Positions 1 through 64,000 of a stretch of DNA of 64,000 nucleotides are shown here, piece after piece. The stretch covers positions 1 to 64,000 of the forward strand of contig JAEOTR010000057.1 of assembly GCA_016839705.1 (NCBI GenBank). Reading direction: 5' to 3'. The position numbers and the translations under genes are program-made. The first letter of the stretch is position 1. Each line of letters begins with the position of its first letter. The DNA is from Promethearchaeota archaeon. Lineage in GTDB: Archaea; Asgardarchaeota; Lokiarchaeia; Sigyniarchaeales; SOKP01. The notes beneath the pieces are model-generated. The model was not told where the DNA came from and made no database searches. It saw nothing but the letters and a program-made list of their open reading frames with translations.

Positions 1-157
1 ATTGATGACAACCAATACAATTTTTTAAATCGACCTTATTTAAAAATAAATATTCATATTCGCAATCGTAATTCTTTTTATGAATATTTTCAATGGTTTT
101 TATTGCATTATACGTATTTTGTTTTCGTGGACTGCTAATTATTGCTAATATTTTCAT
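1..157 (-). CDS. NADPH-dependent FMN reductase / iron-sulfur flavoprotein-like, N-terminal part (truncated by window edge)
   Basis: Minus-strand ATG at 157 gives MKILAIISSPRKQNTYNAIKTIENIHKKNYDCEYEYLFLNKVDLKNCIGCHQ..., with flavodoxin-fold SPR(K)xxNT and CxGC motifs; not in the ORF track because it is truncated. Confidence 0.75.
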   Translation of the reverse strand, partial: MKILAIISSPRKQNTYNAIKTIENIHKKNYDCEYEYLFLNKVDLKNCIGCHQ

Positions 158-599
158 AATTTGTCTCATTGTGTAATAATTAATAATTATTTCGCTTTTT
201 TCCATTCTTTTTTGATATAATTTAGAATATAAGCGTAATTGGTCACATGATTTTTAAAAAAAATTGCAGATCTTTTTAAAAATATTACCTTTTATAAAAA
301 TTAATATTGGCTCTAACCTGTAATTTTACAATGATAATTAAAGAAAGTGGATAATTAGAGTATCAAGTTTATACTTCTTTTAAACTAAAAGAGGTGTTTC
401 ACGAACTTTTTCTATGTTTTCTCTAGAATTTCTTAAATAACTTCCAGTACTAAGTCTTTTGGAGGAGGTGAATTGAATAATTCACGAAAGTTTTAATAAA
501 GCTTTTTGGGTTACTTTTTAAATAACTTTTTTAATAACGTGAAGAATAAATTCATAATTATTCAATAGAGATTCAATAGATAAAGAAGTGTGATTTATA

Positions 600-1046
600 A
601 TGAAAACACTCATAGTTTATGACACAAAATACGGAAATACTAAAAAAGTGGCAAAATTAATTGGCGAAGGTCTTAAAACTATTGAAGATAACGAGGTTAT
701 AATTGAATATGTTGAAGAGATTGATCTGAATAAAGAACAGATTTACGATTTAATACTTATTGGCTCTCCGAACCATTATGGAACGTATACAAAACCTATT
801 AAGAATTTTATAGCGAATCTTCCTGAGAGTTCTTTAAAGGGAAACACTTATGCAGTATTTGGCACGTATATGTACAAAAATTATCAGAGAGTAATAAAGG
901 GAATGGAGAAGCAAATTAATGAAGTCATGCCAAATATGGTTAAAACAAGTCCAGGGCTTTCAATCAGAGTGGCTACTAATAAAGGGCCTATCAAAGATGA
1001 AGAATTTCCTAAATGTAGAGAATTTGGGATTAAACTTTCAAAATAA
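600..1046 (+). CDS. flavodoxin domain protein (copy 1)
   Basis: MKTLIVYDTKYGNTKKVAKLIGEGL phosphate-binding loop and GSPNHYG motif. Confidence 0.9.
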   Translation: MKTLIVYDTKYGNTKKVAKLIGEGLKTIEDNEVIIEYVEEIDLNKEQIYDLILIGSPNHYGTYTKPIKNFIANLPESSLKGNTYAVFGTYMYKNYQRVIKGMEKQINEVMPNMVKTSPGLSIRVATNKGPIKDEEFPKCREFGIKLSK

Positions 1047-1233
1047 TATTTTACCCAACAGTGAAAAAATCAAAAATATTTGTTTTTATAATACTACTAT
1101 CTTTAAGAGGTATATAATAATCTAATTTAATGAAGCATTTTAGCTTATTTTTTACAAAACTTTTTTTATAATGTGAAAAATAAATTCATAGTAATTCAAA
1201 TGAGATTCAATTAATAAAAAGGAGTGATTTATA

Positions 1234-1680
1234 ATGAAAGCACTTATAGTTTATGGCACTAAATATGGAAACACAAAAAAAGTAGCAGAATTGATTGGTG
1301 AAGGTTTAAAAACAGTTGAGGGAAACACTGTTTCAGTTGAAAGTGTGAAAGAAATTGATGTAGAAAAAGACGAAACTTATGATTTAATAATCATTGGTTC
1401 CCCAAACCATGTTGGGAGTCATATCGGTACAGTAAAGAAATTCATCAAGAACCTTCCTAAAGCTTCATTGAAAGGGAATTCTTTTGCAGTATTCGACACG
1501 TATATGGGAAAAGATTTTGAAAAAGCTACAAGAAAAATGGAAAAACAAATTACTAAAGTTATGCCAAATATGAAAAAAGTGAGTTCTGGTTTATCTATAA
1601 AAGTTGGCGGGATGAAAGGACCCATCGTAGACGAAGATCTACCAAAATGTAAAGATTTTGGAATAAAACTAGCAAAATAA
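1234..1680 (+). CDS. flavodoxin domain protein (copy 2)
   Basis: Paralogue of 600..1046 over its full length; MKALIVYGTKYGNTKKVAELIGEGL. Confidence 0.92.
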   Translation: MKALIVYGTKYGNTKKVAELIGEGLKTVEGNTVSVESVKEIDVEKDETYDLIIIGSPNHVGSHIGTVKKFIKNLPKASLKGNSFAVFDTYMGKDFEKATRKMEKQITKVMPNMKKVSSGLSIKVGGMKGPIVDEDLPKCKDFGIKLAK

Positions 1681-1708
1681 ATTATTACATCTTTTTTTTA
1701 ATTCAAGA

Positions 1709-2557
1709 TTACAAATATCCAAGAAAATTAGTAACACCATGAATTTTCGGAATTTCTACTTTAAAATAGTTTTTTACTATATCTAATAGAAATGTTAAAT
1801 AAACCTTCTGTATCCGTTCATTATGCTTCTCATTAATACGATCCATAAGAATTTTCGATGTTAATACCTCTTTTTGAACCTCACTTATAAATTCTGCTAA
1901 CTCTTTTGAAAATTCATATGCCTTCTGAATTTCATTCCTTAAAATTATTAGCCCTGTAGCTAATTCATATTCTGCTAAAAATTTCTGAGTGATACTTTTC
2001 TCAACACTTAATTTTTTATAGTCAATCAGATTGTTTTTATCATGGATTATGTAACCCTTATTAAAAACTAAATAATCAATATAGTCACTTTTATCCTTCT
2101 TATAATCCCCTTCTGACATCATAAGCAAATCAAAATCAAATAAACCTTGAATAGTAAATCTAAAGAAATTTATTATATGATTGTAAAGAAACTTATCTTC
2201 TGATAAAATAATAATTTTTTTTCCTAAAAATATAGCCTTAAAAATAAAAATCATTAATTTTTCAGGAATATTCAGCCTTATCAAATCAAAGTTAATTGAT
2301 TCTGTAATGGGGGGTGCTTCTTCATCACGACTTTGAGAGATTTCCATTTCAGGAGCTTCAATTTTGAAATCAGCTATAAAACAATCTCGAACAATTAAAT
2401 TTTTGTCCACATAAGCAATGAATGAATGTTCACAAATCATTCCCGGTTCAATATTAACTGCTAATAGTCCTTTTTGAGCATTTTTTGTCGCATCATTTAA
2501 TATCTCTATATATTCCCATTTTCCACAAATCGGACAATGAATTTCAAGTTTAGCCAT
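1709..2557 (-). CDS. Uncharacterised protein with N-terminal zinc-type motif (CPIC...C-H) and a possible DENN-like segment
   Basis: 282-aa ORF; CPICGKWEYIEI...GMICEHSFIAYVDKNLIVRDC; central FKAIFLGKKIIILSEDKFLYNHI. Confidence 0.75.
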   Translation of the reverse strand: MAKLEIHCPICGKWEYIEILNDATKNAQKGLLAVNIEPGMICEHSFIAYVDKNLIVRDCFIADFKIEAPEMEISQSRDEEAPPITESINFDLIRLNIPEKLMIFIFKAIFLGKKIIILSEDKFLYNHIINFFRFTIQGLFDFDLLMMSEGDYKKDKSDYIDYLVFNKGYIIHDKNNLIDYKKLSVEKSITQKFLAEYELATGLIILRNEIQKAYEFSKELAEFISEVQKEVLTSKILMDRINEKHNERIQKVYLTFLLDIVKNYFKVEIPKIHGVTNFLGYL

Positions 2558-2692
2558 ATTAAATCGTATGAATTTGATTAGAATTATATTATAGAAAGTG
2601 AGAATTATTCTTATTTTGTACTCTTTCTTAGCTATATATTAAATGAAGTAATATCAATATAAAGATTAGCTAGTAAATCAATCATACCGAAT

Positions 2693-3172
2693 TTAATATC
2701 TTTGAACCCTACCGTAACTTTTTTCTACCAGATTAGCTATTAATAGGCACGCAACAGCACTCAAATTTTCAGCAATTATAAACGAGAAGGTGTTATCCAG
2801 AAATACAATGCAAATAAAGAATGTTATAAAGAAAAACACAGTGAAAACAGAAAATACAATTACTAACGGTTTAGTTATAGGAAAATTGAGGATCCTTTTT
2901 AATAATGTAAGTTGATTCTTAGTTTTGCGAAATTGGGTTCTTAATTTCTCTCTTCTTTCAATTTGAGCATAGCTTTCAAAAATAATCATACTAGCGAAAA
3001 AAATAGCTACAGTTATTCCTATAGGAATTAAAATAACAACGAAATAGCTACCAATTTCTAAAAAATACTGCCCAATAAAAATAAAGAAGAGTTGAATTAT
3101 CCCACACATCCCTAATAATAACATTCCAATTCCAAGGTATTCCTTTGATTTCCAACGAATTTTTATTGGCAT
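2693..3172 (-). CDS. Membrane protein, about 4 TM segments (start re-assigned downstream of the track start)
   Basis: Hydrophobic ORF; the track start at 3241 lies inside the tRNA, so the ATG at 3172 (MPIKIRWKSKEYLGIG...) is preferred. Confidence 0.7.
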   Translation of the reverse strand: MPIKIRWKSKEYLGIGMLLLGMCGIIQLFFIFIGQYFLEIGSYFVVILIPIGITVAIFFASMIIFESYAQIERREKLRTQFRKTKNQLTLLKRILNFPITKPLVIVFSVFTVFFFITFFICIVFLDNTFSFIIAENLSAVACLLIANLVEKSYGRVQRY

Positions 3173-3196
3173 TTTCGTGGTATTTCTTACATATAA

Positions 3197-3273
3197 TGGT
3201 GGGCCCGGCGCAATTTGAATGCGCGACCTTCCGCACGTCAAGCGGACGTCATACCAGGCTAGACCACGGGCCC
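3197..3273 (-). tRNA. tRNA-Val (anticodon GAC), CCA encoded
   Basis: Minus strand GGGCCCGTGGTCTAGCCTGGTATGACGTCCGCTTGACGTGCGGAAGGTCGCGCATTCAAATTGCGCCGGGCCCACCA; acceptor GGGCCCG/CGGGCCC, anticodon stem TCCGC/GCGGA with loop TTGACGT, T-arm GCGCA-TTCAAAT-TGCGC. Confidence 0.96.
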
Positions 3274-3399
3274 TTTTAAATTCTGAATCTAAATGATATT
3301 TAGTTTAAAGTATTAGAAAAATAAATATTTTATCAGTTGTTATGTGATTTTTTAAATTCCTAACCAATGAAAAAAAAGAAAAAAAAAATAAGAGTAATT

Positions 3400-4623
3400 T
3401 TAAGCTTTCTTCTCTCTTAATGCCTTAATCATAGGCAAGTCTTTACCAGAAAGAATTTCTAGCATAGCGCCTCCAGCTGTAGATATAAAAGAAATACCAT
3501 CAGATTTTCCGGACATTGCTGCTGCGGCTCCCATTTCACCGCCTCCGATAATCGTTAAAGCGTTATTTTTCTTGGTAGCTTGTACCATTGCTTCAACCAT
3601 ATCATTTGTGGCCTCCCGGAATACTTCCATTTCAAATATTCCTGGGGGTCCGTTTGCGATAATTGTTTTACATTTCATTATAACATCTTTAAATTTATCT
3701 ACGGTTTTTTCACCAATATCACCTGTTGTTGTGTTGTAAGTCCCAGCCTCATCAATTCCAATAGTTTTTCTATTACCATCGTCATCAATAATTAAATCTT
3801 CAGGAAGAATGATTTTATCTTTATACTTGTTATATGTTTCCAGAATCATATCTTTATTAGCTTCTAAATCTTTGGCTATAATTTTATGATTAGGTTCTCC
3901 CATGTTTTTACCCAAAGCCTCAAAAATTAAAATTGCTGTCAATCCTGAACATAAGGCATAATCTAATTTTTCATTATCAAAGTTGTATTTCATTGCTTTA
4001 AATTTATCTATTGCTTTTGCGCCGCCTATTAACATAGCCATAGGTTTATCTGGAGATACCATAATTTTCTTTAGGGCATCTAATTCCTTATCAGTAATTG
4101 GTCCTGCCATCATTTTTGGCCATCCTACGATAGAAGCGTGAGCGCGGTGAGCTGCTCCAAAAGCATCAACAATGACATAATCAACCAATGGAAAAAGCAC
4201 CTTCACCATTTCAGTATTTTCTGCTTCAGAAAAATCTTTATATTCCTTCATTTCCCCTTCAAATTTCCGAACATTATTAAGAACCAAAACCTCTCCTTTT
4301 TTAAGATCCTTTATTGCTTTAATTGCTTGTTCTCCATAGATATCCTTCACAAATTTTACTGGACGCCCTAAATATTTTTCTATCTCTTTTGCATGGATAT
4401 CTAGATCAGTAAAGTCATCATTACCCGGTCGAGATTGATGTGCAAGAATAATTACTGCGCTTTTTTTAAAATATTTATTCAGAGCAGGAACTAATGCTCG
4501 AATCCGAGGAGAATCTCTAATCTCCATCTTTTCTACATCAATGTTGGAGTTGATATCAACCCGCATTAATACTTTTTTACCTTTTAAATTCACATCTTTA
4601 AAGGATGTATAATCAATTTTCAT
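3400..4623 (-). CDS. pgk: Phosphoglycerate kinase, archaeal type (ATG at 4623; the track uses a GTG at 4635)
   Basis: KGKKVLMRVDINSNID, IILAHQSRPG, ANGPPGIFEMEVF, GGGEMGAAA motifs. Confidence 0.93.
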   Translation of the reverse strand: MKIDYTSFKDVNLKGKKVLMRVDINSNIDVEKMEIRDSPRIRALVPALNKYFKKSAVIILAHQSRPGNDDFTDLDIHAKEIEKYLGRPVKFVKDIYGEQAIKAIKDLKKGEVLVLNNVRKFEGEMKEYKDFSEAENTEMVKVLFPLVDYVIVDAFGAAHRAHASIVGWPKMMAGPITDKELDALKKIMVSPDKPMAMLIGGAKAIDKFKAMKYNFDNEKLDYALCSGLTAILIFEALGKNMGEPNHKIIAKDLEANKDMILETYNKYKDKIILPEDLIIDDDGNRKTIGIDEAGTYNTTTGDIGEKTVDKFKDVIMKCKTIIANGPPGIFEMEVFREATNDMVEAMVQATKKNNALTIIGGGEMGAAAAMSGKSDGISFISTAGGAMLEILSGKDLPMIKALREKKA

Positions 4624-4809
4624 AAGTTGTATCACTTCAGATTAGGATTTATAATTAAAATAATAGTAATTTATAATTATTTTGAATTGTTATTATCTTT
4701 TTTTAAAATTTTAAATTAGAAAAATACAAAATGAATGGAATTTTTATCATTTTTATAAGAGATAATTTTAAACTATCCCTCGTATTATGTGCCTATATAG
4801 TGTTGTGTT

Positions 4810-5589
4810 ATGAGTGAAATTAAAGATATTTTAGCAAAATTACTAGAAAAAAAAGTGTCTTTAGAAGAAGCGGAAAGATTATTGAGAGCAAATCATGTTG
4901 AAGAAGTAGGAGACTTAGCTAAATTAGATATTTTCCGTAAAACAAGGACCGGTACTCCAGAAGTTATTTTTGCCCAAAATAAAGCACCCCAGATGGTAAT
5001 AGATTTTACAATAAGGTTTTTAGAAAGCAAAAAATTCGCAATTATCTCTCGATATAATGAAGATCAGAAGAATCTCATCCTTGAATCATTTGATAAATCT
5101 AATGAATATGATCTTATCATTAACGCACTTGGTAAGATAATTGTTATTAAAGAAAAATCATATAATTTCCCTAAAAAGGGGGGAATAGTGGGTGTCGTAA
5201 CAGCGGGAAGTTCAGACATACCTGTTGCAGCAGAGGCAAAGATTATTGCAGAGGTAATGGGCTGTAAAGTTGTTACATCTTACGATGTAGGTATTGCGGG
5301 TATTCATCGACTTTTTACACCCTTAAGTGAAATGATTAAAAAAGGAGTTCATGTAATAATAGTATGTGCAGGGATGGAAGGAACCCTACCTGGAGTTGTT
5401 GCAGCTCTCGTTGATGTTCCAGTTATTGGTGTTCCAATATCGAGTGGATATGGGATGGGAGAAAAAGGAAAAGGTGCTTTAGTTACAATGTTACAATCTT
5501 GCTCCCCGGGACTATTGGTAGTAAATATTGATAATGGTTTTGGTGCTGGTGTCTCAGCTGCGATTATTGCTAATAAGATCACGGAATAG
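4810..5589 (+). CDS. larB: LarB, nickel-pincer cofactor biosynthesis protein (AIR carboxylase-like domain)
   Basis: FRKTRTGTPEVIFAQNKAPQ; GIVGVVTAGSSDIPVAAEA; CAGMEGTLPGVVAALVDVPVIGVP. Confidence 0.92.
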   Translation: MSEIKDILAKLLEKKVSLEEAERLLRANHVEEVGDLAKLDIFRKTRTGTPEVIFAQNKAPQMVIDFTIRFLESKKFAIISRYNEDQKNLILESFDKSNEYDLIINALGKIIVIKEKSYNFPKKGGIVGVVTAGSSDIPVAAEAKIIAEVMGCKVVTSYDVGIAGIHRLFTPLSEMIKKGVHVIIVCAGMEGTLPGVVAALVDVPVIGVPISSGYGMGEKGKGALVTMLQSCSPGLLVVNIDNGFGAGVSAAIIANKITE

Positions 5590-5657
5590 GTTTTAATTAT
5601 TTTGTAGGTTTTCCCTTATTCCTTAAATTTACAAATAATTAGAACCTTTTGTTCAAT

Positions 5658-5674
5658 TAGGTAAATCTTACCTA
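5658..5674. promoter_or_regulatory. Perfect inverted repeat TAGGTAA-ATC-TTACCTA, candidate operator upstream of a TATA-like box
   Basis: 7-bp arms with 3-nt spacer, directly upstream of AATTTTATAAAC (about 5678-5690). Confidence 0.4.
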
Positions 5675-5742
5675 GGAAAATTTTATAAACTATCGAGTTG
5701 AAATTTTTTTCAATTACTCAAAATAAAAAATATATCTTAATT

Positions 5743-6408
5743 ATGGCGCCAACACCAGCATCACTTGAAGCTTTATCTAAGCTTCGTGAGCTAAATCCGG
5801 AATTTGGATGGTATGTTATTCCACTACTTGTTTTAGTATTATATATATATGGGGTGGAAATTAAAAACGCAAGAGAAACAGGAAATTGGAGCACAATTTT
5901 CGCGGGATTAACTCTATTAGGACTGGATTTAATAAATGAAATATGGAATGGACTTATTTTTGCCTTTTCTAATTATTCTGCTTTTTGGACTACACCTGGA
6001 GCAAGCGCTTACATTATTTTAATTGGTTGGAATATTGAAATTGCTTTTATGTTCTCCATTGCAGGGATAGTATTTGCGAAATTTTTATCAGATGATAAAA
6101 ACAAGAAAATGCTAGGTCTTCCTAATCGATGGGCTTATGCGATTGGTTTCACAATTTTCTCTGTGTTTGTAGAAATTTTATTAAATAGAGGGAATTATTT
6201 AATCTGGGAATATCCTTGGTGGCATTGGTATAATCCAATTCTTATCTTCCTAATAGGATATTTTCATTTCTTTGTAGGAGCGTTCTATGTATACGATTTA
6301 CCTGATAGAAAGTCAAAAGTAAGAGTAGTTGGAATTATCTATGCCATCGGTATTGTGCTGTTATGCATATTTCTCCCACTAGGTATTGTGGGAATAATAG
6401 ATTTTTAA
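5743..6408 (+). CDS. Multi-pass membrane protein (about 6 TM) between larB and larC; likely start ATG 5743
   Basis: Hydrophobic ORF MAPTPASLEALSKLRELNPEFGWYVIPLLVLVLYIYG...; track start 5698 is a TTG upstream. Confidence 0.75.
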   Translation: MAPTPASLEALSKLRELNPEFGWYVIPLLVLVLYIYGVEIKNARETGNWSTIFAGLTLLGLDLINEIWNGLIFAFSNYSAFWTTPGASAYIILIGWNIEIAFMFSIAGIVFAKFLSDDKNKKMLGLPNRWAYAIGFTIFSVFVEILLNRGNYLIWEYPWWHWYNPILIFLIGYFHFFVGAFYVYDLPDRKSKVRVVGIIYAIGIVLLCIFLPLGIVGIIDF

Positions 6409-6606
6409 ATTTTCTAAATTTTTTTTTTTCAAATTAACTATTCTAAAGTGGGTTAATTTCAAATAATTGCCCATTTTCAATATCTCTAGTTGGGTAATTT
6501 AACCTAGATAAGTATTTATATTAAAATTAATATAATAGATATTGAACTTATTTTAATTTAAATAAAACTATTAAAAAAATTCTACAGAATTGTAGTTGAG
6601 ACCACG

Positions 6607-7149
6607 ATGGTCGCATCTATTGAACATGAAGATCTTTTTGAGAAATCAAAGAAATTTTTCGAAGAAAAAGATATCGAAAATACTTTAGATCACTATGAAA
6701 AAGCAATAGAGCGAATAGATCGAACAAAGCTTAAAAACAAGTCAGATTATCTCCAATTTTTACAAGCTATTTTAGAATATTGCCAAGAAAACAATTTACC
6801 TGAGCAGGAAGCCTTAGCATTAAGAGCTCTAGGAAGAACATACTCCCTTTTTAAATTATATCCCGAAAGTATGAAATATCATTACCAATCATTAAAAATT
6901 CAAAAAAAATTAGGGAAAAAGGTTGAGACCGCAGAAGGCTTAGTATTTCTAGCAGAAGACCTTGAAGTATCTGGTAATTACGATAAGAGCATAGAAACGT
7001 TCGAAGAAGCCTCTGAAATATTCAGTGAACTAGGAAAATTAAGGATTGTTAAGAATATCACTAAGGAAGTAAAGAGAATAAAAGAATTTTCTAAAGAAAT
7101 GGTTGAAGACGAGTACATGTTACATAAGTTTCATGTTGATAAATATTAA
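6607..7149 (+). CDS. TPR-repeat protein
   Basis: Helical repeats with TPR spacing: ALRALGRTYSLFKLYPESMKYHYQSLKIQKKLG, AEGLVFLAEDLEVSGNYDKSIETFEEASEIFSELG. Confidence 0.8.
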   Translation: MVASIEHEDLFEKSKKFFEEKDIENTLDHYEKAIERIDRTKLKNKSDYLQFLQAILEYCQENNLPEQEALALRALGRTYSLFKLYPESMKYHYQSLKIQKKLGKKVETAEGLVFLAEDLEVSGNYDKSIETFEEASEIFSELGKLRIVKNITKEVKRIKEFSKEMVEDEYMLHKFHVDKY

Positions 7150-7214
7150 TTCAACTCAATAATGAGCCTTATTAACAAAACCAATTTTTTTTAATTTCTA
7201 TTATTGAATCGTTT

Positions 7215-8498
7215 TTAAGTTATCTTGAAACTTCGATTTATATATCCTTGCAGCATGATTTGAATCTTTCTTACAGGAATTCCTGAATCTTCGCTTATCC
7301 GTTTTAAATCTTCATATTCTGGTTTAATATTAACTATATCCTTATCATTTAGGGACTTGATAAAGGAGACCTTAAAATTTACTTCATAGTTTTTTCCATT
7401 AATTTCGACATTTCGTTTTTCTTGAGTTCTCTCAACACAGACCCGGTTCATTGTATAATATCTCACCCCTAATGTCCCTAATTCATGAATTATTTTTTCA
7501 CTTAATTTAAATCTATTTTCTGGAGAACAAAGAATTTTAATTATATGACTGGGTCGATTTTTTTTTGTTAGACTCGGAATTATTTGAATATCTAACGTTT
7601 CTTCTTTTTCTAATTTATTTATGAAATTCCCTAGTATTTCTCCTGACACATCATCCACATCAGTTTCAAGAATCGATATGTTTTCAACATATTTTTGTAA
7701 AGGATGTAGAGAACCAGTACTATCAGTATCAAAAGAATTTCCATAAAACAATCGAAGCACATTTTGAAAATCTTTAAAAGATTTTTGACCCGTGCTGTAA
7801 AAAACCTTTTTAATTTCCATCTCAGGTGGAAATTGGATGATCTTAGGATTTAAATTTGATAATAAGGCAGCTCCTGTAGGGGTTACCAACTCTGATTCAA
7901 TAGGACCCCCATATGTTAATAGGTTTGTCTGTTCTAAAATTTTTAAGGTTGCTGGAGCGGGAACGGGTAATATTCCGTGAGCAGTTTTTACTTTACCTCC
8001 CCCTAATGGTATCTTGCTGCAGTAAATGCATATTTTATCATCAAAACCATTAATTTTATCTAAAACTGATGTGACACCTATAATATCAATTAATGTATCA
8101 ATTGAGCTAAGCTCATGAAGGTGGATATTCTCTGCTAATTCACCATGAACCTCTGCTTCTGCTTGGATTAAGGAGTTTAATACCTTAACTGCATAATCCT
8201 TGGCAGAATCACTGAACTTTTTTTCATCTAAATATGTTTCTAATGATTTTTGAAGTGTCTGGGCTGATCTATGATCTTTTGTTTCTTTAATTTCTATATC
8301 TAATTGATTTGTTTGCAGTCCAGACCTCGGTATTTTCATCAGTTTGATATTTAATTTGTATACACCTGGCAAGTAATTTCTAAGTTCTGTTAATTCCTGC
8401 AGAATGTCATTTGGGTTTGTGACTAAACCTAAAAGAGAAGCAAGAAACATGTCTCCAGAAATTCCTGAATTATTTAGATCTAGGTACAATATTCTCAT
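7215..8498 (-). CDS. larC: LarC, nickel-insertion protein for nickel-pincer cofactor (single uninterrupted ORF)
   Basis: MRILYLDLNNSGISGDMFLASLLGL; VHGELAENIHLHELSSIDTLIDI; ETDVDDVSGEILGNFINKL. Confidence 0.93.
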   Translation of the reverse strand: MRILYLDLNNSGISGDMFLASLLGLVTNPNDILQELTELRNYLPGVYKLNIKLMKIPRSGLQTNQLDIEIKETKDHRSAQTLQKSLETYLDEKKFSDSAKDYAVKVLNSLIQAEAEVHGELAENIHLHELSSIDTLIDIIGVTSVLDKINGFDDKICIYCSKIPLGGGKVKTAHGILPVPAPATLKILEQTNLLTYGGPIESELVTPTGAALLSNLNPKIIQFPPEMEIKKVFYSTGQKSFKDFQNVLRLFYGNSFDTDSTGSLHPLQKYVENISILETDVDDVSGEILGNFINKLEKEETLDIQIIPSLTKKNRPSHIIKILCSPENRFKLSEKIIHELGTLGVRYYTMNRVCVERTQEKRNVEINGKNYEVNFKVSFIKSLNDKDIVNIKPEYEDLKRISEDSGIPVRKIQIMLQGYINRSFKIT

Positions 8499-8642
8499 TT
8501 TATTATTCCTTTGAAATTAGTGTAAATTTCATTTATTAAAGTGATAATAATTTTATAACTATATCATTTTTCAAGTACATTAAAAAATTAAAGTTACTTC
8601 CTTTAAAGTATAAAAATTATATCAAATTAATTGTAGATAAAA

Positions 8643-9380
8643 ATGTTTTGTCCTCAATGTGGTTCCAAAATATCTAACGAGGCAGAGTTCTGTCCTACCT
8701 GTGGAGAAAACCTAGAAAAAGCTAAAAATTTTCTCAACGAGGCTTCTACGATAAGTGACATCTCAAACTTAAAACAAGAGCTTGAGTTTTCTCTTGAGGG
8801 GGATATAAGCGTTTTATCTGTAAAGCCATACAATGTCAACAAATTCTACCTGAAGGTTAAAAATAATAGCTTAAAACCTATATACGATGTAAACATTAAA
8901 CTCTCTGGACCACCCCATATTGAATTATTAACGAATTTAATAAAGCTTCAAGTGATAGATGCGAATAGCACTAATAGTGCTCCTATTTCAGTTTTACCTA
9001 AAGGGGATGGTATTTTTACATTAACTGCTAGATTACTGTCTAATACAGGTCATACGCTTATAGACTCATTTGAACTCCGAACTGAGGCCCCAAAAAGCAT
9101 TGCGATTGGAGACATACCCAAACAGTCAAAACAAAAAACCTACTCGTATACATCAAGATCCTCAGGAAGAACTGATCAAGTAGTTGCTGTTCTGGTTATT
9201 TTTGCGCTATTTGGGATAATTCTTATGATTTCTGGGGGCGTATCTTTTCTAGTTGGGGGATTACCAATCTCAGCAGGAATTACTTTTTTAGTAATTGGAT
9301 TTATATTCCTTGGTATAGGGACAAAGGGAAAATGTTGTATAGTACCATTTTATTGTGCTGATTGTGATTGCGATTGTTAG
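8643..9380 (+). CDS. Zinc-ribbon protein with Ig-like domain, two TM segments and Cys-rich C-terminus
   Basis: MFCPQCGSKISNEAEFCPTCGENL; C-terminal TM pair then KCCIVPFYCADCDCDC. Confidence 0.8.
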   Translation: MFCPQCGSKISNEAEFCPTCGENLEKAKNFLNEASTISDISNLKQELEFSLEGDISVLSVKPYNVNKFYLKVKNNSLKPIYDVNIKLSGPPHIELLTNLIKLQVIDANSTNSAPISVLPKGDGIFTLTARLLSNTGHTLIDSFELRTEAPKSIAIGDIPKQSKQKTYSYTSRSSGRTDQVVAVLVIFALFGIILMISGGVSFLVGGLPISAGITFLVIGFIFLGIGTKGKCCIVPFYCADCDCDC

Positions 9381-9421
9381 GAAATCTGTTAGATTTATAC
9401 TATTTTTAGATAGAGAAAATT

Positions 9422-9883
9422 ATGGATAGTCAAAAAACAGCGCCCCATAAGGAAAAAAAAGTAATAATTCCTTGGTTAGCACATCATAATCCAGAACGCG
9501 AAGAGTTTAGTGATCACGTGTTTTATATCTTTAACCATGCAATTTGCATAGGATGTTTTGCATTTATTTTAGGCACTACTGTTGCTTTAATATTAGGGAA
9601 TCTATTTTACAGTTATATTTATAATTTCTTCAGTTTGCCCATTATTCTTATGTTCTTCTTTATTTGTTGGATCCCCTCCATCCTCCAGTATTCAATTCAA
9701 ATTCTAAGAAAAAAACCATTTAAGAATCGAATAATAAAATTTCTTATTCGTTTCCTTTATCCACTTGGTAGTATTATTTTTATTTTTAAATCCCCATTAT
9801 TAGGCTTTGGGCTCGCAGTCCCTGCAGGATATTTTATACTTTATATTAGAAGGGTAAAAGAGAGGGTATTAGTTAAAAATTAA
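9422..9883 (+). CDS. Membrane protein, DUF2085-like
   Basis: WLAHHNPEREEFSDHVFYIFNHAICIGCFAFILGT followed by TM helices. Confidence 0.55.
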   Translation: MDSQKTAPHKEKKVIIPWLAHHNPEREEFSDHVFYIFNHAICIGCFAFILGTTVALILGNLFYSYIYNFFSLPIILMFFFICWIPSILQYSIQILRKKPFKNRIIKFLIRFLYPLGSIIFIFKSPLLGFGLAVPAGYFILYIRRVKERVLVKN

Positions 9884-10008
9884 ATTAATAATTTGAATCT
9901 AAATCTTATCCATTAACTAAGTGATAATAATTTTATAAGTATATTATCTATTTAATTATATTAAGAATAATTAAAAAAAACTTAAGTATTCAATTTTAGG
10001 ACACAATT

Positions 10009-10743
10009 ATGAGTGAACTTCAAACTCTAAAATGCTATTTGAACCAATTACCCGCAACATTACTAAAAATATTAAATGTTGAGCCACCTTCGGGTGTCAT
10101 TCCAGAGGCAGTTCAACAACTCGTGGATTTATATCAAGGTGTTGAACGTATTAGCATAAATCTAATTGATAATCTAGGTCTCTTCGAAATCACGTATATG
10201 AAACCCTCCTTCTTGATTACGAACTCTGAAGTAATGCTTTTACTCAGTACGAGAAATCCATATACTTTAGGGGTTTTACATCAACTTATTTATGGTGGAT
10301 TCGAAAGGGAACCAAATGGTTTTCACCTTTTAAGATACTTAAATGATAATAAAAAGACTTCTTGCTTTATAGGTAGGAAAAAAGATATAGCACGTTATGA
10401 TGGAGGAACGAATTCTATTCCAAAAGATTCGGATATGAGTACGTGGGTTCAGAGTGCTCAAGTTATTAATACTCACGATTTTTCTTGGATGCACTATTTA
10501 GATTTTGAGAATTTACATAAGAAACAACAACAATTAAAACAAAGAACACCAGAAGATCTAATTGAGAAATTAATCAACAGAACTGATAAGTGGATCCTAA
10601 GTAATTATAAACAATTAAGGAAAAATTCTTTAATGATTATCATCGGAGATCATGGTAGAAGTAAATTAGATTTAGAATATTCCGGGAAAATAGCTCAGTG
10701 GAGAGAAGCAAGCGTACCGATTGCGATTTTCATAAGAAAATAA
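10009..10743 (+). CDS. Alkaline phosphatase-superfamily-like protein
   Basis: ISINLIDNLGLFEI...FLITNSE...MIIIGDHGRS resembles type I phosphodiesterase/sulfatase core motifs. Confidence 0.5.
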   Translation: MSELQTLKCYLNQLPATLLKILNVEPPSGVIPEAVQQLVDLYQGVERISINLIDNLGLFEITYMKPSFLITNSEVMLLLSTRNPYTLGVLHQLIYGGFEREPNGFHLLRYLNDNKKTSCFIGRKKDIARYDGGTNSIPKDSDMSTWVQSAQVINTHDFSWMHYLDFENLHKKQQQLKQRTPEDLIEKLINRTDKWILSNYKQLRKNSLMIIIGDHGRSKLDLEYSGKIAQWREASVPIAIFIRK

Positions 10744-10784
10744 CCTTAATTCTAAATAAGAAATTAATAAACATCCTGCTGAAA

Positions 10785-11318
10785 ATGGAGGAATATAAAC
10801 GATTTACAGTCTCTCTTCCTGAAAAATTGTATGAACAGTTTGAATTTTTTAGAAATAAACTGGGAATCTCACGATCAGATGCGATTAGGAAAGCAATGCA
10901 TACTCTTATGCTTAGTGAAGAAAACGTATCTATTAGTACTGGAGATGTAGTTGGCTGTATTACCACTATTATGACCCATGAACACCCAGATATAAATCAA
11001 GGGGATCATTCTCATGAGTTTTCTCATTCCGCTGATCATGATCATGATTATAGTTCTGGTTCAATGTATGCAAATGTTCATCAAACTGACGAATTATTGA
11101 AAACAGACATACAACATCATTTTCACGATATAATCATATCTACAATGCACGTTCACTTAGAATATGAAAAATGTTTAGAGATAATCGCAGTCACAGGCCC
11201 CTATACTCGTGTTAAAAAACTTAAAAATGATTTACAGAAATTAAAAAGTACTATTTCTATTGGATTTTTTATAATTGATAAGAAAACAAATCAAGAAGTT
11301 GAGAAGGAGAAAAAATAA
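10785..11318 (+). CDS. nikR: NikR-like nickel-responsive ribbon-helix-helix regulator with His-rich insertion (true start likely ATG 10785)
   Basis: YKRFTVSLPEKLYEQFEFFRNKLGISRSDAIRKAM RHH domain; C-terminal HHFHDIIISTMHVHLEYEKCLEIIAVTG ACT-like Ni-binding domain. Confidence 0.85.
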   Translation: MEEYKRFTVSLPEKLYEQFEFFRNKLGISRSDAIRKAMHTLMLSEENVSISTGDVVGCITTIMTHEHPDINQGDHSHEFSHSADHDHDYSSGSMYANVHQTDELLKTDIQHHFHDIIISTMHVHLEYEKCLEIIAVTGPYTRVKKLKNDLQKLKSTISIGFFIIDKKTNQEVEKEKK

Positions 11319-11542
11319 GAATAATAGATTCCAAACCTCTTAGAAAGAGTCCAAGGTATAAGGCGATTTGGGAAGGAATTTTTATTCTTAATTTATTTTG
11401 GGTTGTGTGTGTTTAACGTTATTTTTATTATGAATAAACACAGTTTTAAATTCACAAACAGTACTAATTTAGTAATTTCTTATATTTTCGTAAAAGAATT
11501 AAAGATAAAAAAAAAACTTAGTTTAAGCTTTATTCAAGAATT

Positions 11543-11740
11543 CTACAAATCTTTTTCTTGTACTGTTTTTCTATTATTTGCTTTAGCCCTTCCGATTGCT
11601 TTGTCGAGAACTTCAATAATTGCATCATTAAGAGCTGGACCATCAATCAAATCTCCACTTGTGTTGCATCCTTTACCCTTAATATATTCTCGAACTTTAC
11701 TTTTTACAAAAAGAGCCTCTACAGCGCCTTTTTTAGCCAT
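11543..11740 (-). CDS. Single-domain histone-fold protein (65 aa)
   Basis: SKVREYIKGKGCNTSGDLIDGPALNDAIIEVLDKAIGRAKANNRKTVQEKDL, histone-fold pattern with terminal RKTVxxxD. Confidence 0.8.
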   Translation of the reverse strand: MAKKGAVEALFVKSKVREYIKGKGCNTSGDLIDGPALNDAIIEVLDKAIGRAKANNRKTVQEKDL

Positions 11741-12158
11741 TTTTTTATTCCTCCTATAATGATTTAAAATTGATTTAAATTAGATTATATATCAAATATA
11801 ATTCTATCTTTCTTATTTTTAAACTTTAAGGTTTAATTATCTTAAATGATGAATAAAAACCTTCTACTTGCAATTCTTGTGAAACTAAAATTGGGTGAAA
11901 TTAGGGGTTAGATTTATAATTACTCATAAGATTATGAATATTTTCTTAAATACAAATTTAAAATAATTGTATTTATTTTGAAATATAGATATAATAGATA
12001 GAAATAACTTTTCAAAATAAAAAATGGAGAATTAATCTAATTCTAAAAAATAATGGTACAAATCAATTTGATCAAAATTACTTAAATCGATAAAATCTTA
12101 TCTACAATAAAATATAAAAAGAAACTTAAATCAACAAATTATCAAAGTGTAGTAATCC

Positions 12159-13157
12159 TTGAGTAATACAACATTTTCAAGGGCACCAGTTCGGATTTGT
12201 GATATAGGTGGCTGGACTGATACTTGGTATTGTCCTGATGGTGCTGTTTTTAACATTTGTGTTGATCTTTTTAGTTACGTCAGAATTGTTCCCTCAAGTG
12301 GCAAAAAAATAACTATTATTTCAGAAAACCTTAATCTACAAACCATAATTGATGATTTGAATAACATACAATATGATGGAACTCTTGATTTGTTAAAATC
12401 TGCTGTAAAGAGAATGGGGATTAAAAAAGGATTGAATATTTATGTTAGAACAGAAGCACCTCCTGGTTGTGGAACTGGAACAAGTGCAAGTGTAGCTGTT
12501 GCTTTAATTGCAGCATTAGCAAAAATCTCAGACAAGAATCTAAAACCTGAAGAAATTGCTAGTTTGGCACATAAACTAGAAGTTGAAGAATTAGAATTAG
12601 AAAGTGGGGTTCAAGATCAATATGCAGCATCATTGGGAGGAATAAATTTCATGAAAATTTCATACCCTTCGGTTGAAATAACTCCTATCTCAATACCAGG
12701 TGAAAAAGTCTATGAATTAGAAAGCCAGATGCTATTAGTTTTTCTAAATTCTCGAAGTTCCAGTGAAATGCATAAAGCTGTAATTGGAAACTATAAAAAA
12801 GGTGATACATCAACACTTAAATCTTTTGAAATTATTAAAACGTGTGCTCGTGATATGGGAAAAGCTATTAAATCTGAAGATCTTACCTATATGGGAGATA
12901 TAATGAATAAGAATTGGAAAGCCCAAAAAAGTTTGCATTCTTTAATGACAAATCCGCTTATTGAAAAAGCGGAAAAAATCTCGATTAGGAATGGTGCAAT
13001 AGGCTTTAAATTAAACGGTGCAGGAGGGGGTGGTTCTGCTGCAATTTTAGCTGGTATCGGGAATGAATATAAATTAAAAAGAAAATTAATTGAAGGTGGC
13101 TATCAAATCCTTCCAACAAAACTAGATTTTTCAGGTGTTCAGACGTGGGTGGTTTAA
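12159..13157 (+). CDS. GHMP-family sugar kinase (TTG start)
   Basis: FSRAPVRICDIGGWTDTWY; APPGCGTGTSASVAVALIAAL; KLNGAGGGGSAAIL. Confidence 0.88.
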   Translation: MSNTTFSRAPVRICDIGGWTDTWYCPDGAVFNICVDLFSYVRIVPSSGKKITIISENLNLQTIIDDLNNIQYDGTLDLLKSAVKRMGIKKGLNIYVRTEAPPGCGTGTSASVAVALIAALAKISDKNLKPEEIASLAHKLEVEELELESGVQDQYAASLGGINFMKISYPSVEITPISIPGEKVYELESQMLLVFLNSRSSSEMHKAVIGNYKKGDTSTLKSFEIIKTCARDMGKAIKSEDLTYMGDIMNKNWKAQKSLHSLMTNPLIEKAEKISIRNGAIGFKLNGAGGGGSAAILAGIGNEYKLKRKLIEGGYQILPTKLDFSGVQTWVV

Positions 13158-13205
13158 TTTTGTTAAAAGTTTGTGCTTTTTATAGTTTATATATAAGATA
13201 TTAAT

Positions 13206-14003
13206 ATGATTATACAAGATCACACGACTTTTCCTTCTAAGGTAACAGAAGATACTAATAACTCATTAATCCATAATCTCTTTGTTTTTAACAAGTCAGG
13301 AGTGTGCTTTTTTGGGAGAAATTTTACAGATTATATCAATGTTGAGAAAAATTTGATTTCTCCATTCATAACGGCACTTATGACATTTGCTAAAGAAATG
13401 ATTGGAAAGCCTTTTAAAACAATCGAGATGGAAGATATTAAAATTGTCATCTTCGAAAAAAATTCATTATTTTACAGTATATTATGCGATACATTTGAAA
13501 ACTTAACATTCTTAGATGAAATCATATCCCAGATAAACGAGAAACTCACTGCTTATCTAATTAAGAATGATATAAATATTGAAGCTGAAATCATTTATGA
13601 TAGTAATTTAAATGAGACAATTGAAGAGATCATACGTAAGGCTCTAAGACCTGAGTTTGATTCGAAAAAAGAGAAAAAAGTTATAAAATTTTTAAAAGAA
13701 ATTAAGTCAAACGATGATATTGAAGGGATTACATTGTTGACGGACAGAGGAAAAGTAATATATTCTTCTTTTGGAAAAGTAGATTTAAGCACATTTTTAA
13801 AAGAAGTCGAATTTCGAGTAAAGATTTATGAAAATTCGATTTTAAAATTATTCTATACTCTTAAAGATAAGTTCATATTCTCTGAATATCTATTAAATAC
13901 TTTCTTTATCATTTTAGTTTTTAAATCTAAAATAAAATTTGGATTAGCTGAACATTATCTGACAGAAATTGTAAATAAAATTACAGATATTTTAACAGAT
14001 TAG
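13206..14003 (+). CDS. Probable longin-like + roadblock/LC7-like two-domain protein
   Basis: N-half LFVFNKSGVCFFGRNFTDYINVEKNLISPFITALMTFAKEMI (longin-like); C-half IEGITLLTDRGKVIYSSFGKVD...FIILVFKSKIKFGLAEHYLTEIVNKI (roadblock-like). Confidence 0.6.
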   Translation: MIIQDHTTFPSKVTEDTNNSLIHNLFVFNKSGVCFFGRNFTDYINVEKNLISPFITALMTFAKEMIGKPFKTIEMEDIKIVIFEKNSLFYSILCDTFENLTFLDEIISQINEKLTAYLIKNDINIEAEIIYDSNLNETIEEIIRKALRPEFDSKKEKKVIKFLKEIKSNDDIEGITLLTDRGKVIYSSFGKVDLSTFLKEVEFRVKIYENSILKLFYTLKDKFIFSEYLLNTFFIILVFKSKIKFGLAEHYLTEIVNKITDILTD

Positions 14004-14171
14004 CTCTTTCCAAATTCACATTATTAATTTTAGATATAACTTTTTAAATTTTGATTACTTCCTTTCAGTTACGACCCCCAAATAAAACGATTTTAATTTA
14101 TGATTTATAACAACTAAGTTAAAAAATCTCTCTATATAGTTTTAAAATAAAATTTTTAATGTGAAGAAAAT

Positions 14172-14675
14172 ATGACAAAATCAGAAGAAAATTTAAAGGC
14201 GGCCTTTGCTGGCGAATCACAAGCAAATCGTAAATATTTAGCTTTTGCAAAGAAGGCTGATAAAGAAGGATTTCCTCAAGTAGCTAAAATTTTTAGGGCA
14301 GCAGCAGAAGCAGAAACTGTTCACGCTCATAATCATTTAAGGGAACTTGGTGGTATTAAATCTACTAAGGAAAACATTCAAGGTGCGATAGATGGGGAAC
14401 ATCATGAATTTACTAAAATGTATCCTGAATTCTTAGAGGATGCTAGGAAAGAAATCAATAAAGGTGCTGAAAGATCATTCAATCTCGCAAACGAAGTTGA
14501 AAAAATACACCATATACTATACACAAACGCCCTTAAAGCGGTCGAAAGTGGTAAGGATTTAAAAAAACAAGATGTTTACATATGTCCAGTATGTGGTTAT
14601 ACTCACGAAGGAGAACCACCTGAAAAATGCCCGGTCTGTGGGGCATTAAAAAAAGTATTTCAAGAAATTAAGTAA
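14172..14675 (+). CDS. Rubrerythrin
   Basis: Ferritin-like di-iron domain plus C-terminal rubredoxin YICPVCGYTHEGEPPEKCPVCGA. Confidence 0.96.
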   Translation: MTKSEENLKAAFAGESQANRKYLAFAKKADKEGFPQVAKIFRAAAEAETVHAHNHLRELGGIKSTKENIQGAIDGEHHEFTKMYPEFLEDARKEINKGAERSFNLANEVEKIHHILYTNALKAVESGKDLKKQDVYICPVCGYTHEGEPPEKCPVCGALKKVFQEIK

Positions 14676-14697
14676 CTTTTTTCCTTTTTTTTTTAAT

Positions 14698-16284
14698 TTA
14701 GATATCCCAAGGAGAGTAGCAGTCTTTTATTTTCAATAAATATTCATCAATCGAGAGATTTGTTTGTCCCTCGGCTTTTCTTAGTGCACTATAATTAGCC
14801 CCATTTTGGTAATATTTAATAAGTAAATCTGAGATTTCTTGATCTCCTAGAGAAATGATGGTTTGAACTCTAGCATCTGTTACTATTTTTTTAAAATTCT
14901 TAAACCTTAGTTTAACCGATCTTAAACTTTTTAATTCTCTTTCGATTACTTTATATTTTGAAATTAGATCATTTAATCCTTCCTTTAAGTAATAGGAAAC
15001 TTCCTTTTCGTAAGGTGTATTCAATTTGGGAATAAAAGGATTGACATTTACTCTTAACGAGGTATTTTCAAAACCTAATTGATCGATGGCCTTTATTAAA
15101 TTAACTATCTCTTTTATATCCTTTTCACTTTCATTAGGTAACCCAATTAAAAAATAAAACTTAACATTTCTTATCTTAGAATCGCGAATTTTGTATAAAA
15201 TTGAAATAATTTGATCATTAGAAATCATCTTTCCTAAGGAATATCGAAGATCATCTGATCCTGCTTCTGGGGCAATAGTTATCGTTTTTATATTAGCTGA
15301 TTCAAGAATCTTAATTAAATCGTCATTAATATGCTCAACTCGGATTGAAGGTATTGTTAATCGTTTTCCTTTTTTAATTATATATTCACATATTTGTTTG
15401 AATTTCGGATGAACCGAAACACAAGATCCTATTAGACTAATAGTGTCAAATTTAGAGTATTTTATTCCATCATCAATCGTTTCTACAATATTTTCGTATG
15501 ATCTATTTCTAAAAGGAGAATTATGAAAAGATGATATACAAAACTTGCATTGAAAGGGGCAACCCCGATTTATTTCAATAAAAAAATTAGTCTGAAATAT
15601 AGATTTTGCTTGTCCAGAATGGGATAATAACTGTGATATGGGTATTGGGGATTCATCAATATTTTTAAGAACTGCCCTGTTAACTTTATTATTGAGGGAA
15701 GGAACTAAAATACCCTCTATTTGTTTAACCTTTTCAAATAACTCTTGAAAACTATTTTTATTCTGTTTAAAATCCTGGAATAAATTGAAAAATAACTTTA
15801 AATTTGGTTCCGCATCCCCAATAAAGAGAAAATCAAATATATGGCTTAGAAGAATTGGATTAGAGGTAACCACAGGTCCACCTCCGATTATTATTGGATA
15901 GATTGTTTTTTCCTGAGAGGTTAATTTTTGGCGTTCTTGGCTTTTAATGGGGATATTTGCTTTTTCCAGAATCCATAAAATATTCTTAAAATCATTCTCA
16001 AAATGAAATGAGAATCCTAGAATATCAAAATCTCTTGGTAATACCTTATTTTCAAGGGACCGTAATACTGTTTCTGTTGAATAATCTTTAGATGCAGGAT
16101 ATTTTATCTTATTATCTGGTAGAAATATTCTTTCACATGCGATATTATCATTAGAATTTATTAAAGAATAAAGAAGTCTAATAGAATATGATGACATCCC
16201 AATATCGTAGATATTAGGATATATTAGTCCAAAAGAAATATCGATTGTACGCCAATCTTTAATGATAATATTTTCAGAATACAT
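14698..16284 (-). CDS. B12-binding-type radical SAM protein
   Basis: NRGCPFQCKFCISSFHNSPFRNRS radical SAM Cx3Cx2C; N-terminal SFGLIYPNIYDIGMSSYSIRLLYSLIN. Confidence 0.88.
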   Translation of the reverse strand: MYSENIIIKDWRTIDISFGLIYPNIYDIGMSSYSIRLLYSLINSNDNIACERIFLPDNKIKYPASKDYSTETVLRSLENKVLPRDFDILGFSFHFENDFKNILWILEKANIPIKSQERQKLTSQEKTIYPIIIGGGPVVTSNPILLSHIFDFLFIGDAEPNLKLFFNLFQDFKQNKNSFQELFEKVKQIEGILVPSLNNKVNRAVLKNIDESPIPISQLLSHSGQAKSIFQTNFFIEINRGCPFQCKFCISSFHNSPFRNRSYENIVETIDDGIKYSKFDTISLIGSCVSVHPKFKQICEYIIKKGKRLTIPSIRVEHINDDLIKILESANIKTITIAPEAGSDDLRYSLGKMISNDQIISILYKIRDSKIRNVKFYFLIGLPNESEKDIKEIVNLIKAIDQLGFENTSLRVNVNPFIPKLNTPYEKEVSYYLKEGLNDLISKYKVIERELKSLRSVKLRFKNFKKIVTDARVQTIISLGDQEISDLLIKYYQNGANYSALRKAEGQTNLSIDEYLLKIKDCYSPWDI

Positions 16285-17091
16285 CTATTGATTAGATTCA
16301 ATCTCACGTTTGATTTTAATTCTTTTAATTTCTTCAACAATTAGAGGAAGCACAGTTCCCGTTTTATTATTAATCACTATCTCGGCTTTCTCGTCTAAAA
16401 ATGTAGGTTGATCGTTCACAATTATCAATTTACCCCCTCCCTTTAAAGTATAAACAGGTAAATCACAAATAGGTGCTACTGTTAATGATGATCCCGCAAT
16501 TAGCATAACTTCTGATTTTTTCGCTAAATCTATTGACATAAATTTTTCAAAATTTGGTAGATTCTCACCAAATAATACAACAGAAGGTCTTAAAGGAGCA
16601 GTACAATAATCACATTGAGGAGTTGATCCTTTTTCCTTTTTTAATTTATTTAAAATTTGTTGTTTAGTATAACTAGCACGACAACCTAAACAGGAAAATC
16701 GATTAATATTCCCGTGCACTTCATAAACGATAACAGCCCCCGCTTTTTGATGTAATTCATCTATATTTTGCGTTACGATAGCCTTTATTAATTTCATCTT
16801 TTCAAGTTCAGCCAAAGCTAAATGACCAGAATTTGGTAGTGCATTAAAAAGATTTGGAGCTATTTCTTCAGCCATCTTCCAAAATTTTGAAGGATCTTTT
16901 AGAAAAGATTGAATATTTCCATAGATTTCAGGTTTATATTTCTCCCAAATACCGTTTTCTCCTCGAAAATCAGGGATCCCTGATTCTGTTGAAATACCTG
17001 CTCCTGTTAAGACAATAGTATTTTTTGACTTTAGAAGAATCTTAGCCGCTTTTTTTATATTTACCCTCTCTAACGGTTTTAGTGTTTCCAT
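16285..17091 (-). CDS. NAD-dependent protein deacylase (Sir2 family)
   Basis: TVLTGAGISTESGIPDFRG; TQNIDELHQKAG; zinc CLGC...CDYC; LRPSVVLFGENLP. Confidence 0.97.
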   Translation of the reverse strand: METLKPLERVNIKKAAKILLKSKNTIVLTGAGISTESGIPDFRGENGIWEKYKPEIYGNIQSFLKDPSKFWKMAEEIAPNLFNALPNSGHLALAELEKMKLIKAIVTQNIDELHQKAGAVIVYEVHGNINRFSCLGCRASYTKQQILNKLKKEKGSTPQCDYCTAPLRPSVVLFGENLPNFEKFMSIDLAKKSEVMLIAGSSLTVAPICDLPVYTLKGGGKLIIVNDQPTFLDEKAEIVINNKTGTVLPLIVEEIKRIKIKREIESNQ

Positions 17092-17297
17092 CTGAAATAG
17101 AAATATCCTTATAGTTAATCTTTAATTTTTTAAGAGTTATATTGCTAATAAATTTTATATATATGATTTTGAAGTAAATAGACTTCAAATCTTGTTAAAT
17201 CTTTGTTTCTTGTAAATTAAAAAAAATTAAATGGTTTGATAGTTTTTACCCTATCAGTGTTTAGCAATTACCATTTTAATTTCTTAGAGTTTTTTCT

Positions 17298-18194
17298 ATG
17301 ATAACAGGTTTCACGATTATTTTAGAAGATGATATTCTTTATTGTTCAGATGAAATAAAATACAATTTATTTGAAGTTGTACTTTTCGTTGAGAAATTAA
17401 TGAGTAGTATAAATCCTAGATATACTTGGCGCTTGAAAACAATTTCTTTAAAAGATCAAAAAATTGGTAGAGAAGCAATAATAGTAAAGCATATCATCAC
17501 CTCAAAACAACAAAATTTATTTTTCTGTATTATAGGTAATTTCAATGTGAGTTCTCTCGAAACTCATAAAATTGTAAACGAATTCAGTAAACAGGTTAAT
17601 ATTCAATATAGAAATCTAGCTGAATTAAAATACGCCTCCGAGAACTCAACTTTTAAAGAAATTATGGATCTCATTGTAGATTATTTGAGGGATAAATATA
17701 TTGAACCTTTAGAAGAAGAAATCATATTTGATAAGAAAGGAAACGGTATTAAAAACTTGATAATTTATGCAGGAATATCTTCTCAAGGACTCCCTCTCGT
17801 TTCTCAACTTTGTGATGCAAATCTATTGATGAATTTAACCGTAGAGAAATCAAATGAAAATATCGAACTTTTTACATCAGATCTCTCAGCAAAATTAGAA
17901 ACAATAGCAATGAACACTCAAATAAGGGCAAAAACTAAAATCAAAGAAATTCATATCAATGATGCTGAAAAATCATCAAGTAAAATGATTATTTTATTTG
18001 GAAATATTAATGGGTATTCGTTGGATTTTATTGCATCTGGAAATTTCTATAAAATAAGGGATATTTTCAAGCAATTTAAAAACAAGATGTCTCAGGATAC
18101 TATTTTTGAAAGAGATTTTTCAGGAGATCTAAAACCCTATAAACATTTAAAGCACACGCTAAATGAAATCATCAAAGAATTTGATTATAATTAA
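17298..18194 (+). CDS. Hypothetical protein, possible tandem longin/roadblock-fold domains
   Basis: MITGFTIILEDDILYCSDEIKYNLFEVVLFVEKLMSSINP... and second-half IKNLIIYAGISSQGLPLVSQL...; fold guess from pattern only. Confidence 0.45.
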   Translation: MITGFTIILEDDILYCSDEIKYNLFEVVLFVEKLMSSINPRYTWRLKTISLKDQKIGREAIIVKHIITSKQQNLFFCIIGNFNVSSLETHKIVNEFSKQVNIQYRNLAELKYASENSTFKEIMDLIVDYLRDKYIEPLEEEIIFDKKGNGIKNLIIYAGISSQGLPLVSQLCDANLLMNLTVEKSNENIELFTSDLSAKLETIAMNTQIRAKTKIKEIHINDAEKSSSKMIILFGNINGYSLDFIASGNFYKIRDIFKQFKNKMSQDTIFERDFSGDLKPYKHLKHTLNEIIKEFDYN

Positions 18195-18231
18195 AAAATC
18201 AGTAATTAGTTGTTAAATTTTTAGTCTGAAT

Positions 18232-18960
18232 TTACTCTCTTTTTGTTTGAGTCAACTTTTTCATGCTGATACGCTCTGTTCGTCTAATTTCCGATTTTCG
18301 AGACCGTTTGACATCAATTTCCACAATATCAAATTGATCATCAGGTATTTCCTTGTCTTCCCCGCCGGGAGGTATTGATACGAGTTTACTTTTAACTATA
18401 ACACAATTAGATAATGGATATATGGTTTTGGCAACTCTTTGAATCTGATTTTGGAACTCAGAGAAAATAATACCAGCAATAAATTTCTCATGATTTAAAG
18501 ATTGAGCAAATTCTTTTAAGATCTCTCTCATAATTTTCCGAATTAAAACAATTTGAGAATTTCTTGCTCTTTTCAAAGTAGTACAAATTGTTGTTAATCG
18601 AAAAACATACCCATCTTTTGTAGTTAGATTTAAAATGGTTTGTATTTTTGAGCTTCCTCTCCCTATTAAAGATCTTATAAAGTCGGTTGTATATTGGTGA
18701 CCCACAAAAATTGTATTAGTTTTTCTTGCTTCTTGATTTAGATTAACGATTCGAAATTTTAATTTCAAACTAATATCTGAATACTTGTTGGTGAAATCAA
18801 ATAATAAAGTCTCAAGAGTTCGTCCTACAATGTTACTTTCCAAACCGGATATTTCCCCTATTGGCTTGAAGTCAAAAATTTTAGGTGTAATTACCTCATA
18901 CCAATCTTTATCTTTAAAAGAAACTTTTTTTCCTTTTAATTTCTTTTTTCTCGAACTCAC
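18232..18960 (-). CDS. rps3ae: Ribosomal protein eS1
   Basis: DWYEVITPKIFDFKPIGEISGLESNIVGRTLE; GHQYTTDFIRSLIGRGSSKI. Confidence 0.93.
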   Translation of the reverse strand: MSSRKKKLKGKKVSFKDKDWYEVITPKIFDFKPIGEISGLESNIVGRTLETLLFDFTNKYSDISLKLKFRIVNLNQEARKTNTIFVGHQYTTDFIRSLIGRGSSKIQTILNLTTKDGYVFRLTTICTTLKRARNSQIVLIRKIMREILKEFAQSLNHEKFIAGIIFSEFQNQIQRVAKTIYPLSNCVIVKSKLVSIPPGGEDKEIPDDQFDIVEIDVKRSRKSEIRRTERISMKKLTQTKRE

Positions 18961-18973
18961 TTCCTTTCCTCCC

Positions 18974-19432
18974 TTATCTTGCTACCAAAGTTCTTATAGT
19001 TTCTGGCGAATATTTAAAATCTGGGGCTAACTTCCCCTTTTTTTTATAATACTTTATTAATCGGTATATTTTCGACTCTGTTCGATTAAGGCCTTTTTTT
19101 GCTTCTAAATCTTTATGATTAGCTTCAAGGTGTTTTCTAACGTTTAAGGCTTTTCTTACCAAACTAGCAAGATCTTCTGGAAGAGGTGGTTTTATATCAT
19201 GCTCTTCAAGAATTTGACTAACCTTTTTACCTGCTACAATTTTAACTAGGGGTACTCCTTGAGAATCCCTCATTATAGTACCAATCATTGATTTCGAATG
19301 TCCTCTCCTTGCTAGCTTGACCACCTCATTCTCAACTGCATCAGGAGGTAATTCAACCCAAACTGGTTTTTCAAGACGTGCAGGACGTGTACTAGCAGCC
19401 TTTCCTTTCTTACGAGAGTGCATACGAGCCAT
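18974..19432 (-). CDS. rps15: Ribosomal protein uS15, archaeal/eukaryotic type
   Basis: MARMHSRKKGKAASTRP; NRTESKIYRLIKYYKKKGKLAPDFKYSPETIRTLVAR. Confidence 0.97.
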   Translation of the reverse strand: MARMHSRKKGKAASTRPARLEKPVWVELPPDAVENEVVKLARRGHSKSMIGTIMRDSQGVPLVKIVAGKKVSQILEEHDIKPPLPEDLASLVRKALNVRKHLEANHKDLEAKKGLNRTESKIYRLIKYYKKKGKLAPDFKYSPETIRTLVAR

Positions 19433-19649
19433 TATTCGTTCATCTGTTTTATTGCTTTAGTGAATAGTAAAATAATAGTATACCATTAATAAAGAAATAT
19501 ACAAAATAAAGTTTTTGATAAAGATTAGGAATTTAATTACTTATAATCATCGGAAACGTATAATAAATCTCATTATGTAATTTAATCGGGATATCCTTCT
19601 ATTAAAATCCCTTTCTAAATTAAATAATAGCTAAAAGTATTAGGATATT

Positions 19650-20246
19650 ATGCTAATTATGAAAAAGGAAGAAAATTCAATTTATTTTGTTACAGGAAAT
19701 AAAAATAAGTTTAGTGAAGCTTTAGAAGTGTTTACTAAAGAAAGGGTGCCATATGATTTAAAACAGAAAGATATTGATACTATGGAAATCCAAGCAGAAA
19801 CCTTAAAAGACGTTGCCTTGTTTAAATTAAATAGTGTGAAACCTAAGATCACTAATTCATTTTTTATTGAAGATGCTGGTTTTTTTGTAGATATTCCGCT
19901 TAATGGATTTCCAGGAGTGTATTCCTCTTATGTACTAAAAACTATAGGTAACGATGGAATTCTGAAATTAATTGATGAATATGAGGGATCAAAAGCTCAT
20001 TTTTCTGCAATCATCTCTCTTTATTTTAAACCACTTGATTCAATTATCTTTTTTGAGGGTTACATTTCAGGAAGAGTTTCAAGAGATATGAGAGGTGAAG
20101 GGGGTTTTGGTTTTGATCCTATTTTTATTCCTGATTCAATTCCAGACAAGACTTTTGCTGAGCTTTCTATTCATCGGAAAAACCGAATCTCTCATAGAGG
20201 CCAAGCAATAAAAAAATTAATTCTATTCTTGAAAAAAAATCATTAA
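19650..20246 (+). CDS. XTP/dITP (ITP) pyrophosphatase, HAM1/RdgB family
   Basis: FVTGNKNKFSEALEVF; FFIEDAGFFVDIPLNGFPGVYSSYV; GEGGFGFDPIFIP. Confidence 0.95.
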   Translation: MLIMKKEENSIYFVTGNKNKFSEALEVFTKERVPYDLKQKDIDTMEIQAETLKDVALFKLNSVKPKITNSFFIEDAGFFVDIPLNGFPGVYSSYVLKTIGNDGILKLIDEYEGSKAHFSAIISLYFKPLDSIIFFEGYISGRVSRDMRGEGGFGFDPIFIPDSIPDKTFAELSIHRKNRISHRGQAIKKLILFLKKNH

Positions 20247-20263
20247 TAAGGGAAAGGAATATA

Positions 20264-23191
20264 TTAAAAAGTTTCCCGAAATGTGTCCATGATTGTTTGA
20301 CGACTCAATTTTATAAGTATCACATAAGTCCCTAAAAATCCAACTGAGACTGAAATCATAAAAACTCTAATTATAGCTTCAGTAGGTATTTTAAAAATCA
20401 TGGGCATTTCCATCATTAGCGACATGTTTACTTGAAGGAAAAAGGACGTAAAAGTCCCTATGATCACGCCCATAATTCCTGAGGAAAGCAGAATTATCAT
20501 GCTCTCTATTAAAAACATGGTTCTAACATTACGCGTCTTCAAACCCATTGAACGTAATATTCCAATTTCAAATTTTCTTTCTAGCATAATTGCATACATA
20601 CTACTCACTAAGCCAAAAATACTTATCATAATCGTGAAAGATAAAATAACTTCCATCAAAAAGCTTTGTCTTTGAGTCATCTGACTGATAAAACTTATTT
20701 TTGTTATTGCATCATCAACAATTATATCCTTTTCTTGGTAGGTTAACCGAATATTGTCTTTGGTTTCATCAATGCTTTCTTCAGAATTATCTATCAACTT
20801 TACAAAAGCCTTATCAACAATCATGTTCTGTTCTCCAGGATTTTTAACATTCATTAAACGCATATAGTTATCTAACGATACCATTACGCCTCCTCCATAC
20901 GCAGAGAGCTCATTGCTCCGGAAATTGAAAAATCCGGGGATACCTCCTGAAATTCCTACAACTCGAAATATTGTTACGTTACCGGGATCATTTTCAATTT
21001 GGGGATCATAGAATGTTAATCGGATAAATTGCCCTACATCATAGATACCAATTAAACTTGCAATAGATTTTGCAAGGATACAGGTATTATTTTGTGAAAA
21101 TAATTCGTTGAAAGCATAACTAGTACTACTTCGATCGCTACTCCAAATGATGAGGTCATTATTGATTACATTCACAAAATTTTCATCAACTCCTATAAAA
21201 CCTGCATCTACAACATCAAAATCCATCATATCACCTGCTGTGGTTCTAAATTTGGTTTCTTCTTGAGATGCATAGAATTGAAACATACTTATCAGCAAAT
21301 CTTCAGATTCTTCTCCCCCAAAACCTACTTGTCCTTCACTCACATCGAATGCAGCAGATAGAGTAGCTTGTAAGTCAAAAGTATTATGGAGTGTAATAGA
21401 TATTTTGTCTATTCTAGATGTACTTCTTAATTCTTCAATCATTTCTAAATTTAGAGCGTTATCTTCATTTTCCAAGGCTTGATTTATTAATACTAAATCT
21501 GAACCATATTGTGTCTTTATACTTAATGACATTGTCTCTGATTGCATCTTTGAGGTGCTTGTAATAAAGAAGATAAATGAAAAACTAATTGCAAACATGA
21601 TTACTGTACTTGTATTACGCCTTCTGTATCTTTTCAATGAGATTCCTATAATATTTCGATATTTTTTAATTGTAGGAGATATTATTCCCAGAAAGAATTT
21701 TTGAATCAACGGTACAATTCCAATGGATGTAAAGACTAAGCCAATTAATACAGCAGCGAGTAAACCTATGAATAGTCCCATTGTTAAAATGAAATCGCCT
21801 GATACAAAAATATTGGGAAGTAAAACAAATACTATTATTCCAATTGTAGCAATGGCAATTCCTACAAGAAAACTTTTTATATTCATACTACCTTCTTTTT
21901 TAATTTCCCACGCTTCTTCTTTAGATTGAAAAGGAGTGATAGATTTTATTAACTCTTTCTTAGCTGTTTTTAGAGCTGGAAGCAAGGCTACTACTAAAGA
22001 GACTATTGTGCCTATTGTAAATGTCAACAAAAGTGTCTGAGGTTTTATGACCCATTCTACATCAGAGAATCCAAATTGAAAATTATAAAGCTGAAATAAG
22101 CTTTGTGCGATTGGTATCATAAACACTGCTCCCAAAATCATTCCTATAACTGAACCTATTATACCCAAGAGTAATCCTTCAAATAACACGATTTTAACCG
22201 GATAAATTTTTTTACCTCCAACTACCCTTACCACACCAAATTCTCGAATTCGCTCTTCTGCTGAAGTAGATAGAATACTATTTATTAAAATTGCTGTTAT
22301 TAACATTGATAGGAGGGTAATAAACCAAAACATAATTGATACTGTCATCAACAAAAACTCTCCACCCTCGAGTTCCTCTAATTTTGGTAATGTTATACTA
22401 AATTCATTGATATTTAACCTATCTTGAATTCTAGTGCTAATTCTTCTGAGGGTGCGAGTAGTTGCTTGTAAATTGCTGGCATCATATACTAATTTTGGAT
22501 TGGAGATTGTTCCAACAATGAGATTAATTTCTCCTTCTCTTTGTAGAAAAGATTGTGCTTGATTTAAATTAACCAGAATTAAAGCATTTTCGAATTGCAT
22601 AAATTTCAAACCTTGATTGCAGATTTCAACAACAGTTAAATCCAAATTGTATGTTTGATAGTTTATACTAATAGTATCTCCTCGAGAAACGTTTAATATT
22701 TCTGCAACACTCCATAAGATAACACATTCACCATTATCGGGCTCATCATCATAAATTTCATTAGTTTCTTCACCTTTTTCGTTAACCACAATTAAATCTC
22801 CGATATTCCCATTATCAGCTTCTTTTTGAAAATCTATTCCATACATTTGAAGTGACCCACTTCTATTTATATTTTCAGATGTAGTTTTCACTAACATAAT
22901 TATACGTGGGAATAAGTCTTCTACACCTTCAATATCCTTCAACTCATTATTTAAAATGTCCTGATCATAAAAAGGATCAAATGTTAAATCTGTCTGAATT
23001 GTTTTACTAATCATAATATCAGTCGTTCCAGTTGTAGAGGTGACATATAATAAATAGTTATAATTAACTGTATCATTCAGCATACCAATTGAGGTTAGTA
23101 AAAATAATGAGATTGCAATTCCAGAGATTCCAAAAATTGCTTTGGCTTTATCACGTTTTAAATCAAGCCAAGAATGCTTGATAAATTGCAA
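20264..23191 (-). CDS. ABC transporter permease, FtsX/MacB-like, large extracytoplasmic domains (975 aa)
   Basis: TSAEERIREFGVVRVVGGKKIYPVKIVLFEGLLLGIIGSVIG and C-terminal MLERKFEIGILRSMGLKTRNVRTMFLIESMIILLSSGIMGVIIG. Confidence 0.9.
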   Translation of the reverse strand: MQFIKHSWLDLKRDKAKAIFGISGIAISLFLLTSIGMLNDTVNYNYLLYVTSTTGTTDIMISKTIQTDLTFDPFYDQDILNNELKDIEGVEDLFPRIIMLVKTTSENINRSGSLQMYGIDFQKEADNGNIGDLIVVNEKGEETNEIYDDEPDNGECVILWSVAEILNVSRGDTISINYQTYNLDLTVVEICNQGLKFMQFENALILVNLNQAQSFLQREGEINLIVGTISNPKLVYDASNLQATTRTLRRISTRIQDRLNINEFSITLPKLEELEGGEFLLMTVSIMFWFITLLSMLITAILINSILSTSAEERIREFGVVRVVGGKKIYPVKIVLFEGLLLGIIGSVIGMILGAVFMIPIAQSLFQLYNFQFGFSDVEWVIKPQTLLLTFTIGTIVSLVVALLPALKTAKKELIKSITPFQSKEEAWEIKKEGSMNIKSFLVGIAIATIGIIVFVLLPNIFVSGDFILTMGLFIGLLAAVLIGLVFTSIGIVPLIQKFFLGIISPTIKKYRNIIGISLKRYRRRNTSTVIMFAISFSFIFFITSTSKMQSETMSLSIKTQYGSDLVLINQALENEDNALNLEMIEELRSTSRIDKISITLHNTFDLQATLSAAFDVSEGQVGFGGEESEDLLISMFQFYASQEETKFRTTAGDMMDFDVVDAGFIGVDENFVNVINNDLIIWSSDRSSTSYAFNELFSQNNTCILAKSIASLIGIYDVGQFIRLTFYDPQIENDPGNVTIFRVVGISGGIPGFFNFRSNELSAYGGGVMVSLDNYMRLMNVKNPGEQNMIVDKAFVKLIDNSEESIDETKDNIRLTYQEKDIIVDDAITKISFISQMTQRQSFLMEVILSFTIMISIFGLVSSMYAIMLERKFEIGILRSMGLKTRNVRTMFLIESMIILLSSGIMGVIIGTFTSFFLQVNMSLMMEMPMIFKIPTEAIIRVFMISVSVGFLGTYVILIKLSRQTIMDTFRETF

Positions 23192-23283
23192 GTTGATCCT
23201 GTTTTTAAATCTATATAATACTGCTTTTATATCTATACTTATCTCCTCATAAATTCAATTTTTTTATTATTTTAAGACTCTTC

Positions 23284-26200
23284 TTACTCATTATCCAAAA
23301 TACTGAATTTTTTAATTCGCTTTTTGAATTTTCTTAAAAATATTCCTTTTTTAGCTAATAAATCTTGAATATCTTCTTTTTCTCTTCTAATTAATCTAAC
23401 CCCTCCACAAATTTTATTTTTACAATAATAATTCTCACTCGGTTCATCTTTAAAATAGGATCTTCCACAATTTTGACATATATAAGCAGCATATATTTGG
23501 TCACGTTCACATATTGGACATATAATATCAAAACTTTCTGATGAAAACCAAGATTTACAATATTTGCAATGAAGAGTTAATGGTCTTTTTATTTCTTCTT
23601 CTAATTTAATAAGCTCAATTCTTTTGATTATTTGATCTCTATCAATATCTTTTAACCTAATTTTTTCAGTTTGATATTCTCTTATTTTTTCGAATTTTAT
23701 TTTACCCTTTTTCTCCATATAAATATAGATAAGAATACCAAAAACAATCGCAGATATAATCAAAATAATATAAGGTCCCCACAAACTCCACCATTTCATG
23801 TTATTCACTCGGACTATAATGATTTCTTCATCTAAATTACCCGTTTTATCATACACTACAATTTTTACTTCGTAAATTCCATCATTATATCTATTAGTAA
23901 CCCATTTATACTCTAAGACATTAGTACTGCTATTGTATGATATACTGGCACTTTCAACACTCCTATCATTTAGGAAAATATGCAGTTTAGTCTCATCAAC
24001 TTCGATATTATCTGAAATAATTGCTTCAATTGTAATAATAGAATTTAAAACAGTATCATTTTTTGGATTAATTATTTCAATCTCAGGAGGTATAAAATCT
24101 GTAGATTCATCATAACCTATATGAATATTAGATAATAACCATCCATAACCTAATCCTAACTCAATATTATTAGAATTTAAAGTAAACATAATCATTACTA
24201 TTTCGTCAGCAAATTGTGTTATCTCGATTTTTTCTGCCCCAAAGAGTGTTTCTGTTTCATAAGTATATTCCTTCAATGTTATCCAAGAATCCCCATAATC
24301 TTTTGATATTGAAACGATACACTTGTCTAATTGATCTTCAGGTTGAAAGAATTCATTTTGTAATGAAATGTCATAATCAAATTCAAGATATATATTATAT
24401 TCACCCTCTAAATGTAGAGGTTTAGTTATTAAATTAGCATCCCAGTTCGTTCCATATCCCTGATTAGTCCCCCCATAACTTTGACCTCTCCCACAATAAA
24501 GGTGTTTCTGTTCTAAACGATCAAATGGATGCCAGGTATTATCACCCATAAACCAGCATGTGAATTCTTTTGGTACTGGGGTTCCGGTAATATAATAATC
24601 CAATAAATTACTATTTGAAAAAGTATAGCCGATGTTCTTATTATCTTTGAAAATGTTATAATTTAAAGGATTTAGGTCTATAAATTCAATAAGTGAATTG
24701 TTTTTGTTATACCATTGAGAGGAAGTTATAAATTTACCATCTGACACATGAAATCTAAATGATTTGTTTGATATTTCCCCGATAATCAAGGATCTTGTAA
24801 AATATATACCCCAATCTCCCAGATTGAATGAGCTAGCATTCCAATCACCAAAAATATTATACATTGTGAAGTTATTACCACCTATCTCTAAATATACAAA
24901 ATCAGGATAATTATTATCTAGATCAAAATATTCACAGGAAAATTGAAAACGATAAAATTGAGATTCTTGAGTAATTGGTAACCCCTGTTGTAGATTGAAC
25001 GCAATTTCTGGTGAAAAAAAGTTAGTTTTATATTCAATGGCAAAGTAATCGAAGACAAATCCCTTGTAATTTATGGTGTCAAAAGTGTCATCTATAGATG
25101 TTTCAAATTTAAATTGGATAAAATATCCAACATAATCTGAAAGGTTAACCTCTTCCATAAACCATTCTCTTTCTTGATTTGTGTATGTTCTTATTGTTTG
25201 CCAGCCTGTCCAATTTAGATTAATTTGCAAGTAGATAAAATCACCAGAGTTAACACTAACTCTAAGCCCTAGCTTCGCATATGGTTGTTTAAACATATTA
25301 TTATCAACTTGAGTTAAATTATATAAAGGGCTTATTAATGTGCCATTAGGGTATGGGTCTTCTGTTAATTTAATCGGTTGATAAGTATAGTTTACAGGAT
25401 AATTATGATAAGTTCCAAAATATAATGATTCCCATGAGTTTTGATAAATTCGCGATCTATTATCGATATCATTTAACTGTTGTAACACGTTCCATCCGGT
25501 TCCAGTATGTGTCCAATTGCCAATTCCATCATTAAAACTGTGCGATGAAGGGAATTGAACACTATCTGTGGGAAATTCGATTGTTACATTCAAAAATCCT
25601 ACTTCTGGAAACCGTGATATAAATTTACCATCACTAGCAATAAAAAAGTATTGAAAAACCCCCGTTGTTGAAAACTGAATATAATCACTCACAAATAATG
25701 CCCCATCTGTAAAAATGTTATCAGGAGGAAAAAATTGGGTGAGTGTATAGTTCTCTGATAATCCCTCTATTGAAACATACACTTCTTGAGGAGGAACGTT
25801 TGTACTATCATTATCAAAATATTCAATATAAAATCTATAGCTATCAATGCTGTAATTCTTTTTTGGGCTATTTCCTAAAAATTCTTGAAAGCTCAGTATT
25901 GTAGTATTTTTTGAATCTCCTATATAGTTAATCTCGGGCACTGTTAAAATTGGTTTAAATATATTTTCAACAGTAGAAACGTTTAGGGAAAAAGGACTAC
26001 TTCCATCTATAGCTTTGACAACAATAATGCAATTAGTTTGATTTTCCTTGGGTGTAAAGTAAAAATAATCGAGATCACCATAAAATCTCCTTGAAGTCTC
26101 TAATAAGATCGGTTCTCCATATTGATTTGATATATTAGAAAATAAGAACATATCAAAATCAGCATTAGTATCTGAAATTGATAAATTAAACAAATATTGA

Positions 26201-28107
26201 TTGCCTTTATTCAATTTTACTTGTCGAGCAAATACATGAGGAGCTAATGGATTATCTTGAGAACTTACTAAGCTCTCGTTTGTTGTTGTATTTAGTGTTA
26301 TTGATTTTGTCAAAGCATCGATTGCACCTTGAATGTTTAAACGCCCATATCCCTCATGGGTGTCCTTTAATCCGGTAATTAAGGGTGAAGTCGAGATTGT
26401 TGGTGAATAATCACTCTCATCTTCTGTTGTTGAGGGATCATCTTCTCTTTCAAGATTAGTTTCTGAAGCTGTCATAAGTAGGATTGCTTTTATATACTTG
26501 ACCCAGTTAGTAAGGTTTAAGGCCTCCCATTGATTCCAATTTTCCCATCTAGCCTCAATTAACAAATTTATTACCGCGGAAACTATTGCAGTTGAAATTG
26601 ATGTTCCGTAACCACTAGAAAGAGTATTAGATTCTTTACCTGCCGAAATTATTGTTCTATGTTGATCTATTTTACTCCCACCGGGAGCAACAATATCTGG
26701 TTTAATAATGTCACCGAAATTATCTCCCATACTACTGTAGGATGTGACCTGATCTTCATCATTAGTTGCGCCTACAACTATCGCATTTTTATTTTTAGCT
26801 AACTTATTTAAAGATATTGAAGTTTCAATACCAGAATTCCCTGCAGCAATCACAACTACTACACCACTTTCTATTACCTCATTTATTACTTTATTAACAG
26901 CTTCTACGTCTTCACCTAAAGTGCCTACGCTTAAACAGGTACTAACTATATGATATTTACTTCTATTTTCTTTAACGCTTGCTAGCGCCGAGATTAAATC
27001 AGATGATTGTCCTAAACCTGATTGGTTTAATATTTTATAAGCTACCAGCTTTGAGGCGTTTGCTATTCCTGTAAAATCATTGCTCTCTCCGAAATAAAGT
27101 TCAGGAACATAAGTGATCGTAGAATTAAAAGAGAATAATGGAATAGTTTGAAGCTTTTTATGATATTTAACATACAAATCATAAATTCCAAGGTTTTCTT
27201 GTGAAAGTGTGTGGTCTATAACATAAAAATCATGAGGATTCTCATTATAAGAATAACTTATTAAAATATTATTGAGATATAACTCAAACCAAAATGCATC
27301 TATTTCACCACTTTCCCAATTTGCAGAAGAATTTATATGGATGGAGGATCCTGGAATTGTAGCATTAAAAGAAAATACTTTTGAACTAAAATTTTTCGAA
27401 GGAGAATATTCTTCAAATAAATCCATGTGTGAATAGTTTCCATGAATTTTTACCATTATACTTTGATTTACACTCGTTCCAGTTCCGGAAACAACTGAAG
27501 ATAGTAATGTACCATGACCATTTTCATCAGAAATAGGGGAACTATCAACAAAATTTTCCCAACCAACAATGTCTCCACTCAGATCTATAGGATTATAACC
27601 ATTTGGAAAACTCTCATGATTTGGATTAATTCCTGTATCCAATATTGCCACAGAACAATTCGTATCTCCTTTATACCCGTTTAGCAACCATGTTGAATTA
27701 ATTGCTCCTGTCTGAATTGAAGCATAATTCATTTGAATTTCCAGTAGCTCGTTATTTTCTATTTGAGCATTAGGAAATTCATATTGAAATAAAGTAATAT
27801 TATCCTCTAGAGGCATTATCCCTGTAAATCCTGAAAACGAAGTAAATACATTATTCCATTCTTCATTAACCACCCCTCCATAATATTGGAATCTTAAAAT
27901 AACAGAACTGTGGTAAGAGGATTCATTAAAGAAAATGATAAGATTTTCATTATAATTTTTTGAAGATATTATCCCCTCCTTATAATTTTCAAATCTCACA
28001 TCGTTAAATGGTGAAAAGGAGGAATTAATAAGAGAAGAATTAAACCATACCTGAATTAATAGTAACATGAAAAGAATGGAAAATCCTTTTATTTTCTTTT
28101 TCATCAT
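23284..28107 (-). CDS. Subtilisin-like serine protease (S8), membrane-anchored, with C-terminal cytosolic zinc ribbons (1607 aa)
   Basis: Triad CSVAILDTGINPNHESFP / ENGHGTLLSSVVSG / GYGTSISTAIVSA, oxyanion VVIAAGNSG; C-terminal TM WWSLWGPYIILIISAIVFGILIYIYM then LHCKYCKSWF...CPICERD...CQNCGRSYF...CKNKICGG. Confidence 0.9.
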   Translation of the reverse strand: MMKKKIKGFSILFMLLLIQVWFNSSLINSSFSPFNDVRFENYKEGIISSKNYNENLIIFFNESSYHSSVILRFQYYGGVVNEEWNNVFTSFSGFTGIMPLEDNITLFQYEFPNAQIENNELLEIQMNYASIQTGAINSTWLLNGYKGDTNCSVAILDTGINPNHESFPNGYNPIDLSGDIVGWENFVDSSPISDENGHGTLLSSVVSGTGTSVNQSIMVKIHGNYSHMDLFEEYSPSKNFSSKVFSFNATIPGSSIHINSSANWESGEIDAFWFELYLNNILISYSYNENPHDFYVIDHTLSQENLGIYDLYVKYHKKLQTIPLFSFNSTITYVPELYFGESNDFTGIANASKLVAYKILNQSGLGQSSDLISALASVKENRSKYHIVSTCLSVGTLGEDVEAVNKVINEVIESGVVVVIAAGNSGIETSISLNKLAKNKNAIVVGATNDEDQVTSYSSMGDNFGDIIKPDIVAPGGSKIDQHRTIISAGKESNTLSSGYGTSISTAIVSAVINLLIEARWENWNQWEALNLTNWVKYIKAILLMTASETNLEREDDPSTTEDESDYSPTISTSPLITGLKDTHEGYGRLNIQGAIDALTKSITLNTTTNESLVSSQDNPLAPHVFARQVKLNKGNQYLFNLSISDTNADFDMFLFSNISNQYGEPILLETSRRFYGDLDYFYFTPKENQTNCIIVVKAIDGSSPFSLNVSTVENIFKPILTVPEINYIGDSKNTTILSFQEFLGNSPKKNYSIDSYRFYIEYFDNDSTNVPPQEVYVSIEGLSENYTLTQFFPPDNIFTDGALFVSDYIQFSTTGVFQYFFIASDGKFISRFPEVGFLNVTIEFPTDSVQFPSSHSFNDGIGNWTHTGTGWNVLQQLNDIDNRSRIYQNSWESLYFGTYHNYPVNYTYQPIKLTEDPYPNGTLISPLYNLTQVDNNMFKQPYAKLGLRVSVNSGDFIYLQINLNWTGWQTIRTYTNQEREWFMEEVNLSDYVGYFIQFKFETSIDDTFDTINYKGFVFDYFAIEYKTNFFSPEIAFNLQQGLPITQESQFYRFQFSCEYFDLDNNYPDFVYLEIGGNNFTMYNIFGDWNASSFNLGDWGIYFTRSLIIGEISNKSFRFHVSDGKFITSSQWYNKNNSLIEFIDLNPLNYNIFKDNKNIGYTFSNSNLLDYYITGTPVPKEFTCWFMGDNTWHPFDRLEQKHLYCGRGQSYGGTNQGYGTNWDANLITKPLHLEGEYNIYLEFDYDISLQNEFFQPEDQLDKCIVSISKDYGDSWITLKEYTYETETLFGAEKIEITQFADEIVMIMFTLNSNNIELGLGYGWLLSNIHIGYDESTDFIPPEIEIINPKNDTVLNSIITIEAIISDNIEVDETKLHIFLNDRSVESASISYNSSTNVLEYKWVTNRYNDGIYEVKIVVYDKTGNLDEEIIIVRVNNMKWWSLWGPYIILIISAIVFGILIYIYMEKKGKIKFEKIREYQTEKIRLKDIDRDQIIKRIELIKLEEEIKRPLTLHCKYCKSWFSSESFDIICPICERDQIYAAYICQNCGRSYFKDEPSENYYCKNKICGGVRLIRREKEDIQDLLAKKGIFLRKFKKRIKKFSILDNE

Positions 28108-28118
28108 CCTATTTACCT

Positions 28119-31100
28119 CTATTCCTCCTCCTTTTTTTTGGATTCTTTTAATAAATTGGTTAATTTATCTCTTAAGGTAGGTTCAAATTTTAAAATTGAA
28201 TCTCTTGAACTCATATCAAAGATGTGCATTTCTGTTCTTTTTAATTCCCTTTTTCTTTTTTTATATTTATTATTTTGCCAAATATATGCAACCATAATTA
28301 TTAAAACTATGAGTGTAGGGAGGAATATATATCCAATTTGAGTTAGTTGCGGGGTGTTAATCTTTATATTTAGAACATTTGACAGTTCTTCTGTTCTATG
28401 TAGGTAATAAAAAGAAATACTAGCCGGATTTAAGGTCACAATTGACTGTCTTTTTGCTCTGATTGTGTAATTAAAGGTGAAAATTTCACCTGGTTTTAGG
28501 TTATCAATAAAAGCTACTAGTTTTCCTTGTGTTAATGAGAAATACAATTGAGAATAACTAATCATGTCGTTTACAATTATATCATTAACCTCAATTGTAC
28601 CTGTATTTTTCACGTCAATAAAAACCATTATTTCATCCCCAACTTCAATTTGGTCTTTACTAACAGATTTAATTAGTGAAAAGTTAATTTCTCCTAGGAT
28701 TATTTGGGGAGATTTTAAAATTTGTATAGTAGGTCCTTCAGAACTTTCAATAAAATTTATTGGAGGATAGAAATAACCTCTCCACCCTTTCTTTTTCAGA
28801 GTAATATTAAAGAATATATTTTCATTAAAGTTAATATCCTCAAAAAATATACTATCATTATCAATCCTAACTAGATCTCCGATTTGATCATTAATGGATA
28901 TATTTAAATTGGGGATTTTAAAACCTTTTGGACCAATATTTTTTAAAACATAAGATAAATTAAATTCAGATCCAATGTCGGGTACCTCATCCCAAGACGA
29001 ATTATAGCAAATATCAATAATTCTAATGAATGGAACCTTTAATAAATAATCTACAGGTGCTGTTAAATAAACTTGATTTGTAATAGACCTTAATTGAGAG
29101 GAATTTCCTGCGAGTACCTTTTCTGGGTTATCATAAGTAATTAAAACTTCACTTATCAATCGTGTATTTGGGATAGAAAAAGAAAAATTAATTGTTTTTT
29201 CCTCAAAAGGATTGAGGATAGATAAAAAGTATGTCAGATTGCCGTTCACAAGTGTAAAATCATTTGTATTATTAATAATCCCCGGAATTGACAATTCAAT
29301 GCTTATATTCTCAGCAATGTTTGATCCAATGTTTTTTAGGTTTATTATATAAGTATTAAGTGCTCCTGGTCTTGAACTATAGTTTGTGCAATAGCTAGTC
29401 GCCATAATTGATGCCATATCATAAGTGCTTAATGGTATTGAATTAGAGAAACGTTCAAATTGGACATTACTGCTTAACGAGCCAAACACAACCCGTGATC
29501 CAGTATCCTCATTAACGTTTATATCTCGAGTAGAAAATTCAATATCTAGGTTATCAATAGATATATTGAAGGCATCAGTATCAACACCCCTTATCTTAAA
29601 TAAAACTGAATAATTAACGGGATCTAAAGGATAGAACAACCAATTTAAACTTTCATTATTATTGATAAATGAAAATGTCCATGTATTATTCTCTATTGAA
29701 TCTAAAAAGGGAGTCATTTCAAGAAATTCTTCACAACTAAAATTAAAAATCTCAAAATTTAAGGATTCTAAATTCTCTCTTGTGGAAAAATTTATTATTA
29801 TTGAGATCCTCTCCAGATTTTTATCAATGAAATTTATAGTGGTATCATTTCTAAAGATAAAATCAATCTCGACCTGTTGATTTAAAAATAATTCCTCCGA
29901 TTCAATGACCCAACTTTCGTTATTCATAGTTAGTGCCATATCTGGTGAGGTGTTATCAACAGATGTTCCTGAAATTACTTCAGGAGTCTTAGGGGAATTA
30001 CCTATCGTAAAATTATTTGAATAAAAGGGTTCGAATGAATCTAAAGATGCAACTGACACATTTTCAACTTCATAAGTCAGAACTTCCCCTGGTTCTAGTT
30101 TCCAATTCTCATAGTTCCAAACACTATATTCATTAGTAAACATGTTCTTGAGTTCGTTAGGAGTTAATCCTAATACCGCTAATGCTGTGATTAGTTGAGG
30201 GTATCCAGTAATAATTATATCAATTACATTATCCATCTCGCTATTAAAAGGCCATAAGTTTGTAAAGTTTAAGATATCTGGGAAGAAAGTATCATAAATT
30301 CCTACCCCGAGTGAATCAAAAGAGAAAATTAAAGGATCTTTATCAAAATTAAAAAAATCTTCTAAAGAACTATATTGATTTGGGTATTCTATTCTCACAA
30401 TATCCCAAATCGTATTTTGAAATTCATCCGCTAATGGTTGATTCCCTAATGTAAGCAATAAGAAAAAGTCATTAAGTTCGAGTGGAATTGGAGTAGGTAC
30501 ACCCCAAGCAGTAATATTTCCTATATTTTCTGCAGTGATATTATAAGTAAAATCCCGATATACACCATAAGATGCATTATTTCCAACAAGATCTTTTTTA
30601 ATTATAATATTTGGCTCAGAAGAAGAACAATTATAGGTAATAATAAATTCTTCAGGAGGATTTATTATTCCTGTAGGTATATAAGGGAAACCACCAAACC
30701 CTAATTGTTGGAGTAAATTAACTATATCACCAGGATCATTAAGATTCACCAGCTTAACATAAGATTTTTTAAATCCTTCCTCATTTACCCAAAATAATTC
30801 AAAAGAATAATCTTTAAGAGTTTGAATATCAAATTCAAATCCTGCAAAGTATAACAATAAACTAATCTGTTCAAGCAGGTAATCATAAAATTCAAAATTA
30901 CTTGGTGTTTGATCAATAATATCAGTACATAATATATTTACCTCAATATCACTCATAAAAGCCCCTACTAAGGCAATATAGATTTTTTCACTTGGTGCTA
31001 ATGGCTTTCCTCTATAACCCAAAGAATCCCATAGATTAAATTTATACTGATTATTTCCAATCTTTTTTATTCCTTCACTCAATCCTTCATACTGAATCGT

Positions 31101-32045
31101 TAAACTTGTATAACTAGATTCATTTGATAAAGAAAAAGATCCCAAAATTTCAATAAATTGTTCTAATTCATCTTCTGAGATTGTAGCATTAAGTATTTCT
31201 CCGTAATTTTCAATTATAAGATTAAATTGGTCAATGAGTGCCTCCATTTCTAGATTTTCCAAGAAAGAAAAATCAAGCGTTTGAAAGTTGAAATTAAGTT
31301 GGTCGGTTGAGAAATCTGGTTCTTCTTCAATAAAACTAAGAGAATTTAGTATCATAAAAGTTGAAGATAAATGATAATTATTATAATATTCTTTGCTGAT
31401 TAAACGTGAAAGATCTAAAGCTTTCCAGTATCCATCCATTGGTATATTATTTGTAATCTCATCAAAGAATGAATCCCAATTGGGAGCATCTCCTACAAAT
31501 AAAAAGCAATTTGGTTTTGATCCATTTACTCTTATGAGATCAATTTCAAATTTTCTCTTAATGATTTCAAGGGCTCTTTCAGCTCTCAATTGAGCATCTA
31601 TCGTACCTAGTTCTTCGTCATAAGAAAGAAAACCAATAAAACTGTTAAATCCTAACTCATATTGAGATCCAAGCTTACTTTCGACTAAAAGTTTTGGAAA
31701 TATCCCAGGATTAATAGAATTAGAAGCACTAATAAGAGCATTACATTTATAAAAGGCTGGGTCATTTAAATCCAATTGGGAAAAAATATTTGTATCATTT
31801 GTAAAGAGTGATTGCTTTATAATAGATTTATTCCCTGCTACATAGGCATTAATTTGTTCTGCGTAAAGATCTGAACCCGCGATATCAGAAGTCGTCAATG
31901 TATTTTCTTCATCATTTTGATTCATAATCATATTGTTTTTAAAAAGAGAGTATCTTAATGAGTTATCTACTAACTGAACATAAACTGGGGTAAGAAAAAT
32001 AAAAAGAGTAAAAATTATGTGGATAGTTTTTTTAAGATTTTTCAT
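28119..32045 (-). CDS. Large membrane-anchored extracellular protein with DUF11/CARDB-like beta-sandwich repeats (1308 aa)
   Basis: N-terminal signal-type hydrophobic segment; KSVSKDQIEVGDEIMVFIDVKNTGTIEVNDIIVNDMI-type repeats; C-terminal TM IGYIFLPTLIVLIIMVAYIW and basic tail. Confidence 0.8.
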   Translation of the reverse strand: MKNLKKTIHIIFTLFIFLTPVYVQLVDNSLRYSLFKNNMIMNQNDEENTLTTSDIAGSDLYAEQINAYVAGNKSIIKQSLFTNDTNIFSQLDLNDPAFYKCNALISASNSINPGIFPKLLVESKLGSQYELGFNSFIGFLSYDEELGTIDAQLRAERALEIIKRKFEIDLIRVNGSKPNCFLFVGDAPNWDSFFDEITNNIPMDGYWKALDLSRLISKEYYNNYHLSSTFMILNSLSFIEEEPDFSTDQLNFNFQTLDFSFLENLEMEALIDQFNLIIENYGEILNATISEDELEQFIEILGSFSLSNESSYTSLTIQYEGLSEGIKKIGNNQYKFNLWDSLGYRGKPLAPSEKIYIALVGAFMSDIEVNILCTDIIDQTPSNFEFYDYLLEQISLLLYFAGFEFDIQTLKDYSFELFWVNEEGFKKSYVKLVNLNDPGDIVNLLQQLGFGGFPYIPTGIINPPEEFIITYNCSSSEPNIIIKKDLVGNNASYGVYRDFTYNITAENIGNITAWGVPTPIPLELNDFFLLLTLGNQPLADEFQNTIWDIVRIEYPNQYSSLEDFFNFDKDPLIFSFDSLGVGIYDTFFPDILNFTNLWPFNSEMDNVIDIIITGYPQLITALAVLGLTPNELKNMFTNEYSVWNYENWKLEPGEVLTYEVENVSVASLDSFEPFYSNNFTIGNSPKTPEVISGTSVDNTSPDMALTMNNESWVIESEELFLNQQVEIDFIFRNDTTINFIDKNLERISIIINFSTRENLESLNFEIFNFSCEEFLEMTPFLDSIENNTWTFSFINNNESLNWLFYPLDPVNYSVLFKIRGVDTDAFNISIDNLDIEFSTRDINVNEDTGSRVVFGSLSSNVQFERFSNSIPLSTYDMASIMATSYCTNYSSRPGALNTYIINLKNIGSNIAENISIELSIPGIINNTNDFTLVNGNLTYFLSILNPFEEKTINFSFSIPNTRLISEVLITYDNPEKVLAGNSSQLRSITNQVYLTAPVDYLLKVPFIRIIDICYNSSWDEVPDIGSEFNLSYVLKNIGPKGFKIPNLNISINDQIGDLVRIDNDSIFFEDINFNENIFFNITLKKKGWRGYFYPPINFIESSEGPTIQILKSPQIILGEINFSLIKSVSKDQIEVGDEIMVFIDVKNTGTIEVNDIIVNDMISYSQLYFSLTQGKLVAFIDNLKPGEIFTFNYTIRAKRQSIVTLNPASISFYYLHRTEELSNVLNIKINTPQLTQIGYIFLPTLIVLIIMVAYIWQNNKYKKRKRELKRTEMHIFDMSSRDSILKFEPTLRDKLTNLLKESKKKEEE

Positions 32046-32054
32046 AAGTTCCTC

Positions 32055-35000
32055 CTACATTGTCTCTCTATATATATCAACGATTTTCTTTTTTCTGGCT
32101 TTTCTTAAAAGAATTTTCATCCCGAAGAGTACCATAATTAAGGAAAGTAAAAAAATTAATCCTATATTGAAATAGGGTACATATATTACATTGGGTTGAC
32201 CAGTAAGGTTGCTTAAATTCGAAGTTACAATCCAAGCTGAAAGCCAACCAACCACTATTCCAATGGATCCACTACTAATTAATATTATTAGTGATTCAAT
32301 TATGAATAAACGATTTATCTCCTTTCCTTTTAACCCTAATGTTCTAATTATTCCAATTTCTTTCTTTCTTTCAAGAATCGTAGAATAAGATGATGAAAGT
32401 AATCCAAATATGCAAATAAATACCGTCGTCATTGCAATTAGAGTAAACAAAGTATCCATTACAAAAAAAGAAGATTCTTGAACACGAATTAATCTATCAA
32501 GATTGTAGATATTATATGTATAATCCAATCTGTAATTCTCATTTATAACAGATGCAATATAATAAGCTGAAGTTGATTTATCATCTCGGAGTTTAATAAA
32601 AATTCTGTCCAGATATGAAACAGGGGGAATATCCATTATTTTAATATAGGTTTGTTGAGATATTAAAACACCACCTCCCGATGCTTGCGCCGGAGATATT
32701 CCAAATTCTTGAGAAAAGCCGGGTACACTCTTTGCGGTCCCAACTATCTTGAAAGGATACGCTTCCATTTCATCACCACGATAAATTACAATTCTTATTT
32801 TATCACCACGTATTATGTTAAGATCGATAGAAATCGCCTCTGAGATAATACATGGGTAAAAAGGTTCATAATCATCAAATATATTCTTAAATGCTTTTTC
32901 TGCACTGCCAGAAGTCATCTCAATAAATTCTCTCTTCACAGTATACAAATATTGTTCATCTATACCGATTAATGTTATTTCTTGAGAGTCTAATCCGGCG
33001 TAATCACCAACTTCTGCCTTAAACTCTTTATCTGCTTCAGAATAAATTTGAGTCAATTGATAAGGTTTTGCTAAAACAGAAGACACCTTCTCAATCCCAT
33101 TAATTCCTAATAAAACTTCTTCAAATTCTACAGTTATAATTTTATTTGGATTAATATCCGCTTGTTGATTTTGCTTAGCTAGAACATCGAAATTTTCTTG
33201 TAATCCTTCATCTACATTATTTTTTATTGAAGTAGAGAAAAGTCCCCCTCCACCAAAACCTCCATTAAAACCATCTTCAGGCTCTTTCCATCCAGAGGTT
33301 TCAATTACTAAATCTGATCCATATGTAAGTTGAGTCTGGGCAGTTGATTGTGCCGAAAGTGTATTGATAACTGTCGAGGTGAAAATTACAAATGAAAATG
33401 ATAAAGCAAAAATAATAATTGTACTTGAATTTCTTCTTTGATATCGAAAGACGAATATTTTTATCACATTATGTAATCGTTTAGCCATTGGTCTAAATAT
33501 TAGGATTACTAATCTTAATATAATGGGTATTAATCCTAAACCTGCCAAGGTTAACCCAATATTAAATACAAGTAGAATTGATATTAATGTTCCTGCAAAG
33601 AGAGTAGCATCTGAGGAAATTAAGAACCTTGGGATAACAAAAAAAACAAATCCCCCATTAAATGCTAGTATTAGCCCCATGAGTAATAATTTGTAGTTCA
33701 CTGTGGATTTTTTTCGTAAATGATACAATGTATCTTCATGACGATATGGATGTATAGATTCAATTAATTGAAGACGCATCACTTTTAGAGCAGGAGATAT
33801 ACTAACTATCATTCCTACACTAATTCCCATTGTATAAGATATAGCTATTGACCACCACGTAAACGAAAAGTTTAATTGGGTGAAACCAAGCATGCTCGTA
33901 GTGATCACTCTATTTGCGAAGGGAATGATAAGAAAATTTGTCAGTAAATTGGCTGTAAATATCCCTAAAATTGTCCCAAAATTGCATAATAAGAAACCCT
34001 GCATTAAAACAATTGCAAGGTTATACTTTTTACTAGCCCCCAAAGTTCTAAACACACCAAACTCTCTTATTCTCTCCTCAACAGATGTTTTCAGAATTCC
34101 ACTTATTAGAACGCCAGAAATTAGCATTGCAACAATTGAAACAAATATGAAGACAATAACAATTAATATACTTACAAATTCGGAATATCCCAATATTCTC
34201 AATTTTGGTAGATCAATATTATATTCATTAATTCCAATAGCCATTTGAATATTGCTTGCGATACCTTTAACAATTGCCTTTGTTCCCTCAATATTTCTAA
34301 TATCATAGAGCGTGCTACTTTGTTGAAGCGTGAATATTAGCTCACTACAACGCCCATCAAACTCAGTGTAACCAAAATAATCATAGAGAGTATTAATATC
34401 AACAATTATAAGATGCCTATTTCGATATCTATCTGGCCATTTTAGATTGAAGTCAAAGATTGCATCTATTGTTAAGTTTTTACTAACTGATAAAGTTGTA
34501 TTTCCATGTGTTAATTGTAAATCTATTTCAATAACATCATGTAAAGAGTATTTTATAACCTCGTTGAACCCATAATAAATAGCACAGTGATCCATGGGTA
34601 GATCATCCAGATCAAGCCTACCTAACCTATTAGGATCCGTAAATTCTCCAAACCCTATTTGATTTTCTAGAGAAAAGTTGATAGCAGAAACTACAACCCA
34701 TTCTGTTTCACTTGTTTCTTTATTCTTTACACTTCCAGATACATCCATTCTTGGAATGAAACTAGCAACCCCATTTGTTGAATTTTGAATAGTCTCAACA
34801 ACCGGTTGAAATTGAAAATATGATGAACGATCTTCTGGTTCTCCTGTATAATGCCTTACAGAAATTGATCCATCTTGATTTCCGGCTTCTATTGTAAGAA
34901 AATCTACATAACTAGCAGAAATAGAATCAGATAAGAATAAAATAACTGTTAATAATCCTATTGAAATTAGAACTCCTACTATCGCAAATATTGTTCTAAC

Positions 35001-35057
35001 TCTCTGCTTTTTTAAGTCCGAAAACGCATATTTTAAAATTAATTTAAAATGGGTCAT
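32055..35057 (-). CDS. ABC transporter permease, FtsX/MacB-like, large extracytoplasmic domains (1000 aa)
   Basis: TSVEERIREFGVFRTLGASKKYNLAIVLMQGFLL; ILERKKEIGIIRTLGLKGKEINRLFIIESLIILISSG. Confidence 0.9.
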   Translation of the reverse strand: MTHFKLILKYAFSDLKKQRVRTIFAIVGVLISIGLLTVILFLSDSISASYVDFLTIEAGNQDGSISVRHYTGEPEDRSSYFQFQPVVETIQNSTNGVASFIPRMDVSGSVKNKETSETEWVVVSAINFSLENQIGFGEFTDPNRLGRLDLDDLPMDHCAIYYGFNEVIKYSLHDVIEIDLQLTHGNTTLSVSKNLTIDAIFDFNLKWPDRYRNRHLIIVDINTLYDYFGYTEFDGRCSELIFTLQQSSTLYDIRNIEGTKAIVKGIASNIQMAIGINEYNIDLPKLRILGYSEFVSILIVIVFIFVSIVAMLISGVLISGILKTSVEERIREFGVFRTLGASKKYNLAIVLMQGFLLCNFGTILGIFTANLLTNFLIIPFANRVITTSMLGFTQLNFSFTWWSIAISYTMGISVGMIVSISPALKVMRLQLIESIHPYRHEDTLYHLRKKSTVNYKLLLMGLILAFNGGFVFFVIPRFLISSDATLFAGTLISILLVFNIGLTLAGLGLIPIILRLVILIFRPMAKRLHNVIKIFVFRYQRRNSSTIIIFALSFSFVIFTSTVINTLSAQSTAQTQLTYGSDLVIETSGWKEPEDGFNGGFGGGGLFSTSIKNNVDEGLQENFDVLAKQNQQADINPNKIITVEFEEVLLGINGIEKVSSVLAKPYQLTQIYSEADKEFKAEVGDYAGLDSQEITLIGIDEQYLYTVKREFIEMTSGSAEKAFKNIFDDYEPFYPCIISEAISIDLNIIRGDKIRIVIYRGDEMEAYPFKIVGTAKSVPGFSQEFGISPAQASGGGVLISQQTYIKIMDIPPVSYLDRIFIKLRDDKSTSAYYIASVINENYRLDYTYNIYNLDRLIRVQESSFFVMDTLFTLIAMTTVFICIFGLLSSSYSTILERKKEIGIIRTLGLKGKEINRLFIIESLIILISSGSIGIVVGWLSAWIVTSNLSNLTGQPNVIYVPYFNIGLIFLLSLIMVLFGMKILLRKARKKKIVDIYRETM

Positions 35058-35095
35058 ACGTTCAAAATTTTTCGATTTTAGTCAATTTAAATGCT

Positions 35096-36349
35096 TTAAC
35101 GTAAAATTAAACGGTCATTCTCAATTTTGGCAAAGAGATTATTCTCTTCTATTAATTCTTGTAATATATCATTAAAATTTTCTGGTAAATTGGCAATAAT
35201 AAGACTTGGGATACTCTTCTTAATTTCACTTATCGCTATCTCAGCTTTACCTTGATTTGCGAAGAGATATTGGAAAATTTTACTTTTACACTTCTCTTTA
35301 TTAATCTCTGTTTCCTGTCTTCTTTGGAGTTGCATAATTTCAGTCTCTTTCAACCCACCTATTTTTCCTTCATGGGTAAGTTTTCCATCTCTCATATGGA
35401 AAACTTTCGTTGCGAATTCTGAAACAGCAGCGTCATGACTTACAGAAATAAAGGTTGCACCTCTTCGATTTAAATCTCTGAGCAGGTTCAAAATCATAAC
35501 TCCTGTTTTACTGTCAAGATCTCCTGTAGGTTCGTCAAGAATAACAATAGCAGGATCATTAGCAAAAGCTCTAGCAATCGCAACTCTCTGCTGTTCACCA
35601 CCACTTAATTCTGAAGGTGTGTGATGAGCTCGTTCATCTAATCCGACTAACCTCAAGAGATCCATTGATCTCTTTCTCTTTCCTCGACGACTAAGTTTAC
35701 CTGAAAAATGCAACGGAACCATCACATTTTCTATTGCGGTCATTTGGGGAAGTAAGTTATAAAACTGGAAGACAAAACCTATTCTTTCTCGCCGGATCTC
35801 GGCCAAATTGTTATCGTTCAGCATACTTATATTGCGACCCTCTAAGAAGATTTTTCCTCGAGTAGGTGTATCAAGACCTCCAATTAAATTTAGTAATGTC
35901 GTTTTTCCTGAGCCTGAAGGTCCCATTATATCAATGAAGTTCCCACTATCTATTACTAAATCAACCCCACGCAAGGCTGCCACTGCTGTGGTCCCTAATA
36001 GATAAGTTTTATGCAGGTTCTCAACAACTATTAAATGTTCATAATCCTTTCCAGCAATTTTATCACTTTTCGCATCTTTTTTCATTTTTTTCTTTTCTTC
36101 ACGAGACTGTGAAATTATTTCTAATTTCTGTTTCCTAATAGTTTCTTTTCCCTTCTTTTTTTTCCATTTTTCGAATTGTTTTGAAAGTTCTCCCTTCCAA
36201 ATTGCCAGTTTTCCAGTTTCCTCTTCATATTGTTCCATTAGTGGAGTTTTTTTTAAATATCGAGTATTAACCATACGGAATCTGCTCTTTTTTAATTGTT
36301 CTTTATTCTCGATTACCAGATTGAAAATCTTTTTAAAATTTTTTAACAC
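35096..36349 (-). CDS. ABC transporter ATPase, LolD/MacB type, with charged N-terminal and possible winged-helix C-terminal extensions
   Basis: Walker A GPSGSGKTT; signature LSGGEQQRVAIARAF; Walker B PAIVILDEPTGDLD; H-loop SHD. Confidence 0.95.
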   Translation of the reverse strand: MLKNFKKIFNLVIENKEQLKKSRFRMVNTRYLKKTPLMEQYEEETGKLAIWKGELSKQFEKWKKKKGKETIRKQKLEIISQSREEKKKMKKDAKSDKIAGKDYEHLIVVENLHKTYLLGTTAVAALRGVDLVIDSGNFIDIMGPSGSGKTTLLNLIGGLDTPTRGKIFLEGRNISMLNDNNLAEIRRERIGFVFQFYNLLPQMTAIENVMVPLHFSGKLSRRGKRKRSMDLLRLVGLDERAHHTPSELSGGEQQRVAIARAFANDPAIVILDEPTGDLDSKTGVMILNLLRDLNRRGATFISVSHDAAVSEFATKVFHMRDGKLTHEGKIGGLKETEIMQLQRRQETEINKEKCKSKIFQYLFANQGKAEIAISEIKKSIPSLIIANLPENFNDILQELIEENNLFAKIENDRLILR

Positions 36350-36486
36350 TATTATATCTTAATGTTAAATTAAATTTTATCAGATAATTAATCTATTATG
36401 GATAGGTAAATGTGAGAACTGTTTTAAAAATTGATGTTCTATTTTAGTAGAACGTTTAAAATCTGACTATAAAATTAGGGAAAGCT

Positions 36487-37218
36487 TTAATCTTCCCTAC
36501 TTTTTAAATGATCCATTATTTTAAGATAAATATCTTCCTTTGCATCTGGTTTGTTTCCAAAATTACTAGATTTTATAATAGATGGTAATTTAATCAATTC
36601 TTTTTTCGTATTAATCTCTAAAATTTTCGGATTTTTTGCGATCCACGATGGATTATGCGCTAAACCACTTACGTCATATTCAAGTTTTATTTTAACATTA
36701 GTTTTGAATTTTCCTTGTAAAAATTCTAATAATTCGCTTTTAATATTTACCACTAAGCTATTTATAATTGAATCAAAATTTTCGTAGAAAGGATTGATTA
36801 ATTTTTCCTCTACTAAATTAAAATTATGATTTGAGTCTAGAAATATTGCCCCAGATAATGCTTCAAAGACATCTGCTAAAATCCTTGTTCCCTTTATTTG
36901 CTGATTTCCACTTTTGAAAATAAAATTTTGTAAATTTATTCTATTTGCGACTATTTTTAAAGTGTTATCACTTTCTAATAAGGCTTTAATTTTAGTAATT
37001 TTTCCAGGATCTTGTATGCCCTGCTTATATAATTTTAATATAAATACTAGCTTTATTACCGCATCCCCGAGTGTTTCCAAATATTCATAACTAAGCTCTC
37101 CAGTTTCATTAGCAAGTCTTGGGGTTGTTAGGGATTGTACTAGATAATCTTCATTCTTAAACCTATAGCCAATAAAATCTTGAATTTTTCTTAATTTTTC
37201 TTCCTTGTTCATTACCAT
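36487..37218 (-). CDS. rnc: Ribonuclease III (RNase III domain + dsRBD-like C-terminus)
   Basis: Signature SYEYLETLGDAVIKL and second catalytic motif ILADVFEALSGAIFLD; C-terminal IKSELLEFLQGKFKTNVKIKLEYDVSGLAHNPSWIAK...DAKEDIYLKIMDHL. Confidence 0.85.
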   Translation of the reverse strand: MVMNKEEKLRKIQDFIGYRFKNEDYLVQSLTTPRLANETGELSYEYLETLGDAVIKLVFILKLYKQGIQDPGKITKIKALLESDNTLKIVANRINLQNFIFKSGNQQIKGTRILADVFEALSGAIFLDSNHNFNLVEEKLINPFYENFDSIINSLVVNIKSELLEFLQGKFKTNVKIKLEYDVSGLAHNPSWIAKNPKILEINTKKELIKLPSIIKSSNFGNKPDAKEDIYLKIMDHLKSRED

Positions 37219-37276
37219 CTTTAATATACAATTATTTTCAGTTAAATTTAAAAATTTAGAGAAAGCTTAATTAATT

Positions 37277-37699
37277 ATGGAAGGAGGAAATAAAGATAAA
37301 ATTCTTAGAATGATTGATGAAATTGAAAAAAAAAACTCAGAGATTGAAAATTATATTTCTAGTTTAGCAATTTTAACACGAAATGAATCCTTAAAGGAAA
37401 TCATGAAGGATATCATTGAAAAAAACAACATTCTACAAGAAATAGAAGGATCTAAAAGACCACACTTACACACTATAATAGATGAAAAAACAAGTTTTTT
37501 ACGTGAAAAGGTAGATAATTTTCTTTCTAAGATTCAAGAAAATCCTGCCAAAAAAATAATATATCTGAGAGAATTTCTTGATAATTTTGAGTCAATATCG
37601 AAAAATGATAAAGAAGTAATACTCAACTCCTTACAGGATGAGAAAAATAAGGATAAATTAAAAGAAAAAATGACTTCCTTAGTCACGATTTTTTTATAA
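37277..37699 (+). CDS. Hypothetical charged/helical protein
   Basis: 140-aa ORF with ATG; no recognised domain. Confidence 0.55.
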   Translation: MEGGNKDKILRMIDEIEKKNSEIENYISSLAILTRNESLKEIMKDIIEKNNILQEIEGSKRPHLHTIIDEKTSFLREKVDNFLSKIQENPAKKIIYLREFLDNFESISKNDKEVILNSLQDEKNKDKLKEKMTSLVTIFL

Positions 37700-37724
37700 T
37701 CTCAATATTCTGTTAGTAGATTAC

Positions 37725-38129
37725 TTATAGCCTAAACAACTGGAGTAAAATAAGGACTTTCTTTATACCTCTTATTTTTATTCTTCCAGTAAGGATTTTC
37801 CCGATAACTTTCCCAAGAGAGATTTCATCGCTTTCCAGAATTTCTAAAAAAATCGAGGTCTTTGCTTGAAGTAAACCATCCCAACCAAGAAGTTTCTTTT
37901 TCAAGTTCTTTTTTGGGGTATTTTTCATACCTTCTACATATATCTTACCGTTGTCAATCACCAATAATGCCGCATATTTTCCATCCTTGGCATTTAAAAG
38001 AACTTTTACTTCTGTATCTTTGAATTTCACCTTAAACTCCTCATTTTCATTTAGAGGTTCAACTAACCTAGATACAATTCCTGCAAAACCACGGAATTTT
38101 TTCTTTTTTTCATCAGACATAATAATCAT
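37725..38129 (-). CDS. SCP-2-like (sterol carrier fold) protein
   Basis: FKVKFKDTEVKVLLNAKDGKYAALLVIDNGKIYVEGM...WDGLLQAKTSIFLEILESDEISLGKVIGKILTGRIKIRG. Confidence 0.6.
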   Translation of the reverse strand: MIIMSDEKKKKFRGFAGIVSRLVEPLNENEEFKVKFKDTEVKVLLNAKDGKYAALLVIDNGKIYVEGMKNTPKKNLKKKLLGWDGLLQAKTSIFLEILESDEISLGKVIGKILTGRIKIRGIKKVLILLQLFRL

Positions 38130-38280
38130 TAATTTATAGATCTAAAATATCCCTAATCTCTTCTAAAATAATTTAACAAGTTAATTTTGAAAATATTAAT
38201 AAAGCTAAAAACAATTGGAAAATTTACAAATCTAAAGAAGAATAAGTAATCTAACATTAAAACTCCAATATAAGCCTGAT

Positions 38281-38544
38281 TCAGTACCCGTCTGCCTCGC
38301 TTCCACTAAACAGGTCTTCGTAAGCTTTTCGATCTTCGTTTGAGATTCTTTCCCCTCTCAATCCTTCTTTTACTATAATCGGGGCTGCTTCCGTCTCATC
38401 ATGGGGAATTTTCTTTTGTATTTTATACTCCGTTTCCAATTCACCGAGTTCAAATTCTTCCTCACAGGCTTTACAGAACAATTTCTTGTTTTTAGGGATC
38501 AATATATTATCACAATTTGGGCAGAAACGCAATGTTATCACCAA
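38281..38544 (-). CDS. RPB9/TFS N-terminal-type zinc-ribbon protein lacking the C-terminal TFIIS ribbon
   Basis: LRFCPNCDNILIPKNKKLFCKACEEEFEL; no second C-x2-C pair in its 87 aa. Confidence 0.65.
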   Translation of the reverse strand: MVITLRFCPNCDNILIPKNKKLFCKACEEEFELGELETEYKIQKKIPHDETEAAPIIVKEGLRGERISNEDRKAYEDLFSGSEADGY

Positions 38545-38905
38545 ATTTTCGGTTTTAGTTTATAAACTTTTCGATTTTGTTATGTAGGCTATTTCTTTTC
38601 GATAACTACCAATATTAAAAAAGTATAACATTTATAAATTTAACGCATAACTTAAATTATTGTTACTGTATTACGTTTAAAAATTTTATGTTTAAATTAT
38701 TAATTTGTTATTATGAATGTGTGAAGGTAAATGAAGGATAAACTTCTCAAATCATATTACAACCAGATTTCTTATAAAATAATGGTTCTGGATTAACTAA
38801 AATATTCGTCTAGATAATTTAGTTTTACAAAAATCATATAAAAAAATGATCTAACATTATTTCTTTTAAGAATTTTTAATTCAATCTTAAGAAAATTAGG
38901 GATTT

Positions 38906-39646
38906 ATGATAAAGAAATACGAGAAAGCAAAAATCTTAACAATAGCTCATAGAGGAGCAAGCAGCATAGCACCAGAAAACACTTTAAAAGCATTCCAAAA
39001 AGCAATAGAATTAAAGGCGGATTATATAGAGTTTGACGTTCATCAATCTAAGGACGGAGAAATCGTTGTTATGCATGATGGTAATACTTTTAGAACCACG
39101 GGTCATTTTGGCATTATTAATAGAATGACTTTATCCGATTTAAAAAAGCTAGATTGCGGGGATGGAGAAAAAATCCCCACTATAGAGGAACTAATTGAGG
39201 TAACCAAGGGAAAGATTGGATTAAATTGTGAAATTAAAACAAGGGGGATTACCGAGAAAATCATAAAAATCCTCAAGGAATCTGAAATAGTCGAGACTAC
39301 AATAATTAGCTCATTCAAACATGATATACTATTGAAAATTCAGAAATCGGATTCAACTATTAAATTAGCATCCTTAGAACCTACCCGAACTGGATGGATA
39401 AATAGCTGGATGTCTAAGAAAAAGATGCTTAACGTTGCAATCAAAAATAATTTTTACGCGATTAATCCTTTCTATAAATTAGTAAATGAAAAGCTTGTAA
39501 ATAGAGCACATAAGAATGATATAAAAGTTTTTCCTTGGACTGTCGATTCAGAATCAACTATCAAGAAACTAATAAATGATGGTGTCGATGGAATTATTAC
39601 TAACAAAATTCCTAAAGTCCGAGAAGTACTGAATCAAATAAGTTGA
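38906..39646 (+). CDS. Glycerophosphodiester phosphodiesterase (copy 1)
   Basis: IAHRGASSIAPENTLKAFQKAIELKADYIEFDVHQSKDGEIVVMHD; FPWTVDSESTIKKLINDGVDGIITNK. Confidence 0.95.
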   Translation: MIKKYEKAKILTIAHRGASSIAPENTLKAFQKAIELKADYIEFDVHQSKDGEIVVMHDGNTFRTTGHFGIINRMTLSDLKKLDCGDGEKIPTIEELIEVTKGKIGLNCEIKTRGITEKIIKILKESEIVETTIISSFKHDILLKIQKSDSTIKLASLEPTRTGWINSWMSKKKMLNVAIKNNFYAINPFYKLVNEKLVNRAHKNDIKVFPWTVDSESTIKKLINDGVDGIITNKIPKVREVLNQIS

Positions 39647-39655
39647 TAGAATGCA

Positions 39656-40372
39656 ATGAATAATACTAAAATTCTGATCGTAGGTCATAAAGGAGCTAAC
39701 TCCTTAGCTCCAGAGAATACTTTAAAGTCTTTTAGGAAAGCGATAGATTTAAAAGCAGATTTTATTGAATTTGACGTTCAATTGTCAAAAGATAATATAA
39801 TGGTTATGAACCATGATTTTAATACCTTCTCTACTACTGGTTATGATGGCCTGATTAGGGAGATGACCATTAAAGAGTTAAAGCAATTGGATTTTGGAGA
39901 GGGGGAAAAGATCGCAACTTTATCAGAATTAATAGAAATAGCTAAAAATAGGATAGGGTTAATATTTGATCTCAAAGCACCAGGACTCAACCAAAGATTG
40001 GTAGATGTTCTGAGGAATGAAAATTTAGGGAAACAATCAATTTTAAGTTCGTTTTCTTTTAACCAATTAATTAAGATTCAAAAAATAGATAGTAATCTTA
40101 AATTTGGGCTCCTTTTATCTGAAGAAATGAAAGTTAAGCAAATAATAATAAAAAGGATTCAGAAAGCAGTTAAGAATAATTTTTATTCAATTCACCTTCA
40201 TTTCAGCTTGATAGATCATCACCTTATTGAGTTTTGTCATGAAAACAATCTTAAAGTTTTTGGATGGACCGTAAATGATGAAAAGGACATGAAACAATTA
40301 ATTCAGATGGGGATAGATGGTATAATTACAGATGATATCCAACTCCTGAAAAAAGTGTTAAATAGAAGCTAG
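39656..40372 (+). CDS. Glycerophosphodiester phosphodiesterase (copy 2)
   Basis: VGHKGANSLAPENTLKSFRKAIDLKADFIEFDVQLSKD; FGWTVNDEKDMKQLIQMGIDGIITDD. Confidence 0.93.
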   Translation: MNNTKILIVGHKGANSLAPENTLKSFRKAIDLKADFIEFDVQLSKDNIMVMNHDFNTFSTTGYDGLIREMTIKELKQLDFGEGEKIATLSELIEIAKNRIGLIFDLKAPGLNQRLVDVLRNENLGKQSILSSFSFNQLIKIQKIDSNLKFGLLLSEEMKVKQIIIKRIQKAVKNNFYSIHLHFSLIDHHLIEFCHENNLKVFGWTVNDEKDMKQLIQMGIDGIITDDIQLLKKVLNRS

Positions 40373-40432
40373 GTTAAGAGTCGATACCTCTTAATAAAAT
40401 ATTTTATTTGAGCTTTATTCCTCTATTGTGTC

Positions 40433-40609
40433 ATGCTCAAAATTAATGAAGGTTTTGAGGAGTATAAAAGTAGATATAAATTTAAGTTAAAGCTTTTAAA
40501 TCGTAATGTATCTGTTTTTGAGAGCTTAGATCTACTAGGTGTTGTTCTAGATGAAGTAAACAGTTATAGAGAATTCTTACAACTGCATGAGAAATATAAT
40601 ATAACTTAA
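40433..40609 (+). CDS. Possible small protein (58 aa), not in ORF track
   Basis: ATG at 40433 in frame to TAA 40607-40609: MLKINEGFEEYKSRYKFKLKLLNRNVSVFESLDLLGVVLDEVNSYREFLQLHEKYNIT. Confidence 0.35.
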   Translation: MLKINEGFEEYKSRYKFKLKLLNRNVSVFESLDLLGVVLDEVNSYREFLQLHEKYNIT

Positions 40610-40669
40610 TATTTCTCAGTGTATACATCTTTAACTATATAACATTCTTAAGTGAGAAAATTTTGTTTA

Positions 40670-41431
40670 TTATTTATGTTCAGCGTCAATCGGACGTCCA
40701 GGACTGCCTTGATAGTAAAATTTTCCTTCTTTTCCCCTCCAATTTTTATGCAATACGGTATTAGGATATATTACATTATTATTTGTTGTAACTGCGTTTG
40801 GTCCAACTATATTACCGGGGTATAAAGTAGTATTTTTTCCTAATTTGAGTTCCATCATCGTGATTTTCCCGAAAATTGTATTAACCGCATGACTCGACAA
40901 CCCACTAGAAGGATAGATAAAAACATTGTCTCCCAAATCAGTAAACTCTAATCCCACATAACTATCACAGTAAATGACATTTTTACCAATTTTATTATGG
41001 CTTATTCTTCGAAGAACTCTGTTAACAAGCCAAGGAAATGGTGATTTTGATGATAACCACATAGGAAACTTTATAATAAAGCCTCTCTTATGATAATATT
41101 TCATCAATTTTCCTTCAGGGCTTTTTATATTATCGAGAACTCTCGCAAAAACACCTTGCTGAGGAGGTGATTTCCTATTCCATCTTCTAGTCCAAAAAGC
41201 AGTAAATTCGATTAACAAAACTAAATATAAATAAAAGAGTCCCATTAAAAATCCAGGTAATAGAAGAATATGCACAAATCTTGGAATAGAGAAAAGATTA
41301 ATAAATAAGTATTCGAATACTAGAAAAAATCCCAAACACACATAAAACGGAACTAGAAAGCTAATGAAATTGATTTTAAAGAAGTCAAATGCTGGGAGTT
41401 CAACAGTTTTTTCTTCTTTTTCCTCATTCAT
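40670..41431 (-). CDS. Membrane-associated left-handed beta-helix (hexapeptide) acyltransferase-like protein
   Basis: TM helices then IGKNVIYCDSYVGLEFTDLGDNVFIYPSSGLSSHAVN...LGKNTTLYPGNIVGPNAVTTNNNVIYPNTVL. Confidence 0.75.
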   Translation of the reverse strand: MNEEKEEKTVELPAFDFFKINFISFLVPFYVCLGFFLVFEYLFINLFSIPRFVHILLLPGFLMGLFYLYLVLLIEFTAFWTRRWNRKSPPQQGVFARVLDNIKSPEGKLMKYYHKRGFIIKFPMWLSSKSPFPWLVNRVLRRISHNKIGKNVIYCDSYVGLEFTDLGDNVFIYPSSGLSSHAVNTIFGKITMMELKLGKNTTLYPGNIVGPNAVTTNNNVIYPNTVLHKNWRGKEGKFYYQGSPGRPIDAEHK

Positions 41432-41569
41432 TATATAGTATAATTGAGTAGGATATTTAAAAAATTAATTATGTGGTTAAACAGGGAGTTCCCAAGAAAA
41501 AACAAAAATTTTAAGCTCACAAATAATTTGAATTTGTATCATTTGTAGGGATTTATTAGAGATGATATA

Positions 41570-42799
41570 ATGCTAAATGACAATACTTCAAAAAATCGAA
41601 AGATCTTTAAATACCCTGCTTTATCCCCATTGTGGATTGCAGTCTTTATTGATATAATTGGTTTCTCAATGATTCTCCCAATGGGACCATTCATAGCAAA
41701 GCAATTTAACATTCATATTTTTATTATGGGATTAGTTTTTTCTGTAAATGCTGTTTTTTCATTTTTCTTTGGTCCAATTTTAGGAAAATTGAGTGATAAG
41801 TACGGAAGAAAACCTTTATTACTGATATCTCAATTTGGCACTTTTTTAGGATTCGTCTTATTTGCTTTCTCTAATTCAATCTGGATGATAATTATTTCTC
41901 GTATTATTGATGGAATTTTTGGAGGAAATTTTCCAATAGCTAAAGCAATTATAGGTGATGAAGTTCCCCCAAAAGAGAGAGGAATTCAAATGGCAAATAT
42001 TGGGGTTGCTCATGTCCTAGCTTCCCTTATCGGTCCAGCAATTGGAGGGACTCTTTTTAGTTTTGGAGGTGTTTTATTACCTGGTTTATTTGCAGCAGGG
42101 ATGTCTGTCTTTACTATGATTATAACCATCTTTATTTTAGAGGAAACCTGGTCAGAATCAAAACGTCAAGTACATCATGAAGCTCCTTTAAAAATCGATA
42201 TTAAAATTAGAAAAAACAAAAATGCAATGTTTATTTTAGCAGTATGGGGATTTCACACGGCTTCCTTCATGATTGTGATGTCTTCATTTTCTTTCTTTGC
42301 TGAAATTGTATTTGGAATTGAATCCTATGAAATAGGAATATTGTTAATGATTGCTGGGATTCTTAGAGCAATAGTAAGATTTACACTGTTTAAACCAACA
42401 ATAAAAAGATTAGGAGAAAGTAATGCTATTAAACTTGGCTTGGGGTTCTTCCTTGTAGCTTTTCTATTAATAGGATTTTCAATCAACATTATCATGCTTT
42501 TTGCATTGTTGTTAGTTATTAGTTTTGCAGCATCATTAACCCGTGGTCCGATGAATAGTAAAATAAGTCAATCAGTGTCACCACGAGAACAAGGTAAAAT
42601 TAATGGGTTGTCCTCAGGATTAGATAGTTTTGCCCAAATAATTGGACCCTTAACCGGAACTTTTATATTAGGTTTTTTTCAACCATTCTTTCTTAGTTTT
42701 GTTGTAGGTTCAATAGCATTAATTCCGTTCTTAATGGTTTTGAAAACTGTTAAATTTAAAAAATTTCAATCCATTAACTCTGAGCTAAGAGAAAAATAA
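41570..42799 (+). CDS. MFS transporter
   Basis: GPILGKLSDKYGRKPLLLISQFG MFS loop 2-3 motif; 12-TM pattern. Confidence 0.93.
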   Translation: MLNDNTSKNRKIFKYPALSPLWIAVFIDIIGFSMILPMGPFIAKQFNIHIFIMGLVFSVNAVFSFFFGPILGKLSDKYGRKPLLLISQFGTFLGFVLFAFSNSIWMIIISRIIDGIFGGNFPIAKAIIGDEVPPKERGIQMANIGVAHVLASLIGPAIGGTLFSFGGVLLPGLFAAGMSVFTMIITIFILEETWSESKRQVHHEAPLKIDIKIRKNKNAMFILAVWGFHTASFMIVMSSFSFFAEIVFGIESYEIGILLMIAGILRAIVRFTLFKPTIKRLGESNAIKLGLGFFLVAFLLIGFSINIIMLFALLLVISFAASLTRGPMNSKISQSVSPREQGKINGLSSGLDSFAQIIGPLTGTFILGFFQPFFLSFVVGSIALIPFLMVLKTVKFKKFQSINSELREK

Positions 42800-42851
42800 T
42801 TAAAAAAATATTTTTTATACGAGTTATTCTTACATGTTTTTTCTTCTAGTA

Positions 42852-43061
42852 TCATTCCAACGTTTCAATCTGCCTAAACTGTCTTTTTTCCATTAATGGA
42901 ATTATTTTCTTAAGTACCATTATAAATACCCCAAACGCAAGCGTTCTTGAGCCAATATCATATAATAGGAATTTAATTCCTAGTAAGAATACTCCTAATA
43001 CAGGGTCTATTGGTTGATCAAAACTGTCGAAAGTAGTACTATAACCATTTATCTTCCCCAT
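42852..43061 (-). pseudogene. MFS transporter C-terminal remnant
   Basis: MGKINGYSTTFDSFDQPIDPVLGVFLL...KKIIPLMEKRQF matches IGKINGYTTTLDSLAQIIGPIFGTFLL...KVIIPLMQKKQF of 43118..44410. Confidence 0.85.
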
Positions 43062-43117
43062 CTTCGTTGTTGTTAATAATAGGGAAGGAGCTAGAAATAA
43101 TTATATTTATATTCTTC

Positions 43118-44410
43118 TTAAAGTTTCTCTTGTAATATTTCTTCTGGGTTAAATTGCTTTTTCTGCATTAAGGGTATAATGACTTTAAAATCCATTAAAA
43201 ATGCCCCAAGTGCAAGTATTGCCATAAAAGAACCAAAAAAAACAGGATTAAACCTTTCTAACAGAAATGTACCAAAAATTGGACCTATAATTTGGGCAAG
43301 ACTATCTAACGTTGTAGTATATCCATTGATTTTTCCTATTTCTTTTGGAGTAACAGATTGAGTTACCCTACTCATCAAAATTCCTCTTGAACAAGAGACA
43401 CCATAACTTGCGAATATCATTAGTATAATAAAAATCCATGGTTCAGGATAAATATTTGCAAATATACCTATACAGAAAAAAGTCACTACTAAAACTGATA
43501 ATCCTAAAATAGTCATGTTTCTTTCACCTAATTTCCTCATAGTAGGTTTAAATACAGAAAATCTTACTATAGCACGGGAAATTCCTGATATTGTTAATAA
43601 TAGACTTACTCCTAAAGTACCAAATCCGAGAATTAAAGAAATAAAAACAGCTAAGGTAGACACATATGTAATAAAAGAAAACGTATGTAAGGCGAATTGT
43701 GTTAATAAATATAGCACATCTTTATTTTTCCAGATTTGAATTTTAATTTTGATCTCTTTTTGTGCTTTTTCTCGCTTAAATTTAGGCCAAGTTTCTTCGA
43801 TAAATAAAAATGTTACTAGAATTGTTAAAAATGAAAACCCCGCAGCTACTAGACCAGAAAGTGCCATGGGATATGTGGGTCCAAAAATCTGAAATACGGA
43901 TAAAAATCCACCCAAGCCTGGAGCAACAAGTCCTGCAATTGTCATCACAACCCCCACGTTTGTCATTTGAATTCCTCTATCTCTTGGTGGGACTGCATCT
44001 GTAATGATTGCCTTTGTAAGTGGAAAATTTCCCCCAAAGATACCATCTACCATTCGTGCTATAAAAAACATTGGTAGTGAATTTGAAAAAGCCAAAATTA
44101 AAAATGCTGAGCACGTACCTGCTTCAGCAATTAAGAGCATTGGTCTTCTTCCATATTTATCACTTAACTTTCCCCAAATAGGGGCAGAAAAGAGCGAAAA
44201 TACGGCATTTGTCGCTAGGAGTAATCCAATTGTAACAGGAGTTGCATTGAAAATACTTATTAGAGAAGGTATATAAGGTAAAATTATATAGAAACCTAAG
44301 ACATCAATTAATAAACCGATCCATAGAGGTCTTAATATAGGATACTTTGTTTTCATTGCATCCTTAAACTGTTGTTGCTTTTCTCGTCGAGTAGGTGCTT
44401 GTTGATCCAT
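43118..44410 (-). CDS. MFS transporter
   Basis: APIWGKLSDKYGRRPMLLIAEAG; 12-TM pattern. Confidence 0.93.
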   Translation of the reverse strand: MDQQAPTRREKQQQFKDAMKTKYPILRPLWIGLLIDVLGFYIILPYIPSLISIFNATPVTIGLLLATNAVFSLFSAPIWGKLSDKYGRRPMLLIAEAGTCSAFLILAFSNSLPMFFIARMVDGIFGGNFPLTKAIITDAVPPRDRGIQMTNVGVVMTIAGLVAPGLGGFLSVFQIFGPTYPMALSGLVAAGFSFLTILVTFLFIEETWPKFKREKAQKEIKIKIQIWKNKDVLYLLTQFALHTFSFITYVSTLAVFISLILGFGTLGVSLLLTISGISRAIVRFSVFKPTMRKLGERNMTILGLSVLVVTFFCIGIFANIYPEPWIFIILMIFASYGVSCSRGILMSRVTQSVTPKEIGKINGYTTTLDSLAQIIGPIFGTFLLERFNPVFFGSFMAILALGAFLMDFKVIIPLMQKKQFNPEEILQEKL

Positions 44411-44546
44411 ATTCTAATCAAATTCTTTTTAATTTAAATCAAAAAATAAAGAATTACATTTAAAATTTCTAATAATAAAAAAAAGAGTATTCCTCCTTGA
44501 AGAGACCAATATTTTTTTTTGGAATCCCAACCAATAATTCAAAAAA

Positions 44547-45383
44547 TTATGTTTTTAAAAAATCCAATAATATCTGATTGACTTCAAGTGTTTTTTCCAA
44601 TGGTAAATTATGACGTGCATCCTTTATGACCTTAAGAGTACTGTTAGAGATTCTTTCATGCATATTTTGATTTACTGAAACTGGTGCGATTCGATCTTTT
44701 TCTCCACAGAGTAGAAGTGTTTCACTTTTAATTTCATGAAGTCTATCAAAAGTGTTATGGCCTTTCACCGCATTAGCTGCGTTTTCATTATCTTGGATGG
44801 AATATGGATTTTTTAGCTCTCTCTCGATTAATTCCTCTACAGACCATAAGCCAAAGAATTTTTTCTTAGGATCTTCTGCCATCTTTTTCCAAAATTCTCG
44901 AGAGAAACTAGCTTTTGCAGATTTTAAAAAGGTGTTTAGAGGATCCTTTTTTAAATCTTGAAAATAAGTGTTTTTCCCGTTTTTATACATTTCTGGACCT
45001 TGTTCGTTAGGAAATCCTGGCCATGTGTTTATTAATACTAATTTATTTACCCTTTCAGGATATTTTAATACATAATTCAATACTATCATTCCGCCCAAAG
45101 ACGATCCTACCACATGAGTCTTCTCGAATTTTAGATAATCTAACAATCCATTAATGTCTTCAGCATACATATCCATGGTATAAGGTATATTTGGATGATC
45201 AGATTTACCTGCACCCCTATTGTCGATTATTATAACTTTAAAATGTTCTGATAAGGCACCAACATGAATTAACCATCCTTCTTTAGTACCTCCCCAGCCA
45301 TGAATTAAAATTACAGGTTCTCCTTCTCCATGTATCTCATAACATAACTTTATTCCATTAACTTCAGCAAATAACTCTGTCAT
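44547..45383 (-). CDS. Alpha/beta hydrolase (array copy 1)
   Basis: VILIHGWGGTKEGW; GSSLGGMIV nucleophile elbow; C-terminal RHNLPLEKTLEVNQILLDFLKT. Confidence 0.93.
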   Translation of the reverse strand: MTELFAEVNGIKLCYEIHGEGEPVILIHGWGGTKEGWLIHVGALSEHFKVIIIDNRGAGKSDHPNIPYTMDMYAEDINGLLDYLKFEKTHVVGSSLGGMIVLNYVLKYPERVNKLVLINTWPGFPNEQGPEMYKNGKNTYFQDLKKDPLNTFLKSAKASFSREFWKKMAEDPKKKFFGLWSVEELIERELKNPYSIQDNENAANAVKGHNTFDRLHEIKSETLLLCGEKDRIAPVSVNQNMHERISNSTLKVIKDARHNLPLEKTLEVNQILLDFLKT

Positions 45384-45423
45384 TTAAATCAAGTTAATTG
45401 ATTAATAATTATTATACTATTAT

Positions 45424-46281
45424 TCATGATTTTAAAAATTTTATAATATATTGGTTAATTATCTGGGGATATTCTAATATTGATTGATGACCAGCATCCG
45501 GAATAACAATAAAATGACTATTTGGAATTAAATTTTGCATTTTTTCAACCATTATCTTAGGACATGTCTTATCTTTATCCGCTGCGAGTATCAACACTTC
45601 GTTTTTAATTTCATGTAATCTCTCATATATGTTATGCGTTTTTAGTGCTTCTACTTGGTTTATGATATCTTTTTCTGTCGGACCATATTCCATTTTTTCT
45701 TTAACTAGATCCTCAACTGACCATATACCGTGAAATTTTTTCTTCGGATTTTGAGCCATTTCTTTCCAAAAATTACGCGAATAACTTTTTTTAGCCCCAG
45801 CTATGAAGTTGTTAATAGGATCCTTTCTCATCTCATTTAAAGAGGTTATCTTGCTTTCTTTATAATATTGAATTCCTTTATCGCTTGGAACACCGGAAGG
45901 TGTAATTCCTGCAATGGTATTTATCAAAACAATTTTATCAACATAAAAGGGATATTTTAAGACAAAATTCTGTACAATCATACCTCCCAAACTATGCCCG
46001 ATAATGTGTGTCTTCTGGATTTTAAGTAAATCTAAAAGAGCTTTAATATCATCAGCGTATATTTCCATACTATATAGTCCATTAGGTCTCGCAGATTTTC
46101 CCGCTCCTCTATTATCCATTCCAATTACTCTGAAATACAGAGATAGATCCCCAATTTGAGCCAGCCAATGTTCCTTTCTATTTCCAAAGCCATGTATTAA
46201 TAAAATGGGACTTTTTTCTTCACTACCATGAATTTCGTAGCAAATTTTTATCCCATTCACGTTAACAAATAATTCCGTCAT
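45424..46281 (-). CDS. Alpha/beta hydrolase (array copy 2); start likely ATG 46281, not 46365
   Basis: MTELFVNVNGIKICYEIHG aligns with copy 1 start; GHSLGGMIV elbow. Confidence 0.92.
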   Translation of the reverse strand: MTELFVNVNGIKICYEIHGSEEKSPILLIHGFGNRKEHWLAQIGDLSLYFRVIGMDNRGAGKSARPNGLYSMEIYADDIKALLDLLKIQKTHIIGHSLGGMIVQNFVLKYPFYVDKIVLINTIAGITPSGVPSDKGIQYYKESKITSLNEMRKDPINNFIAGAKKSYSRNFWKEMAQNPKKKFHGIWSVEDLVKEKMEYGPTEKDIINQVEALKTHNIYERLHEIKNEVLILAADKDKTCPKIMVEKMQNLIPNSHFIVIPDAGHQSILEYPQIINQYIIKFLKS

Positions 46282-46321
46282 GATACTTCTTAATGATTTT
46301 TTTTTCAAGAAATTTTCATAC

Positions 46322-47155
46322 TCATTTAAGAAACTCGATAATAGATTTATTAACTTCTGGTGCATTAGATTTGTGAGATTCGTGCCCTGCTTTTTCTATT
46401 ACTTTTAAAGTACTATTTGGTATTAAATTGTGAATCTCCATCATTCTTTCTTTTGGTACAAGTACATCATGCGAAGCCGTGAGTAGTAGCGTCTCTTGCT
46501 TAATTTTGTGCAAATTATTAAAACTATTATGGGTTTTAAAAGAGTAGGATATATTTCGAATATCCTGTGCAGTAGGTGGATCTCTAGTATAATAATCAAT
46601 AAGGTCTTCAGCAGACCATAATCCAAAAAATTTTTCCTTGGGATTATCCAGCATTCTTTCCCGAAATTTATGATAAAATCCAAACTTTGTGCTATCCCAA
46701 AATGCTTTAACTGGATCTTTTTTTCTTACTTCCAATCCTTTAATTCTCATTTGAATATATGGTTCAGGATCATATTGCTCAGGAATTTTTGGCAATGAAT
46801 TTATGAGAACAAGTTTATTCACACTCTCAGGATACTTCACTACAAAATTTTGGGCAATCATCCCTCCAAATGAATGAGCTATTAAATTTATTTTCTGTAT
46901 TGATAAGTAATCCATCAATCCCTTCACATCATCAGCAAGCATTTCCATAGTGTAATGGTAGTTAGGTCTTGAACTTTTTCCTGCCCCTCTCATGTCGATA
47001 CTAATAATCCTAAAATGTTTAGATAATTCGGGGATTTGAGCCATAAATCCTTCCTTTTTTGAACCAAAACCGTGAAGAAGGAATGTCGGAAATCCTTCTC
47101 CTTGACTTTTATAGCAAATTTTTATGCCATGTACATCCGCAAAAGCTTCAACCAT
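46322..47155 (-). CDS. Alpha/beta hydrolase (array copy 3)
   Basis: TFLLHGFGSKKEGF; AHSFGGMIA elbow. Confidence 0.93.
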   Translation of the reverse strand: MVEAFADVHGIKICYKSQGEGFPTFLLHGFGSKKEGFMAQIPELSKHFRIISIDMRGAGKSSRPNYHYTMEMLADDVKGLMDYLSIQKINLIAHSFGGMIAQNFVVKYPESVNKLVLINSLPKIPEQYDPEPYIQMRIKGLEVRKKDPVKAFWDSTKFGFYHKFRERMLDNPKEKFFGLWSAEDLIDYYTRDPPTAQDIRNISYSFKTHNSFNNLHKIKQETLLLTASHDVLVPKERMMEIHNLIPNSTLKVIEKAGHESHKSNAPEVNKSIIEFLK

Positions 47156-47172
47156 AAATAGTAATAGGTAGC

Positions 47173-47256
47173 TTAATTTTTAAGAAAATATATTATTAAT
47201 TGGTTTGCTTCAGGAACCTTTTCTAACGGAAGAGATAATTTAAACAGGTTTTTTAG
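47173..47256 (-). pseudogene. C-terminal remnant of a fourth alpha/beta hydrolase copy
   Basis: Minus-strand NLFKLSLPLEKVPEANQLIIYFLKN* aligns to copy 1 C-terminus NLPLEKTLEVNQILLDFLKT*; in-frame stop upstream at 47257-47259. Confidence 0.7.
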
Positions 47257-47358
47257 TTATTTTAGGGGGCCCTAAGCTTAAGGAATTTAAAATTTTCAAT
47301 AATTTTTGAATATTCGTTCCCATAAATCAAATGAGGCATTTCTCCTAATTTATTTTTA

Positions 47359-47693
47359 TCATTTGTTCGAAGCATCTGCCTCAAATATTAAATCAAGGAT
47401 TTCTTCATATTGCCCACTTAGAATTATTTCCATTTTCTCTTCTTTTTGAGACATTAAGTTATTTTCAAATAATTCTTTACGAGTTGGCTTAGGTTTGTTT
47501 GGTTGATGAGTGATATTTTGCTTCAAATAAGGTGAATTTTTTAAAATTGTAAGATTATTCAATGGTTTCTTTGTTGACTTTTTTTAGCAGGCTTCTTAGG
47601 TGCAGTCTTGGTTGTTGCTATAGCTTTCTGTACTGGTTTTTTAGAAGCAAATTTTGATGTTGCTGTCTTATTTATTGATGGTTTTTTCGCTAT
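47359..47693 (-). pseudogene. Lys/Pro/Ala-rich small protein gene, disrupted (ATA in place of start, frameshift at A7 run)
   Basis: 47693..47559 encodes (I)AKKPSINKTATSKFASKKPVQKAIATTKTAPKKPAKK...; a -1 shift at AAAAAAA joins it to KSTKKPLNNLTILKNSPYLKQNI... (the 67-aa track ORF). Confidence 0.6.
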
Positions 47694-47866
47694 TTTTTAA
47701 ACCTATAAAAAATGTAGTTTGAATTTTTGACCTTGTTATAATATTTTCAAAATGATATTTAAAAACTACATCCTAAATGAATTAGTAAACTGTTTTAACA
47801 TAGATTTTTATATTGAATTTCCTTATTTTTAATAACTTCAATACAAAAATCTGAGGTTTTGAGAAT

Positions 47867-48241
47867 ATGGTTCGAACTGCGAGAGAGCATCGTTTGTCAT
47901 GCTATGGTGTAATAATAACTATCGTTGTTGCATTAATTTTATATTTAATTTTTGGTCCAAATTTCTTTATGAATCCTTTTATTGTATTCTCTTTCATAGC
48001 ATTCGTAATAATTCTTAATTGTTGGTTATTTGGCCAAATCCGAGCATTCAAGGAATGGTTAAGGAGCAAAAAAAAAATGAAGACTTATCAATATATCAAG
48101 AAGGCACCTGCAGCTGAGAGTTTAGAGACTTCTGAAACATTTGAGTTAGAAGATAATATAACATGTCCTTATTGTGGAGTAGTACAAGAAAAAGGCACCA
48201 CTTTTTGTACTAAATGTGGCCAAAAAATAGAAAATCTCTGA
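47867..48241 (+). CDS. Two-TM protein with C-terminal zinc ribbon
   Basis: C-terminal ITCPYCGVVQEKGTTFCTKCGQKIENL. Confidence 0.8.
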   Translation: MVRTAREHRLSCYGVIITIVVALILYLIFGPNFFMNPFIVFSFIAFVIILNCWLFGQIRAFKEWLRSKKKMKTYQYIKKAPAAESLETSETFELEDNITCPYCGVVQEKGTTFCTKCGQKIENL

Positions 48242-48329
48242 AAGAATATTTAGCAAGCAAACTTATTCATCTATTTTTTTATTTTGAATAAAAAGAAAAA
48301 AATTAATTTTTTTGATAAAATTTTAATTT

Positions 48330-48785
48330 CTATGGTAGTTTGTGACCACAACTACCACAAAAATCAGAATCAGGCTTTAGGGGTTTTCCACATTCAGGAC
48401 ATAAGTTATTTTGAGAGCTCTCAATTTGAGATCTGGCTTTGTTAATGGTTTCTGCTAAAATTAATGAATTTTTTTTAGACTGTTTTATAAAATGCTTAAG
48501 GTTATCAAGTGGTACAATAGTGTAAAATTTTCCAGAATGAGTTTCAATTTTAACTAGATGCATAATTCGACGTTTAGTTTTATATGCTGAAGAGATATCT
48601 GACCATGGGAGCTCTAGATGAAATCCTGCATTATGTTTAATAATTCCAGGTGCACTTACATTTTGACCCTCAAAAGTTAGACCTTCAGTAGTAATGTGAA
48701 TATTTGCATAGTAAACATTATCATATTGCACCATTTTCATCTCTCCTTCACAGAAGAATCCTGCTGCTTGGTATAATAACGTCAT
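48330..48785 (-). CDS. PH/GRAM-like domain protein with C-terminal zinc ribbon
   Basis: YYANIHITTEGLTFEGQ...LELPWSDISSAYKTKRRIMHLVKIETHSGKFYTIVPLDNLKHF; LCPECGKPLKPDSDFCGSCGHKLP. Confidence 0.6.
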   Translation of the reverse strand: MTLLYQAAGFFCEGEMKMVQYDNVYYANIHITTEGLTFEGQNVSAPGIIKHNAGFHLELPWSDISSAYKTKRRIMHLVKIETHSGKFYTIVPLDNLKHFIKQSKKNSLILAETINKARSQIESSQNNLCPECGKPLKPDSDFCGSCGHKLP

Positions 48786-48876
48786 TTTTAATACCTTATT
48801 TTTGTCTTTTTAATATTTTAATATATTATTTGTAAGGTTAATATTAAATATTTTCGTTTTAATTTGTCCTAGCAGA

Positions 48877-49935
48877 TTAATTTTGAAAGGATTTAATAAT
48901 TGAGATAGGGAATCCACAAAATTTACAATTTCCATAAGAATCTAAATACAAATCCTGAATTCCTAACATTTTTCTTTTTATGACTAATTTATAACATTGA
49001 GGGCAATAAGTATGATCATAATCGTTAGAATGTAAATTTCCAAGATATACATATTTTAAACCAACATCTCTTGCAATATCATGTGCATTATTTAGAAGTT
49101 CTAAAGGTGTAGGCTCTGAAAGTCCATAATTAGATGATTTATAATGAGGAAAGAAACGACTTATATGATATGGTGTTAATTCACCTAATTCATTAAATAT
49201 TCTTTCAGCAATTTTTTTAACAATTTCTTCTTTAGAATTTAATCCTTGTATTAATAATGTTGTTATTTCAATATGAACGCCTAAATCCTTTGCTAAACTT
49301 GCATTTCTCCATACTTTCTCTACGTCAGTGCCACAATATTGCTGGACCATATCAGAATCTCCTTTAATATCTATGTTCATTGCATCAAGACCAGCATCTA
49401 CTAGATCTCTTAAAACTTCTTCTGTCATGTAACCATTTGTGACGTATGTATTATATAAACCGTTCTGTTTAGCTAATTTAAATACTTCCAACGAATATTC
49501 AAACAATAATGTAGGTTCATTAAAAGAAATTGATGTACCTTTACATTTTCTTTTTAAAGCAATCTCTATCAATTTCTTAGGTGAGAAAAATTCATCAAAT
49601 GTCACAAATTGAATCGCTTTTGATGGACTAGTTTTTGATAGATGATGATTTTGGCACCAAAAACATGAAAAATTACACCCATATGTACCAATAGTTAATG
49701 CTTTACTTCCTGGATGAAAGTGATAAAAAGGTTTCTTTTCGATTGGATTAATTGATAAAGCTGGAATTAATCCATAAACGATTGTATATATTTCTCCCTC
49801 CTTATTAATTCTAGTTTGGCAAAACCCAGATTTTCCATTCGGAATTGTACACTTTCTCTCACAAGTTAAACACTGAGAGGTACTTTCATCAATTTGTCTT
49901 TGGTATTTAGCCTTCTTTACAAATTCTGAATTCAT
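48877..49935 (-). CDS. AmmeMemoRadiSam-type (PflA-like) radical SAM protein
   Basis: GFCQTRINKEGEIYTIVYGLIPALSINPIEKKPFYHFHPGSKALTIGTYGCNFSCFWCQN; C-terminal CPQC...CKFC pair. Confidence 0.9.
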   Translation of the reverse strand: MNSEFVKKAKYQRQIDESTSQCLTCERKCTIPNGKSGFCQTRINKEGEIYTIVYGLIPALSINPIEKKPFYHFHPGSKALTIGTYGCNFSCFWCQNHHLSKTSPSKAIQFVTFDEFFSPKKLIEIALKRKCKGTSISFNEPTLLFEYSLEVFKLAKQNGLYNTYVTNGYMTEEVLRDLVDAGLDAMNIDIKGDSDMVQQYCGTDVEKVWRNASLAKDLGVHIEITTLLIQGLNSKEEIVKKIAERIFNELGELTPYHISRFFPHYKSSNYGLSEPTPLELLNNAHDIARDVGLKYVYLGNLHSNDYDHTYCPQCYKLVIKRKMLGIQDLYLDSYGNCKFCGFPISIIKSFQN

Positions 49936-50187
49936 TCAAATCAATCTTGAAATTTAATAATGCCTTTTATACCTTTCATGTTTTTAATTACATAATAATT
50001 AGAGAATATTATTAGCCATCTTGTTTTAAATTAAGGTAAACTATCTAAAAAACTCTTTAATAACTAATCGACTAAATTTATAAATCCTAAAATTAGCCCC
50101 AAAACTAACCTTATTAATGGGATTGTCCTACTCTTTAAATAGTATATTTACTTATACTGCAGAAAAGCAATAATTAAAAAAGTGAAA

Positions 50188-50508
50188 ATGTGATTTCGAC
50201 TGCCAAAATGTCCATATTGTAAAGAAGAGCTTGAATTAAAACTCGAAATTAACCCAACACCTATCAACGACAAGTTTAAGAGTGATCTCTTAAAAACTTA
50301 TGAGAGTTTCATAGAAATTCAAGCTGAGGTTGTCCCCTTTGGGGGAAAAATGCTAAAAAGAATGGCAAATTATGGTTTAAAATTTGTTAGTCGATATTTA
50401 GATCGAATTGGAGCTATACCCCTAATATTGCATTCTTGTTCAAAATGCGATTCAGTGATATCATCCGAATCGGTAGTAGATTTAATGTCTTCACAAAGCT
50501 CAAGCTAA
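50188..50508 (+). pseudogene. Zinc-ribbon-like ORF with in-frame TGA directly after ATG
   Basis: ATG(50188) TGA TTT CGA CTG CCA AAA TGT...: FRLPKCPYCKEELELKLEINPTPINDKFKSDLLKTYESFIEIQAEVVPFGGKMLKRMANYGLKFVSRYLDRIGAIPLILHSCSKCDSVISSESVVDLMSSQSSS*. Confidence 0.55.
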
Positions 50509-50556
50509 CCATACATAGCATACTTTGTTTTTATCATAGAATTTATCTAAACGACC

Positions 50557-52725
50557 CTATCTAAAATATTCTTTTGAAACAAGTCTACAGAACTTAACTA
50601 ATTTTTCTCCCAAATCTGTTTTATCAGAGGAATTGGTTAAAATCCAGTTTTTATCGTATAATTTATCTAAATAATCTCCTCTAGCATCGATAGAAAATGC
50701 AAACACTTTGAAAATTTTTTTGACATCATGTATTTCCTTAATAGCATTATTTAAACCATAACTTCCGGATCCTGCGGGTTGTCCATCTGATATAACTATG
50801 ATTATTACATTCTTTTCTAATTTTGCGGCTTCGTGTTTTAAAGAAATCCCATCCAAATTACTGCAAACGCTCCCATGGCAACCAAATTTATCAAATTTTT
50901 TTGAATCTGGATTTTCATTAAAATCTTTTAATAATATATTTATAGCATCATATTCTCCAGTAAATAGCACAATCCGTAATTGAGCAATCTCATAAAGGGC
51001 TTCACAGAGCATTATCATAGCGATTTTAGCACACTCTAATTTAATCCCTTCCATACTACCACTAATGTCTACTAATAAAAGAATTTTAAGTTCCTTTTGT
51101 TTAATTTTTCGAGAAAAACATGTCTTATATTTGTAATCACTGGTAACTGCTTTAATGAATTTACTGTTTAATCTCCCCCTTTTTTGGAAGCTGTCAAAAT
51201 CAATTTGATTCTTAAAATCTTTAAAAATGAATTTTATTCGGGTAATTAAATTTCTAAAATTTTTAATAATTTGGTTATAAGAAAGTACAATAGCTTTCAT
51301 TGTTTCATTTTCTATCCTAGTTTCAACTACTTTCCTTTCTCCTTTTCCCTCAGATAATTTGATGAAGCATATTCCTTTATCTATTGTTAAAAACCTCTCT
51401 TCCATCGGATTTTGAGCCTGATTGACTAATTTTAAAAATTCCCCAAGATAATTTCCTTTTTCAAGCTCTTCTTTACTCATCTTTTCTTCATCAAAAGAGC
51501 TAGATAATAATTCTCCTAATTGGTCAATCCTATCTTGTTCATAATTCATTGCATTTTTTCCATTCGTATTTAATCCTTGTTCCATTTTATCAACTTTAGT
51601 ACACTCAGTGTCACTCAGAGCGCTATCAATGTCAGAATTGGGAAATTCATTAAGAGTATCTTTAATCGAGTCTATATTTTCTATCAATTTTTCTATGTCA
51701 TTAGTAGATAAATCTGAATCTTTGATTTTATCAATAACTTTCTCACTGGTAATATCCAACTCTGAATCCTCTGATTTCTCCCATTTATCTGTAAAATCTT
51801 CAAAATGATTTAATAATGGATCTTTTCTCTGAGCGGTATATTCTGGATATGATTTATAGTCATTATCATCATAATAACACGGATCTTCCATAAAATCCGA
51901 ATCTAATTCAGCCTTACTATCTTTTTCAAGATTATTTCTTAATGTGAATTCTCCAGTATCATTTACACTTTCTACAGGCTTATAATCATCCTCCTCGTGG
52001 TCATATTCTTGATATCTAACTTGAGAGGGTGCAGATCCTTTAGATTGAGGTGAGATTCTTTTAATCCTCCTTTTGATATAATATTTCTTTAAAACCTTGG
52101 ATAATTGATCTATTGTAATAATTGAAGAAGTGGGCGTCAGAGTTTTTAACAAAAATGTTTTTGCAACAGATATCGCGTTCCAATCTTCATCAGACATTAA
52201 TCGGGTCCTAAATTTTGGTTTCTTCTGAAAGTCTTTATAATCCTCCATATACAAATTTATATAAACAAGAATATCACCCGATTCTTTCATTCTTAATTTC
52301 AATTCAGGCAATAAACTTTTAGTAAATGTTCTCAAATTTTTATAGAAACCTGGAAATTTTATGTTATTTATTGCATTAATTCTTACATCTTCTGCAACAT
52401 TTATGATTTTTTTCACAATAAATTCTGGAAACGAGTATTTAGTGGCTATTGTTTTAGCCAATTTAATAAAGGATAATTCATATGATCCATAACCTATATG
52501 ACCACTTTCATGAGCAACCAAACCTTGTGAAGATATTATGTCACTCTTAATATCGTTTGGTAAGTAGATAAATCGACCATCGGTAAAAGCTATATGTGAA
52601 CTTTGGTTGAAATTAATTGAAATATCATTGTTACCACTAATTCTTTTAGCGGTGTTTGTTAAGGCAAATAAATCTGAAAGAAAATCTTTCTTAAAAAGCT
52701 CATATAATTCTGTAAATACTCTCAC
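50557..52725 (-). CDS. VWA-domain protein, NorD/CobT-like, with N-terminal HExxH motif
   Basis: LLLVDISGSMEGIKLECAKIAM MIDAS motif; GLVAHESGHIGYGSYE. Confidence 0.88.
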   Translation of the reverse strand: MRVFTELYELFKKDFLSDLFALTNTAKRISGNNDISINFNQSSHIAFTDGRFIYLPNDIKSDIISSQGLVAHESGHIGYGSYELSFIKLAKTIATKYSFPEFIVKKIINVAEDVRINAINNIKFPGFYKNLRTFTKSLLPELKLRMKESGDILVYINLYMEDYKDFQKKPKFRTRLMSDEDWNAISVAKTFLLKTLTPTSSIITIDQLSKVLKKYYIKRRIKRISPQSKGSAPSQVRYQEYDHEEDDYKPVESVNDTGEFTLRNNLEKDSKAELDSDFMEDPCYYDDNDYKSYPEYTAQRKDPLLNHFEDFTDKWEKSEDSELDITSEKVIDKIKDSDLSTNDIEKLIENIDSIKDTLNEFPNSDIDSALSDTECTKVDKMEQGLNTNGKNAMNYEQDRIDQLGELLSSSFDEEKMSKEELEKGNYLGEFLKLVNQAQNPMEERFLTIDKGICFIKLSEGKGERKVVETRIENETMKAIVLSYNQIIKNFRNLITRIKFIFKDFKNQIDFDSFQKRGRLNSKFIKAVTSDYKYKTCFSRKIKQKELKILLLVDISGSMEGIKLECAKIAMIMLCEALYEIAQLRIVLFTGEYDAINILLKDFNENPDSKKFDKFGCHGSVCSNLDGISLKHEAAKLEKNVIIIVISDGQPAGSGSYGLNNAIKEIHDVKKIFKVFAFSIDARGDYLDKLYDKNWILTNSSDKTDLGEKLVKFCRLVSKEYFR

Positions 52726-52755
52726 CTACAATTATGTATAAATTTTTGTTGACCA

Positions 52756-54009
52756 CTAAAATATTGGGCTATCATTTTTCATGAAATTCATTAACTCCTG
52801 CTTTTTATACCGATATAACCACTTAATATAATTAAGAGTTATTTCTCCTCGAAAGAGATAATTTTTTCCTGTGTCTTTCTTATAGAGTTCGTGTAAGCCT
52901 TTTTTTTTGGTCAAAAAAATATAATCCTGAAAGGTCTTTCTATTGTAACACCAAAACCAATCAATGAATTTCCACATTATCCCCCCATTTTTCTTTAGAG
53001 CATTATCTTGTTTATAAAAATGAATATATTTAATAACATGTTTCTTCATATTGGTTATTATTCTTTGTTCTTCTGTTTCGCTTAACTCGATTTCTTCCTC
53101 TTGGATGACTTTAGAGTTTCCTTCAGGGGATAGAACTCCTCTCAATTTGCTCTCAAACATTTTGCCATCTAATATCATAGCTATACTCTTTTTCTCTTCT
53201 TGATTTTCCCCTAATTTGTTTATAATTATATTTTCAATATTATTTCTCAGAAACTTGGGGGGCATACTGGAAACAACTAAGCAAAAATTTACGACTAGAC
53301 GGGTTGAAAAAATTTTTGTTATAGAAAAGTCTTTAGTAGCTTGCTTTCTTATTTGCCTAGCGGCGTCAACAACGATTTCTGCTAATTTTCTATCACATCC
53401 AGACATTTTAGTTGCGATTTCAATTTCTTTTGGTTTTATCGGGTAATCTATTTCAGGGCTCGCAATGAAGCGATCTTCAAAAGCTTCTTGAAGCTTATTA
53501 ATCCCAATTACACCCTTATTTAATGTGCCAATTATTACAAGTTTACTCTTCGGATTTAATTCGTATCTTTCAAAACCTTTAGATATCAAATTAAGGTGAT
53601 TCTCTGATAGCAATGAATTTAATGAAATCTGTTCACTTTCTCGAATAGCGTTTACTTCATTAATTATAATAAAAGAAATCCCCTTCTTATTAGCATCTTC
53701 TATAGCTCTAGTCAAAGGGCCAAAATTAAATCTTGTCTCTCCTTTAAATAATTCCCAGTAACCCTCAATATCACGTCTATCAAGGTCAGGAGATCCATCA
53801 ATGATGTAATAATGAGCGTTAAAAGAATTTGCCAGTGTTATCGCGAGTAAAGTTTTTCCTGTACCAGGAGGTCCATGCAATAAAACACCCATACATGTCC
53901 CTTCCTCAACTGATTTAATTAAATTCTTTAAATAATCAAATTCATCATTTTGCTGAATATAACCATAATTACTACGGTTTTGTGAGATTAAAATAATTGA
54001 TTCCTCCAA
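52756..54009 (-). CDS. MoxR-like AAA+ ATPase
   Basis: GVLLHGPPGTGKTLLAITLA Walker A; ISFIIINEVNAIRESEQISLNSLLSE; FEDRFIASPEIDYP. Confidence 0.92.
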   Translation of the reverse strand: MEESIILISQNRSNYGYIQQNDEFDYLKNLIKSVEEGTCMGVLLHGPPGTGKTLLAITLANSFNAHYYIIDGSPDLDRRDIEGYWELFKGETRFNFGPLTRAIEDANKKGISFIIINEVNAIRESEQISLNSLLSENHLNLISKGFERYELNPKSKLVIIGTLNKGVIGINKLQEAFEDRFIASPEIDYPIKPKEIEIATKMSGCDRKLAEIVVDAARQIRKQATKDFSITKIFSTRLVVNFCLVVSSMPPKFLRNNIENIIINKLGENQEEKKSIAMILDGKMFESKLRGVLSPEGNSKVIQEEEIELSETEEQRIITNMKKHVIKYIHFYKQDNALKKNGGIMWKFIDWFWCYNRKTFQDYIFLTKKKGLHELYKKDTGKNYLFRGEITLNYIKWLYRYKKQELMNFMKNDSPIF

Positions 54010-54218
54010 AGTTTTAATTTACTTGCTTATATTATATATCCTTCAAAATTAAATTACCCCAAATATGAAATATTGAAATACAAATAATTCTAATTATAAA
54101 TTTTTATGTCTTGGTGATTATTTGTTATTCTCCAATAATATTTAAAAAATAAGTGTATATCAAATTAGTAAAAAAAAGGATATCACTTTACTTTTACATA
54201 ATAGGTTAAGATAAATGA

Positions 54219-55034
54219 TTAAGGTGCCACAATCAAAATAACTATATAAACAAGCATTAAATTCCCTAGTATAATCCCTGTATCTTTTAGAGAGGATCTT
54301 CCTAATAAATTATTTCTCGGGGTTCTAAATACATATAAGATCCCGATTGGAAAGAATAAAATTGGAATGAATACTAAATACAGAGTTATAATAAACGATA
54401 CTATTGCTATAATTAATGATATGATTGATGCTATCCAAATTACTAACTGAGATGTTCTTGGTTTTAACTTAGATAAAGAATCCCCGTCAATCATTTCGTG
54501 AACCATTTGACCTGTAAACGCTACAGAAATAACTGTGCCTAATATTAAAGATTCGGCTAATGTAAGATTTGGTAAAAAGCCCATGATAATATCTCCCGCA
54601 TTAATTTTAATCATAAACCATGGTAAAACAATGTGTGAAGTGCCTAAGATTATATGGTTTATAATCGTAAGAGATTTAAAAAAACAGTAAAAAACAACCA
54701 TTAACACAATTAAAATTAAGTAAACTGCGAGTAATGGATTAACTAAGATCTCATTTGCAAAACAAGTAGTTCCTAAAACAAAACTTCCAATTGAGATCAC
54801 TAATATTTCCTTGCGAGAATATCCTTTCACTCTTTCTAAAGTTTCCTTCTCATTCGGATCTTTCATATCAATTACATCATTTAGAGTATTTCCCGTTATG
54901 GCATAAAACATAAAACCAGTTAAAATCCAAATATGAGAGATCAAATCGTAATTGTTTAAATAGATACACAATAAACATGGTATTAATACGGAGAAAACAT
55001 ATTCAACTCGAAGGAGCCTAAAGCCTTTACTCAT
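54219..55034 (-). CDS. UbiA-family prenyltransferase-like membrane protein
   Basis: GNTLNDVIDMKDPNEKETLERVKG, NDxxDxxxD-type motif; multiple TM helices. Confidence 0.75.
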   Translation of the reverse strand: MSKGFRLLRVEYVFSVLIPCLLCIYLNNYDLISHIWILTGFMFYAITGNTLNDVIDMKDPNEKETLERVKGYSRKEILVISIGSFVLGTTCFANEILVNPLLAVYLILIVLMVVFYCFFKSLTIINHIILGTSHIVLPWFMIKINAGDIIMGFLPNLTLAESLILGTVISVAFTGQMVHEMIDGDSLSKLKPRTSQLVIWIASIISLIIAIVSFIITLYLVFIPILFFPIGILYVFRTPRNNLLGRSSLKDTGIILGNLMLVYIVILIVAP

Positions 55035-55219
55035 ATAAAATAATCACATTACTCATGATACTAAATTAATTTCTAGTATAATCAAAAAGATTTAAGATTT
55101 CTGAGATAAATCCATATATATTAAAGATTAGAGGAAAGAACATAGATCGTTTAGTTAAAAAATTGTAATATTTTGTTAAATGAAGAGAAAAATCCAACAA
55201 TTTATTTTGGAACATAAAT

Positions 55220-56071
55220 TTGAGTGTAATACTTATGGAAAACTATATCCTTTTAGTAGATTGCACGGATGAAAAAGGACTCATCCATAAAATAACCGGT
55301 GTCCTATATGATCAGGGTTTAAATATAATTAGCAATAGCGAATTTGTTGAAGAAGAAAGCAATCATTTCTTCATGCGTTCAGAATTTACCGGAGATATCA
55401 ATGGTAATGCTATCCTTAATCAATTAAGAGAGGTTTTGCCTAAGGATTCAACCAGCAAACTAATTAAATTTAGAAAAAAGAGAATAGTCGTATTTGTGAG
55501 TAAAGAACATCACTGTCTAGGAGATCTTTTAGTAAAGAATGAATTTAATGAAATGAATGCTGAAATTCTTGCCATTATCAGCAATCATTCAGTCTTAGAA
55601 TCATTAGTTGAAAAATTTAATATCCCATTTTACTATGAGAGTCATCAAAATAAGACGAGAGAAGATCATGAGGAAAAAATTTTAGAAATCCTCAAGAAAT
55701 ATGAACCTGATTATTTAATTCTCGCTAAGTATATGCGAATCTTAACTTCCAATTTCCTATCAAAATATGAAAATAAAATAATTAATATCCATCATTCCTT
55801 CCTACCTGCTTTTATTGGAGTAAATCCTTATGAGCAAGCATTCAAACGAGGTGTTAAGATCATTGGCGCTACATCACACATTGTTACGGAAGAATTAGAT
55901 GAAGGGCCGATAATAGCTCAAGAAATTATTAATATTAATCATAAATATACTGTAAAAGATATGAAACAAGCAGGGAGAGAAGTTGAAATTTCTGCTCTAT
56001 CAAAAGCAATGAAGCTTGTATTTGAAGATAGAGTTTTTTTAAGTAATAATAAAACAATAATATTTGAGTGA
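55220..56071 (+). CDS. purU: Formyltetrahydrofolate deformylase (PurU-like): ACT + formyltransferase domains (TTG 55220 or ATG 55235 start)
   Basis: NYILLVDCTDEKGLIHKITGVLYDQGLNII; HHCLGDLLVKNEF; LAKYMRILTSNFLSKYENKIINIHHSFLPAFIGVNPYEQAFKRGVKIIGATSHIVTEELDEGPII. Confidence 0.95.
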   Translation: MSVILMENYILLVDCTDEKGLIHKITGVLYDQGLNIISNSEFVEEESNHFFMRSEFTGDINGNAILNQLREVLPKDSTSKLIKFRKKRIVVFVSKEHHCLGDLLVKNEFNEMNAEILAIISNHSVLESLVEKFNIPFYYESHQNKTREDHEEKILEILKKYEPDYLILAKYMRILTSNFLSKYENKIINIHHSFLPAFIGVNPYEQAFKRGVKIIGATSHIVTEELDEGPIIAQEIININHKYTVKDMKQAGREVEISALSKAMKLVFEDRVFLSNNKTIIFE

Positions 56072-56081
56072 ATTTCTACAT

Positions 56082-56312
56082 TTATATTTCTCTGAGAACG
56101 ACTACTTCTTCTGGCAAGTAAATTTTTAAGATATCTCCTAGTATCTTATCATCCGTTATTGGTATCCCTCTGATCATGAATTGGGATTTTTTAAGAGGAT
56201 CTATATCCCATTTATATTCACTTAGAAGATATCTTTTTATTTCAATAAATTTTTCATCTGGATCGATCATAAAATCATCCATTAGCTTTTCGATATCCTT
56301 TACTTTAACCAT
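56082..56312 (-). CDS. Small hypothetical protein
   Basis: 76-aa ORF, charged, ATG start; no family recognised. Confidence 0.5.
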   Translation of the reverse strand: MVKVKDIEKLMDDFMIDPDEKFIEIKRYLLSEYKWDIDPLKKSQFMIRGIPITDDKILGDILKIYLPEEVVVLREI

Positions 56313-56537
56313 TTACCGGTCGCCTACGCTAAAATATAATTTGATAGGTATACTTCCATGTATTATAAATAGTTAGGTTTGATATATTTTTTATTTAATT
56401 TAGAATTCACTAAATTAAAACATTTATCAAATGATTTATGGTTTTTTTAAATGAATTTGGAAACATATAAAAATTAGTCTTTTTATTTAAAATCTAAAAA
56501 TCAATATGAGCACTAGTCAGATAGGACAGAATTGCCT

Positions 56538-57008
56538 ATGAAAAAAATCAAATGGAAAGAGAAATCTACGGAATGGATAGAGAATTTAAAAGAGAGTTTT
56601 TTAAAAAGTATTATTTACAGAGTAATAACAATTTCCCTCGGGATGTTAGTTGCTTTTATAATTACTGGGAGTTTAGCTGCTGCACTTTCGCTAGGGATTA
56701 TAACCGAAACAGTTCAATTTTTTAATTATTTCATTTATGAATCAGTATGGACTAATTTTCATGACAAACGATTAAAGAGAAAGATTCTTGAGACGAAAGA
56801 AGTTAATATCAAATTTGATTTTGAATTAATTAAGGATATTTCATATGATTTTTCTCAAACAGATACTTTTGTTAAGGAAACTCATGATTCGATTATAAGA
56901 TTTTTTGAAAGAATTTTAGAAAATACCAACCTAGGTGAAATACATGAAAGTATTCTTAGGGATAAGTCACATTTTGAACTCAAACACAAACAAAGAAGTT
57001 TTAAGTAA
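56538..57008 (+). CDS. DUF2061-like membrane protein
   Basis: RVITISLGMLVAFIITGSLAAALSLGIITETVQFFNYFIYESVWTNF. Confidence 0.75.
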   Translation: MKKIKWKEKSTEWIENLKESFLKSIIYRVITISLGMLVAFIITGSLAAALSLGIITETVQFFNYFIYESVWTNFHDKRLKRKILETKEVNIKFDFELIKDISYDFSQTDTFVKETHDSIIRFFERILENTNLGEIHESILRDKSHFELKHKQRSFK

Positions 57009-57032
57009 TATTATCAATTAAGGCTTTTCCTA

Positions 57033-57836
57033 TTAAGGAATAAAATACATTCTGATCGCTAATCCTATAAGAATAATAGCTACAAAAAATTGTAAAATAT
57101 GCTTATGTATTTTTTTTGAGAACTTTGTGCCGAAAATAGAACCAATTATCGCTCCAATGCCAATCAGAAGTCCAATGAAATAATGAATTTCTCCAAAAGT
57201 TACTCTAACCGCAGTATTGTATATCCCAATCAAAAAAATCGTCGCTGTTGATACCGCTGTTGCGAAGTGAATTGGTAGTTTGAAAATTATGCTCAGAATT
57301 GGGACGAATAGCATACCTCCCCCGATTCCGCATAGGTAGGCAACAAAACCCGCTAAAAAGAATAAAGGAATTGCTTTTGTTAAATTTGATTTTTTTATGA
57401 AATTATCATAAGAAAATTCTAACTCCAGATTTTTTCCATCTAATCTTTCTGCTTTAGAAGAATTATATGCTTTACGTATCATATTTAACCCTGAAAAAAG
57501 TACTATTGAGGCTATAACAATTTTTAAGATTGAGTTATCAATTGGTATAAACATAAAAAAGACTGTCGCACTGATACTTCCTAATAAAGCAAAACTTGCA
57601 AACATTAATGAAATTTTGAAATTGATTTTCCCTTGTTTAAAATAACTAATAAATGCTATACCAGAGAAGAGAAAAATAATGAACGTAGATGTATCTCTCG
57701 CTTCATTAATTGGAATAGCAAGTAATAAAATCATAGTACTCATATAAAAAGCTCCACCTCCGATTCCTGCAATGGAGCCAATAATTCCAAATAAAACACC
57801 AAAAACAACTAAGATGATGATTATAAATGCATCCAT
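57033..57836 (-). CDS. TauE/SafE-family permease
   Basis: GIIGSIAGIGGGAFYMSTMILL and second repeat AYLCGIGGGMLFVPILSIIF. Confidence 0.9.
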   Translation of the reverse strand: MDAFIIIILVVFGVLFGIIGSIAGIGGGAFYMSTMILLLAIPINEARDTSTFIIFLFSGIAFISYFKQGKINFKISLMFASFALLGSISATVFFMFIPIDNSILKIVIASIVLFSGLNMIRKAYNSSKAERLDGKNLELEFSYDNFIKKSNLTKAIPLFFLAGFVAYLCGIGGGMLFVPILSIIFKLPIHFATAVSTATIFLIGIYNTAVRVTFGEIHYFIGLLIGIGAIIGSIFGTKFSKKIHKHILQFFVAIILIGLAIRMYFIP

Positions 57837-57968
57837 AAAAAGTGAAATATGATATTTTATTATTAGTTTTCTAAAAATTCGAGGGGTAGAAGGAACAATA
57901 ATAAATTAAAAAAAAGAGATTATTATAATAGAAAAAAATTAAAAACTCAATTTATTTTATGTTTTAAT

Positions 57969-58385
57969 ATGCCCAATTCTAATGCTGACAAACTCCTACT
58001 TGAATTAGTAGCGTGTGATCGTTGTAAAAATGCCTTTATGATGAATAAAGGAGAGAAATTGAGAAAACAAGAAAATAATGAAGAGCTTGTTTGCAAAAAT
58101 TGCATAAAATTAGAAGAAAGAAAGAAACAACTTGAATTGGGTGTAATAAATAACCTGATTGAATCGCATAAAGAAATAGAAGTTTCCATATTAGAAGTTA
58201 AAGATAATATAGATATTTCTAAGTCTGAGTTTAATAAGCAACATTTTTTAGAGAGAATTAAGAAAAGATCTCAAGCTCTTACCAAATCAATTGAACTTTT
58301 ACAAAAAATTGTTGAATCTAACGATGAAAAGTATATCAATGATTATAAGAAACTATTCGAAAAACTAAAGGAAGATTTGTCTTAA
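57969..58385 (+). CDS. Hypothetical protein with CxxC pair and coiled coil
   Basis: VACDRCKNAFMMNKGEKLRKQENNEELVCKNCIKLEERKKQLE. Confidence 0.6.
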   Translation: MPNSNADKLLLELVACDRCKNAFMMNKGEKLRKQENNEELVCKNCIKLEERKKQLELGVINNLIESHKEIEVSILEVKDNIDISKSEFNKQHFLERIKKRSQALTKSIELLQKIVESNDEKYINDYKKLFEKLKEDLS

Positions 58386-58411
58386 TTTTTTACCATTAAT
58401 TCGATGTAATG

Positions 58412-59215
58412 TTAGATTTTTTTAAAAATAAACGCAATGTTCATTATTTTCTTTAAGGACTGGTATTTCGCATCAATCTTCATGAGGTTAGATAGAATAT
58501 TTACAATTAAATCCCAGATTTTACCAAATATATAGTTGTTTTCATATCTACATCTCAGAGTACTTATATTTTTTTCAACTTTAGAGGGATTTGTTGATTG
58601 GATATCTGAGATTCGCATTAATTGCCCATATATTCCAAATGTCTTGAGATGTTTTAAATTAAATTTTCTGAAGAGGTGTATTATTTCTTCAATTTCATAT
58701 CTTCTACGGTGTCCAATTAATTTATCTTGATATGTGTAATATTTCATTCTATGAGGAACAGTTATGATGACTAATCCATTTCTTTTAAGAACTCTGCTCA
58801 TCTCTGAAATCGCTAATTGGTCTTTTTTAACATGTTCTAACACATCAAGAGCACTTATAAACTCAATGGAGTTGTTTCTATAGGGTAAACTTATAAGATC
58901 CCCACATAAAGGGTGCCACCCATTTTCATTAGTATATTGGGTTAAAGGAAGACTTGCAATATCAAAGAAAGATTTAATCTCAACATTATCTAAATGGGTG
59001 AGAATGGAATTACCAGAAGAACCAAGATCAATACCGTGGTTAAATTTTCTATTATGACTCAAACTTGCCTTTATAAGGTCAAATTTACATTTTATCCCCG
59101 GAGATATATTATATTCTAACGCAGTCCTACACGAAAAGTTCTTATGCTTGTCGTAAAATTCTTTTAGCATTTCATAATCGGATAATTTTTTATTACTAAG
59201 TTTAAAAATATTCAA
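58412..59215 (-). CDS. SAM-dependent methyltransferase (class I)
   Basis: HGIDLGSSGNSILTHL; FISALDVLEHVKKDQLAISEMSRVLKRNGLVIITVPHR. Confidence 0.85.
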   Translation of the reverse strand: MNIFKLSNKKLSDYEMLKEFYDKHKNFSCRTALEYNISPGIKCKFDLIKASLSHNRKFNHGIDLGSSGNSILTHLDNVEIKSFFDIASLPLTQYTNENGWHPLCGDLISLPYRNNSIEFISALDVLEHVKKDQLAISEMSRVLKRNGLVIITVPHRMKYYTYQDKLIGHRRRYEIEEIIHLFRKFNLKHLKTFGIYGQLMRISDIQSTNPSKVEKNISTLRCRYENNYIFGKIWDLIVNILSNLMKIDAKYQSLKKIMNIAFIFKKI

Positions 59216-59258
59216 ATATTAAAATTTAACATCTAGCAATCAAAGTGTCAAATTTAAG

Positions 59259-59663
59259 ATGATTCAATTAAGTGTGTTCCTAGACGATCGACCCGGCATG
59301 TTAGCTAAATTCATTAAACTTCTAATGGATAACAAAATTTTTATTAGAGCTTTAACTGTTGCAAAAACACCTGAATATGGATTACTATTGATCTTAGTAG
59401 ATAAACCAAAAGAGTGTATTGATCTTTTAGAGGAAAATAATTACCTTCTTTCCACCACAGAAGTTATTGCTATTAGATTAAACGATCATCCACAAGCATT
59501 ATATGAGATTCCAAAATCCTTAGGCGATAATAAAATCAATATTGATTATTGCTATTCTACTTTAGTAAAAGATGATTCCATGTTGATTGTGCGTGTGGAA
59601 GACGATTTTATCAATGAAGCAGTAGAAACACTGCAAAAAACAGGATTCACAATTATTGAATAA
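59259..59663 (+). CDS. Tandem ACT-domain protein
   Basis: IQLSVFLDDRPGMLAKFIKLLMDNKIFIRAL; VIAIRLNDHPQALYEIPKSLGDNKINIDYCYS. Confidence 0.88.
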   Translation: MIQLSVFLDDRPGMLAKFIKLLMDNKIFIRALTVAKTPEYGLLLILVDKPKECIDLLEENNYLLSTTEVIAIRLNDHPQALYEIPKSLGDNKINIDYCYSTLVKDDSMLIVRVEDDFINEAVETLQKTGFTIIE

Positions 59664-59664
59664 T

Positions 59665-61056
59665 CTAATTTTCATTACTTTGATTCAACTTTTTCAATAA
59701 TCTCATTCTTTCTACTAATATTTTTATTGCAAAGGTCGCATCATGAGGGGTATAAAAAATTGCTGCTTTTTCTCGTCTTGAATGTTCCCTTAAATCCTTA
59801 AATTCTTCACTAAACAAAATCAATGAAATTAACGGCTTCTTTCTGTCAGTATCATTCCAAGCTCTTATTATCCCTCTGTAGTGTTCATCGGGTTTCATTT
59901 CTAAAAAGGGGGGGACAACAACAGAGGCAACTACTATACTAATATTCGCATCTTCAAGCATCAACTTTGTGATATTGTAATATGTTTCTTCATCTGCTCC
60001 TCCAATCATATCGAGAGGATTTACTACTTTGACTAAAGGTATTAAATAAGTGGATAATTTTTCTACTAAAGTACCAGAAAAATCCGCTAATTCTAATTTA
60101 AATTGTTCTATTTTGTCACTAAATAACACAGAACTTCCTCCGCTATTAGTAAGAACACCTATTTTCTCTCCTTGAGGTATTGGTAAAAAAGAGAAAGTTT
60201 TAAGAGCTGTAATATAATCATTTGCATTCTCACACAATACTATCCCCTTTTGTTTTAAAGATGATTTTAACACTTTGTAATTTGTTGCTATTGAACCAGT
60301 ATGGCTACTAGCAGCCTTCATCCCTAAATGTGTTCTACCTCCTTTTAAAACAATAACGGGTTTATTAGGGATAATTCTATTAACCGTTTCAAGGAACTTT
60401 CTTCCATTTTCAATTGTTTCTATATATACACAAATTAGTTGAGTATGTTCATCTGTGTTTAAAAATTCTAAGATTTCACTGAAAGATACATCCACTCCAT
60501 TACCAATATTAGCGAATTTAGTGCATCCAATATATTCTCTTTCCATTGCATAAAAGGTTGCGCATCCAAAGGAACCGGATTGACTTAGCATACCAATATC
60601 TCCCAATGGAGCAGTTTGGATAAAGGAAGCATTTAATCCCGTATTTAAATTTTGAATTCCAACACAATTTGGCCCCATTACGCGAATTCCTGCATTATTA
60701 CACCTCTTAGCAATCTCAATTTCATTTATCTTTCCCTCTTCATTTATTTCACCAAAACCTGCGGTAATGATTATAATCCCCTTAACCTCTTTTTTAATAC
60801 ATTGGTTAATGACTTCATCAATGGCTTTTGCGGGAACCAATATTATTGCTACATCAATATCTTTAGGGATGTCTAAGATTGATCTATAACATTCTAAACC
60901 AGAGATTTCCTGACTTTTACGGGAAACAAGAAATAATTCACTTTGAAGATTTGAATTCTGAAGGAGGTTGATAGTTACTGCATTACCAAATTTTTTTGGA
61001 TTACTTGTTGCTCCAATCACAGCAATGGATTTAGGATTAAAAAAAAATGAGACCAT
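59665..61056 (-). CDS. ADP-forming acyl-CoA synthetase alpha subunit (start likely ATG 61056; track start 61092 overlaps iorA)
   Basis: FFNPKSIAVIGATSNPKKFG; IRVMGPNCVGIQN; GMLSQSGSFGCA; SSHTGSIA. Confidence 0.92.
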   Translation of the reverse strand: MVSFFFNPKSIAVIGATSNPKKFGNAVTINLLQNSNLQSELFLVSRKSQEISGLECYRSILDIPKDIDVAIILVPAKAIDEVINQCIKKEVKGIIIITAGFGEINEEGKINEIEIAKRCNNAGIRVMGPNCVGIQNLNTGLNASFIQTAPLGDIGMLSQSGSFGCATFYAMEREYIGCTKFANIGNGVDVSFSEILEFLNTDEHTQLICVYIETIENGRKFLETVNRIIPNKPVIVLKGGRTHLGMKAASSHTGSIATNYKVLKSSLKQKGIVLCENANDYITALKTFSFLPIPQGEKIGVLTNSGGSSVLFSDKIEQFKLELADFSGTLVEKLSTYLIPLVKVVNPLDMIGGADEETYYNITKLMLEDANISIVVASVVVPPFLEMKPDEHYRGIIRAWNDTDRKKPLISLILFSEEFKDLREHSRREKAAIFYTPHDATFAIKILVERMRLLKKLNQSNEN

Positions 61057-61060
61057 TGTA

Positions 61061-62968
61061 CTATTCCCCCTCCTCTTTATAAATTGCATCATGAATACAT
61101 ACGTCTATACACACACCACATCCCCTGCAACTTTCTTGATCAATATGTGCTTTCTTTTCCCTCTCCTTGAAAATTATTGATGGACATCCAAATTTGTCTA
61201 CACATAAAAGACATCCTTTACATTTCTCGGGATCAATTTTAATAATGGGAGTTTTAATTTGTTTTAACCTAAATTCATTTATTTCTAGTAAAGAACATTT
61301 ATGCCGGGAGATGAAAACTCTAACACCCTTAGCATTAACTGCATCTTCTAATTTTTCTATCATTTCCGGCAAATTATTTGAATCTACAACCCATAAATTT
61401 TCTTTTTTTACACCACATCCTTGAACAAGATCCTCGATTATAACTCTTGTACCGATTTCTTTTGTTATTTTGATTCCTGTTCCGGGATTATCTTGAAATC
61501 CTGTCATACTCGTTGCTCTATTATCCAAAATCATGACAAGAATATCATTTTGATTGTGAACTGCATTTATTAGTGCTGGGATTCCTGAATGAAAAAATGT
61601 TGAATCTCCTAAAATCGCTAAAACGGGATTTTTTTCAGACTGAATTTTAGAAATTCCATTTGCTAGTCCGATTGATGCCCCCATACAAATTTCTGTATCC
61701 AACCCTTCAAGGGGTTTATAGACTGCCAAGGTATAACATCCAATGTCAGAAGAATTTACAAACTTCGTTTTCATTTTTTTTTCTATTTGCTTTATAGCAT
61801 AAAAGCTTGAACGATGGGAACAACCGGGACATAAAATGGGCAATCTTGGTGGTATAATTAATAAATCATTAGGGACAGCAACACTAGCATACTCTAAATC
61901 CATTAAACCAGCTAAAGTTTCTAAATATAATTCTGCAGGAAATTCTCCATTCTGGGGTAAAAAATCCTTTCCATGAATTTCTACTTCTTTTGCTAAACCT
62001 TCTTCATATGCTATTTGTTTTAATATATTTTCTATGAAGGGTTCTAATTCTTCCACAACAAGAACTCTATCAACTTCCTTCAATAGCTCTTTTATTAATC
62101 TTTTTGGAGGAGGAAAAACCATTCCCAGTTTCAGAATCGAAACCTTCTCCCTTATATTGAAAAAGTTAAGAGCATCTATTAATTGAGCATAAGGGATCCC
62201 TGCGGCCACAAATCCATATCTTTTTCCATTGATTTTTTCATCTGAAATTTTAAGCGAATTATAAGGAAATTCATTCGCAAAATCAGAAATTTCCTGTAAC
62301 CTTTCAAGTAGTTTAAAACGAAGAACTCTTGAATGTGAAGGTAAGCATACCCAACGAGATCGATCCCAATCAAATCCATATTCTCTGTCAATTTTTTTAA
62401 TTTCTCCGAGTACTACATCTCCTCTACCATGATTCAATCTTGTTGTTGTACGAAACAAAACAAGTGTTTGAAAATCTTCTGAAAAATCGAATGCATACTT
62501 AATCAAGTCTTTAGCTTCCTGGGGTGTAGAAGGTTCAAAAATAGGAACTAAAGCATGTAAACCAAAATATCTGTTATCTTGTTCATTTTGGGAACTATAG
62601 CAGCTTGGATCGTCAGCAGAAATTAATACCATCCCTCCTCGCGCTCCCGCATATGCTGCGGTCATAAACGCATCAGATGCAACATTCAAACCAACATGTT
62701 TCATACTCGCAAAAGATCGGGCGTTTGACATTGAACCTCCATAAGCTACTTCAAAAGCAACTTTTTCATTAATACTCCATTCTACTTTTAGGTTTGGGTA
62801 ATATTTTTGCATTTCAGCTAAAGTGGACAAGATCTCTGATGAGGGCGTTCCGGGATATCCTGCCCCAATTACAACTCCTGCTTCTAATATGCCACGTGCT
62901 ATTGCTTCATTCCCAAGTAAGATTATACGCAAGCCTGGTGCATTTTCTACAAATTGTGGAATACTCAT
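61061..62968 (-). CDS. iorA: Indolepyruvate ferredoxin oxidoreductase alpha subunit
   Basis: GNEAIARGILEAGVVIGAGYPGTPSSEI; LCPGCSHRSSFYAI; ILGDSTFFHSGIPAL; C-terminal CKGCLLCVDKFGCP and CRGCGVCIDVCIHDAI ferredoxin motifs. Confidence 0.97.
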   Translation of the reverse strand: MSIPQFVENAPGLRIILLGNEAIARGILEAGVVIGAGYPGTPSSEILSTLAEMQKYYPNLKVEWSINEKVAFEVAYGGSMSNARSFASMKHVGLNVASDAFMTAAYAGARGGMVLISADDPSCYSSQNEQDNRYFGLHALVPIFEPSTPQEAKDLIKYAFDFSEDFQTLVLFRTTTRLNHGRGDVVLGEIKKIDREYGFDWDRSRWVCLPSHSRVLRFKLLERLQEISDFANEFPYNSLKISDEKINGKRYGFVAAGIPYAQLIDALNFFNIREKVSILKLGMVFPPPKRLIKELLKEVDRVLVVEELEPFIENILKQIAYEEGLAKEVEIHGKDFLPQNGEFPAELYLETLAGLMDLEYASVAVPNDLLIIPPRLPILCPGCSHRSSFYAIKQIEKKMKTKFVNSSDIGCYTLAVYKPLEGLDTEICMGASIGLANGISKIQSEKNPVLAILGDSTFFHSGIPALINAVHNQNDILVMILDNRATSMTGFQDNPGTGIKITKEIGTRVIIEDLVQGCGVKKENLWVVDSNNLPEMIEKLEDAVNAKGVRVFISRHKCSLLEINEFRLKQIKTPIIKIDPEKCKGCLLCVDKFGCPSIIFKEREKKAHIDQESCRGCGVCIDVCIHDAIYKEEGE

Positions 62969-63582
62969 TTTATTTCACTTATAATAAATTTACCTTTTTC
63001 AATTCCTTTCTTAAAAGCAATCTCATTAATTTTCTGATATTTCTTAGGAATTAGTACCATCATAGATTTTTCTATTGCCTCCCGAGAGATAGGTAATTTT
63101 CCTGAGCCCAATAAAACTCCTAGCATTAATACATTTAAAGTACGCGGATTACCCAATTTCAGTGCTTCTTCATGCCCATTAACAAGAAAAATATTTGACG
63201 AGATCTGATGCAAAAATTTTTGAATATTCTCAATATTCGGATATTCCATATCCATTGAATGTACTGTTGGGGGTACAATGATTTTATTGTTTATGAAAAT
63301 GAAAGTATTAGAATCAGCATAATTAAAATAACGTACAGCTTCACTTGCTTCAAAAGCTAAAACTACTTGGCAATTGCCTTTTGCAATTAAAGGACCTTCA
63401 ATCCCACTTCCAAATCGAAGAAAAGAGGCCACAGAACCTCCTCTCTGTGCCATTCCATGAGTCTCTGCTGTTCGGACTTTATAATTATCAAATAACGCAG
63501 CCTTTGTGAGAATTTGTATAGCACTAATAACACCTTGACCACCTACACCAACGATCAGAAGGTTAAAGTTTCTAATTTCCAT
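62965..63582 (-). CDS. iorB: Indolepyruvate ferredoxin oxidoreductase beta subunit
   Basis: NLLIVGVGGQGVISAIQILTKAAL; ETHGMAQRGGSVASFLRFG; 4-bp overlap with iorA. Confidence 0.96.
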   Translation of the reverse strand: MEIRNFNLLIVGVGGQGVISAIQILTKAALFDNYKVRTAETHGMAQRGGSVASFLRFGSGIEGPLIAKGNCQVVLAFEASEAVRYFNYADSNTFIFINNKIIVPPTVHSMDMEYPNIENIQKFLHQISSNIFLVNGHEEALKLGNPRTLNVLMLGVLLGSGKLPISREAIEKSMMVLIPKKYQKINEIAFKKGIEKGKFIISEIK

Positions 63583-63788
63583 GATGCGTTTCTTTGATTG
63601 CTTTATAGAATAAAATATTTTACTATTGCTACTTAATCACTAGTTTTTAATTAACTTATACATGATCATAACTAATGGGAATAATCTCCCATATTTTATT
63701 ATCTGAACTAGCTGATAAATAATAGTTTCCTCTAAACTAAACAAATTTTAAAAATAAAAAAAAGGAAGGTAAGTAAATATCACTTAAT

Positions 63789-64000
63789 TTAACTTATTAT
63801 TTTGCCTAAATCTTTTCTAGTCTGCTTTGTTTTCTTGTTTGTAATGTAAAATCCAATAAAATAGGCAATTAAAACAAGAGCAAATAGGATTATTGTTGAA
63901 AGATAAAACCACCGCCCCAATTGTCCCATGACATCCATAATTATCCATTTAAGTAGCCATACTGCTAATCCACCACCTATAACGAATAAAATGTCAAAAA
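63789..64000 (-). CDS. C-terminal part of a membrane protein (truncated by window edge)
   Basis: Minus-strand ...FDILFVIGGGLAVWLLKWIIMDVMGQLGRWFYLSTIILFALVLIAYFIGFYITNKKTKQTRKDLGKIIS*. Confidence 0.6.
   Translation of the reverse strand, partial: FDILFVIGGGLAVWLLKWIIMDVMGQLGRWFYLSTIILFALVLIAYFIGFYITNKKTKQTRKDLGKIIS

Follow-up and report, generated by a model that had tools for sequence, protein, structure and literature searches.

A class-1 RNase III long resident in Lokiarchaeia, with an intact catalytic set and a diverged dsRBD

Results

An RNase III gene with class-1 architecture

The stretch of DNA analysed here (the window; 64,000 nucleotides of a Lokiarchaeia genome) carries on its minus strand a single intact ORF of 243 codons, starting with ATG, which had been predicted from the sequence alone to encode a complete RNase III with all four catalytic acids and a dsRBD-like tail. 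The features of the locus are:

36487-37218, minus strand: RNase III gene (rnc-like), 243 aa; ATG-start ORF with Pfam matches PF00636/PF14622, a sub-cutoff match to TIGR02191 and relatives in the PDB
36760-37206, minus strand: helical endonuclease domain, residues 5-153, from the AF2 model and Foldseek
37057-37089, minus strand: signature motif YEYLETLGDAV, residues 44-54; E45, E48 and D52 correspond to E. coli E38, E41 and D45
37003-37011, minus strand: D70-P71-G72, with Pro at the position of E65 (E. coli) or E64 (A. aeolicus)
36862-36882, minus strand: second catalytic motif ILADVFE, residues 113-119; D116 and E119 correspond to E. coli D114 and E117
36493-36744, minus strand: diverged C-terminal dsRBD, residues 159-242, from hhalign, the alpha-beta-beta-beta-alpha AF2 model and motif statistics
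37277-37699, plus strand: divergent 140-aa protein, function not assigned; no Pfam family over cut-off

Searched against Pfam, the window protein matched PF00636 (Ribonuclease_3; 4.3e-16, 60 bits against a cut-off of 27) and PF14622 (Ribonucleas_3_3; 4.2e-14, 53.3 bits against a cut-off of 35). The NCBIfam model TIGR02191 matched residues 15-190 at 98.4 bits, short of its equivalog cut-off of 166.25, and we therefore name the protein an RNase III homologue and not a TIGR02191 equivalog. In a PDB search its closest solved structures are RNase IIIs from bacteria, with Dicer and Drosha next. Both motifs quoted in the original prediction are present, and alignment to E. coli RNase III bore out the catalytic assignment: all four metal-binding acids (E41, D45, D114 and E117) are kept, a glutamate also occupies the E38 position, and the sole altered acidic position is E65, which has become Pro. 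That Pro recurs in 19 of the 21 family members sampled. The four catalytic acids are invariant across the family sequences (21/21), with E48 and D52 invariant in group A2 as well, whereas some are lost in other Asgard RNase IIIs. In the AF2 model the pLDDT of the nuclease domain is mostly 82-96, lower at residues 141-153, and Foldseek aligned the domain with the nuclease domain of A. aeolicus at a TMt of 0.76-0.80.

On the window protein alone, neither PF00035 nor a dsRBD profile gave a significant match. In wider Asgard alignments the same tail reads KxxLxEfxQ...GPDH...KKxA, and profile-profile comparison (hhalign) of 34 Loki-family tails with RNase III dsRBD profiles returned probabilities of 92.9-95.4%, against 0.3% for the control. 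The AlphaFold model (mean pLDDT 87 and pTM 0.62 over the whole protein) folds the tail as alpha-beta-beta-beta-alpha, with a helix at 159-171, strands at 175-186, 189-201 and 207-209, and a helix at 223-242. Foldseek aligned this model over about 240 columns with the RNase IIIs of A. aeolicus, T. maritima and E. coli at an overall TM of 0.5-0.6, a value probably due to how the two domains are placed with respect to each other. On profile and model, then, the tail is a diverged dsRBD, in keeping with what had been suspected. Its RNA-binding motifs are partly eroded in the window copy, which has GLAH for the usual GPDH/GxEH and KPDA for the usual KKDA; the motif-3 position, Lys in 28 of the 34 family tails, is Pro. 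With KK changed to KP and GPDH to GLAH, affinity for RNA duplexes may be reduced. We confirm that the window gene encodes an RNase III superfamily member with class-1 architecture (one RIIID plus one C-terminal dsRBD).

The gene is an old resident of its Lokiarchaeal family

The Asgard background that had been supposed for the gene holds. The genome belongs to Lokiarchaeia, archaeal-type ribosomal proteins S3Ae and S15 are encoded on the same contig (18.2-19.4 kb), and the ten relatives found in a genome-contig search all come from Lokiarchaeota/Lokiarchaeia MAGs. In these ten MAGs the order of neighbours (GDPD, Zn ribbon, 134 aa, divergent 140 aa, RNase III and often an ABC ATPase and permease) is kept whole or in large part, at RNase III identities of 43-67%, and synteny at the locus extends across Lokiarchaeia genera. 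Binning contamination, raised at the outset as a possible source of the gene, was rejected on the S3Ae/S15 genes and this local synteny. The divergent 140-aa protein lies head-to-head with the RNase III gene in 8 of 8 relatives whose stretch covers that side and is a possible functional partner of RNase III. The two start codons are 58 bp apart.

A genome search, counted by hand, recovered a window-clade protein at 260-400 bits in 48 of 65 family genomes and in 17 of the 19 genomes of its own genus, and the clade extends to family f4 of the same order (L068, L107). By contrast, all five genomes in genus g7 lack a window-clade RNase III, two of them being rated 100% complete; thus, the gene is dispensable over evolution. 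The window RNase III is shown to be an old resident gene, with long vertical inheritance in the family and occasional loss. RNase III domains of any kind occur in 152 of 228 Asgard genomes. RNase III has been described as nearly universal in bacteria and rare in archaea (PMC5303251), and the original prediction likewise called it rare in archaea; the literature does say so, but for Asgards that rarity is outdated.

Phylogeny and origin

The bacteria in our trees, drawn from plasmid and phage records and PDB chains, are a narrow sample, and the archaea are Asgards only; the domain is short, the branches are long and the deep ones are weak. Among the Dicer and Drosha rows, plant sequences were PDB chains, and human Dicer and Drosha sequences were checked against PDB chains. 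The window protein and 20 family members form one clade (100/99) on a long stem, joined by two family f4 sequences (100/97). In three trees, within limited bacterial sampling, this clade lies outside every sampled bacterial clade, and not inside a recent one, which had been named as an outcome that would refute the original prediction; the best bacterial identity to the window protein is about 30-35%. The best trees leave the Asgard class-1 RNase IIIs, the window clade included, divided among at least four separate lineages. Forcing the Asgard sequences together costs 6.8-16.3 log units, yet the AU test does not reject one joint Asgard clade (p 0.184; 0.051 with another sample). Forcing all bacteria together is not rejected either (AU p 0.316). 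In one tree the window clade is sister (98/93) to the Argonaute-linked Asgard clade L062/L067/L073/L074. With a short domain, long branches and narrow bacterial sampling, any deep placement of the window clade is tentative.

Ancient acquisition by the Loki lineage is the likeliest reading of the origin. Its fuller form, in which a bacterial gene was transferred when this Lokiarchaeia order arose, or earlier, and then descended vertically, with several Asgard acquisitions overall, is one that we favour with caution: the separation of the Asgard lineages in the best trees, the cost of joining them and the presence of the clade in family f4 argue for it, while the AU results for a single Asgard clade, the weak deep branches and the narrow bacterial sample argue against. 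Ancient transfer concerns origin and is compatible with the function that we favour below. That the gene came recently from a bacterium by horizontal transfer, or that the contig is bacterial contamination, is by comparison very improbable. The class-1 architecture is bacterial, nearly all bacteria have RNase III (PMC5303251), and the genome bin is rated 6.8% contaminated, but the contig is archaeal by its S3Ae and S15 genes, local gene order is conserved in ten MAGs, and the long-stemmed family clade, at its low bacterial identity, sits apart from the bacteria sampled. Contamination or recent transfer from sampled bacteria is unlikely because the contig is archaeal and its gene order conserved. 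A single-protein search of viral contigs found no close relative of the window RNase III, and a profile search found two distant relatives; phage and plasmid records held RNase III of bacterial type only.

Ribosomal RNA stems and Dicer kinship

Maturation of rRNA is the classical role of bacterial RNase III, and the bulge-helix-bulge (BHB) is a splicing-endonuclease signal. Counting as usable those genomes with a complete 23S locus (G141 was excluded, a contig end interrupting its locus), we found a BHB motif in the 23S flanking stems of 6/6 usable carriers of the window RNase III (G025, G159, G020, G145, G009 and G012) and of 3/3 genomes without it. The motif lies in the same place, at about -31 and +22, and its score was reached by 0 of 60 shuffles in each genome. 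G065 failed the strict BHB scan, with a near-BHB visible by eye; no 23S match was obtained from the window genome itself, and around 16S no stem stood out clearly from the shuffles. Since the BHB is kept in RNase III carriers, primary 23S release looks archaeal, by the splicing endonuclease, with RNase III not its main agent.

The BHB helices vary among Loki genera, with AAGC/GCTT or GAGC/GCTT at the centre and varied outer helices (L141, L173-L179, L181). Matches to 16S break near model position 496 in G034 and G002 (L134, L135, L138-L140), which suggests insertions or introns in their 16S genes.

The original prediction also took the gene to bear on the origin of dsRNA processing; a direct bearing on the eukaryotic process is not supported, as the trees do not group the window clade with Dicer and the genome has no Argonaute. 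A specific kinship with Dicer, weak with one Dicer sequence (85/29), was gone once the RIIIb domains of DCL1/3/4 were added, and the four Dicer RIIIb sequences form a clade of their own (100/100) apart from the window clade. A joint clade of the window clade and Dicer is not supported by the trees, and the AU test does not firmly reject it (p 0.062); one that also takes in the L062 group is not rejected (AU p 0.156), and the trees give it no support. Both the change of E65 to Pro and the lengthened spacing that follows the D-x2-E helix could be shared relics of an early Asgard RNase III ancestral to the window clade, the L062/L067/L073/L074 clade and Dicer RIIIb, though we give this only a slim chance. 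A profile search found no Piwi-domain match in the window genome (G000), and no Argonaute or helicase partner lies beside its RNase III. Just 4 of the 48 family genomes carrying the window clade have a Piwi match.

Argonaute-linked RNase III genes in other Asgard lineages

Comparing RNase III with Piwi positions, we found five genomes, from five families, in which an RNase III gene and an Argonaute gene lie no more than about 3 kb apart (rough chance expectation about 3e-8 for five of twenty Argonaute-bearing genomes). These loci, and the stretches over which a gene order around Argonaute is conserved, are:

Argonaute-adjacent loci: L161 (G039), L162 (G178), L163 (G090), L164 (G042), L165 (G013)
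Conserved Argonaute gene order in three Asgard families: L163:3837-13264; L164:7830-17999; L169:3-8123

The RNase IIIs of G039, G178 and G090 form one clade (support 99), to which the G042 type does not belong. G090 and G042 share a gene order in which RNase III is followed by Argonaute, an MkoA-like SF1 helicase (Mokosh system), a protein of about 360 aa and one of about 520-610 aa; G088 (L169) has the same order from Argonaute onward, the RNase III side being lost at the contig end, and over all three families the last protein measures about 520-625 aa. Identity among these loci is 34-45% for the helicases and 24-29% for the last proteins. We regard the RNase III-Argonaute-helicase gene set as a candidate system of several genes for RNA silencing or defence.

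In part from its eukaryote-like Argonaute (817 aa, with PAZ and Piwi domains), G042 is probably 'Ca. Harpocratesius repetitus'. An Asgard rnc beside Argonaute is already published from this Lokiarchaeon, in a paper that calls its rnc-HrAgo1-helicase cluster unique (PMC11217426). We did not find in the searchable literature an association of RNase III with Argonaute in other Asgard families with the second RNase III clade; here the association recurs beyond the G042 type, which alone appears to be published.

Catalytic residues differ among these other Asgard enzymes. Asn replaces the catalytic Asp114 in 5 of 13 sampled sequences of a Loki order/class set (L003, L063, L012, L025 and L029); L003, which lies in G042 beside the HrAgo1-like gene, reads KANFIEA at the D114 motif, so its activity may be compromised or it may serve as a partner. 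G178 has another RNase III copy (L167:8110-8865), 78% identical to the Argonaute-linked one. Near it, a fragment (L167:9084-9662) looks by eye like a TnpB zinc finger, which suggests mobility of this RNase III type.

Discussion

The window protein shares with bacterial class-1 RNase IIIs (E. coli Rnc, A. aeolicus 2nug/2ez6, T. maritima TM1102) the nuclease and C-terminal dsRBD, the four acids and a full-length structural match. It differs from them in sequence (about 22-30% identity), in the Pro at E65, in a dsRBD whose strand region is longer and whose third motif is degenerate, and in lacking the linkage to era/lepB or acpP/smc seen in the bacteria shown. The rnc of the HrAgo1 operon of 'Ca. 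Harpocratesius repetitus' (PMC11217426) is likewise an Asgard class-1 RNase III with a dsRBD, but it belongs to another clade (L003), adjoins Argonaute and an SF1 helicase, and has Asn for D114 in G042. With Dicer RIIIb the window protein has in common the RNase III fold, a Pro in place of E65 and a lengthened spacing behind the D-x2-E helix; Dicer, however, combines a helicase, PAZ and two RIIIDs, whereas the window protein is a single RIIID plus dsRBD of 243 aa. Asgard family B (L064, L077, L096 and others, from f8 and some Loki) has the PF00636 domain in common with the window protein and differs in an N-terminal extension of about 120 residues, the lack of a dsRBD, and the changes of E41 to Ala and D114 to Thr. 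Among family B members L064, L066, L071 and L077-L103, common in f8, each of these changes is found in 15 of 16.

We consider it probable, from sequence, model and analogy, that the window protein is a functional class-1 RNase III of Lokiarchaeia, a homodimer cutting dsRNA, whose most likely role would be non-essential turnover or processing of long duplex RNA. RNase III works as a homodimer that cleaves duplexes by a two-metal-ion mechanism, with binding assisted by the dsRBD. In the window enzyme, the two nuclease domains of a homodimer would make one cleavage valley, each site would hold Mg2+ through E48, D52, D116 and E119, and the C-terminal dsRBDs would grip the duplex; dsRNA would be cut to leave short (2-nt) 3' overhangs. 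Candidate substrates may include antisense transcripts, structured mRNA and invading or viral dsRNA. The eroded dsRBD, the change of E65 to Pro and the score below the NCBIfam equivalog cut-off are points against full function.

Primary 23S rRNA release and production of Argonaute guides are both less likely than duplex-RNA turnover. That the window RNase III cuts the 16S/23S processing stems, as in bacterial rRNA maturation, is suggested by this being the classical job of the bacterial enzyme and by the strong stems that flank Asgard 23S genes; we nonetheless think it improbable, for the BHB motif sits in the same place with or without the gene, and the gene is missing from the whole genus g7. 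Even less plausible is a proto-Dicer that makes small RNA guides for Argonaute. Here the adjacency of other Asgard RNase III genes to Argonaute genes (one case in PMC11217426) and the Pro and longer DSG..L..V spacing common to Dicer RIIIb are outweighed by the separate Dicer RIIIb clade, the scarcity of Piwi matches across the family and the lack of an Argonaute or helicase neighbour; guide production is unlikely in the window genome because it holds no Piwi match. A regulator that binds dsRNA without cutting it could be read from the Pro at E65 and from the losses in other Asgard RNase IIIs, namely D114N in the L003 group and E41A with D114T in family B, but this, too, we judge highly improbable: the four metal ligands are kept in the window protein and in 21/21 family members, and the dsRBD is the part that is eroding, the reverse of what is expected for a binder. 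The duplex-RNA turnover role remains because the rRNA and RNAi ideas both came out against.

Accounts of the origin of RNAi have taken RNase III to be a bacterial contribution, since it is rare in archaea (PMC5303251). Because class-1 RNase III is widespread and long resident in Lokiarchaeia, that premise needs to be re-tested with Asgard sequences. The RNase III genes tied to Argonaute in other Asgard lineages make an archaeal dsRNA-to-guide pathway directly testable, and the window gene, with its full catalytic set in a genome without Argonaute, is a good control for a housekeeping function.
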